Shown: positions 1 to 38,745 of the stretch, piece by piece
Position numbering within the stretch: the stretch's first letter is position 1
Layout of the letters: each line of letters opens with the position of its first letter
Origin: Archangiaceae bacterium
GTDB taxonomy: Bacteria; Myxococcota; Myxococcia; Myxococcales; Myxococcaceae
DNA length: 38,745 bases
NCBI GenBank assembly: GCA_016879935.1
Contig: JAACJQ010000141.1
Span: 1-38,745, forward strand
Direction of reading: 5' to 3'
Position numbers and translations under genes: made by a program
Notes under the pieces: model-generated
What the model was told of the DNA's origin: nothing
Seen by the model: the letters and a program-made list of their open reading frames with translations, nothing else
Database searches by the model: none

Positions 1-24
1 AAAAACATCAACAATCACGAGCTT

Positions 25-780
25 TTACAGACAGACGCCGACGACATTGAGCAGAGCGCATCGGCCCAGCCCGTTGCAGCAACCGCTGCAGCAATCGGCG
101 TGGTCGCCACACGCTTGCCCGAGCTGAATCGCAGGGCACACGCCGGCGTCGACGCCACCATCTGCACGACCTGCGTCCGAGCCTGCATCGGGGGTGATGA
201 GGCCACCGTCGACCGAGACCGACGGGTCTCGACAGGTCGGAACACTGCCGCCCTGACAGATGAGGCTCGCGCAGCACTGACCTGAGGTGCAGGGAGCGTC
301 TCGCGGCAGACACGCCGAGGTACCACCGGCGCTGCCACCGCCGAACAACCCACCGCCGCCCGCGTTGATGCCGCCCGCGGTGTTGCCGCCACCGAGCACC
401 ACCACGCCTCCCGCGACACCACCGCCCAGAGGGTCGTTTCCTCCAGCACCACCAGCGGGTCCGCCTGCGAGCACGCCGCCACCCGAGGTGCCTGCGCCCG
501 CTGCACCACCGCTCGCGGCGCCACCGCCCGATGCACCTCCACTCGAAGCGCCTCCAGCTGCTCCTCCGGCCGCCGAGCCTCCGCTCGCTGCGCCTCCCGC
601 TGCCGAACCGCCGCCGGGAGCGCCGCCCACCCCACCATCACCGGTGCCGCCATCGACCCATGGGCACAACGAGTCGCAGAGCTCGGCGTAACGCGCGTCG
701 AAGCGGCCACCGCACGTGAAGCCTCCCGCGATGGCAGAGACGAAGAAGAAGCCCGTCACCAGGTGAAGCAATCGCTTCAT
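25..780 (-). CDS. Exported Gly/Ala-rich, Cys-rich protein (hypothetical)
   Basis: 251 residues starting at MKRLLHLVTGFFFVSAIAGG, a clear Sec signal peptide. An upstream in-frame extension exists, but this ATG has an AGGAGG ribosome site about 6 bases before it, so it was chosen. After a short Cys-containing stretch (about 35-40) comes a long low-complexity spacer of Gly, Ala and Ser (about 45-150), then a Cys-rich end with paired motifs such as SGQCCASLIC and DCCSGCCNGLGRC, separated by a DAG-rich linker. The paired Cys spacing resembles small disulfide-knotted domains of myxobacterial secreted proteins. No strict lipobox is visible (GFTC is weak). It lies 10 bases after the gene at 791-1180 and is probably co-transcribed. 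Its function is unknown; a surface or extracellular role is inferred from the signal peptide and cysteines. Confidence 0.8.
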   Translation of the reverse strand: MKRLLHLVTGFFFVSAIAGGFTCGGRFDARYAELCDSLCPWVDGGTGDGGVGGAPGGGSAAGGAASGGSAAGGAAGGASSGGASGGGAASGGAAGAGTSGGGVLAGGPAGGAGGNDPLGGGVAGGVVVLGGGNTAGGINAGGGGLFGGGSAGGTSACLPRDAPCTSGQCCASLICQGGSVPTCRDPSVSVDGGLITPDAGSDAGRADGGVDAGVCPAIQLGQACGDHADCCSGCCNGLGRCALLNVVGVCL

Positions 781-790
781 GGAGCGCCTC

Positions 791-1180
791 CTAGAACCTC
801 GTGCCCATCGAGACGCCCTGGGGCCCGACGGCCAGCCACCAGTCTCGTGTCGTCGGCCCTTCGATGAAGAACCAGAGCGCCGACGCGACCGCCACCGCGC
901 CGCCCACGATGAGCAGCGCCGTTCCGGCGGTGGTCTCGAGCTTTCCGGTGAGGACGAGGGCACGCGCGGTGGCGAGCAGCCGGGCGGCCTCCTCGGCAGA
1001 AGAGGCCTTCGACGGCACCGCGGTGAGCTCCTCGAACCGCTGCTGCGCGACCGCCAGCCGCCAGGCGCCGACGCCCATCACGACCAACCCCGCGACGCCG
1101 AACCCGATGGGCTCGACGTTGAGCCGCTGCGGCGCCGAGGAGGCCAGCACCACTGACAGACAGGCCGCTGACCAGCTCAT
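791..1180 (-). CDS. Small membrane protein, hypothetical
   Basis: 129 residues. Two hydrophobic segments are visible, at about 25-44 (GFGVAGLVVMGVGAWRLAV) and about 82-106 (AGTALLIVGGAVAVASALWF), separated by an Ala/Glu-rich helix that may form a short coiled coil. The extreme N-terminus is also weakly hydrophobic. The C-terminus (WWLAVGPQGVSMGTRF) looks like a short beta strand ending in an aromatic residue. I do not recognise the family. Its stop codon overlaps the ribosome site of the next gene (start at 780), which suggests translational coupling; the TerB-like gene lies 54 bases upstream. The function is unknown. Confidence 0.7.
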   Translation of the reverse strand: MSWSAACLSVVLASSAPQRLNVEPIGFGVAGLVVMGVGAWRLAVAQQRFEELTAVPSKASSAEEAARLLATARALVLTGKLETTAGTALLIVGGAVAVASALWFFIEGPTTRDWWLAVGPQGVSMGTRF

Positions 1181-1234
1181 GCCGACGATGCTACCGCATC
1201 TGCCAGCGCGACGACCCGGGCGAGCTTGCGAACG

Positions 1235-1804
1235 TCAGCCCTTGAACGCGGCTTCGAGCTTCTCGAGCACCTTCTTCTCGGCGCCCGACACGGCGAAGCC
1301 GGCTCCGAGCAGGCCACCCGAGGCCTCGGCGACGAGGCGCGCGCGACCGAGCACTTCGTTCTTCAGCAGCTCGCGGTCTTCGACCTTCATCTTCTTCACC
1401 AGCTCGGAGACGTAGTCGGCCCAGAGCCCGTGCCACGACAGCTCGGGCTTGGCGTCGAGCCACTGCACGAGCAGCAGCGCGGCCTCGGAGCCCTTCGCGA
1501 TGCCGACGTTCTCGGCCTGCTGCAGCACGATGCGGCGCTCCTTGTCGTCGACCTTGCCGTCGGCCCAGGCCACCTCGACGAGGGGGAACATCGACATCAC
1601 CATCACCGCCGCACCGCCCAGCTTGAGCGACGCCAGCGCGTCGAGCACCGCCGGGTTCACGATGCCGGTGAGCCGGGTGATTTCTTCCCTGGTGGCGGCG
1701 CGCGCCTGTTGGTCCTTCAGCTTCTGAAGGGCGGCTTCGTTCTGCTGCTTGAAGAACTGATCCTCGAGGGCTTTGCGGCGATCGTCGAAGGCGTCTGCAG
1801 ACAT
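1235..1804 (-). CDS. TerB-like domain protein
   Basis: 189 residues. The N-terminal 50 are charged and helical (FDDRRKALEDQFFKQQNEA), likely a coiled coil. The rest is an all-helical TerB-type domain: an acidic metal-site motif VAWADGKVDDKERRIV at about 95-110 corresponds to the DGxxxxxE signature of TerB/DjlA-N domains. TerB-like domains are associated with membrane-linked stress and metal responses, but the biochemical role is not settled. An AGGAG ribosome site lies about 9 bases before the ATG. A second, shorter TerB-like protein is encoded at 10327-10656. The setting, downstream of a cyclase/receiver gene and a degenerate AAA+ gene, suggests a signalling or envelope-stress role (inference). 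Confidence 0.8.
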   Translation of the reverse strand: MSADAFDDRRKALEDQFFKQQNEAALQKLKDQQARAATREEITRLTGIVNPAVLDALASLKLGGAAVMVMSMFPLVEVAWADGKVDDKERRIVLQQAENVGIAKGSEAALLLVQWLDAKPELSWHGLWADYVSELVKKMKVEDRELLKNEVLGRARLVAEASGGLLGAGFAVSGAEKKVLEKLEAAFKG

Positions 1805-1862
1805 GTGGTGAGGCTCCTGTGCGTCCCTCTTTTCCAGAGGGAGCGTGGTGATTCAAGGCTCG

Positions 1863-2249
1863 TCAACGGCCCTTCTTCCTCACGTCGATGGTGGCCGTCC
1901 GGAGCCAGTAGCGAAGATCATCGGTGAGGCCACCCTTTTCGACGGCGGTCTCGACGCTGGTGGCCAGGCCGAGCGCGAAGCGGGGGCGCTCCTCCTGCTC
2001 GCGCAGCACCCGCACGAGCTCGCGCTGGGTCGCCGCCGGCACTGCCGTCACGTCGGGCACGTAGACGATGCCGCGCGGGCTCTTGAGGGCCCGGGTCACC
2101 TGCGCGGCCTCTTTCGCTTCGATGAAGGGCTCTCCGGGCGCCGACTGGGCCGCCGCCACGGCGAACGCGCGCCGGTCGGCCTCGCCGCCACCGAACAGCA
2201 GCATCGACGCCCGGTTCTTCTTCAGCTGCTCTGCCGTGTACGTCGTCAC
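1863..2249 (-). CDS. Degenerate mini sigma-54-activator-like (AAA+) protein
   Basis: 128 residues from a GTG start with GGAGG 5 bases upstream; a longer in-frame version would overlap the preceding gene. The sequence follows the AAA+ core of NtrC-type sigma-54 activators, shortened and without its catalytic motifs. MLLFGGGEADRR sits where GESGTGKE (Walker A) is expected. GIVYVPDVTAVPAATQREL parallels the Walker B stretch GTLFLDEIGELP but lacks the Asp-Glu pair. LVRVLREQEERPRF parallels LLRVLQEREF, and GLTDDLRYWLR parallels FREDLYYRL. No GAFTGA loop, helix-turn-helix or receiver is present. It should not hydrolyse ATP. It lies 16 bases after the receiver-cyclase gene. It may be a structural or decoy relic that binds a partner; this is inference. 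Confidence in the gene is high, in the family moderate. Confidence 0.7.
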   Translation of the reverse strand: MTTYTAEQLKKNRASMLLFGGGEADRRAFAVAAAQSAPGEPFIEAKEAAQVTRALKSPRGIVYVPDVTAVPAATQRELVRVLREQEERPRFALGLATSVETAVEKGGLTDDLRYWLRTATIDVRKKGR

Positions 2250-2265
2250 GCAGACCTCCGCCTTT

Positions 2266-3747
2266 CTAGAAACGTCGTGAGGCTTCGAGCGATTCGTTGA
2301 GCGCACCCGTCACCTTGAACAACGGCACGGGCGCGGTGCGGCCCTTCACGCGCACGGGGGCCAGCTCTTCGAGCGGGCCGAAGCGGCGCAACACCTCGGC
2401 CGTGCCGCCGCCCACGAGAATCTCTCCCGGGCCGGCGAGCGCGCACAGGCGGGAGGCGACGTTCACGGTGTCGCCGATGCAGGTGTACTCGGTGCGCCGC
2501 GTGGAGCCGATGCTCCCGGCGATGACGGGGCCGGTGTTGAGGCCGAGCCCCAGCTCGAGGCGCTCGGCGGCGGGCCGGCCAGCGTTGCGCTCGCGCACCT
2601 CGGCCATCATCTGCAGCGCCGCCGAGACCGAGGCCTGCACGTCGTCGTCGTGGCGAACCGGCGCACCCCACACGGCCATCAGCCCGTCGCCGAGGAACTT
2701 GTCGAGCGTGCCGCCCCAGGCCAACACCACGTCGGCGAGCCGGCCCAGCACGTCGTTGAGGCGCGCCATCACCTCTTCGGGTGGCTGCGTCTCGGCGAAG
2801 CCGGTGAAGTTGCGAATGTCGGCGAAGAGCACCGTCACCACACGCTTCTCTCCGGTGAGGGCGATGTCGCCGCCGCGCAGCACCTCTTCGACGACGGCGT
2901 CAGAGGTGTACCGGGCGAAGAGCCGGCGAATGCGCTCGGTCTGCGAGGTGCGGCGCAGCACCGACTCGATGCGCGCGGCGAGCTCGTCCATCGAGGCGCC
3001 CTTGTGCACGTAGTCGTCGGCGCCGGCCTTCAAGAGGCCCACGCGTTGGGCGTCGCCGTCGTTGGCGGTGAGAATGAGCACGGGCAGCTCGCGCCGCGGG
3101 CCGCTCTTGATGCGCCGGCACAGCTCGGCCCCGTCGATGCCAGGCATGTCGAGGTCGGTGAGCACGAGGTCGGGCTTCACGACGTCGAGCTGCTCGAGCG
3201 CCAGGAACGGGTCGTTGAACGGGGCGACCTCGTAGCCGTGGTTGGTGAGCCCGTCTTGCACGAGGGAGCAGGCGAGCTCGCTGTCGTCGACCACCAGCAC
3301 GCGGCGGCCCGTGGGTGCGGCCTGGACGCCGGACGTCGTCTTGCGTGGCGGCTCGGGCGCGGCGCTCATGCGCTGCTGCAGGCCCAGCGCCTCGTACACC
3401 TGCTGGTGCGTGCAGGCGCCGAGCTCGATGAGCAGCTCGCCCAGCCTGCGACCATCACGGCGCTGCTTCTCGAGGCCCAGCTCGAGCGCGTCGGGCGAGA
3501 GGTACTGCAGGCCGACGAGAATCTCGCCCAGGGGCGGGCGGTCGAGCACCACGGTGTCTCCCCGCGAGATGGCGAGCGCGAGCGCGCGCTGCAGCTGGGG
3601 CCGCGTGAGGTAGCCGAGCGAGAGGAGCGCTTCTCCGACCCGCGCGCCGGTGAGCGGCTGCAGCGCGAGCGCCTCGGCCACCTGCCCGTCGGTGACGAGG
3701 CCGAGCTCGATCAGCAGGTCGCCGAAGCGTCGAGTGGGTTCAGTCAT
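2266..3747 (-). CDS. MshEN-like/receiver/class III nucleotide cyclase
   Basis: 493 residues. Residues 1-125 hold four tandem helical motifs of the GspE-N/MshEN type ([44 protein letters not shown]), each followed by a helix with an L-x2-AL-x2-Q flavour. A receiver domain follows (about 148-265) with acidic pair D154/D155, phosphoacceptor D198 and K249. A class III adenylate/guanylate cyclase domain (about 300-480) has metal-binding D310 (LFADIRNF) and D354 (FLGDG), purine-contacting K350 and the N429/R433 transition-state pair in [10 protein letters not shown]. All catalytic positions appear intact, so it should make cAMP or cGMP under phosphorelay control. MshEN domains in other proteins bind c-di-GMP; whether these do is unknown. 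No membrane segment is seen, so it is cytoplasmic. The start is an ATG with a weak ribosome site. Confidence 0.9.
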
Positions 3748-3803
3748 CGCGGGGCCCTGCGAATGCTACACCGCCCGATGGCCGCCGCCCCTTCTGAATC
3801 GGC

Positions 3804-4910
3804 TCAATGCCCCCCGACGCGGAGCAGCGCCATGAGGATCTCGAGGAGGATGAGCACCACCACCATCACCTCGAGGGTGAGCGACCGATCGTGGTCCACT
3901 TCACCCTTGAGCAGGCCGTACGTCTGCAGCAGCAGCTTGTGTTTGCGCGAGACCTGCTCGCTCCACTGCTTGACGCGCAGCTGCAGCACGGCGCTCTCGT
4001 AGACGCGGGCGAGGTAGACGTCGCCGACGATCTTCAGGGCGTTCTCGACCCGCTCCATGAACTCCGAGAGCTCGATGACGGTCTGCATCAGCTCGCGCAG
4101 CACCTGCCGGTAGGGGCTGTACAGAATCGAGCCCTTCTTCATGTCGATGCCGTCGTAGACGCGGGTGAGCTCACCATCGAGCACCGCGTCGAAGTAGCGC
4201 AGCTCGAGCAGCTGGGCGTTGGCGATCTCGAGCAGGTCGACGATGTCTTCGCTGCCCGACGGCTCGTAGAGGAACGCGGCGTTCCACTCCATGAGGGCCA
4301 GGTCTTCGTTGGTGTAGCTGTGGTGGTGCTCGAGCACCTCGCGCACCTCTCGCGGCGAGAGCGCGGCCACGTCGACCTCACCGAGAATCAGCTTCGCCAG
4401 CGCGGGCTCGGCGAGCACCTCGTCGGCCTTCGGCTTGCCGTCGAAGCTGCGCACGAAGAGCACCGTGTATTCCTCGATCTGGTCCCACAGGTGCGGCTTG
4501 TCGAAGGCGGGCTCGAGCTGGGTGCGAAGGCGCGTCAGCTCGTCGCGGGCGAGGGTCTCGATGGCCTTGGAGTCGTACAGCTCGTCGGCGAAGGGCGTCA
4601 CCTCTTCGAGCGTCTGGCCGGGCTCGATGGGCACGCGCACGACGACGGCGAGGCAGCCGTGGTCGAAGAGGCGCACGCCGAACTGCACCTCACGAATGCG
4701 GCCCAGCACGTCGAGCTGCCGGGTGCCGAGGTCGGCGGCGAGCGGCGCGTTCGAGAGCTGAATGTACGCGCTGCCTGCGCGCGAGAAGCCGACGCGGCGA
4801 ACGCCCGAGCCCGCGGTCGAGAGCAGCGCGCGGCACTTCTCGAGGTCGATGGAGTCGGCCACGTCGAAGAAGCGGTAACAGAGGGCTGAGGCGTCGGTGA
4901 GGCGCAGCAC
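3804..4910 (-). CDS. DUF155/RMND1-like protein with C-terminal membrane anchor
   Basis: 368 residues from a GTG, with GAGGGAG about 12 bases upstream. The N-terminal two thirds are mixed alpha/beta. The C-terminal part has long helices (RVENALKIVGDVYLARVYE, QVSRKHKLLLQTYGLLKGEV) followed by DHDRSLTLEVMVVVLILLEI, a membrane segment near the C-terminus. This arrangement matches the DUF155 family (yeast Rmd1/Sif, human RMND1), whose members end in a helical region and a LEwiVIxLIxxEI-like segment. The molecular role of the bacterial members is not established. It starts 18 bases after the DTW gene and lies 56 bases before the cyclase gene, so co-transcription is likely. Family assignment rests mainly on the C-terminal third. 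Confidence 0.65.
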   Translation of the reverse strand: MLRLTDASALCYRFFDVADSIDLEKCRALLSTAGSGVRRVGFSRAGSAYIQLSNAPLAADLGTRQLDVLGRIREVQFGVRLFDHGCLAVVVRVPIEPGQTLEEVTPFADELYDSKAIETLARDELTRLRTQLEPAFDKPHLWDQIEEYTVLFVRSFDGKPKADEVLAEPALAKLILGEVDVAALSPREVREVLEHHHSYTNEDLALMEWNAAFLYEPSGSEDIVDLLEIANAQLLELRYFDAVLDGELTRVYDGIDMKKGSILYSPYRQVLRELMQTVIELSEFMERVENALKIVGDVYLARVYESAVLQLRVKQWSEQVSRKHKLLLQTYGLLKGEVDHDRSLTLEVMVVVLILLEILMALLRVGGH

Positions 4911-4928
4911 GGAGCTGGTTGTACTCCC

Positions 4929-5558
4929 TCACGGCTCCATCGGCCGCCACTTCGTCTTCTCGAAGGCCTCGAGCTTCTGCTCCCAGACGCCGCGGGCCTT
5001 GAGCACGCGCTCGACGAAGTCGGCGTGCAGCTTCAGCAGCGGCTCCATCACGGTGGGCCCTTCGAGCAGGCCGAGCGCTTCGGCGACGGCCTCGAGCGTC
5101 GAGCGGCCCTCTTCGAACGAGGTGTCACGCAACCGGAGGATATTCGCAGGCGGCGCATCGAGCTGCACACGGGGCAGGCCGTGCAGCTTCGGGAGCTTGG
5201 TGAACATGCGCCGCGTCTGCCGCCAGGTGCCGTCGATGACGACGAGCGTCTCGGGTGGCGTGGTGGGCCAGGGCGCGGGCGTCTCGGAGGGGAACAACAC
5301 CACCGCGTTCTCGAGCGAGGGCAGCTTCTCGTTCACGCCGGCCGGGTCGTCGTCGAAGTCGACCACCGTCATGTTCGGCAGCGCCAGCGCCGCGGCGCGC
5401 ACGGTGCCGGTCGACTTCCACGACTCGCGCTCGTGACGAATCATCAGAATCTTCGTCTTCGTGGCCACGGTGGGCACGTGCGGGCACACGCAGAACTCGA
5501 ACCGAATCCAGCAGCGGGGGCATCGGCCGGGCAGGTCGCTCGACGTGCGGGAGCGCAT
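4929..5558 (-). CDS. DTW-domain tRNA-uridine aminocarboxypropyltransferase-like protein
   Basis: 209 residues. A zinc-ribbon-like cluster lies at the N-terminus (C13-x2-C16-x6-C23-x-C25), followed by the DTW domain with its signature IDGTWRQTRRM (D109, T111, W112). The DTW family includes E. coli TapT (YfiP) and human DTWD1/2, which use S-adenosylmethionine to place the 3-amino-3-carboxypropyl group on tRNA uridines; activity here is inferred from the family. The length is typical of bacterial members. A much longer in-frame reading extends upstream antisense to dapD but is coincidental: the Met at 5558 begins just before the Cys cluster. It is divergent from dapD, with a 72-base shared promoter region. 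Confidence 0.88.
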   Translation of the reverse strand: MRSRTSSDLPGRCPRCWIRFEFCVCPHVPTVATKTKILMIRHERESWKSTGTVRAAALALPNMTVVDFDDDPAGVNEKLPSLENAVVLFPSETPAPWPTTPPETLVVIDGTWRQTRRMFTKLPKLHGLPRVQLDAPPANILRLRDTSFEEGRSTLEAVAEALGLLEGPTVMEPLLKLHADFVERVLKARGVWEQKLEAFEKTKWRPMEP

Positions 5559-5630
5559 GACGCGCCACCTACACCACAACGCGGCGACGATTGCTGCCGA
5601 ACGCGCACGCCCAGGGAGTAGAAGCGGGCC

Positions 5631-6452
5631 ATGAACCTCGACGACCTCAAGGCGCGCGTGAGCGCGGCGTTCGCAGAGCGCGAGAAGCTCAAAGAGCCGT
5701 TCTACGCGATGGCCGTGAAAGAGACGGTGGCGCTGCTCGCCCGCGGCGTGATTCGCGTGGCCCAGAAGGGCGCGAACGGCTGGGAGGTCAACGCGTGGGT
5801 GAAGGAGGCGATTCTCTGCTTCTTCGCCATCAGCGAGATGAAGACGATGGAGCTGCCGCCCTTCGAGTTCCACGACAAGATTCCCCTGAAGAAGCACCTC
5901 GCCGACGCGGGCGTGCGCGTGGTGCCTCCGGGCGTGGCGCGCTACGGCGCGTTCCTCGAGCGGGGCGTGGTGGTGAGGCCCGGCTACGTGAACATCGGCG
6001 CGTGGGTCGGCGCTGGCACCATGGTCGACACCTGGGCGACCGTCGGCAGCTGCGCGCAGATTGGTCGCAACGTGCACCTCTCGGGCGGCGTCGGCATTGG
6101 CGGCGTGCTCGAGCCCTCGACCGCGACGCCCGTCATCATCGAAGACGGCGCCTTCATCGGCAGCCGGGCCGTCATCGTCGAAGGGGTGCAGGTCGGCGAA
6201 GAGGCGGTCATCGGCGCGAACGTGGTGCTCACCGCGTCGACGCACATCATCGACGTCACGGGTGCGCAGGAGGTCGTGCACAAGGGCCGCGTGCCGCCGC
6301 GCAGCGTGGTGATTCCCGGCTCGCGGGCCAAGAAGTTCCCCGCGGGTGAGTACCAGGTGCCGTGCGCGCTCATCATCGGGCAGCGCTCGGCGACGACCGA
6401 CTCGAAGACCTCGCTCAACCAGGTGCTGCGCGACTTCGCCGTGCCGGTGTGA
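5631..6452 (+). CDS. dapD: 2,3,4,5-tetrahydropyridine-2,6-dicarboxylate N-succinyltransferase
   Basis: 273 residues, the usual DapD length. The enzyme transfers succinyl from succinyl-CoA to tetrahydrodipicolinate in the succinylase branch of diaminopimelate/lysine synthesis. The N-terminal helical domain (about 1-100) contains GWEVNAWVKEAILCFF. The left-handed beta-helix follows, with hexapeptide repeats from about residue 100 to 240 (GAFLERGVVVRPGYVNIGAW, GTMVDTWATVGSCAQIG). The stretch VPPRSVVIPGSRAKKFPAG near the end is typical of DapD and lines the CoA site. A GGGAG ribosome site precedes the ATG. Its stop overlaps the dapE start (TGATG), so the two are translationally coupled. Confidence 0.97.
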   Translation: MNLDDLKARVSAAFAEREKLKEPFYAMAVKETVALLARGVIRVAQKGANGWEVNAWVKEAILCFFAISEMKTMELPPFEFHDKIPLKKHLADAGVRVVPPGVARYGAFLERGVVVRPGYVNIGAWVGAGTMVDTWATVGSCAQIGRNVHLSGGVGIGGVLEPSTATPVIIEDGAFIGSRAVIVEGVQVGEEAVIGANVVLTASTHIIDVTGAQEVVHKGRVPPRSVVIPGSRAKKFPAGEYQVPCALIIGQRSATTDSKTSLNQVLRDFAVPV

Positions 6453-7519
6453 TGCTCGCCCGCTCACTCGCAGAACGCGCGCTGGCGCTGATTCGAATTC
6501 CGTCGGTCATCGGGCACGAGCAGGCGCTCGCGAACGTGGTCGAGGCGTGGGCGCTCGAGCGTTTCGAGCGCGCCGACGTGGTGCGCGTGTCGAACTCACT
6601 CGCGGCGGGAAAGCGGAGCGACCCTCGGCCCGCGCTCTGTCTCGTCGGTCACCTCGACACCGTGCCCGAGAACCCCGACGGCACCGAGCCGCGCATCGAG
6701 GGCGACCGCCTCATCGGCCTGGGCGCCTCGGACATGAAGGGCTCGCTCGCCGTGATGATGGCGCTCGCCGACGCGCTGCCGCTCGACACCCTGCCCTTCA
6801 ATCTGCGCCTCGTCTTCTACGAGCGCGAAGAGGGCCCGTTCCTCGAGTCGGGGCTGGGGCCACTCTTCCAGGCCGCGCCCGAGCTCAAGCAGGCCGCCTT
6901 CACCATCGCCATGGAGCCCACCGACGGCGCCGTGCAGGTCGGCTGCGTCGGCTCACTGCACGCGAAGCTCTCGTTCCTGGGCAAAGCGGCGCACTCGGCG
7001 AGGCCGTGGCAGGGCACCAACGCGATTCATGCTGCGGCGGGTGTGTTGACCGACCTCGCGGCCCGGGAGCGTCGGGAGGTCGTCGTCTCTGGCCACACCT
7101 TCTTCGAGGTGATGAGCGCGACGCTGGCGAAGGGTGGCCGGGCGCGCAACGTGGTGCCCGACGCCTTCGAGGTGAACGTCAACTACCGCTTCGCGCCGGG
7201 TAAGCGCGTCGACACCGCGAAAGAAGACGTGCTCGCGCTGGTGAACGGCCGGTGCGCGGTCGAGTTCACCGACCTGGCTCCGTCGGGCGGCGTCTGCGCG
7301 GGCAACCCGCACTTCGAGAAGCTGGTGCTCCTCACGGGCCGGCCCGCCGAAGCCAAGCAGGCGTGGACCGATGTCGCCCGCCTCTCGGAGTGGGGGCTCG
7401 ATGCGGTGAACTACGGCCCTGGCGAGACGGCGCAGGCGCACCAGAAGGGTGAGAGCGCGTCGGTCGCAGCGCTCGGCCACGCCTACGTCGCGCTCACGAA
7501 GCTGCTCACCGGCACCTGA
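6452..7519 (+). CDS. dapE: Succinyl-diaminopimelate desuccinylase
   Basis: 355 residues, an M20 metallopeptidase-fold enzyme that removes succinate from N-succinyl-LL-diaminopimelate. The di-zinc site can be followed: H67 and D69 in VGHLDTV, D94 in GASDMKGSLA, catalytic E126 with E127 in EREEGPF, a metal ligand E155 in AMEPTDGAVQVGC, and H330 near the end in GETAQAHQKGES. The lid/dimerisation domain starts at GSLHAKLSFLGKAAHSARP. The ATG shares a base with the dapD stop, which supports this start over an earlier in-frame one. With dapD it forms a two-gene operon. A strong inverted repeat begins 58 bases after its stop. Confidence 0.95.
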   Translation: MLARSLAERALALIRIPSVIGHEQALANVVEAWALERFERADVVRVSNSLAAGKRSDPRPALCLVGHLDTVPENPDGTEPRIEGDRLIGLGASDMKGSLAVMMALADALPLDTLPFNLRLVFYEREEGPFLESGLGPLFQAAPELKQAAFTIAMEPTDGAVQVGCVGSLHAKLSFLGKAAHSARPWQGTNAIHAAAGVLTDLAARERREVVVSGHTFFEVMSATLAKGGRARNVVPDAFEVNVNYRFAPGKRVDTAKEDVLALVNGRCAVEFTDLAPSGGVCAGNPHFEKLVLLTGRPAEAKQAWTDVARLSEWGLDAVNYGPGETAQAHQKGESASVAALGHAYVALTKLLTGT

Positions 7520-7577
7520 GCCGTCGCAGCGCCGGGTTGTCGGCTCCAGCCTTCACCTGACGCCTCGACCCGACAAT

Positions 7578-7629
7578 CGAGTGGCAGAAAAACCGCGCCC
7601 GCCGCGGAGCGGTTGCCGCTGGCCACTCG
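7578..7629 (+). other. Two-tier inverted repeat between dapE and the lipase-like gene
   Basis: The outer arms CGAGTGGC (7578-7585) and GCCACTCG (7622-7629) are perfect complements. Nested inside are AACCGC (7591-7596) and GCGGTT (7609-7614), also perfect, around a GC-rich loop that contains CCGCGG. It ends 19 bases before the ATG of the next gene, just ahead of its GGAG ribosome site. No T-run follows, so it is not a classical intrinsic terminator. It could be a factor-assisted terminator for dapE, a 5' leader structure for the lipoprotein gene, or a dyad operator. Confidence 0.5.
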
Positions 7630-7648
7630 TTTGCTGGAGTGGGGCACC

Positions 7649-10324
7649 ATGCACCGTCTCGCCCTGCTCGCCCTGCTCTGCTCGTGCGCTCCATCGCCGA
7701 TGACACCTGAAGGCCCGCCGCGCTTCGTCGGCAAGGTCTCGGGCACCGACGCGCTCATCGGGCTCGCCGTCGAAGACGGCTCGGTCGTCGCCTACGTCTG
7801 CGGCAAAGACTCGTGGGAGACGCGCACCGGCTGGTTCGCCACGGGCTTCGAGTCAGCCGAGGCCGTCGACACGGGCGCGCTCGTCTCGGTGTCGAGCGCC
7901 TCGGGGCACACGCTCGAGGGCGCGGTGGTGGAGCGGAGCCAGGTGACGGGGTCGATTCGTTTCGCCGATGGAACGGTGGCGCCCTTCGTGGCCGAGCGGG
8001 CCGACCCGCGCACCGCGGCCGGGCTGTACGACACCACCTCGAGCGAGGGGCAGGCGGGGCTCATCATCACCAACGACCTCGAGGCGGCCGGCGCGGCGAC
8101 GGCCATCAGCGGCACCGACATCGCCCCCACGCGCGCGCAGGTGCAGGTCGTGGGCACGCTCGTCGGCACACCGTCTCCGCCGACGGTGACGGTGTCGGTG
8201 CCCAACCTCAGCGTCACCACGCTCACCCCCGTGGTGCCCGCGCAGCAGAGCGTCACCGCCACCAGCCCGACGCTCGTCATTCTCGTGCACGGCATGTCTC
8301 ACCCGGCCGACAGCCAGCTGCGCCTCGTCGACACGCCCGAGTACTCGCGCGGCGAGTGGAGCGTCGACTTCCTGCGTGGGCTGTTGGGGGCCGCGCCGAA
8401 CACCGCCCCGCCGCTCTTCACCTTTCTGCGGCCGTTCTCCGACGCCGAGTACCTCACCGTCGGCGCCCCGTTTCCGTCGACGCTCACCGACGCCACCGTC
8501 ACCTCGAACGCGGGGCTCCCGGCCAACTTCGTGACGGCCGTTCCCGTCGACGTCACGCCCGCGCCGCTCGGCCAGACGCCACGCATTCCCCGCGCGCCGC
8601 CCATCGCGGCGTTCATCACCTATCGAGACTCGGGCGCGGGGCTGGTCGAGTCGGGGCAGCGCATCGCCAACCAGGCCTACCTCGCGCTGCGCTGGTACGA
8701 GCAGACGTTCAAGAAGACGCCGCGGCTGGTGTTCGTGACGCAGAGCTTCGGCGGCGTCACCTCGCGCTTCGTGTTGAGCGCGCCGCTGACGGCCGAGCTG
8801 ACCAACGCGCGGGTGCCCTTCGACGGCGTCACGCTCACGGCCGAAGACCTGCGCCGCATGATCTACGTGCGCGACCGCACCATGTCGCTCGTCACGCTCG
8901 GCACGCCGCACGAGGGCAGCTTCCTCGCCGACGTCTTCGTGCCCGCCCAGATGGCGCTGCAGGACGTCGCCACGGGGCTCGAGAACCAGGTCGCGCCCAA
9001 CTCCGAGGCCGGGCGCTTCGGAGCGTCGCTGCGCATCGCGGCCAACATCTTCCCCGAGCTGACCGACGAGGCCGTCACGACGAACGAGGCGCTCGCGGCC
9101 GCACGGGAGGGACTGGCCGAGGTGCAGCGCCGTCTCAACGGGCGAGCGTTGAGAGATCTGCAACACCCCTTCTGGGAGCGCGTGAACCAGGGGCCGCTGC
9201 ACCCACGCCGCGCGCGCCGCGCGAGCTCGCCCATCCTCAACGCGTCGAACCAGCTCATCCCCGTGTACGCCGGAGGCTCCCGCTCGCCCGGCGGCCGCGC
9301 CTTCACCGGCCCCGAGCTGTCGGCCTTCACCCGCTTCGGCGCCGAGAGCCCGAAGGAGCAGGGGTGGATCATGATGACGATGTTCGCCGACTTCGTGATT
9401 CGTGCGGCGCGCCTGCAGGGCTTCGGCTCGTCGACGACGACGCTGTTGGCCGACTTCGACGGGCAGCTCGACCGGCGACGCCGCCTGTCTGACTTCGGCG
9501 CCTTCGCCCGCGAGCGCATTCAAGCGGTGGTCGGCAGCATCAGCCCGTGGGCCCTCGACTCGACGCAGGCGACGACCGCCCTCGACGGCGCGGTGGCGCT
9601 CGCGGTCGGCAGGGCCTCGCGGCTGACGGTGCCGGTCACGCTCGATCAGGAGGGGCGCTTCGAGCTGACGGGCCGGGTGCGGGTGCCGGCGCTCGGCTTC
9701 TCGTGCACCGACGGCTCGAGCACCTTCCGCATCGTGGTGGACTTCGGGCGCCTGCTGACGTCGCTCGTGCAGACGTACACGAACCTGAGCAACGCCCGCG
9801 CCCGCGCCAACGCGCTCGACCTGAACGGGTTGATCTCGGCGCTGGGCCTCGCGGCCGCCAACATCGACGACATCAAGGACTGGTTCGTCACGAAGTACAC
9901 GTCGCTCGCGGTGCCCGATGGCCGCTGCAAGCTGCCCGACGCGAACCCGCTCAACCTCTTGAGCATCGCGAACCTGGGCAACTGGCGCACGGTGGTGGCC
10001 GACGACGAGTTCCCCGCGCCGGTCTGGGTACGAACGAGCGCGGTCGCGCAAGACGACGAGATCGACAGCGACGGGCCGGTGGCCTTCGACTCGGCGATGG
10101 GCCTCACGCTCGGCACGCAGACGCCGCTCTTCTTCGACCACGCGCGCCGCGACGACGTTCGCAACGGCGTGCCCTCAACTGGCTCGTGGTACCGCTTCTT
10201 CGACTCGCCCATCGAGGCCGACTGCCACGGCATGCAGCACCAGTTCATCGCCGGCCAGTGGGTGGTGCAGACGTTCGTACCTGCGGGCCCGGTGCCACGA
10301 GCGATGGGCCTGGGCAGCTTCTGA
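7649..10324 (+). CDS. Lipase-like alpha/beta-hydrolase lipoprotein
   Basis: 891 residues. The start MHRLALLALLCSCAPSP gives a lipoprotein signal peptide with C13 as the likely lipidated Cys (LCSC), and GGAG lies upstream. A beta-rich N-terminal region precedes a hydrolase core: the oxyanion-loop motif LVILVHGMSH (H214, G215), the nucleophile elbow VTQSFGG with S366, and LGTPHEG at 417-423, a combination typical of triacylglycerol lipases and PGAP1-like esterases. The elbow is TQSFG, so the first Gly of GxSxG is missing. The acid/His partners were not located with confidence. The C-terminal half is probably binding or accessory beta structure. It is much longer than ordinary lipases. Ester hydrolysis at the cell surface is inferred. 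Its stop is 2 bases from the end of the convergent TerB-like gene. Confidence 0.82.
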   Translation: MHRLALLALLCSCAPSPMTPEGPPRFVGKVSGTDALIGLAVEDGSVVAYVCGKDSWETRTGWFATGFESAEAVDTGALVSVSSASGHTLEGAVVERSQVTGSIRFADGTVAPFVAERADPRTAAGLYDTTSSEGQAGLIITNDLEAAGAATAISGTDIAPTRAQVQVVGTLVGTPSPPTVTVSVPNLSVTTLTPVVPAQQSVTATSPTLVILVHGMSHPADSQLRLVDTPEYSRGEWSVDFLRGLLGAAPNTAPPLFTFLRPFSDAEYLTVGAPFPSTLTDATVTSNAGLPANFVTAVPVDVTPAPLGQTPRIPRAPPIAAFITYRDSGAGLVESGQRIANQAYLALRWYEQTFKKTPRLVFVTQSFGGVTSRFVLSAPLTAELTNARVPFDGVTLTAEDLRRMIYVRDRTMSLVTLGTPHEGSFLADVFVPAQMALQDVATGLENQVAPNSEAGRFGASLRIAANIFPELTDEAVTTNEALAAAREGLAEVQRRLNGRALRDLQHPFWERVNQGPLHPRRARRASSPILNASNQLIPVYAGGSRSPGGRAFTGPELSAFTRFGAESPKEQGWIMMTMFADFVIRAARLQGFGSSTTTLLADFDGQLDRRRRLSDFGAFARERIQAVVGSISPWALDSTQATTALDGAVALAVGRASRLTVPVTLDQEGRFELTGRVRVPALGFSCTDGSSTFRIVVDFGRLLTSLVQTYTNLSNARARANALDLNGLISALGLAAANIDDIKDWFVTKYTSLAVPDGRCKLPDANPLNLLSIANLGNWRTVVADDEFPAPVWVRTSAVAQDDEIDSDGPVAFDSAMGLTLGTQTPLFFDHARRDDVRNGVPSTGSWYRFFDSPIEADCHGMQHQFIAGQWVVQTFVPAGPVPRAMGLGSF

Positions 10325-10326
10325 CG

Positions 10327-10656
10327 TCAGCCGCCCATCAACGCGGCCTGCACGTTCTTGAGGAGGGCGATCTCTTCTTTCTGCACCTTGCCGTCGGCGA
10401 GCACGAGGGCGCGCGCGGCCTGCAGCGTGTCGTCGGAGCGCGAGCGCAGAAGCTCCCAGTTCGGGTCCGAGGGGCGGCGGCCGGCCTTCACGGCCTCCAT
10501 GAGCTTCTGCAGCGCGATCTCGGGCACCGACCAGCTCCGGCCGAGGCCGAGCAGCATGTTCGCCTCGGTCTGGTCGACCGCGCCGTCGACCCACGCGACG
10601 TGCAGCAGCAGCTTGAGGACTTCGAGGTTGAACTGGTCGTCGGTGGAGAGCGCCAT
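10327..10656 (-). CDS. TerB-like single-domain protein
   Basis: 109 residues, all helical. HVAWVDGAVDQTEANMLLGLG at about 19-39 and LVLADGKVQKEEIALLKNV at about 84-102 are two halves of a TerB-type domain, each with an acidic DGxVxxxE motif that could bind a metal ion. It lies 14 bases after the histidine-kinase gene and is likely co-transcribed with it. It is shorter than the TerB-like protein at 1235-1804 and lacks the N-terminal coiled coil. Its role is unknown; TerB folds are often associated with stress-response machinery. Confidence 0.75.
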   Translation of the reverse strand: MALSTDDQFNLEVLKLLLHVAWVDGAVDQTEANMLLGLGRSWSVPEIALQKLMEAVKAGRRPSDPNWELLRSRSDDTLQAARALVLADGKVQKEEIALLKNVQAALMGG

Positions 10657-10670
10657 GGCGAGGCCGCAGC

Positions 10671-11936
10671 TTACACCGCGTGCGTCGCGTCAGACGGCCA
10701 ACGAATCGAGACGGTCGTTCCATCGCCCGGCGTCGACTGAATCCCCACCGTGCCGTGGTGTTGGCCGACGATGAAGTGCACGAGCGACAGGCCCAGGCCC
10801 GTGCCCTTGGTGCCCTTGGTGGTGAAGAAGGGCTGAAAGAGCCTCGCCACGTTCTCGCTCGAGATGCCGGCGCCGGTGTCGATGACGTCGAGCTGCGTGA
10901 AGCCCGGCTCTTCGTCGCTGGGCCGTGCGCGCAGCAGCACCACACCGCCGTCTTTCATGGCGTCGCGTGCGTTGGTGACGAGGTTCATCACCACCTGCAC
11001 GAGCTGCGTCGGAATCGCGAAGAACGTCACCCCGGGAGCGAAGGCGAACTTCACGCCCACGGGCGCCTTGATGAACGCGTGGAGCAGCGGCGCGAGCTGC
11101 GCCTCGAGCACGTCGCCCGTCACCACCTGCGGAGCGTCGCTCCCCCTCTGAAACGCCATCAACTGCCGGGCGAGCGACTGCGCGTGGCCGAGCGCGATCT
11201 CGAGGTCCTTCACCGACTCCTGGGCGTCGGGGCGCTGGTCTCGGGCCAGCAGCGTGACGTTCAGCTGCGCGGCCTGAATGAGGTTGTTCAGGTCGTGCGC
11301 CACGCCGGCGGCAAACCGGCCGATGAGTTCGAGACGGTCTCGCTCGAGGGTCGAGACCTGCAGGGCATGGGCGGTGCGCTCGGCAGTGGTGCGCGCAGAC
11401 GACTCCATGAAGTAGGCGACCAGGTCGGCCACCGTCGCCGCGAACTGGTGCTCGTCGCTCGTCCAAGCGCGCGGGGTGATCGCCTCGTGACAGACGACGC
11501 CGATGACCTGCCCGTCGCGATAGAGGGCCGCGTCGAGCATCGAGACGATGGCGTTGGGCGCCAGGTAGTCCTGCAGCAGCTCGACGGTGCGGCGATCGGT
11601 GAGGGCGTCTTCGACGCCGACGAAGCGGTTCGAGAGCACCGCCGTGCAGTAGTTCGGGTGTGTGCTGATGCGGAGCGAGGGCAGCGGCTGCCGCTCGCCT
11701 TCGACGTGCATCGCGATGCAGCGCAGGCGGTCGTCGGTGTGCTCGGCCAGCCAGATGCCGACGCGGGCGACGCCGAGGGCGTGGGCGGCGATCTCACACA
11801 CGCGCTGCAGCGTGCGCTCGAGGTCGGCGTCGGGCTTGAGCCGGCTGATGCGCAAGCGGGCGCCGGTGAAGCCCACCCGCTGTGTGACGGCGCTGTTTTC
11901 GCTGTTATGCCCCACCGGTTGCCGACGATGCCGCAC
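10671..11936 (-). CDS. Soluble GAF-domain sensor histidine kinase
   Basis: Up to 421 residues from a GTG; the exact start is uncertain because no strong ribosome site is seen. A GAF domain covers about 28-185 (LERTLQRVCEIAAHALGVARVGIWL to the end of the helix VADLVAYFME). The HisKA phosphorylation site is H214 in FAAGVAHDLNNLIQ. The ATPase domain has an N box (MNLVTNARDAM), G1 (DVIDTGAGIS), F box (FQPFFTT) and G2 (GTGLGLSLV). There is no membrane segment, so it senses a cytoplasmic signal or partner. No response regulator gene is adjacent, which makes it an orphan kinase. It follows the DUF4476 gene by 30 bases and precedes the TerB-like gene by 14, which suggests one transcript. Confidence 0.9.
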   Translation of the reverse strand: MRHRRQPVGHNSENSAVTQRVGFTGARLRISRLKPDADLERTLQRVCEIAAHALGVARVGIWLAEHTDDRLRCIAMHVEGERQPLPSLRISTHPNYCTAVLSNRFVGVEDALTDRRTVELLQDYLAPNAIVSMLDAALYRDGQVIGVVCHEAITPRAWTSDEHQFAATVADLVAYFMESSARTTAERTAHALQVSTLERDRLELIGRFAAGVAHDLNNLIQAAQLNVTLLARDQRPDAQESVKDLEIALGHAQSLARQLMAFQRGSDAPQVVTGDVLEAQLAPLLHAFIKAPVGVKFAFAPGVTFFAIPTQLVQVVMNLVTNARDAMKDGGVVLLRARPSDEEPGFTQLDVIDTGAGISSENVARLFQPFFTTKGTKGTGLGLSLVHFIVGQHHGTVGIQSTPGDGTTVSIRWPSDATHAV

Positions 11937-11966
11937 CCACTCACCGTCGGCCAGCGATCTCGTCGA

Positions 11967-12749
11967 TCACTTGAGCAGCTTGCGCACGCGCTCCTTGTCG
12001 GCCGAGAACGTGAAGTGCTCGAGCAGCTTGAAGGCGTTCTGGCGGTCGACGAGCTTCTTCTTCGTGCGCTCGACGACGCCCACCTTCTCGTCCGACATCG
12101 AGAGCAGATCGATCAGCTTGCCCACCTGCTCGACCGTGAAGACGTGGCTGTTGGCCGCGGTCTCGATGACGCCCAGCTTCTCGTTGCCGAAGCCCGCGTC
12201 GTTGACGGCTTCGACGAGCGCGTCGAAGTCGGCGTCGGCCATGCCCTGAGGCGCAGGCGCTGCAGCCGGCGCGGGAGCAGGAGCCGCCGCACCCTTCAGC
12301 TTCAGCGTGCCCCCGATGAAACGCTTCACCTCGAACTTCTTGTCGAGCAGGAGCGCGCCGTCGGCGCCGACGAGAATGACCCGGTAGAACTGGTCGCCTT
12401 TGCCTTCGAAGATGAAGGGCACCGACGAGCGCGTGACGAGCGAGCCGTCGTCGCTCCACACCTCGCCCAGCGCGCCCTCGGGGCTGACCACCTTGATGTT
12501 CGAGCCCGGCACGCCGAAGGGCGAATAGTCGATGGAGAACTGCTCGCCGCCGAACGTACGAGGCGGCGGCGCCTGGGTGCGTGTGGGCGCGGGCGCGGGA
12601 GCAGGCGCAGGCGCGCGTTCAGCAGGGAGCTGCGACTTCACCGTCACGTTCAAGCCGGGTACGGAGACGGTGGTGGTCGTCTCCTCCTCGGCCTGCGCGA
12701 ACGAGAGCGATGCGGTCACGACGACGATGGCACTCAACAGGCGAAACAT
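11967..12749 (-). CDS. Secreted DUF4476-domain protein
   Basis: 260 residues with signal peptide MFRLLSAIVVVTASLSFAQA. A Pro/Ala-rich spacer (about 45-65) leads to a small beta domain (about 66-145, GEQFSIDYSPFGVPGSNIKV...) and a second Ala/Pro linker. The C-terminal domain (about 168-260) is helical and matches DUF4476: FDALVEAVNDAGFGNEKLGV, FTVEQVGKLIDLLSM, KVGVVERTKKKLVDRQNAFKL, and ends FSADKERVRKLLK. The function of DUF4476 is unknown; such proteins occur in Bacteroidetes and Myxococcota. A GGAGG ribosome site sits at 12756-12760, directly beside a large inverted repeat. Confidence 0.85.
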   Translation of the reverse strand: MFRLLSAIVVVTASLSFAQAEEETTTTVSVPGLNVTVKSQLPAERAPAPAPAPAPTRTQAPPPRTFGGEQFSIDYSPFGVPGSNIKVVSPEGALGEVWSDDGSLVTRSSVPFIFEGKGDQFYRVILVGADGALLLDKKFEVKRFIGGTLKLKGAAAPAPAPAAAPAPQGMADADFDALVEAVNDAGFGNEKLGVIETAANSHVFTVEQVGKLIDLLSMSDEKVGVVERTKKKLVDRQNAFKLLEHFTFSADKERVRKLLK

Positions 12750-12759
12750 GGGCGGCCTC

Positions 12760-12833
12760 CAGGGGTGAATGAGACGGCCCGAAGACGCCGCGCCTCACGC
12801 GCCGATTCAGGGCCGTGGCCCCGAACACCCCTG
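12760..12833 (-). other. Nested inverted repeat in the leader of the DUF4476 gene
   Basis: The outer arms CAGGGGTG (12760-12767) and CACCCCTG (12826-12833) and the inner arms ACGGCCC (12774-12780) and GGGCCGT (12810-12816) are perfect complements. The loop between them contains a CGCG-CCTCA-CGCG mini-stem. The structure abuts the ribosome site of the DUF4476 gene (start 12749) and lies 51 bases after the stop of the universal-stress gene. No T-run follows on either strand. It could be a terminator-like barrier or a translation-controlling leader. Confidence 0.5.
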
Positions 12834-12883
12834 AAAAGAATGAATGGATCGCCCGTGTGGCCCGCCGGCAACCAACGGCGAGC

Positions 12884-14230
12884 TCAGCCTCTGACGACGA
12901 AGACCGGCTTGCGGCTCGTCTTGAGCACCTCCTCCGCCACCGAGCCGAACACCGTACGCATCAGCCCGGTGCGGCCGTGCGACGAGATGACGATGAGATC
13001 GGCCGCCACCCGCTCGGCCGCGTCGGCGATGGCCTGCGCCGCGTTGGGTGAGCGCAACACCTCGGTGCGCGTGACGATGCCCTTCTCGGCCATGGCCGCG
13101 GGCGTCAGCGCGCGCAGCCTCGCGGCCACCTCGAGCTCGACCTTCGCGGGCGCCTGGGGAATCAGCTCGGCGCTCGGCAGGTAGCGCTCGGCCAGCTCTC
13201 CCGCGAGGCCCGTCGTGAGCGTCACGTGCGTGAGGTACACCTCACCGCCAGGCTCCGTCAGCGCGTAGGCCCACGGCACCGCGGCGTTGCCCAGCGTCGA
13301 GAAGTCGGTCGTCACCAGCACGCGCCGCGCTCGCGGCTGACTCAGCCGCGTCGGGTTCCCATCGGGAGGCACGATGGCGACGCTCATGCGCGAGAGGTGC
13401 AGCGCCGCCGCCGAGACGCTCCACATGCGCGCCAGGCCCTTGCGGCCGTGCGTACCGACGACGACCAGCTGACACCGCTCGGCTTCGGCGAGCTCGAGCA
13501 GATGATCAGCCACCCGCCCCACGGCCAGCTTCGCCCGGTAGAACAGCTCGCCTTTGCCATCGAGCGCCGGCACGTGCGCCTTCAGGTCGCGCTCGATGAG
13601 CGCTTCGACGCGCGGGTCGGCGTCGGTGTACGAGAACCGGCGCGACAAGCCGTACTGCCGGTGCGCTTCGTCCTGGTAGTAGACGCGGCCCAGCACGACG
13701 TCGATGGGCGCGAGCCGTCGCAGCGCCTCGACCCACCGCAGCGCGCTCATCGAGGCTTCACTGTCGTCGGTGCCGACGATGACGCGCAGCCCCTGCCCCT
13801 TCGCCCACGCCGTCATGGAGTCGCTCTCGCGCACCACCAGCACGGGAATGTCGGAGCCGCTCGCCAGGCGCTCCGACGTACCGCCGAGCTTCACGAGCGC
13901 GCCTGCGCCGTGGCCCGCCGAGCCGACGACGATGAGCTTCGCTTTGCGCTTGAGGGCGTAGTCGCGCATCGAGTCGGCCACCTCGCCCGGCAACACCACC
14001 GTCTCGATGCGGGCCTTCGTGTACTCCTTCAGCCGGCCCACCTCGGCGTTGAGCCGCTCGCGAATGAGCGTCTGCACGCGCTCGAAAGCGGTCGCGTCCA
14101 TCTGCTCGACTTGAGGCTCGAGCACGTGCACGAGGAACAGCTCGTCGTCGAGCCGGCCCGCGAGCGTTGCGGCCACGACCGAGGCCGACGAAGACCACGT
14201 GGAGAAGTCGATGCCACAGATGATGGCCAT
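12884..14230 (-). CDS. Triple-domain universal stress protein
   Basis: 448 residues; the ATG with GGAGG 6 bases upstream was chosen over an in-frame start 12 codons earlier. Three UspA-like domains are joined in tandem: about 1-135 (MAIICGIDFSTWSSSA... VVGSAGHGAGALVKLGGTSE), about 147-288 (RVIVGTDDSEASM... VVVGTHGRKGLARMWSVSA) and about 302-448 (RVLVTTDFSTLGNA... VISSHGRTGLMRTVFGSVAE). Only the third keeps the canonical ATP-binding pattern G-2x-G-9x-G-[S/T]; the first two are altered, so they may bind no nucleotide. Most Usp proteins have one or two domains. It follows the pseudokinase gene on the same strand after 128 bases. A role in stress survival is inferred from the family. Confidence 0.92.
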   Translation of the reverse strand: MAIICGIDFSTWSSSASVVAATLAGRLDDELFLVHVLEPQVEQMDATAFERVQTLIRERLNAEVGRLKEYTKARIETVVLPGEVADSMRDYALKRKAKLIVVGSAGHGAGALVKLGGTSERLASGSDIPVLVVRESDSMTAWAKGQGLRVIVGTDDSEASMSALRWVEALRRLAPIDVVLGRVYYQDEAHRQYGLSRRFSYTDADPRVEALIERDLKAHVPALDGKGELFYRAKLAVGRVADHLLELAEAERCQLVVVGTHGRKGLARMWSVSAAALHLSRMSVAIVPPDGNPTRLSQPRARRVLVTTDFSTLGNAAVPWAYALTEPGGEVYLTHVTLTTGLAGELAERYLPSAELIPQAPAKVELEVAARLRALTPAAMAEKGIVTRTEVLRSPNAAQAIADAAERVAADLIVISSHGRTGLMRTVFGSVAEEVLKTSRKPVFVVRG

Positions 14231-14358
14231 GGGAGACCTCCACGGCCACAGACCTACAACCAGCATGCCGCGCGCGACCCTGTGTGCACCCGCACTGCAA
14301 CCGCAAAGCGGGCGTTCTCTTCTCGGGCGTCAGCTCGAACCGGCGCGGATGGCAGCGC

Positions 14359-16488
14359 TCAAGACTCGAGGGAGCGAGAGAGGGCTTCGAGCGCGAGGGA
14401 GGGAAACCGTCGAGCCCGCAACGCCGAGATGACGGGCTGCCACGGCGCTGGGCAGGCGGAGCCTCCGGCCTGCGCGAAGGCGAAGGTACAGACGACCGAC
14501 AGCTCCACGAGCTCCTGCGGCATCGCCTTGAGGCCGTCGAAGAGCGAGGGCGCGAGCGCCTTGACTGGCAGCGAGAGCGCACCGAGCTGGGCGTCGAACG
14601 CGGCCGCCGACGGCGCCTCCCACGCAGGCCGACGGGCGCGCAGGTTGTGAGCGACGATGGCTGCGGCCACGAAGCGCGCCTTGTCGATGTCGGTGGTGCT
14701 CGCGTTGAGCCTCCGCGCGAGGTCGCCGCAGAGCTGCACGAGCGCGATGCCGTCTCCGCCAGCGTCGCCAAACCCGCCGAGCAGCACCTCGACCAGCTTC
14801 GTCTGGCCTTCGTCGAGGCCCGTCGCCGACACGCCGCGCGTGCGGGCCTCGGCGCGGCCTTCGAGCTCGAGCACGCCCGAGTCTGCCGACACCTCGAGTG
14901 CGGCCGTCTCGGTGATGCCGGAGTCGGACTTGCGGCCTGCGGTCGGGCCACGGTCGAGCCAGGAGTCGGGGTCGTCGTCGGTGACGCCGCCGTAGAGCCG
15001 CGTCACCGTGTCGCGCAGCGCGCGATCGCCCGCCCGCACCGGCTGGAGCGCGCGCCCCGTCACCCGCTTGAGCTCCTCGATGGTCTCGGTGTCGAGCGGG
15101 TCGACGACGGCGACGAGCAGCACCGCGCCCTTCTCGGCGAGCGGCACCGCCACCAGCCGCTCGGCGTCAGCCTCGGAGAGCAGATGGAGCGGCAGCCGAC
15201 CGCCGTCGAGCGCCGAGAGCTGCGTCGACGTCATCACCGCCGTGCGCGTGACGGCGCCCAGCGCCTCGACGACGTGGTCTTCGCTGAGCACGCCGTCGAT
15301 GATGAGCGTGTCTCCGAGCGAGAGGTTGAGCATCGTCGCGCGCTGCATCGACTCGGCGAGCTGCGCGGTCGAGAGGCGGCCCGCACGCACCAGGTGTTCA
15401 CCGAGGAGCGCTTCTCGGCTGGGCGGCGCCTGAACGCCGGGCGGAGACGGCCGCACGTCGTCACCGTGTCGCACGGCCTCGAGCTGCTCGTGCGTCACCC
15501 GGCGCGTCTCGATGCGCCCGATGACGGTGGTGGAGGGGTTGAGGGGCGCCGCGGGCGGCGGGCGCGACACGGGCGGGGGCGGCGCCGCGGGCCGTGGAGG
15601 AACGAGGCGAAGCTCGGTGGTGCGCGCGGCCATCGGCGGCTGCCGGTCTGACATGAGGCGGCGGAACGCGCGGGTGAGCTCGCCGTCTCCGGTCGAGAGC
15701 CCGAGCGAAGCGCTCGCCATCTGCAACGCCTCGGGCACCTCGAGCGCGGGTGGGCGTTCGTGCGGGTCACGGTGCAGCATCCACCCCAGCACGGTGCGCA
15801 GTTGTTCGGGCACGCCCTGCAGCACGCTCGGCGGAGCGGCCTGGTACTTCTGCGCGAGACCCAGCACGTCCATCGGGTTGGGCGCGACGAAGAGGCTCCG
15901 GCCGGTGAGCATCTCGAGCAGCAACAGGCCCATGCGGAAGACGTCGGTCGCCTGCTGCGACGCGGCCGACACCTGCTCGGGCGCGATGGCGTGCGGCTCA
16001 CTGCGCGCGGGCCCGCGGCTCGGGTGGGAGCCCGCGACGAGCGCGAAGCCCGAGTGCATGAGCAGCACCTTGCCCGAGACGGTGACGAACACCGACGACG
16101 CCGAGACGTCACCGTGCACCTGCCCGGCGTGGTGCAGCGCGCCGATGCCCTGAGCGACACGCTCGATGATGGCGACCGACTCTTCGAGCGACAACCGCCC
16201 CGTCTTCGACGTCATCAACGCGCGCAGCGGCTCGCCGTCACCCGTCTCTTCGACGAACCAGAGCCCGTCACCACCAGCGCCGAACTCGAGCAGCGGCGCC
16301 AGCTCGGCCGCCCGCGTGGCCATCAACCCTCGCGACTGCGTCGAGAAGCGCTCGAGAAACGTGTGGTCCTGCGTCCACGGCGGCGAGAGGCGCGAGAGCA
16401 CCAGCCACTGCCCATCGCGCGCGCCAAGATGGGCCTCGACGACGCCCGATGCCGCAACGAGTCTTCGCCCCAGCTGGTAGGTCCCCAC
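14359..16488 (-). CDS. Predicted pseudokinase fused to a GspE N-terminal domain
   Basis: 709 residues from a GTG, the first possible start after an upstream in-frame stop. The N-terminal region (about 1-265) has a Hanks-kinase fold outline, with HGD (125-127) in the HRD position, an APE-type motif IAPEQ (168-172) and a C-lobe DVFRMGLLLLEMLTG. However, the Gly-rich loop is missing, the ATP-anchoring Lys of VAxK is Arg (VLSR, 30-33), the Lys and Asn of DxKxxN are Ser, and DFG is SGF (146-148). It is therefore predicted inactive. A Pro-rich linker leads to a complete type II secretion ATPase N-terminal (T2SSE_N) domain at about 356-498 (LLGEHLVRAGRLSTAQL, SLGDTLIIDGVLSEDHVVEAL, AVVDPLDTETIEELKR, VTRLYGG), but no GspE ATPase follows. 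A helical C-terminal domain (about 560-709) is unassigned. It is cytoplasmic, probably a scaffold or regulator. Confidence 0.8.
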   Translation of the reverse strand: MGTYQLGRRLVAASGVVEAHLGARDGQWLVLSRLSPPWTQDHTFLERFSTQSRGLMATRAAELAPLLEFGAGGDGLWFVEETGDGEPLRALMTSKTGRLSLEESVAIIERVAQGIGALHHAGQVHGDVSASSVFVTVSGKVLLMHSGFALVAGSHPSRGPARSEPHAIAPEQVSAASQQATDVFRMGLLLLEMLTGRSLFVAPNPMDVLGLAQKYQAAPPSVLQGVPEQLRTVLGWMLHRDPHERPPALEVPEALQMASASLGLSTGDGELTRAFRRLMSDRQPPMAARTTELRLVPPRPAAPPPPVSRPPPAAPLNPSTTVIGRIETRRVTHEQLEAVRHGDDVRPSPPGVQAPPSREALLGEHLVRAGRLSTAQLAESMQRATMLNLSLGDTLIIDGVLSEDHVVEALGAVTRTAVMTSTQLSALDGGRLPLHLLSEADAERLVAVPLAEKGAVLLVAVVDPLDTETIEELKRVTGRALQPVRAGDRALRDTVTRLYGGVTDDDPDSWLDRGPTAGRKSDSGITETAALEVSADSGVLELEGRAEARTRGVSATGLDEGQTKLVEVLLGGFGDAGGDGIALVQLCGDLARRLNASTTDIDKARFVAAAIVAHNLRARRPAWEAPSAAAFDAQLGALSLPVKALAPSLFDGLKAMPQELVELSVVCTFAFAQAGGSACPAPWQPVISALRARRFPSLALEALSRSLES

Positions 16489-16632
16489 GGTTCGCGCGAC
16501 GATGCGTGAAGCGGCAGTCGAATCGTCCGCTGACAGCGTACACTGAGTTCCGTTGAGGAACGATGAAACGACTCCTGTGAACGTGCCGCCATCAGGTTGG
16601 CACCGACTGATTCACCAACTCAGAGGGAAACG

Positions 16633-17256
16633 ATGCGACTGATCATTCCTGTAGTGGCGGCGATGGCGATGTGCGCGTGTGGCGTTTCGCCCGAGGTTCG
16701 CGTCGACGAGTCGAAGGGCATTCCTCCGGTGAAGGGCACGACCGAAGTGCAGCTCGGCACGCTCAACTGCGGCATGCCCATCACCTCGGGCGACGTCACC
16801 GTGCAGACGAAGGTGGTGGCCGGCGGGTGTGAGCTCTCGTTCGATCGCGACGTGCAGGTGCTCAAGGCGGAGGACTACACGAACATTCCCGACCTCAAGG
16901 CGGCGACCGCGCTGGTGCAGCGCATCGAGCTGACGGTGAAGCGGCTCGCGTTCACCGATGGCGCGACGAACATGAGCCTCGACCTCGCGACGCGCGTCAC
17001 CAGCGCGCAGTTGTCGGTGAATGGGCAGCTCGTCGCCGAGAAGGAGTCGCTCACCTCGTTGCCGAAGACGGTGACGCTCTCGGGCGCGGCGCTGGAGCAG
17101 ATGAAGTCGAAGATCGACGCCCGCCAGCCGGCCTCGGTGAAGACGCGGGTGGTGCTGGTGCTCCCAGCCATGCCGCCCCCGCCGCAGCGGTTGATCATCG
17201 ACTACGACTCGCAGCCCGCCATCATTCTGGGAGCGAAGGCGCCGACCTTCTTCTGA
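16633..17256 (+). CDS. Small lipoprotein, hypothetical
   Basis: 207 residues. The start MRLIIPVVAAMAMCACGVSPE has an n-region Arg, a hydrophobic core and a probable lipidated C16 (MCAC, a weak lipobox); AGAGGGA lies just before the ATG, which favours it over an earlier in-frame Met. The mature part is mostly beta with a central stretch of alternating hydrophobic and charged residues (LVQRIELTVKRLAF, MSLDLATRVTSAQLSV) and a Pro-rich hairpin near the end (LVLPAMPPPPQRLIIDY). I do not recognise the family. It is divergent from the pseudokinase gene (144 bases between starts) and its stop lies 3 bases from the end of the convergent TfoX-like gene. Probably membrane-anchored and periplasm-facing. 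Confidence 0.8.
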   Translation: MRLIIPVVAAMAMCACGVSPEVRVDESKGIPPVKGTTEVQLGTLNCGMPITSGDVTVQTKVVAGGCELSFDRDVQVLKAEDYTNIPDLKAATALVQRIELTVKRLAFTDGATNMSLDLATRVTSAQLSVNGQLVAEKESLTSLPKTVTLSGAALEQMKSKIDARQPASVKTRVVLVLPAMPPPPQRLIIDYDSQPAIILGAKAPTFF

Positions 17257-17259
17257 GCG

Positions 17260-17616
17260 TCAGCCCCTCACGGCACCAGCGACGAAGGCTCGGGCGCGGG
17301 CTGCGATCGTCGGCCAGCGCTTCTCGGGTTCATGCACGACGAGCCACTCCTTCATCACCCGGCTGCCCATCGAGAGGCGCTCGCCGCGCCCACTCGCGAC
17401 CGCCGCGTCGATCTCGGCCGAGGGCAGCTTCACCACCAGCGCGCCCTTCACCGTCATCGCGAAGACCTTGCCGTCGACCTTGAGGCCGTTCTTCCCGAAC
17501 GCGCCGCGCTCGCCGGAGGGCACCGTCACCCGCGGGTCTGAGGCGAACGAACGGGCGAGGGCCGACCAGGCGTCCTCGGAGGGTGGGATGACGGGTCTGG
17601 CGCGGCGGCTGGTCAC
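17260..17616 (-). CDS. TfoX-N/YjbR-like small protein
   Basis: 118 residues from a GTG with AAGGAG 6 bases upstream; a longer in-frame reading would run across the intergenic operator and was rejected. The core GLKVDGKVFAMTVKGALVVK followed by LPSAEIDAAVASGRGER and MKEWLVV fits the TfoX N-terminal / YjbR-like fold, in which a short beta sheet carries a KxxG(K)xFA motif. Proteins of this group are often encoded beside ArsR regulators and SRPBCC proteins, as here. The molecular function is not known; this is not the full TfoX/Sxy competence regulator, since the C-terminal domain is absent. It is divergent from the ArsR gene and probably shares its operator. Confidence 0.75.
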   Translation of the reverse strand: MTSRRARPVIPPSEDAWSALARSFASDPRVTVPSGERGAFGKNGLKVDGKVFAMTVKGALVVKLPSAEIDAAVASGRGERLSMGSRVMKEWLVVHEPEKRWPTIAARARAFVAGAVRG

Positions 17617-17656
17617 GAGGGGCTCCTTCCCAAGGCTCGAGGGCCAGTTCCTATTC

Positions 17657-17690
17657 CACAAGCATCGACTTGTACAACCAACGGCTTGTG
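17657..17690. promoter_or_regulatory. Double-dyad operator between divergent TfoX-like and ArsR genes
   Basis: Two adjacent 16-base inverted repeats of the form ACAAG-N6-CTTGT are seen: ACAAGCATCGACTTGT (17658-17673, perfect) and ACAACCAACGGCTTGT (17674-17689, one mismatch). Together they form a larger symmetric array around 17673.5: CACAAGC at 17657-17663, TTGTACAA at 17670-17677 and GCTTGTG at 17684-17690. The site lies 31-64 bases upstream of the ArsR gene start and 41-74 bases upstream of the TfoX-like start. Winged-helix ArsR dimers bind dyads of this sort, so autoregulation and control of both transcripts is inferred. Confidence 0.65.
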
Positions 17691-17720
17691 TGATTCGTCT
17701 GCGCGCCGCATGATTCGGCA

Positions 17721-18041
17721 ATGGGAAGTGAGCCCGTGCTTCGAGCCCTCGCAGAGCCGCGCCGTCAGGCGATCTTGAAGCTCGTTCGCGACAAGCCACG
17801 CTCGGTCACCGAGATTGGCGAACACTTCGACATCAGCCAGCAGGCGGTCTCGCAACACCTCCAGGTGCTGGCCGAAGCAGGCCTCGTCGCGGTGCAGCCC
17901 TCGGGGCGGCAGCGGCTCTACGTCGTCGACCCGCGGGGGCTCGAGCAGCTCGAGCGCTTTCTCGCCGACCTGTGGCCACGCGGGCTCGAGCGCCTCAAAC
18001 ACGCGGTCGAGCAGCGCAAGGGCAAGCGCCATGACCGCTGA
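17721..18041 (+). CDS. ArsR-family transcriptional regulator
   Basis: 106 residues. A winged helix-turn-helix is clear: LRALAEPRRQAILKLVRDKPRSVTEI (helices 1-3), then DISQQAVSQHLQVLAEAGLV as the recognition helix-turn-helix, then the wing QPSGRQRLYVVD. No metal-binding Cys (no CxC) is present, so it is not a metal sensor of the ArsR/SmtB type; it belongs to the subgroup paired with SRPBCC/AHSA1 proteins. It overlaps the SRPBCC gene by 11 bases. The likely operator lies directly upstream. A repressor relieved by an unknown ligand is inferred. Confidence 0.92.
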   Translation: MGSEPVLRALAEPRRQAILKLVRDKPRSVTEIGEHFDISQQAVSQHLQVLAEAGLVAVQPSGRQRLYVVDPRGLEQLERFLADLWPRGLERLKHAVEQRKGKRHDR

Positions 18042-18483
18042 GCGCTTTCAGGGGTCGATCTTCGTCGAGGCGTCACCCGAAGAGGTCTTCCCCTACTTCA
18101 CCGAGGCCGAGGCGCTGGCGACGTGGATGGGCGATCGCGCCGTCGTGGAGCCCCGGCCCGGCGGGAAGTTCGTCATCGCCTTCGACGATCGCGTCGTCGA
18201 GGGTCGGTACGTCGAGGTCGAGTTCCCGCGCCGCGTGGTCGTCACCTGGGGTCGGCACGGCTCGGTTCGGCTGCCTCCCGGCGGCAGCACCCTGGTGGTG
18301 ACCTTCGAGGCGGAAGGCTCGGGGACGAGGGTGACGATCGTGCACGAGGGGCTGCCCGACCTCGAGCGGGAGCTGCACGCGCGTGGCTGGGCGCACTATC
18401 TGCCCCGCCTCGCGTCGGCGGCAGCGGGCCGGCAGCTCGAGCCCCACTACGTTCCCCCGCAGCTGGTCGAAGGCGCTGACTGA
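18031..18483 (+). CDS. SRPBCC (AHSA1-like) protein
   Basis: 150 residues from the ATG inside the end of the ArsR gene. The fold signature is IFVEASPEEVFPYFTEAEALATWMG at the N-terminus (written in part), the middle strands GGKFVIAFDDRVVEGRYVEV and VVTWGR, and the C-terminal helix LERELHARGWAHYLPRLASA. AHSA1-type SRPBCC proteins have a hydrophobic ligand cavity, and members paired with ArsR regulators are common but mostly uncharacterised. Translational coupling with ArsR suggests a shared signal. The ligand is unknown. Confidence 0.9.
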   Translation: MTAERFQGSIFVEASPEEVFPYFTEAEALATWMGDRAVVEPRPGGKFVIAFDDRVVEGRYVEVEFPRRVVVTWGRHGSVRLPPGGSTLVVTFEAEGSGTRVTIVHEGLPDLERELHARGWAHYLPRLASAAAGRQLEPHYVPPQLVEGAD

Positions 18484-18597
18484 GCGCACCCCAGCGCGCC
18501 CCATGGGGCAACGTGGGACTGGGTGTGACCCTTCGCGTTTCACGGGGTCTTGCTTTCGGGTAGTGCCGTTTTCGGCCGGGCCGGAAGGAAGATTTCG

Positions 18598-19509
18598 ATG
18601 TCGAAGCAGCTGATCGTGCTGGCAGTGCTGGTGGGTGGGGTCGTCGCAGTGGCGTGCGGGCAGACGCCGGCGCTGACGTTTCAGAACAACATCGACCCCG
18701 CGACCGAGACGAGCTTCGGCACCCTCCCCCCGCCCGACTACGACGGTGGCATCGGCGGCCTGCCGTGCGACGTGGCGACGGTGGTTCGTACGCGCTGCGC
18801 TTCGTGTCACCGCAACCCTCCGACCGGCAACGCGACGATGCCGCTGACGACGTGGGCCGAGCTGACCGCGGCATCGCCGAGCGGAGCCAGCTACGCCGCT
18901 CGCAGCCTGCTGCGCATGAAGGACACCACCTCGCCGATGCCTCCTGGCGCGCCGCTCCCTGCGAGCGAGATCGCCGCCTTCGAGGCGTGGGTGAATGGTG
19001 GCGCGAAGATGGGCACCTGCTCCGCCGACGCCGGCGTGCCGATGGTGACGTGCACTGCGAACCAGAGCTGGGCGACGGCGAACCGCTACCTCGAGAACCC
19101 CGAGATGAACCCCGGGCTGGCGTGCCGCTCGTGCCACGACGGACAGAACTTCAAGGGCCAGAACCCGTCACTGCGCAGCAAGCGCAGCCTGCTGTTCACC
19201 TTCGCGGGCACCATCTACCCGGGCCAGAACCAGAAGGACTTCTGCTTCTCGTACGTGCCGGCGGGCACGACGGTGGAGATCATCGACCGGACCGGCCAGG
19301 TGCAGCTCACGCTCACCCCGCTGCGCGTGTCGGGCAACTTCTTCTCCGACCGGCTGACGACGACGCCCGTGTGGCTGCCGTACACGGTGAAGGTGAAGCG
19401 GAATGGCGCCGTGGTCTCGGAGATGACGACGCCGCAGATGAATGGTGACTGCAACGTGTGCCACACGGAGCTCGGTGAGCAGGGCGCACCGGGACGAATC
19501 ACGTACTGA
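18598..19509 (+). CDS. Triheme c-type cytochrome lipoprotein
   Basis: 303 residues; the start MSKQLIVLAVLVGGVVAVACGQ gives a lipoprotein signal with C20 as the lipid site, and GGAAGGAAG lies just upstream. Three covalent heme motifs are visible: CASCH (67-71), CRSCH (176-180) and CNVCH (285-289), so three c-type hemes are expected. The first lies in a cytochrome-c-like segment (CDVATVVRTRCASCH ... SPMPPGAPLPASEIAAFEAWV), as in outer-surface cytochromes of myxobacteria. The middle region (about 215-275) is beta-rich and has no heme. It probably transfers electrons at the outer membrane or periplasm, but the partner is unknown; no oxidoreductase gene is adjacent. Confidence 0.9.
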   Translation: MSKQLIVLAVLVGGVVAVACGQTPALTFQNNIDPATETSFGTLPPPDYDGGIGGLPCDVATVVRTRCASCHRNPPTGNATMPLTTWAELTAASPSGASYAARSLLRMKDTTSPMPPGAPLPASEIAAFEAWVNGGAKMGTCSADAGVPMVTCTANQSWATANRYLENPEMNPGLACRSCHDGQNFKGQNPSLRSKRSLLFTFAGTIYPGQNQKDFCFSYVPAGTTVEIIDRTGQVQLTLTPLRVSGNFFSDRLTTTPVWLPYTVKVKRNGAVVSEMTTPQMNGDCNVCHTELGEQGAPGRITY

Positions 19510-19575
19510 ACGGCCGAGCGTTCCAGATTTCGTCGAGTCAATTTCTCCTCGTCCGCGATTTCTCCCGAGGCGCAT

Positions 19576-19596
19576 GCGTGAGGTCGTCGCTCACGC
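19576..19596. terminator. Terminator-like hairpin between convergent genes
   Basis: GCGTGAG (19576-19582) and CTCACGC (19590-19596) are perfect complements around a 7-base loop. The hairpin sits in the 235-base gap between the cytochrome gene (ends 19509) and the large secreted-protein gene (ends 19745). No T-run follows on either strand, so intrinsic termination is doubtful. I see nothing else in this gap. Confidence 0.3.
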
Positions 19597-19744
19597 CGAC
19601 TTCGGTTCTGCATGAGCGGTCGTGAGTTCGCCAACGAGACTGATTTGATCCGCACTCATCGAGGGGCAGCGCCCTGACCTCGAACACGACTCCGACTCGC
19701 CCATGAGCAGCCGCCCGAGAGCGGCCACCCACCGGCCGGCTTCG

Positions 19745-22700
19745 TCAGCGGCTTCGTCGACGCAGCAACGTGAGCGCGAGCGCCAACACCGACAGCCCGC
19801 CTTCGACACCCGAGCAACCACAGCCCTTGGGCATCTCGGTCGCTCCACCACCTGCTGCGCCGCCAGCCATCGCCTGGCCACCACCTGCGGAGCCTCCGCC
19901 AGCCGCGCCGCCACCGGTCGCGCCACCATCACCCGGCTGGGCCGTTCCACCACCCATGCCGACGCAGAGGTCGTCGACCGTGCCGTCGCAGTCGTCATCG
20001 ACGCCGTTGCAGAGCTCGAGCGAAGGCTTCACCTCTCCCGTGCACCGCGTGTAGCTGCCGTTGGTGCAGGTGCGCATGCCGCCGCGGCACGCGCCCACGC
20101 CGCGCGTCTCGGACGGGCCGGTGTAACAAGGCCGCGGCTCGTCAGCGCGGCACGTGCACATGTCGTCGACGGTGCCGTTGCAGTCGTTGTCGAGCCCGTC
20201 GCAGATCTCGGCCGTCGGCATGTTCGGCGTGCACGTCTGCATCGTGCCGGCCGTGCAGCGGCCGACGCTCTTGCGGGCGCACGCCCCCGAGCCACAGCGG
20301 TCGTAGCCGATGAGCGCCTGCGTCTCGCGCGCGACCTCCTGCAGGCCGTCGCAGTCGTCGTCCTGGTTGTTGCAGATCTCGGGCGTCGGAATCTTCCCGG
20401 CGAACGCGACGAACCAGCCACCATCGGCGCGGTTGCACTGGAGCACGCCCTCGGCGCACGGTCGCGTCGGCACCGTGCCCGGCCCTGCGTAGAACGAGCG
20501 CGACGGGCGCGGCCCACCATCGGGGAACCGGCAGTCGAAGTCTTCGTCGTACAGGCCGTCGCAGTCGTTGTCCTTCATGTCGTCGACCTCGGGCGAGCCG
20601 GTGCCCGCGTCGCAGACCTGCGGCACGCCGTTGAAGCAGTTGTTCACCAGCCGGTAGCAGTTGCCGAGGCCGCACGCCGTCTGGCCGAGCCCATCGTCAG
20701 GCACGCCATCGCAGTCGTCGTCGAGGCCGTTGCACGTCTCGGTCGTGGGCTGGTTGAGGGGCAGACACGAGAGTCGGCCCGACTGGCAGCGGCGCTCTCC
20801 GGCCTGGCACACGCCGAACTCGCCAGCCACGGAGCAGCTCGCGCCACCGCCCGGGTTGTCTTCGTCGATCATGCCGTCGCAGTCGTTGTCGAGGCCGTCG
20901 CACGCTTCGATGAAGGGGCCGATCTGATCACGGCACGCGCCCCAGAACCCGTTGCGGCAGATCTGCGTTCCCTGGCGGCACTCACCCGCGCGCAGCGTGT
21001 TGGTGTCGGCGGTGTAGCAGGCACGACGTTCACCCTCGGGGCACTGCGGCTCGTTCGTCTCGCAGTCGGCCGGCAGCTGCGCGCCGGGGTCATACGGCGT
21101 GGGGCAGGTCTGGTCGACGCCGAGCGCCACCTGCAGACTGCCGACGCTGGGGTACGTGTGCCGCGCGCCGTCTCCGTCGGTGAAGACGAAGTAGTACGGG
21201 TGGCAGCCGTTGGGCAGCACGTCAGGGTCGGGGAAGTGGGTCTCGTAGGTGCCGTTCGATGGCTGGCCCCACGCGCGGTCCATGTCGAAGCAGTGGCCGG
21301 CGATGACGACGGTCGAACGTTTGGGCGCCTTGCGTGACGGGTCGAAGTAGTTGGCCGCGAAGTACAGCTGCGCGGTGGAGCCGGGGTTCGGCGGCGGGTG
21401 CATCGCGCTCGCCGCAGGAATGCGCGGAATGGTGACGGCGCCGCGGCCGTACGCAACGGCCCAGTACGGCATCGAGCACTGGCTGCCTTCCGCACGGAAC
21501 AAGCCGGCCGCGAACTCGGTGCCGCCGTCGGCGTAGATGCTGGGCCGGTTCTGCGCCGACTGCATCAGCGTGCACCACAGGTCGTACGCCGAGGGCACGT
21601 TGCGCGCGATGGTGGTCGCCGAGAGGGTGTTGAAGCCGAACAACGAGTACCGCGCCTGCGCCGTCTGCCCGACGCCCGCATCACAGGTCTGCCCGCACAT
21701 CGCGCCGGTGCACGCGCCAGGAGAGAGACAGCCGACGCCCGAGCCTGCGTCACCGAGCTCGCAGCAGCTCTCGTTCTGGTAGCAGCCAATCTCCGCCATG
21801 TGCCGCGCCGAGAAACGCGCGCCCAGGTTGCCTTCGCGTGCGTAGACGAACGGCGCCTTGTCGACAGTGGCGCCGAACTCGCCGGTGAAGTCGCCGCACA
21901 TGCCGTTGGGCGTCTTCGCCGACACGCGCGACTGGTTCATCAGCACGTGCAGCATGCGCTCCTGGTCGCCGGGGAAACCGCCCGAGGGCTCACCGAGTTC
22001 CTGCGTCACCGACGCGACCGGCTCCGAGCTCTCGGGAGCCGACGTGCCCGCGCAGCCCGCGAGCAGCACCGCCATCACCGGCGCGACGACGACCGCCGAC
22101 GTCACGAGCGCGCTGCTGCGCCTTTCCCGCCTCCGGCGCGCCGCGAGCAGACCGAGCAGCGGCAACAACAACGCCGCGTCACCCGAGCCACTGCACCCAC
22201 AGCCCTTCGGCATCTGCGTCGTGCCGCCACCACCACCCGCGCCGCCGCCCGTGCCGCCCGTGCTCCCGCCGCCCGTGCCCGAGCCGTCGGTGACGTTCAC
22301 GCTCGCGGTGGCCACGAAGACGCCACACGTCGCGGTGACCGAGACGGCTTGAGCCGTCGACGGCGCAGTGAACGCACCGTTCGCGTCGATGGAGCCCGCC
22401 GACGCCGTCCACGTGCAGCCGGGCGCCTGCGCGTCGGCACCGGAGAAGTCCTTGCCCTGCGCGGTGAACGTCTGCGTGCCGCCCGTCGACACGTTCGCCA
22501 TCGAGGGCGTCACCTCGACCTTCGCGACGCCGTCCTGCACCGTCACCGTCACGAAGCCCGTCACCGTGAGCTCGCGCTCGTCTTTCACGTCGACGCGCAG
22601 CGTGTACTGGCCGGGCGCTCCGAAGGTGATGGTGGTCGACTTCGCGGCGTTGGTGCCGTTGGGCGTGAAGGTGACGAGCGCGGGCGGGTTGGAGGCGCCC

Positions 22701-25700
22701 CACGTGTACGTGAGCTTGCTCTCGTCCATGTCGTCGGTGGCCGAGACAGAGCCGGTCGCAGCGCCGCCCACGACGGGGCTCGGCGTGACGGTCGGGCCCA
22801 TCGTGATGCGCGGCACGGGGCCAATCTCGGTGCGCAGGTTCGCGGTGGCCATGCGGCCTCCGACGGTGGCGGTGACGGTGCACATGCCCGTCGAGGTCGC
22901 GGTGAAGCGGCCCGTGGGCGTGATGGTGCCGCAGCCGCTGACGGCCCACTCGATGTCTTCGGCGCTGTCGATGGGCTGGCCGAACTGGTCGGTGCCCGAC
23001 GCGGTGAACTGGCGAGAGTCGCCGACGTTGATGGGGCCGGTGGGCACTCCGAAGATGTTCACGCTGGTGGCGGTCGCCAACACGACGACGGGCAGGTCGG
23101 CCGAGACGGTGAGGTTGCCGAGGTCGGTGGCCGTCACGCGGAACGAGTAGGCGCCCGCGCGCTGGAACGTCACGGTCACGTTCTTCGCGCCGTTGTTGCC
23201 GTTGTTGTTGAACGTCACCATCTGGGGGCCGAAGGTGCGCGTCCACTGGTAGGTGAGGTCGGCTTCGCTGCCGGGCGCCGGGTCATCGGCGAGCACGAAG
23301 AGGTCGGCCGTGGTGCCCACGATGGGAATCGGCGTCGCGCTCGGCGGCACGATGATGATGGGCCGCGCGTTGGCGCCCTGCACCGAGAAGTCCTGGCCCG
23401 TCACGTCGCCACCATCGAGCGTCACGGAGCGCGTCGCGGGCGCGAAGGTGAACCCGGGCTTGAAGGGAGCCACCGTCCACGTCCCCTCGGGCACGTTCGC
23501 CAGCACGTAGCTGCCACGGCCGTCGGTGATGCCGCTCGACACGATGCCGCCGTCGTCTTGCGTGGCGCGCACTTCGGTGGCGAGGAGCGGCGCTCCGGCT
23601 TCGTCGATGCTGCCGCGCACCAGCCACAGCGGGCCCTGCGTCGAAGCCGTCGCGTTGAAGACGAGGTTGGTGATGGGCATCGAGCCGACGTTCACCGGGT
23701 TCATGAACATGGGCACGATGCGCTGGTTCGGCGCCGAGGCCGTGAAGTTGTACGAGCCGGCCGGCACGCGGGGGAACGAGAAGGCCCAGCTCGCGCCCAT
23801 CAACGTCGTCTGCACCGAGCGCACGCCGTCGGTCACCGTGTGCGGCCCCATGGTGCCGGTGACGACACCCGACACGGGCACGACTTCTTCGACGAAGTTG
23901 CAGCCCGTCACCGGGTTGCCGTTCACCGTGATGGGGTTCACGCAGTTGGTGAGGCGGAACGTCTGGCCAGGCATGCCGCGCGCGGTGAGCGTGTACTGGC
24001 CGTTGGGCACGTTGGTGAGCTGCCAGGTGCCGGTCGCGCTCGAGATGGTGGTGTACGCGCCGGCCGAGATGGTGACGCCCGCGAGCGGCTGCATCACCGA
24101 GGTGACGTTTCCGAAGATGCCGAAGCCCGCGCGAATCGCGTTGAAGTTGAGGTTCGTCGCGCCGGTGGTGGGCACGGTGACGGGGTTGGTGAACGAGGGA
24201 GACAACGTCCACCCCGGCTTGGACGCGGTGACGGTCGTCGAGGTGGGCGTGACGCCGACCAGCACGTAGTCGCCGTTGGAGTCGGTCAGCGTGGTGCGCA
24301 TGCCCGAGACGACGCGCACGCCGTCGACGCCGAGCATCGTGTTGACGTCGGTGACGCGGCCCGAGATGCGCGTCGTGGTGGGGTTGCCGACCCGCACGAT
24401 GACGTTCGCCGAGCTGGTGCCGCCCTTCATGTCGCTGACGGTGACGCGCATGACGGCGTCGCGCACGGTGGTGAAGCGGTTCGTCACCATCGCGGTGTTG
24501 GTCGAGGTGAAGGTCTCGTTCGCGGGCGCCTGCAGCGACTCCCACCAGTAGGCGAGCGCGTCGCCGTCGGGGTCGGTGGCCATCGCGTTGAACGTCACCT
24601 GCTGGTTCACCGCGGCCTGGGTCATCGACGCCGTCAGCATGATGGTGGGCGGCCGGTTGGTGGTGAAGGCGCCGCGGTTCACGGTGACGTTGATGGACGA
24701 GGGCATCGTCGTGGCGACGCTGGTGGGTGTGATGTGAATGCCCGCGCCGGGGTCTGAGAACGTGCGACCAATCTGCAGGGGCGCGTCGGTGGCGGTCGCC
24801 GTGCCCGGGTTCATGTCGAGCAGGTTCGACTCGGCGGCCTGCGGGTAGCCCCAGAAGATGACGGCGCTGCGGGCGAGCAGGCCGCCCTCGGTGGGCCTGA
24901 ACTCGACCCAATAGTCACGCGCGCCGCTGATGGGCACGCGCAGGCCGTGAAGGCCGCCGAGGCTTGGTTGCTCGAGGTCGTACACCTGGAAGCTGCCCGA
25001 CTGCGCCGGCTGCGAGACGACCTGAATCTGCGCGTTCGAGAACCAGTCGAGGTCCCACTTGTACCAGGCGTTGAAGTGGCCCTGCAGGCCCGTCGTCTCG
25101 TCGATGTTGCCGCCGCCCATCGTGTCGAAGGGGTTGCCGTACTCCTGGCTCGAGCCCGCGCCGATGATGGTCTCGTTGGGCGCCTGCCAGAAGTTCGCGT
25201 GGCGAAGGCCGAAGTTGTGACCGAGCTCGTGGGCGATGACGCCGAGGCCGTAGCTCCCGTTGATCCACGTGCCGCGCGCGCCGACGAAGCCGAGGCCGGC
25301 CCAGCTCCAGGCCGAGATGCGGCGGAAACCGACGACCTCGAAGTCGAAGTTGGCCTGCGGGAACCCGGCGGTGGCTGCTGCCGCGCGCGCGTCGTTGAGC
25401 AGCTGCGAGGTGGCGTTCATCGAGCCGTACGAGGCCTTCGTGCGCGGCATGCGCAGCACGGTGGGCGTCACGGTGCCGGTGATGCTGGTCTGGTTGAAGC
25501 TGGCGGCGCGGTAGTAGCGGTCGAGCTGAACGAGCACGTTCTGCGCGGTGGCGACGGTGAGCGGCTCGCCCGGGTCGTCGCTGAAGTCGACGCGAATGTA
25601 GAGCACCCGCTTGTTGCCGATGGTGTACGGCGACGGCTGCGGGTCGACGGGGTTCGAGTAGGGAACGGCGCCGTCATCGAGCGCCATCACGTCGTCGAGC

Positions 25701-26131
25701 GAGCTGCCCGACAGCCGCATGGCCGAGCGGGTCTTGAGCTTGCGCAGCTCGCCATACGGAATGACGTCGAACCGTTTGTCGCCCAGCCACGCCTGCACGA
25801 ACAGCGGCTTGCCGGTCTCACACATCACCTCGTAGCGGCCGACGGCGTCGACGGGCAGCTCGAGCTGCTGCGCCACCGAAGGCGGGAGCCCGAGGCGTGA
25901 CTCGAACACCGAGAGCGCGCGCCGGGGGTCGGTGCGCATCAGCTCCTTCAGCGCGACGCGGCGGGCCTTCGCGAGCGGCAGGCCTTCTTTCTCGAGGCGT
26001 GTGCGGTCGAGGTCGCTGTCGGCGGAGCGATACGAGCGCGCCCAGGTGGCGAAGCGCGTGAAGTCGTCATCACCGGCGAACGCCGACGACGACGCGAGCA
26101 GCGTCAGAGCGAGGAGAATGGCGCGCAGCAT
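19745..26131 (-). CDS. Gametolysin-like metalloprotease joined in frame to a CAP/MopE-repeat protein, two MYXO-CTERM tails
   Basis: One uninterrupted frame of 2128 codons. It begins with signal peptide MLRAILLALTLLASSSAFA. A zincin domain carries HELGHNFGLRH (H301, E302, H305, H311) and a downstream FDTMGG Met-turn-like motif, fitting the M11/gametolysin-type clan. Beta modules follow: PKD-like (about 490-590), four carboxypeptidase-regulatory-like (about 590-920), then PKD- and Ig-like domains to about 1285. A Gly/Thr linker leads to PKGCGCSG (C1311, C1313), a hydrophobic stretch and RRRRERR, a complete MYXO-CTERM tail. Translation then continues into AVLLAGC (C1360, a lipobox), a CAP/SCP-like domain (about 1385-1560) and six MopE-type motifs such as CDGLDNDCDG between about 1740 and 2057. 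A second PKGCGCSG tail (C2104, C2106) ends it. This looks like two surface proteins fused by loss of a stop, a true polyprotein, or a sequencing error; see the junction entry. Confidence 0.8.
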   Translation of the reverse strand: MLRAILLALTLLASSSAFAGDDDFTRFATWARSYRSADSDLDRTRLEKEGLPLAKARRVALKELMRTDPRRALSVFESRLGLPPSVAQQLELPVDAVGRYEVMCETGKPLFVQAWLGDKRFDVIPYGELRKLKTRSAMRLSGSSLDDVMALDDGAVPYSNPVDPQPSPYTIGNKRVLYIRVDFSDDPGEPLTVATAQNVLVQLDRYYRAASFNQTSITGTVTPTVLRMPRTKASYGSMNATSQLLNDARAAAATAGFPQANFDFEVVGFRRISAWSWAGLGFVGARGTWINGSYGLGVIAHELGHNFGLRHANFWQAPNETIIGAGSSQEYGNPFDTMGGGNIDETTGLQGHFNAWYKWDLDWFSNAQIQVVSQPAQSGSFQVYDLEQPSLGGLHGLRVPISGARDYWVEFRPTEGGLLARSAVIFWGYPQAAESNLLDMNPGTATATDAPLQIGRTFSDPGAGIHITPTSVATTMPSSINVTVNRGAFTTNRPPTIMLTASMTQAAVNQQVTFNAMATDPDGDALAYWWESLQAPANETFTSTNTAMVTNRFTTVRDAVMRVTVSDMKGGTSSANVIVRVGNPTTTRISGRVTDVNTMLGVDGVRVVSGMRTTLTDSNGDYVLVGVTPTSTTVTASKPGWTLSPSFTNPVTVPTTGATNLNFNAIRAGFGIFGNVTSVMQPLAGVTISAGAYTTISSATGTWQLTNVPNGQYTLTARGMPGQTFRLTNCVNPITVNGNPVTGCNFVEEVVPVSGVVTGTMGPHTVTDGVRSVQTTLMGASWAFSFPRVPAGSYNFTASAPNQRIVPMFMNPVNVGSMPITNLVFNATASTQGPLWLVRGSIDEAGAPLLATEVRATQDDGGIVSSGITDGRGSYVLANVPEGTWTVAPFKPGFTFAPATRSVTLDGGDVTGQDFSVQGANARPIIIVPPSATPIPIVGTTADLFVLADDPAPGSEADLTYQWTRTFGPQMVTFNNNGNNGAKNVTVTFQRAGAYSFRVTATDLGNLTVSADLPVVVLATATSVNIFGVPTGPINVGDSRQFTASGTDQFGQPIDSAEDIEWAVSGCGTITPTGRFTATSTGMCTVTATVGGRMATANLRTEIGPVPRITMGPTVTPSPVVGGAATGSVSATDDMDESKLTYTWGASNPPALVTFTPNGTNAAKSTTITFGAPGQYTLRVDVKDERELTVTGFVTVTVQDGVAKVEVTPSMANVSTGGTQTFTAQGKDFSGADAQAPGCTWTASAGSIDANGAFTAPSTAQAVSVTATCGVFVATASVNVTDGSGTGGGSTGGTGGGAGGGGGTTQMPKGCGCSGSGDAALLLPLLGLLAARRRRERRSSALVTSAVVVAPVMAVLLAGCAGTSAPESSEPVASVTQELGEPSGGFPGDQERMLHVLMNQSRVSAKTPNGMCGDFTGEFGATVDKAPFVYAREGNLGARFSARHMAEIGCYQNESCCELGDAGSGVGCLSPGACTGAMCGQTCDAGVGQTAQARYSLFGFNTLSATTIARNVPSAYDLWCTLMQSAQNRPSIYADGGTEFAAGLFRAEGSQCSMPYWAVAYGRGAVTIPRIPAASAMHPPPNPGSTAQLYFAANYFDPSRKAPKRSTVVIAGHCFDMDRAWGQPSNGTYETHFPDPDVLPNGCHPYYFVFTDGDGARHTYPSVGSLQVALGVDQTCPTPYDPGAQLPADCETNEPQCPEGERRACYTADTNTLRAGECRQGTQICRNGFWGACRDQIGPFIEACDGLDNDCDGMIDEDNPGGGASCSVAGEFGVCQAGERRCQSGRLSCLPLNQPTTETCNGLDDDCDGVPDDGLGQTACGLGNCYRLVNNCFNGVPQVCDAGTGSPEVDDMKDNDCDGLYDEDFDCRFPDGGPRPSRSFYAGPGTVPTRPCAEGVLQCNRADGGWFVAFAGKIPTPEICNNQDDDCDGLQEVARETQALIGYDRCGSGACARKSVGRCTAGTMQTCTPNMPTAEICDGLDNDCNGTVDDMCTCRADEPRPCYTGPSETRGVGACRGGMRTCTNGSYTRCTGEVKPSLELCNGVDDDCDGTVDDLCVGMGGGTAQPGDGGATGGGAAGGGSAGGGQAMAGGAAGGGATEMPKGCGCSGVEGGLSVLALALTLLRRRSR
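22060..22210 (-). other. Internal MYXO-CTERM tail running directly into a lipoprotein signal
   Basis: Codons 1308-1358 of the large frame. The sorting tail PKGCGCSG, then LLLPLLGLLAARRRRERR, would normally be followed by a stop. Here 13 codons later a second signal-like sequence begins: V1343 (GTG at 22105) or M1353 (ATG at 22075), a hydrophobic run and the lipobox AGC at C1360. The Arg cluster that should end the first protein could also serve as the n-region of the second signal peptide. Neither GTG nor ATG has a well-placed ribosome site; GGGAAAGG lies about 15 bases before the GTG. A separate second gene of about 776-786 residues is the alternative reading. Confidence 0.6.
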
Positions 26132-26217
26132 GAGGGGCTCCAGGTGCGCAGGCCGGCCGCCCGCGACGAAGCGCCGTCATAGCCCCGGGATGCACGGGGT
26201 TTCCACACGATGTGCAC

Positions 26218-26241
26218 GGCCCATCGACGCTGAAATGGGCC
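26218..26241 (-). terminator. Hairpin directly after the hybrid kinase stop
   Basis: GGCCCAT (26218-26224) and ATGGGCC (26235-26241) are perfect complements around a 10-base loop. The hairpin abuts the stop codon of the hybrid kinase gene (26242-26244) on the minus strand. A second, weaker pair, CCCCG (26183-26187) and CGGGG (26195-26199), lies farther along. There is no T-run on the minus strand, so this is a possible but unproven terminator ahead of the metalloprotease gene. Confidence 0.35.
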
Positions 26242-28668
26242 TCAGCGCGGGGGAGTCAGCACGCGCTTGAGCGTCGCGACCGCTTCGTCGAGCTTCCACG
26301 GCTTGAGCAAGACGGCGGCGACGCCGAGGCGGCCCAGCTCTTCTTTGTCGAGGTGCGACGCGAACCCGCTCGACACGATGACGGGCAACGTCGGCCGCAC
26401 CGCGCGCAGCGACTTCGTGAACTCTTCTCCGCTCATCTGCGGCATCGAGAGGTCGGTCAGTACGGCGTCGAAGCCCTGCGGCTTCTGACGAAACGCCTCG
26501 AGGGCCGCGCGCGGGTCGTCGAACACCGTGGTGCGATACCCGAGCGTCTCGAGCAGCTTCGCGCTCACCCGCGCCATGCCCGGGTGGTCGTCGACGAGCA
26601 TGAGGTGCTGGCCTTCTCCCGGCTGGTCGTCATCGGCGTCGACGGCCGGCAGGTACACCTCGAAGGTCGAGCCCGTGCCCGGTGCGCTGGTCGCGAACAC
26701 CGCGCCGTCGTGACCCGTCACCACCGACTGCACCACGGCGAGGCCGAGCCCCGAACGCGCCGTGCTGGTGGAGTAGTACGGCTCGAAGATTCGCCGCCGC
26801 GTCGCTTCGTCCATGCCCGGCCCGGTGTCGCTGACGACGAGGCGGGCGAAGGAGCCAGCCCGCAGCGGCGGCCTCGAGGCGGCCTGGTCGAAGGAGATGC
26901 GCGCGAGCTCGAGCGAGACCGTCAGCTTCCCGCCGTCAGGCATCGACTGCAGCGCGTTGGTGCAGAGGTTCAGCAAGACCTGGTGCAGCTGCACCGAGTC
27001 TCCGGGCACCCGCACGTCGGAGAGGGTTCGCACCACGTCGACCGAGGGCGCGGTGGCCGAGAGCTGACGCAGCACCTCGTCGACGAGCGGCTTCAAGTCG
27101 ACGGGCCGCTTCTCATCGGGGCGGCGCCGGCCGTAGTTCGCGATGCGCCGGGCGAGCTCCCTTCCCCGCGACGTCGCTTCGAGAATCGCGCGCTGCGCTT
27201 CGGGTGCCGCCGTGCCATCGACGAGCCGCTGCGCGTGGGCATCGATGGCCGAGAGCAGGCTGCCGACGTCGTGCGCCACGTGCGTCGCGAGGCGCGCCAG
27301 GGCTTCGTTCTTCTGCGCCTCGGCGAGCTGCGTCTCGAGCTGACGCGACAGGCGCTCGGTGAGACGTTGTGTCGTCACGTCACGCGCGACCGAGGCGAGC
27401 CGCTGCACCCGGCCCGTGTCGTCGAGCATGGGAATGATGGCGGTGTTGTACACGCGCGGCCCCGTGGGCAGCGGCAGCTCGTGTTCGTAGACGATGGGCA
27501 GGCGTGCGCGAATGGCCTGCTGGTAGCGCTCGTTGAGGCGAGAAGCGGCGACGGGCGGCACCACCTCGTGGGCTTCTCTGCCGACGACGTCGTCACGGCG
27601 GTAGCCGGTCGACTGCTCCACCGCGGGGTTGATGTCTTCACAGAACACGCGGCCGTCGACGGCGACGCGGTAGAGCAGAATGTTGTCGGACGAGTAGCGG
27701 AAGATGTCCTTGAAGCGGCGCTCCGAGAGCGTGAGCGCGGTCTCGATGCGGCGCCGTTCGGTCGTCTCCAGGGCGAGTGACACGACGTCGGCCAGCGCGC
27801 TCGAGAAGACCTCTTCAGCGGCGCTCCAGCGGCGGGGTGGGCCGCGGTGCTCGATGCAGAGCGCGCCGACGAGCTCACTGCGCAGTCGCAGGGCGACGTC
27901 GAGCGTCGAGGTGATGCCTTCGGGCTCGAAGTAGCTGTGGGTGAACTCGCGCGTGCGCGGGTCGGTGGTGGCGTTGGCCGAGGCGAGCACGCGGCTCGAG
28001 CCGAGCGTCTCGAAGTAGACCGGGTGTTCGTCTTTGTGCAGCTGGGTGCCGTGCGAGTGCAGCGCGGTCTTGGCGTCGTAGAGATCGAGCAGCGTCAGCG
28101 AGCGGCGGTCGTCGGTGTAGACCCACACGCCGCAGCGATCGACGCCCATGCTCTTCGTGCAGCGCCTGGTGATCTCCTGCAGCATCGCGGTGAGGTCGTC
28201 ACCGCTGAAGACGGGGCTGCGGGCGAGCTCGACGAGGGCGGCGGTGGCTTCGCGCAGCTGCCGCTCCTTCTCTTCTTCGGCGGCCTCTTCACGGGCTTCA
28301 CGCTGCAGGCGCGCGAGCACGGCCGACAAGCCGAGCAGGCCGGGCCGGAAGACCCAGTCGGAGGCGCCGGTGGCGAGCCAGGTGATGACGTCGGACTCCT
28401 GGCGGGCATCGGCGACGACGACGACGGGAGCGCGCTGGCCCACGTCGTCGAGCAGCGCGACCCAACCCGCCGCGTCGAGCGAGGAGGAGAGCAGGTCGAC
28501 GAGCACGGCGTCGAAGCGCATGGCCGTGAGCAGCGGCCGGGGGTTCTCGTCTCCACGCAGGCGCTCGAGGCGCACGGTGCCGTTGTCGGAGGCGAGCGCA
28601 CGATGCACCCAGCCGGCATCGTCGTCGGTGCCGCCGATCAGCAGGAGCTGGGGCGTGGCGCGCTTCAT
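26242..28668 (-). CDS. Hybrid sensor histidine kinase (receiver-like, GAF, PAS, kinase, receiver)
   Basis: 808 residues from the ATG at 28668; a longer in-frame reading upstream crosses the divergent promoter and lacks kinase-like sequence. An N-terminal receiver-like domain (about 5-125) has D58 but lacks the conserved Lys (FRPG in place of a KP motif). A charged helix (EEAAEEEKERQLREA) leads to a GAF domain (about 165-315), then PAS (about 325-445, FRYSSDNILLYRV, NPAVEQSTGYRRDDVVG). The HisKA site is H466 (THVAHDVGSLL). The ATPase domain has NLCTNALQSMP, DTGPGMD and SGLGLAVVQSV. The C-terminal receiver has VDD, phosphoacceptor D739 (LTDLSMP) and a Lys in LLKPW. No membrane segment is present. 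Output probably passes by phosphorelay to a distant protein. It is an orphan, with no regulator gene adjacent. Confidence 0.92.
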   Translation of the reverse strand: MKRATPQLLLIGGTDDDAGWVHRALASDNGTVRLERLRGDENPRPLLTAMRFDAVLVDLLSSSLDAAGWVALLDDVGQRAPVVVVADARQESDVITWLATGASDWVFRPGLLGLSAVLARLQREAREEAAEEEKERQLREATAALVELARSPVFSGDDLTAMLQEITRRCTKSMGVDRCGVWVYTDDRRSLTLLDLYDAKTALHSHGTQLHKDEHPVYFETLGSSRVLASANATTDPRTREFTHSYFEPEGITSTLDVALRLRSELVGALCIEHRGPPRRWSAAEEVFSSALADVVSLALETTERRRIETALTLSERRFKDIFRYSSDNILLYRVAVDGRVFCEDINPAVEQSTGYRRDDVVGREAHEVVPPVAASRLNERYQQAIRARLPIVYEHELPLPTGPRVYNTAIIPMLDDTGRVQRLASVARDVTTQRLTERLSRQLETQLAEAQKNEALARLATHVAHDVGSLLSAIDAHAQRLVDGTAAPEAQRAILEATSRGRELARRIANYGRRRPDEKRPVDLKPLVDEVLRQLSATAPSVDVVRTLSDVRVPGDSVQLHQVLLNLCTNALQSMPDGGKLTVSLELARISFDQAASRPPLRAGSFARLVVSDTGPGMDEATRRRIFEPYYSTSTARSGLGLAVVQSVVTGHDGAVFATSAPGTGSTFEVYLPAVDADDDQPGEGQHLMLVDDHPGMARVSAKLLETLGYRTTVFDDPRAALEAFRQKPQGFDAVLTDLSMPQMSGEEFTKSLRAVRPTLPVIVSSGFASHLDKEELGRLGVAAVLLKPWKLDEAVATLKRVLTPPR

Positions 28669-28793
28669 ACGAAAGGAGTCCCCCACAGAGAGCCGCGGCA
28701 CCTTGCCTGAAGCCGGGGCGAAAGACACGACCACGCGTCGGGCAAACGCCAGCGAAGCGCGGCGAGGGCTCGGGCATGGGAGTAGCCTGACCG

Positions 28794-29141
28794 GTGATTG
28801 TGCTGAGGCTCCGACTCTCACGCTCGATGATGCTCGTCTTCTTCCTGCTGGCATGCCGGCGTGAGCCCCCACGCGCGGACTGCCGAGAGATTCTCGAGGC
28901 TGTCGAAAGCTCGTCGTGCAGGGCAACGCTCCTCGCCAGGTGCGGAGTGAAGGACCTGCCAATCCACGTCGAGTTCGAAGACGGCGGACGGTGCGATGCA
29001 CAGGTGTTCGATCAGTGGACCGCCAGCCCCCAGAGCGTTTCGCGTGAGCCAGATGGCGGCGTTCTCGTCGCGGTGAACTTCTGCGGTGGTTGTTCGAGTC
29101 GAGACGACGAGCCGTTCCTGCTGCACCACGGGAAGGATTAG
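28794..29141 (+). CDS. Small lipoprotein, hypothetical
   Basis: 115 residues from a GTG (GGGAG upstream); two in-frame ATGs at 28827 and 28830 would shorten the signal peptide and remove its Arg residues, so the GTG is preferred. The leader LRLRLSRSMMLVFFLLAC ends in a good lipobox (LLAC), giving a lipidated Cys at 21. The mature chain has several Cys residues (CREI, SSCRATLLARC, GGRC, NFCGGC) that could form disulfides. I do not recognise the family. The next gene starts 4 bases after its stop, which points to an operon. It is divergent from the hybrid kinase gene. Confidence 0.65.
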   Translation: MIVLRLRLSRSMMLVFFLLACRREPPRADCREILEAVESSSCRATLLARCGVKDLPIHVEFEDGGRCDAQVFDQWTASPQSVSREPDGGVLVAVNFCGGCSSRDDEPFLLHHGKD

Positions 29142-29144
29142 CCA

Positions 29145-29687
29145 ATGAACGACGGTGAAGAGATCGTCCTTCGAGACATCCAGGTTCTCCTGGAGTCGCT
29201 CCGCCGTGCACCTCGCGTCGATCTGTGGGCGGTTGTCAGCGCACTCAGTCTTGTCAAACAGCTCGAGGGCTCCGCACGCCTCTGGGGCATGCGGCTGGTC
29301 GCCAATGCTCTGATCCGAGGCCGTGCATTTCCTGACGTCGCAGCAACGCTGTGCGCTGAGCTGCTCGAACTCCGGGCCGATGCGACGGCCATCGACCTTG
29401 CGGCAGAACTTGCGGAGCTGGGTGGGGACTATGAGAAGGCGCGGGCGTACCGCCGACTCAAGAGTGAAGTGCCCAGCTTCGACGACGAGCCGGACGCGTT
29501 CACGAACGTGTTCTCCACCGTCACTTCGCAGTGGGTCAGGCAGCGAAAGCCGCCGATGTCAGGGCGTGAGCGATTGGAGTGGCACTTCGCGCTCGTGGAA
29601 CGGCTCGAGAAAGCCGCTCGCGGGCCGAAGCGGCGTCAGTCCGCCAAGAGAACACCACCGTCGAGAAAGCGCCGTACGGCTCGATGA
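29145..29687 (+). CDS. Helical hypothetical protein
   Basis: 180 residues, mostly helical. Repeated hydrophobic heptad-like stretches (VSALSLVKQLEG, LCAELLELRADATAIDLAAEL, EKARAYRRLKSE) resemble a short helical-repeat scaffold but match no family I know. The C-terminus is strongly basic (RGPKRRQSAKRTPPSRKRR), which could bind nucleic acid or acidic partners. No signal peptide or membrane segment is present. It follows the lipoprotein gene by 3 bases. Confidence 0.65.
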   Translation: MNDGEEIVLRDIQVLLESLRRAPRVDLWAVVSALSLVKQLEGSARLWGMRLVANALIRGRAFPDVAATLCAELLELRADATAIDLAAELAELGGDYEKARAYRRLKSEVPSFDDEPDAFTNVFSTVTSQWVRQRKPPMSGRERLEWHFALVERLEKAARGPKRRQSAKRTPPSRKRRTAR

Positions 29688-29724
29688 CCCGACGACCCAA
29701 GACTCATCTCAGCCGTGAGGACTC

Positions 29725-30288
29725 ATGCTCGATTTATCGGAACTCCTGAAAACAAGCGGACTGCCAGCCCCAGGCAAGAACGTTGGCTTCACATTCGTGG
29801 AGCACGGCGGATACGAAGTGGTTCTGTATAGAACAGAGGCTGGCGTGGGCGCTTTTTCCCGGGGAGAGGGAGACCCAAGATTCGAACGTCTCGAGGTCGG
29901 TTTCCCTGCCGACTGCGAGATCGCCGAGTTGGTTCCCGCCATCGGCTCTTCGCATGTCGCCTTCATGGCGAGAGGACCAAGCCGCCGCTCAGGGAGCCCG
30001 ATTGTTGGCCGCGATACCTGGGTTCGAGTGGTTGATCTTGTCTCCAGGGAGTCGTACGAGCTTCTGGGTGACCCTGATGCGCCGAAATGGGTCGTGAAGC
30101 TGATCGGCCCAGCATCAAACGGTTTCTTTGCCGTCACGCTCGAGATGGTTGAGACGATCAAGGATGGGCGGACTCATTTCATAGCGCGATACCAACTCAT
30201 CAAGGTCAGCTTGCCATCGTTCAATATCGATGAGCTCAATGACAGAATTGGTGCACTTTGGGCGAGCGCCAATCAATCACGCGGCTAA
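29725..30288 (+). CDS. Hypothetical protein, beta-rich
   Basis: 187 residues, no recognised family. Alternating hydrophobic pattern (VGFTFVEHGGYEVVLYRTEAG, then VAFMARG, then TWVRVVDLVSRESYELL) suggests a beta-propeller-blade or immunity-protein-like fold. Its codon use is less GC-biased than its neighbours: it uses TTA Leu, AGA Arg, AAA Lys and ACA Thr within the first 40 codons, codons rare elsewhere in the window, which suggests horizontal acquisition. GTGAGGACTC precedes the ATG. It ends one base before the stop of the convergent kinase gene. A toxin-neutralising role is only a guess. Confidence 0.65.
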   Translation: MLDLSELLKTSGLPAPGKNVGFTFVEHGGYEVVLYRTEAGVGAFSRGEGDPRFERLEVGFPADCEIAELVPAIGSSHVAFMARGPSRRSGSPIVGRDTWVRVVDLVSRESYELLGDPDAPKWVVKLIGPASNGFFAVTLEMVETIKDGRTHFIARYQLIKVSLPSFNIDELNDRIGALWASANQSRG

Positions 30289-30289
30289 G

Positions 30290-32524
<2,235 letters not shown>

Positions 32525-32563
32525 GAGCACGTGACGGTAGCACGCGGCTCGAAGGGCGCACGT

Positions 32564-33868
32564 TCAGGGCGGGTCGACGTCGAGGCGGTTCTCCACCACG
32601 TCCTGCACCGCGCGCGGCACGTCGGACAGGAAGTCGAGCCCCGTTGCCTGCTCGATGGAGCGCGCCGTCACGCGGAACTGTCGCCAGTTGCCGCTCACCG
32701 TCGTGGTGTTGGGCACGATGACGGCGATGACGCGCGTCGAGGTGGTGAGGTTCGCGGTGGGCGCTCCGTCGAAGACGACGGCGACCTTGAACGTCGAGAG
32801 CGGCACGGGCACGCCGGCGCCGATGTTCTGCGGCGTGACGCCAAAGATGGGCCCAGCAGTGATGACCACGGTCTTGCCCTGCGCGACGAGCGTGCGGGCT
32901 TCGTCTTCGAGCGTGGCCCAGGTGCCGGCGTTGCTCGCGTGCGTCTGCGGAACGATGTTGGTGAAGACGAAGGTCGCGTCGTTGTCGAGGTCAGTGCTGG
33001 TGCGGTCGGCGCTCGGGCAGAGGTGGCCGCGGTCGAACCCGCTGTTGCGGAAGTCTTCGTCGCGCGCCTGACCGGCAGTCGTGGGCAGCTGCGTGTCGCG
33101 GCGGAAGGAGGTCGCGCGCGTGGCACTTCCAAGCCAGGTCGGGTCGAGCCGCCATGAGACCCAACGCGGCGTCTTGAGAGTGGTGTCGTACGAGCTGACG
33201 TACTGCGGCTTCACGAGCAGCCAGCGATCGAGGCGGCCGACCGAGGAGTCGTCGGGAAGACCGAGCACCGTGTGCGTGCTGAGCGCGACGCCAGCAGTGC
33301 CGACTCCTGCGTCGATCGCGACGACGCCCGCGTCCACATTCGAAATGACGACACCTGCATCGAACGGCACAACGACGACGCCGGCGTCCACATTCGGAAT
33401 GACGGCACCGGCATCGAACGGCGCAACGACGACGCCTGCGTCCACATTCGGAATGACGGCACCTGCATCGAGCGGCGCAACGACGACGCCTGCGTCCACA
33501 TTCGGAATGACGACACCGGCATCGAACGGCACAACGACGACGCCCGCGTCCACATTCGGAATGGCGACGCCTGCATCGAACGGAACAGCGACGATGCCAG
33601 CGTCGAATTCCGAAGTGACTCCACCTGCATCGACACCGGAAGCACCGACGCCCGCATCGACCTCGACGACACCTGCGTCGACTTCCGCCCCTGCATCGAA
33701 CTTCGCCGCGTCGACCTCTTCGGCAGGCTGATCGACCGGCGCCTGCGCAACCGTGGTCGCGCGCGGCTCATCATCGACGTGCACCAACACGTCCGACGAG
33801 CCGCCGCACGACCACCACCACGTACATGTGAGCGCCAGCAGGAGACAGCGCCGAGGGAGGAGCGGCAC
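32564..33868 (-). CDS. NucA-type DNA/RNA non-specific endonuclease lipoprotein
   Basis: 434 residues from a GTG with GGAG 4 bases upstream. The leader LLPRRCLLLALTCTWWWSC probably ends at lipidated C21, with an unusual WWSC site. Residues 50-190 are an acidic DAG-rich spacer made of 9-residue units such as VDAGVVVVP and FDAGVVIPN; five 54-bp repeats encode it. The catalytic domain (about 205-434) is a beta-beta-alpha-metal nuclease of the NUC family: RRDTQLPTTAGQARDEDF leads to FDRGHLCPSADRT with the catalytic DRGH (His282), then NIVPQTHASNAGTW, which carries the metal-binding Asn. Such secreted nucleases degrade DNA and RNA without sequence preference. A surface-anchored nuclease for nutrient scavenging or predation is inferred. 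Confidence 0.9.
   Translation of the reverse strand: MPLLPRRCLLLALTCTWWWSCGGSSDVLVHVDDEPRATTVAQAPVDQPAEEVDAAKFDAGAEVDAGVVEVDAGVGASGVDAGGVTSEFDAGIVAVPFDAGVAIPNVDAGVVVVPFDAGVVIPNVDAGVVVAPLDAGAVIPNVDAGVVVAPFDAGAVIPNVDAGVVVVPFDAGVVISNVDAGVVAIDAGVGTAGVALSTHTVLGLPDDSSVGRLDRWLLVKPQYVSSYDTTLKTPRWVSWRLDPTWLGSATRATSFRRDTQLPTTAGQARDEDFRNSGFDRGHLCPSADRTSTDLDNDATFVFTNIVPQTHASNAGTWATLEDEARTLVAQGKTVVITAGPIFGVTPQNIGAGVPVPLSTFKVAVVFDGAPTANLTTSTRVIAVIVPNTTTVSGNWRQFRVTARSIEQATGLDFLSDVPRAVQDVVENRLDVDPP
33330..33599 (-). repeat. Five tandem 54-bp repeats encoding the DAG spacer
   Basis: The marker GCGTCCACATTC recurs at 33330, 33384, 33438, 33492 and 33546, exactly 54 bases apart, and a degraded copy (GCGTCGAATTC) begins at 33600. 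Each unit encodes two 9-residue pieces (FDAG-x-x-I-P-N and VDAG-V-V-V-x-P). Units differ by a few bases. The length keeps the frame, so copy-number change would lengthen or shorten the linker without disrupting the nuclease. Confidence 0.9.
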
Positions 33869-33969
33869 ATCGCTCCACAGAGCAGCCCGCGTGCCTCGTC
33901 GAGACGACCGGAATCAGTGCCCAGCTCGCGAGTCAGGGCCGGGCGCGAGGTCGCCGTGACCCTCCGCCC

Positions 33970-34836
33970 TCAGAGGAGCTCGCCCTCGAGCGCACCCACC
34001 TTCGCCGCCTCGAGCTTCTCGAGCTGGTACAGCGGCGACCCCACGCCGACGAACTTCATCTTCGGCATCGCCCGCAGGCGGTCCAGCTGCGTCTCGGCCG
34101 GACGCGAGTGGTAGTTGTAGAGCGTCACCGAGCGCAGGTTCGAGAAGCCCGGGTTCGACGTGAGCGAGTCGATCCACCCGATGCCGATGGTGTCACCCTG
34201 CTCACGCTGCTTGAGCGACGTTCCGAGCGCCAACGACTCGAGCGACGTCGCGTGCACCGCGAGGGCATCGAGCCCGGCACGCGTGAAGTCGTTGAACGCG
34301 AGGCTCAGGTTCTTCACGCCCTCGAGCGCCGGAGCGATGGCCCGCAGCGCGTCGTCGGTGAGCCCCGTCCAATCGATGATGAGGTAGTGAATGCGTTTCA
34401 GTGGAAGGGCTGCGAACTGCTCGATGAGCGGCTTCTTCCGCAGCGCCGTCACGCTCGCCGTCAGCCGCGGGTGCAGCTGCGCGATGAGCTCGAAGCCCGG
34501 AACGAAGAGCTTCGCCTCGGTGACGACCGACTGAACGAGCCCGAACGCGCCGAACTGCCAGCTCCGAAGGAACGGCCGCGCCGGCCCCACGAGCTGGCCG
34601 CCGAGCTTCTTCTGCAGCGCGGCCTGTCGTGTCTGCTGCTCCTCGGAGGGTTGGTCGAGCGTGGCCAGCTGGAGGAACTCGCCACGAACGTCACCCTGCT
34701 CGACCAACGCATCGGCCCACACGCGGAGCGCGTCGAGGTCGTCGGGGTTCTCCCAGAAACGGCTCGCCGCCAGCGGAGGCAATTGCGCCGCGAACGTGGG
34801 AGCCGGCTTCGGGGTCTTCTTCTTCGCAGCAGCCAT
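33970..34836 (-). CDS. TIGR02996-domain protein with LRR-like tail
   Basis: 288 residues. Near the N-terminus, residues 26-58 (FWENPDDLDALRVWADALVEQGDVRGEFLQL, written in part) match TIGR02996, a domain found with leucine-rich-like repeats mainly in Myxococcota and Planctomycetes. The rest contains degenerate LRR-like units (PLKRIHYLIIDWTGLTDDAL, VKNLSLAFNDFTRAGLDALA, LESLALG, LRSVTLYNYH). The N-terminus is Lys/Ala/Pro-rich with no signal peptide, so it is cytoplasmic. Its function is unknown, but LRR-like surfaces usually bind proteins. It starts 12 bases after the NDH-2 stop and is probably co-transcribed. Confidence 0.8.
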   Translation of the reverse strand: MAAAKKKTPKPAPTFAAQLPPLAASRFWENPDDLDALRVWADALVEQGDVRGEFLQLATLDQPSEEQQTRQAALQKKLGGQLVGPARPFLRSWQFGAFGLVQSVVTEAKLFVPGFELIAQLHPRLTASVTALRKKPLIEQFAALPLKRIHYLIIDWTGLTDDALRAIAPALEGVKNLSLAFNDFTRAGLDALAVHATSLESLALGTSLKQREQGDTIGIGWIDSLTSNPGFSNLRSVTLYNYHSRPAETQLDRLRAMPKMKFVGVGSPLYQLEKLEAAKVGALEGELL

Positions 34837-34848
34837 GGGCCCGCGACT

Positions 34849-36144
34849 CTACGAGGCGACCTTCTCGCGTGGCACCTCGACGACGACCGGCCTCGCGTGC
34901 GGCACTGGCGTCGTGCCCGTGATGAGCCGCGCGCTGCGGCCGTACGTGAACCACGCCCACGTCCACTGCAGCAGCACGATGATGCGATTGCGAAAGCCGA
35001 TGAGGAACAAGATGTGAATGAAGAGCCACGCGAGCCAGCCGAGCATTCCCGAGAGCCGCAAGCTGCCGGCCTGCGCGATGCCCGACGCGCGCCCCACCGT
35101 CGCCATGATGCCCTTGTCGAGGTACTTGAACGGCTCCTTCGGTCGGCCGTCGAGCCCTGCGCCAATCACCTCGGCGACGTGTTTGCCCTGCTGCAGCGCG
35201 ACGGGCGCGAGGCCAGGCAACGACGAGCCATCGGGCAGCGGAAACCACGCGAGGTCGCCGATGACGTACGCGTTCGGGTGGTTGGGAATCGAGAGGTCGG
35301 GCTGCACCTTGATGCGCCCCGAGCGGTCGGTCTCGACGCCGAGCGTCTTCGACAACGGAGGCGCCTCGACCCCCGCAGCCCACAACACCGTCTTCGCGGG
35401 AAGAAACCCGTCGGGCAGCTGCACGCCTTCAGACGTCACGTCCTGCACGCGCGTCTGCAGTCGCACGTCGACCTGCAGCTTCTCGAGCGACGCCCTGGCT
35501 TTGCCCGACAACCCGGTGTCGAACGCGGCCAGCACGCGCGGCCCTGCCTCGACGAGCACCACCTTCGCCGTGCGGGGGTCGAACCGGCGAAAGTCCTTCG
35601 CCACCGTGAAGCGGGCGAGCTCGCTGATGGCGCCGGCCAGCTCGACTCCAGTCGGGCCGCCACCGACGACGACGAAGGTGAGCCAGCCCGCGCGCTTCAC
35701 CGGGTCGTCTTCACGCTCCGCGTTCTCGAAGGCGAGCAGCACGCGGCGGCGAATCTCGAGCGCGTCATCGAGCGTCTTGAGCCCCGGCGCGTCGCCTTCC
35801 CACTGCGACTTGCCGAAGTAGCTGTGACGAACGCCGGCGGCGAGCACGAGCGAGTCGTACGAGAGCTCTCCATCGGCGAGCTTCACGCGCTTGTTCGCGA
35901 GGTCGACGCCGACGACGTCGCCCATGCGCACTTCGACGTTGGGCCGCGAGGCGACGAGGTTGCGAATCGGCGACGCGATGTCTCCTGGCGAGAGGCCGGC
36001 CGTCGCCACCTGGTACAGGAGCGGCTGGAACAGGTGGTAGTTCTGCCGGTCGATCAACGTCACCTTCACGTCGTGCCGCTCGAGCCGGCGCGCGGTCTCG
36101 AGCCCACCAAACCCACCGCCGACGACGACCACGTGGTGCGCCAT
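34849..36144 (-). CDS. ndh: Type II NADH:quinone oxidoreductase (NDH-2)
   Basis: 431 residues. It carries an FAD-binding Rossmann motif (VVVVGGGFGGLETA, 5-18), a second dinucleotide motif for NADH (FVVVGGGPTGVELA, 157-170), the quinone-side motif QPLLYQVATAGL, and the FAD motif AYVIGD. The C-terminus (about 365-410) is hydrophobic and aromatic (GWLAWLFIHILFLIGFRNRI), matching the membrane-associating tail of NDH-2. It transfers electrons from NADH to quinone without pumping protons. A strong GGGGAGG ribosome site precedes the ATG. Length and motif order are typical. Confidence 0.95.
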   Translation of the reverse strand: MAHHVVVVGGGFGGLETARRLERHDVKVTLIDRQNYHLFQPLLYQVATAGLSPGDIASPIRNLVASRPNVEVRMGDVVGVDLANKRVKLADGELSYDSLVLAAGVRHSYFGKSQWEGDAPGLKTLDDALEIRRRVLLAFENAEREDDPVKRAGWLTFVVVGGGPTGVELAGAISELARFTVAKDFRRFDPRTAKVVLVEAGPRVLAAFDTGLSGKARASLEKLQVDVRLQTRVQDVTSEGVQLPDGFLPAKTVLWAAGVEAPPLSKTLGVETDRSGRIKVQPDLSIPNHPNAYVIGDLAWFPLPDGSSLPGLAPVALQQGKHVAEVIGAGLDGRPKEPFKYLDKGIMATVGRASGIAQAGSLRLSGMLGWLAWLFIHILFLIGFRNRIIVLLQWTWAWFTYGRSARLITGTTPVPHARPVVVEVPREKVAS

Positions 36145-36252
36145 TGTCAGCCTCCCCGGAGTTGTTGCGCGCCAGTCATCACGACCCGCTTGAACCGGCG
36201 CACGGCTTTTCGCACGGAGCGCCCGCCGTCACATCAGCCCTGATGATGCGTG

Positions 36253-38718
36253 CTACGGGTTGAGCGTCAGCTCGCCGTGAAGGCCACGACGAATCTCGGC
36301 CACGTCGAACAACATCGGCACCAGCTCACCGCGTTTCCACGCGTCGTATTGGTCGCCGTAGTGCGCCGAGCCCGGCCAGCCGCTCGCGCCGGAGTCGATG
36401 ACCCACCAGCCGTGCGCCACGTCGGCCATGTCGACCACGCTCCGGTACACGGGGCCCGCGACGACCTTGAACGGCGCTGCCTCGTTGCCGATGTCGAAGT
36501 GCGTCTTCCACACCGAGTCCATCTCGCCGCCCGCTTCCATGCGCTCGAGGTTCACGGCGCCATCGAGCACCGCTTTGCCTCCGAAGACGTGCATCGGGCG
36601 GTGCCAGTGCAGCCGGCCCCAACGCCACGCGGTGACCTCGGGCCCCTGCGCCTCGGTGAGGTCCTGCACGGCGCGTTGGAACGCCGCCCGCACGAGCTGA
36701 TCTCTCGTCTCGACTGCGGCCGTCGCGCGATCGTCCCACACCACGTGCGTCGCGTTCTCGAACCAGAGGTCGACGGTGTTCGTCGAGTAGCGCTGACCGA
36801 GGAAGAACTTCACCGCTGGCGCGGGCAGCTCGTCGCTCACCGCGTTCACCACCGCGTGCCGATAGGTGAGGAAGAAGATGGCTGCCTCGGGTCCATCGGC
36901 CTTCGCGTCGAAGTTCCACGTGTTCAGGCGGGCGAGCGCCGCGCGTGCGGTCTCCGAGAGCCCGTCACGCGAGCCGAGCGCTTCTTTGATGAACGGCCAC
37001 AGCGTCTGCGCGCGCAGCGAGAAGGTGTCGTTCTGCATCGCGCGGAACGAGGCGAGGTCGTGCTTCGGCGTGGCCTTCGCGAGGTCGACGATGCGCTGGT
37101 GACGAAACGCGGGCGCGGAGTCGACGTGCAGACGCGCGAAGTCGGTCGCTCCCGGCTCGGTCATCAGGTTGTTCGCGTGCGCGATGACGCCGTCGGCGGG
37201 GTCGATGACGTGCGCGAGGCGATCGCCACCGACGAACTCGCTCCACTCGTACTTCTTCGTCCACCCCGGCACGGGGAACGTGCCTCGGTGGTTCGGGCGC
37301 AGCGGCACTTCTCCCGAGGGAAACTGCCCGATGTGGCCCTCGACGTCGGCCACCGTCCACGTGTTCCAGATGGACGGCAGCTGCGAGGCGGCCTTGCCGA
37401 AGTCCTCCACGCTCGTCGACTGGTCGAGGCGGAGCAGCGCGCCCATCACCGTGTCGAGGCCTGTCACGCGCCATCGAATCGCGAGCAGCGGAGCCTTCGG
37501 CGGAAACAACTGCGGCAGCAGGTCGTTCATCAACGGCCCGTTGCAGCTCGCGCGAAATCGCACCGGGCGGTCGAGCAGCTCGGAGCCATCACGCACCCGA
37601 ATCACCTCGTCGCGCGTGGTGATGGGGCACTCGCGTGACTCGTTCTTCACGAAACCCGGTCGCGCCGCGTCTTCCTGCTCGATGACGAGATCGATCGCGT
37701 CGCTCATCGTCGACGTCATGCCCCACGCCACCTTCGCGTTGTGGCCCGAGAGCACCCACGGCACCCCGGGAATGGTGACGCCGATGACGTCGAGGCCGGG
37801 CGCGGTGAGGTGCTGCTGCACCATGAGGCTCGGGAGGAAATGCGCGAGGTGTGGGTCGTTCGCCACCATCGGCTTGCCCGACTTCGTGTGCGCGCCCGAG
37901 ACGACCCACGCGTTCGACGCGCCTTCGATGGGCATCACCGAGAACCACGCAGAAGGATCGCTCGCCTTCGCGTCACCGAGCTTCACCGGAAAGAGGCCCG
38001 CGAGCTCTTCGACGACGGCAGGCGGCAACGGCTGCGACGGCGACTTCGACACCACGCTGCGGCCGCCGCGGACCGGCTCGTTCGGGTACAGCAGCTCCAT
38101 GCGCTCGACGCCCTGGTGCATCGCGAAGAGAAAGCGGGCGAGCTCCTGCTGGTAGTTGTGCGTCACGCTCCACACGTTCAGCACGCCGACCGCGAGGGTG
38201 TCTGACGCGTTCCACGGCTCCGATTCGATGTGCAGGAGCCGGTACTCGATGGGCGGCCACTGCTCGCGCGCCGCGTTCACACCTGCTGCGAACGCTTCGA
38301 GCTGCTCCTTCTGCTCGGCCGACAACTTCCCGAAGTCGGCCAGCGCGCGGCCCTCGATGTCCCAGCCGCGCATCGTCTTGTCGTATTCGACGGTGGTGCT
38401 CGAGACCATCGGCTGCTCGCCGACGATCTCACTCACGCGTCCCCGCGCGAGGCGGCGCATCATGTCCATCTGGAAGAAGCGGGCGCGGCCCTGCATGAAC
38501 CCGGCGGCGCGCGCGAGGTCGACCAGGTTCTTCGCTTCGAGGTGCGGCACACCCTGCGCGTCGGTGGTGACACGAACCGCTTCCTTCAACCCGCGCAGCT
38601 GGAGCGTCTGGCCGTCAGGGTCCTTCGGCGCGTTCGGCGCGATTTTGTAACCGACGAGCGACGTGAGCGCGCAGCCGGCGCTCGAGCAGGCGAAGACGAC
38701 GAGCAGCAGACGACGCAT
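36253..38718 (-). CDS. Penicillin-acylase-family (S45) lipoprotein
   Basis: 821 residues. MRRLLLVVFACSSAGCAL is a lipoprotein signal ending at C16. The N-terminal alpha region (about 40-265) has VTTDAQGVPHLEAKN and GFMQGRARFFQMDMMRR, both typical of the family. The autocatalytic site is EGASNAWVVSG, with S268 as the new N-terminal nucleophile of the beta subunit, followed by NDPHLAHFLPS and GVPWVLSGHNAKVAWGMT. An Asn-containing stretch HANNLM may supply the oxyanion Asn. The family includes penicillin acylases and acyl-homoserine-lactone acylases; the substrate cannot be assigned here. Length fits the family. The NDH-2 gene lies 108 bases downstream. Confidence 0.92.
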   Translation of the reverse strand: MRRLLLVVFACSSAGCALTSLVGYKIAPNAPKDPDGQTLQLRGLKEAVRVTTDAQGVPHLEAKNLVDLARAAGFMQGRARFFQMDMMRRLARGRVSEIVGEQPMVSSTTVEYDKTMRGWDIEGRALADFGKLSAEQKEQLEAFAAGVNAAREQWPPIEYRLLHIESEPWNASDTLAVGVLNVWSVTHNYQQELARFLFAMHQGVERMELLYPNEPVRGGRSVVSKSPSQPLPPAVVEELAGLFPVKLGDAKASDPSAWFSVMPIEGASNAWVVSGAHTKSGKPMVANDPHLAHFLPSLMVQQHLTAPGLDVIGVTIPGVPWVLSGHNAKVAWGMTSTMSDAIDLVIEQEDAARPGFVKNESRECPITTRDEVIRVRDGSELLDRPVRFRASCNGPLMNDLLPQLFPPKAPLLAIRWRVTGLDTVMGALLRLDQSTSVEDFGKAASQLPSIWNTWTVADVEGHIGQFPSGEVPLRPNHRGTFPVPGWTKKYEWSEFVGGDRLAHVIDPADGVIAHANNLMTEPGATDFARLHVDSAPAFRHQRIVDLAKATPKHDLASFRAMQNDTFSLRAQTLWPFIKEALGSRDGLSETARAALARLNTWNFDAKADGPEAAIFFLTYRHAVVNAVSDELPAPAVKFFLGQRYSTNTVDLWFENATHVVWDDRATAAVETRDQLVRAAFQRAVQDLTEAQGPEVTAWRWGRLHWHRPMHVFGGKAVLDGAVNLERMEAGGEMDSVWKTHFDIGNEAAPFKVVAGPVYRSVVDMADVAHGWWVIDSGASGWPGSAHYGDQYDAWKRGELVPMLFDVAEIRRGLHGELTLNP

Positions 38719-38721
38719 GGG

Positions 38722-38745
38722 TCACCAGAACTTCACGATGGCGCG
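38722..38745 (-). CDS. C-terminal end of an unidentified upstream gene (partial)
   Basis: The last seven codons before a TGA, RAIVKFW, are open to the window edge and lie 3 bases before the acylase start. A terminal aromatic residue is typical of outer-membrane beta-barrels, but seven residues cannot establish this. Tight spacing would indicate an operon with the acylase gene. Confidence 0.35.
   Translation of the reverse strand, partial: RAIVKFW

Follow-up and report, generated by a model that had tools for sequence, protein, structure and literature searches.

The window, the whole stretch of DNA that was analysed (38,745 bp, contig C73), comes from a 9.5 Mb assembly in 445 contigs. It contains a single open frame that runs on the minus strand from an ATG at 26131 to a TGA ending at 19745 and encodes a product of 2128 amino acids, in which two tagged proteins follow one another (Table 1). 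A preliminary description of this DNA had reported the uninterrupted 2128-codon frame without its strand, and the frame was borne out on the minus strand. GC3 remains high throughout the junction between the two halves, so there is no hint of a frame change at that point. Directly upstream of the fused gene, a hybrid histidine kinase gene (26245-29211, minus strand) with GAF, PAS, HATPase and receiver domains is kept beside it in the genus. The window also carries genes for a DNA/RNA non-specific endonuclease (32567-33868, minus strand; 3.6e-50) and a penicillin amidase family protein (36256-38718, minus strand; 7e-181).

Table 1. Features of the fused gene, and the other internal-tag junctions with the protein pairs that they join
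Feature	Position	Strand	Basis
Two-protein precursor gene (class A)	19745..26131	-	One open frame, 2128 codons
Sec signal peptide MLRAILLALTLLASSSAFA, N-terminal, residues 1-19	26075..26131	-	Read by eye from the sequence
M6-like/metzincin protease region, protein 1	24962..25639	-	TIGR03296, 5.8e-15
Zinc motif HELGHNFGLRH, residues 301-311	25199-25231	-	Matches HExxHxxGxxH
PKD, carboxypeptidase-regulatory-like and Ig-like modules, protein 1	22292..24664	-	Pfam
Internal MYXO-CTERM tag (PKGCGC, helix, RRRRERR), residues 1308-1338	22118..22210	-	TIGR03901
Arg cluster common to the tag end and the n-region of the next signal	22118..22138	-	Sequence comparison
Lipoprotein signal within the chain (hydrophobic run, then lipobox LAGC; Cys1360 at 22052-22054)	22052..22117	-	Lipobox pattern
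GTGA, in-frame GTG (V1343) overlapping a +1-frame TGA; possible residual start	22102..22105	-	Genus comparison
CAP-like domain, divergent, protein 2	21422..21964	-	PF00188 matches in two orthologues; alignment
Six MopE-type (DNDCD-like) motifs, protein 2	19955..20911	-	Sequence; Cu-binding_MopE 1.7e-18
Terminal MYXO-CTERM tag, protein 2 (PKGCGC...RRRSR), residues 2101-2128	19748..19831	-	Junction HMM match 19712-19831
Two CARDB/Ig-type proteins; signal peptidase I site	C14 (L072)		Judged by eye
MopE protein, then VWA-like lipoprotein	C134 (L140)		
VWA-like protein, then lipoprotein	C220 (L079)		
Adhesin-like protein, then OmpA-type barrel; class E	C164 (L222), C255 (L223)		
Short signal peptidase I (SPI) protein	C217 (L096)		

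Protein 1 begins with the N-terminal signal peptide expected of MYXO-CTERM proteins, which was identified by inspection. Its M6 domain match (TIGR03296, 5.8e-15) scored 55.9 bits, under the family cut-off of 110.8, and the zinc motif is kept in the orthologues examined, one of which has HELGHNVGLRH. Motif and domain match together support the earlier assignment of this half as a metalloprotease. MYXO-CTERM proteins are also expected to carry their tag at the C-terminus, but of the two tags in this product only the second is terminal, the first occupying residues 1308-1338 of 2128. The internal tag scored 24.3 bits against TIGR03901 (cut-off 20), and C1311, C1313 and RRRRERR (residues 1332-1338) were found where the preliminary description had placed them, as was the lipobox cysteine C1360, within LLAGC.

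The features of a lipoprotein signal are all present at the junction, with the Arg cluster as positive n-region, a hydrophobic run as h-region and the cysteine of LAGC as lipobox residue, supporting the earlier suggestion that the Arg cluster doubles as the n-region of the next signal. A lipoprotein signal is expected at the N-terminus of its product, whereas this one is internal, and there is no usable start for it in four of the orthologous genes (G006, G007, G008 and G015).

In protein 2, the six MopE motifs were confirmed by sequence and by the Cu-binding_MopE match, and the second MYXO-CTERM tail, also reported before, was picked up at residues 2101-2128 by the junction HMM. The CAP domain claimed for this half is only moderately supported by sequence comparison: two protein 2 orthologues matched PF00188 just below the gathering cut-off (E 0.002-0.003), while the window copy gave no Pfam match for a CAP domain even at E 10. 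An AlphaFold model of the CAP-like domain, built from seven close sequences, had a pLDDT of 30, and a sequence search against the PDB returned a single weak match at chance level.

The second half of the fused gene was found in 15 of 96 genomes of the family, the window's own among them. A single frame holds both halves in every one of the seven genomes of the window's genus and in three genomes of other genera (G007, G015 and G023), and two more (G008 and G014) have the same open junction at contig edges. The single frame is uncut in G001, G003-G007, G015 and G023, and cut by a contig edge in G002, G008 and G014. An open class A junction is thus conserved in 12 genomes of six genera (the window's genus and five others), with indels in multiples of three. 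Since it is conserved in 11 genomes besides the window's own, chance and sequencing error are excluded by this comparison as its origin. The other members of the genus are metagenome assemblies deposited as Myxococcaceae under different projects; none of them has a stop after RRRRERR, and in close orthologues the halves remain fused instead of forming two separate genes. The fusion thus survives both of the refuting conditions named in the preliminary description. The central claim of the preliminary description, two surface proteins within one frame, is therefore supported by a junction that stays open across orthologues. The gene neighbours seen in the window are conserved within the genus, but in G007, G015 and G023 none of them turned up next to the fused gene; the two halves thus stay joined at other loci as well.

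All 12 class A junctions retain the tag GCGC and a match to the lipobox pattern, while the loop between tag and lipobox diverges. The distance from Arg cluster to cysteine ranges from 18 to 52 residues and is always in frame. The loop of G014 (L037), VHPERSEAKSSGGPRLRSGKTE...SPRLRSGRTE, resembles an in-frame insertion of a dispersed repeat, suggesting that the cytoplasmic loop is highly tolerant.

The two halves are separate in other members of the family. In G024, protein 1 terminates at its tag, protein 2, which has a lipoprotein signal of its own, starts with MPFSFRSAGVLLLLTAC, and a small HEAT-repeat-like gene (L036; MHRLLVLTLLGLSAVALA...) stands between them. In G010 the halves are on different contigs and in G029 protein 2 occurs alone, in both cases with a lipoprotein signal of its own. 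A tree of protein 2 requires three changes between fused and split states, with fused lineages on either side of the midpoint root, and would fit either an old fusion that was undone three times or a fusion that arose repeatedly.

At the nucleotide level, the codons CGC CGG AGG CGG GAA AGG of the Arg cluster are identical in six of the seven genus genomes, and this Arg/Glu six-codon stretch has the highest codon conservation in the gene by a simple score, narrowly ahead of the next stretch. The corresponding 20-nt block CGCCGGAGGCGGGAAAGGCG (22118-22138, minus strand; RRRRER(R)), identical in the same number of genomes including the L027-L031 sites, contains the rare codons AGG, used twice, and GAA; it is able to pair GCGCC with GGCGC and has an A-T exchange in G006. 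Within the fast-changing loop, the tetranucleotide xTGA is kept in all seven genomes (x = G, C, A, A, A, G, G). The GTGA site and the Arg-codon block could be what is left of a start, or a site of pausing or frameshifting.

The preliminary description had seen a single case, but at least seven were found in this genome when a genome-wide search for MYXO-CTERM tags was carried out together with a junction HMM. Seventy tags among the stronger HMM matches were read by translation. Sixty-three of these are terminal and end 21-43 residues past the start of the match, and the other seven are internal and continue for 214-921 residues. Every one of the seven internal tags runs directly into a signal peptide. 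Domain names for the classes other than A were assigned by inspection, and the protein pairs are unrelated to one another. One match in this genome (C23) was rejected as not being a tag, and the family matches G033:C1:3522467 and G066:C58 and the phylum match G023:C117 turned out to be normal tails or tails with a slight extension.

Across the family, the order and the phylum Myxococcota, 52 tag-signal junctions in 12 classes were collected, and they are present in other families and in other classes of the phylum. Half of them (26) have a lipobox, with the lipobox pattern fitting all 26 signal peptidase II sites, and the remaining 26 have an SPI-like site; the loop carries a net positive charge in all, and the median distance from the Arg cluster to the cleavage site is 25 residues. 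Part of this sameness of signals comes from how the set was selected, because junctions of this kind served to build the HMM and cleavage sites were assigned by eye; no such selection affects the open frames, the conservation of the partners or the bimodal outcome of the tag census. All 11 genomes (five genera) that carry the second half of class C have it in an open frame shared with the first half, the G001 pieces lying on different contigs, and in class D the frame spans the junction in 3/3 genomes. Most barrels of class E are encoded by genes of their own, with long frames containing them only in some cases, so fusion has probably recurred. The tag-signal junction is a recurrent architecture of Myxococcota.

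Substitution patterns were compared between frames at three classes of junction. In frame 0, dN/dS was 0.72 for class A, 0.20 for class B and 0.65 for class C, whereas pN/pS in the other frames was 1.0-2.7; the constraint at the junctions thus falls on frame 0. The high (relaxed) values of classes A and C are expected for signal peptides, and also for weakly constrained linkers. Because a usable start codon is missing between Arg cluster and cleavage site in 23 of the 52 junctions, and because frame 0 is constrained, it is strongly supported that translation passes through the junction.

The best explanation of the fused gene, and one that we consider probable, is that a single precursor forms a membrane hairpin and is cut by a myxosortase and by signal peptidase II to give two surface proteins. 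According to PMC11980579, the MYXO-CTERM tag forms a helix whose Arg cluster is cytoplasmic. Protein 1 would be exported by means of its N-terminal signal and would stop in the inner membrane at the MYXO-CTERM helix, leaving the Arg cluster in the cytoplasm, where it would serve as the n-region of the second, internal signal. From topology and charge, the helix of that signal would insert the opposite way, and a helical hairpin and export of protein 2 would therefore follow. The second cleavage site would have to face the periplasm, at the end of a hydrophobic run that starts at the cytoplasmic Arg cluster. The myxosortase MrtX, whose gene is present in this genome, would cut after the tag cysteine and release protein 1 to the surface with a lipid anchor, while Lgt and LspA would act at Cys1360 to free protein 2 as a lipoprotein, which would lose its terminal tag later. 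The predicted outcome is two surface proteins in a 1:1 ratio, and in some other classes signal peptidase I may act in place of LspA. The enzyme steps assigned to MrtX, Lgt and LspA are proposed from the conserved signals and the known enzymes. Processing at both sites appears to be the best explanation since both cysteine motifs are retained over deep divergence and the archaeal protein HVO_0405, discussed below, provides a precedent.

To our knowledge, bacterial surface proteins are not generally thought to be made as precursors cut by two membrane proteases. We lean towards a general surface-polyprotein route in Myxococcota, in which internal tags, roughly 1 in 10 of the tags in this genome, would share their Arg cluster with a second signal, and a myxosortase together with signal peptidase I or II would release two proteins in a fixed ratio, protein 2 of the window being lipidated at both ends. 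If this is true, sorting tags would be internal cut sites besides terminal addresses, and fusion could set the ratio of surface partners. Fused pairs would then be candidate partners (protease with CAP/MopE, MopE with VWA, adhesin with OmpA barrel). They would also be myxosortase substrates with a band shift of tens of kDa on cleavage, so that the enzyme and the lipidation step would be easy to assay, as was done for archaeosortase with HVO_0405.

The window comes from a fragmented 445-contig assembly, and a sequencing or assembly error could have deleted a stop codon, but six other species of the genus, assembled independently in different projects, and members of other genera likewise have an open junction. 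The orthologues refute such an error, which we regard as having a negligible probability. Protein 2 might instead be made mostly from a start of its own within the junction, the open frame being a by-product of a lost stop. An in-frame ATG or GTG does follow the Arg cluster in six of the seven genomes of the window's genus (g1), its first base varying only between A and G among these, and a start there would yield a plausible short lipoprotein signal, but the signal resulting from initiation at V1343 would be without a positive n-region. Moreover, G006 and G007 have no in-frame ATG, GTG or TTG from the Arg cluster to the cysteine, and G015 and G008 have none far enough from the cysteine. Since usable starts are missing from the 23 junctions mentioned above, and a Shine-Dalgarno-like site at usable spacing precedes the start in only 6 of 52, internal initiation is improbable for protein 2; the junctions lacking start codons rule it out as a general device. 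A programmed +1 frameshift in g1, by which protein 1 would end at the TGA overlapping the GTG or ATG and translation would then re-initiate, would account for the invariance of the Arg codons with their rare AGG in six of seven genomes and for the +1 TGA in all seven. No recognised slippery motif is present, however, and G006 has CTG, which is not a usual start. A nearby overlapping stop is absent from class A of other genera and from most other classes, and its conservation is confined to class A of one genus, which rejects the frameshift as a general device; even within g1 we consider it very unlikely.

The remaining alternative accepts translation through the junction and holds that the product stays in one piece, with the internal tag and lipobox as relics and the halves joined by a membrane hairpin. 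We infer cleavage at either site, and protein fusion is a common path to new architectures, both of which leave room for an uncleaved protein. Relics should decay, however, and the tag and lipobox cysteines are kept in all 12 fused orthologues, including those of genera at approximately 44-55% identity, while the loop varies; every internal tag in the genome is also followed by a signal peptide. An uncleaved product therefore seems unlikely, and cleavage at both sites is preferred.

The preliminary description had stated that, as far as was known to it, internal sorting signals of this kind were not described, which was wrong. Guo, Haft & Wall 2025 (PMC11980579) reported rare ORFs with internal MYXO-CTERM motifs, making these an already known kind, and discussed MXAN_5598 of Myxococcus xanthus, for which a gene fusion was suggested and processing of the N-terminal part proposed. 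This protein, which appears in a list of outer membrane vesicle proteins (PMC4158809), is similar in that a large adhesin with an internal MYXO-CTERM is followed by an envelope protein in the same frame, and its described architecture resembles that of class E (e.g. C164 and C255). It differs in being one atypical case whose second part is an OmpA barrel, whereas in the window both halves are tagged and the internal signal has a lipobox, and the design is common to many unrelated pairs. TraA/TraB of M. xanthus outer membrane exchange likewise pairs a MYXO-CTERM adhesin functionally with an OmpA-type partner encoded by the following gene, but in two overlapping ORFs instead of one frame (PMC11980579). 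According to the account in PMC7157517 (citing Abdul Halim 2017), HVO_0405 of Haloferax volcanii is a natural two-gene fusion in which a central tripartite site for the archaeosortase ArtA was cut experimentally. Its sorting enzyme and tag are different, it is a strain-specific domain fusion, and the passages on it in that source mention no internal signal peptide.

A search of the available literature for bacterial polyproteins with internal signal peptides found no papers on them. FbcH, the cytochrome bc1 precursor of Bradyrhizobium, is a single polypeptide from which cleavage at an internal signal peptide yields two envelope or membrane proteins. Bunyavirus Gn/Gc, with the internal Gc signal peptide named in PMC5113920, similarly derive from one polypeptide that gives two envelope proteins. 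Both systems differ from the fused gene in having no sorting tag and in using signal peptidase alone. What is new here is the joining of two tagged proteins with a lipobox at an internal position, the rule that the tag leads directly into a signal peptide, the recurrence of this coupling in about one tenth of the tags of this genome, and the spread of the junctions to other families and classes of the phylum.

By eye, the proteins that follow the internal tags of L212 (G133) and L096 (C217) are similar (...IDTSDAVARVRV.. and ..IELSDAIVHGRVV.., respectively). This likeness between distant members of the phylum suggests an old class H.
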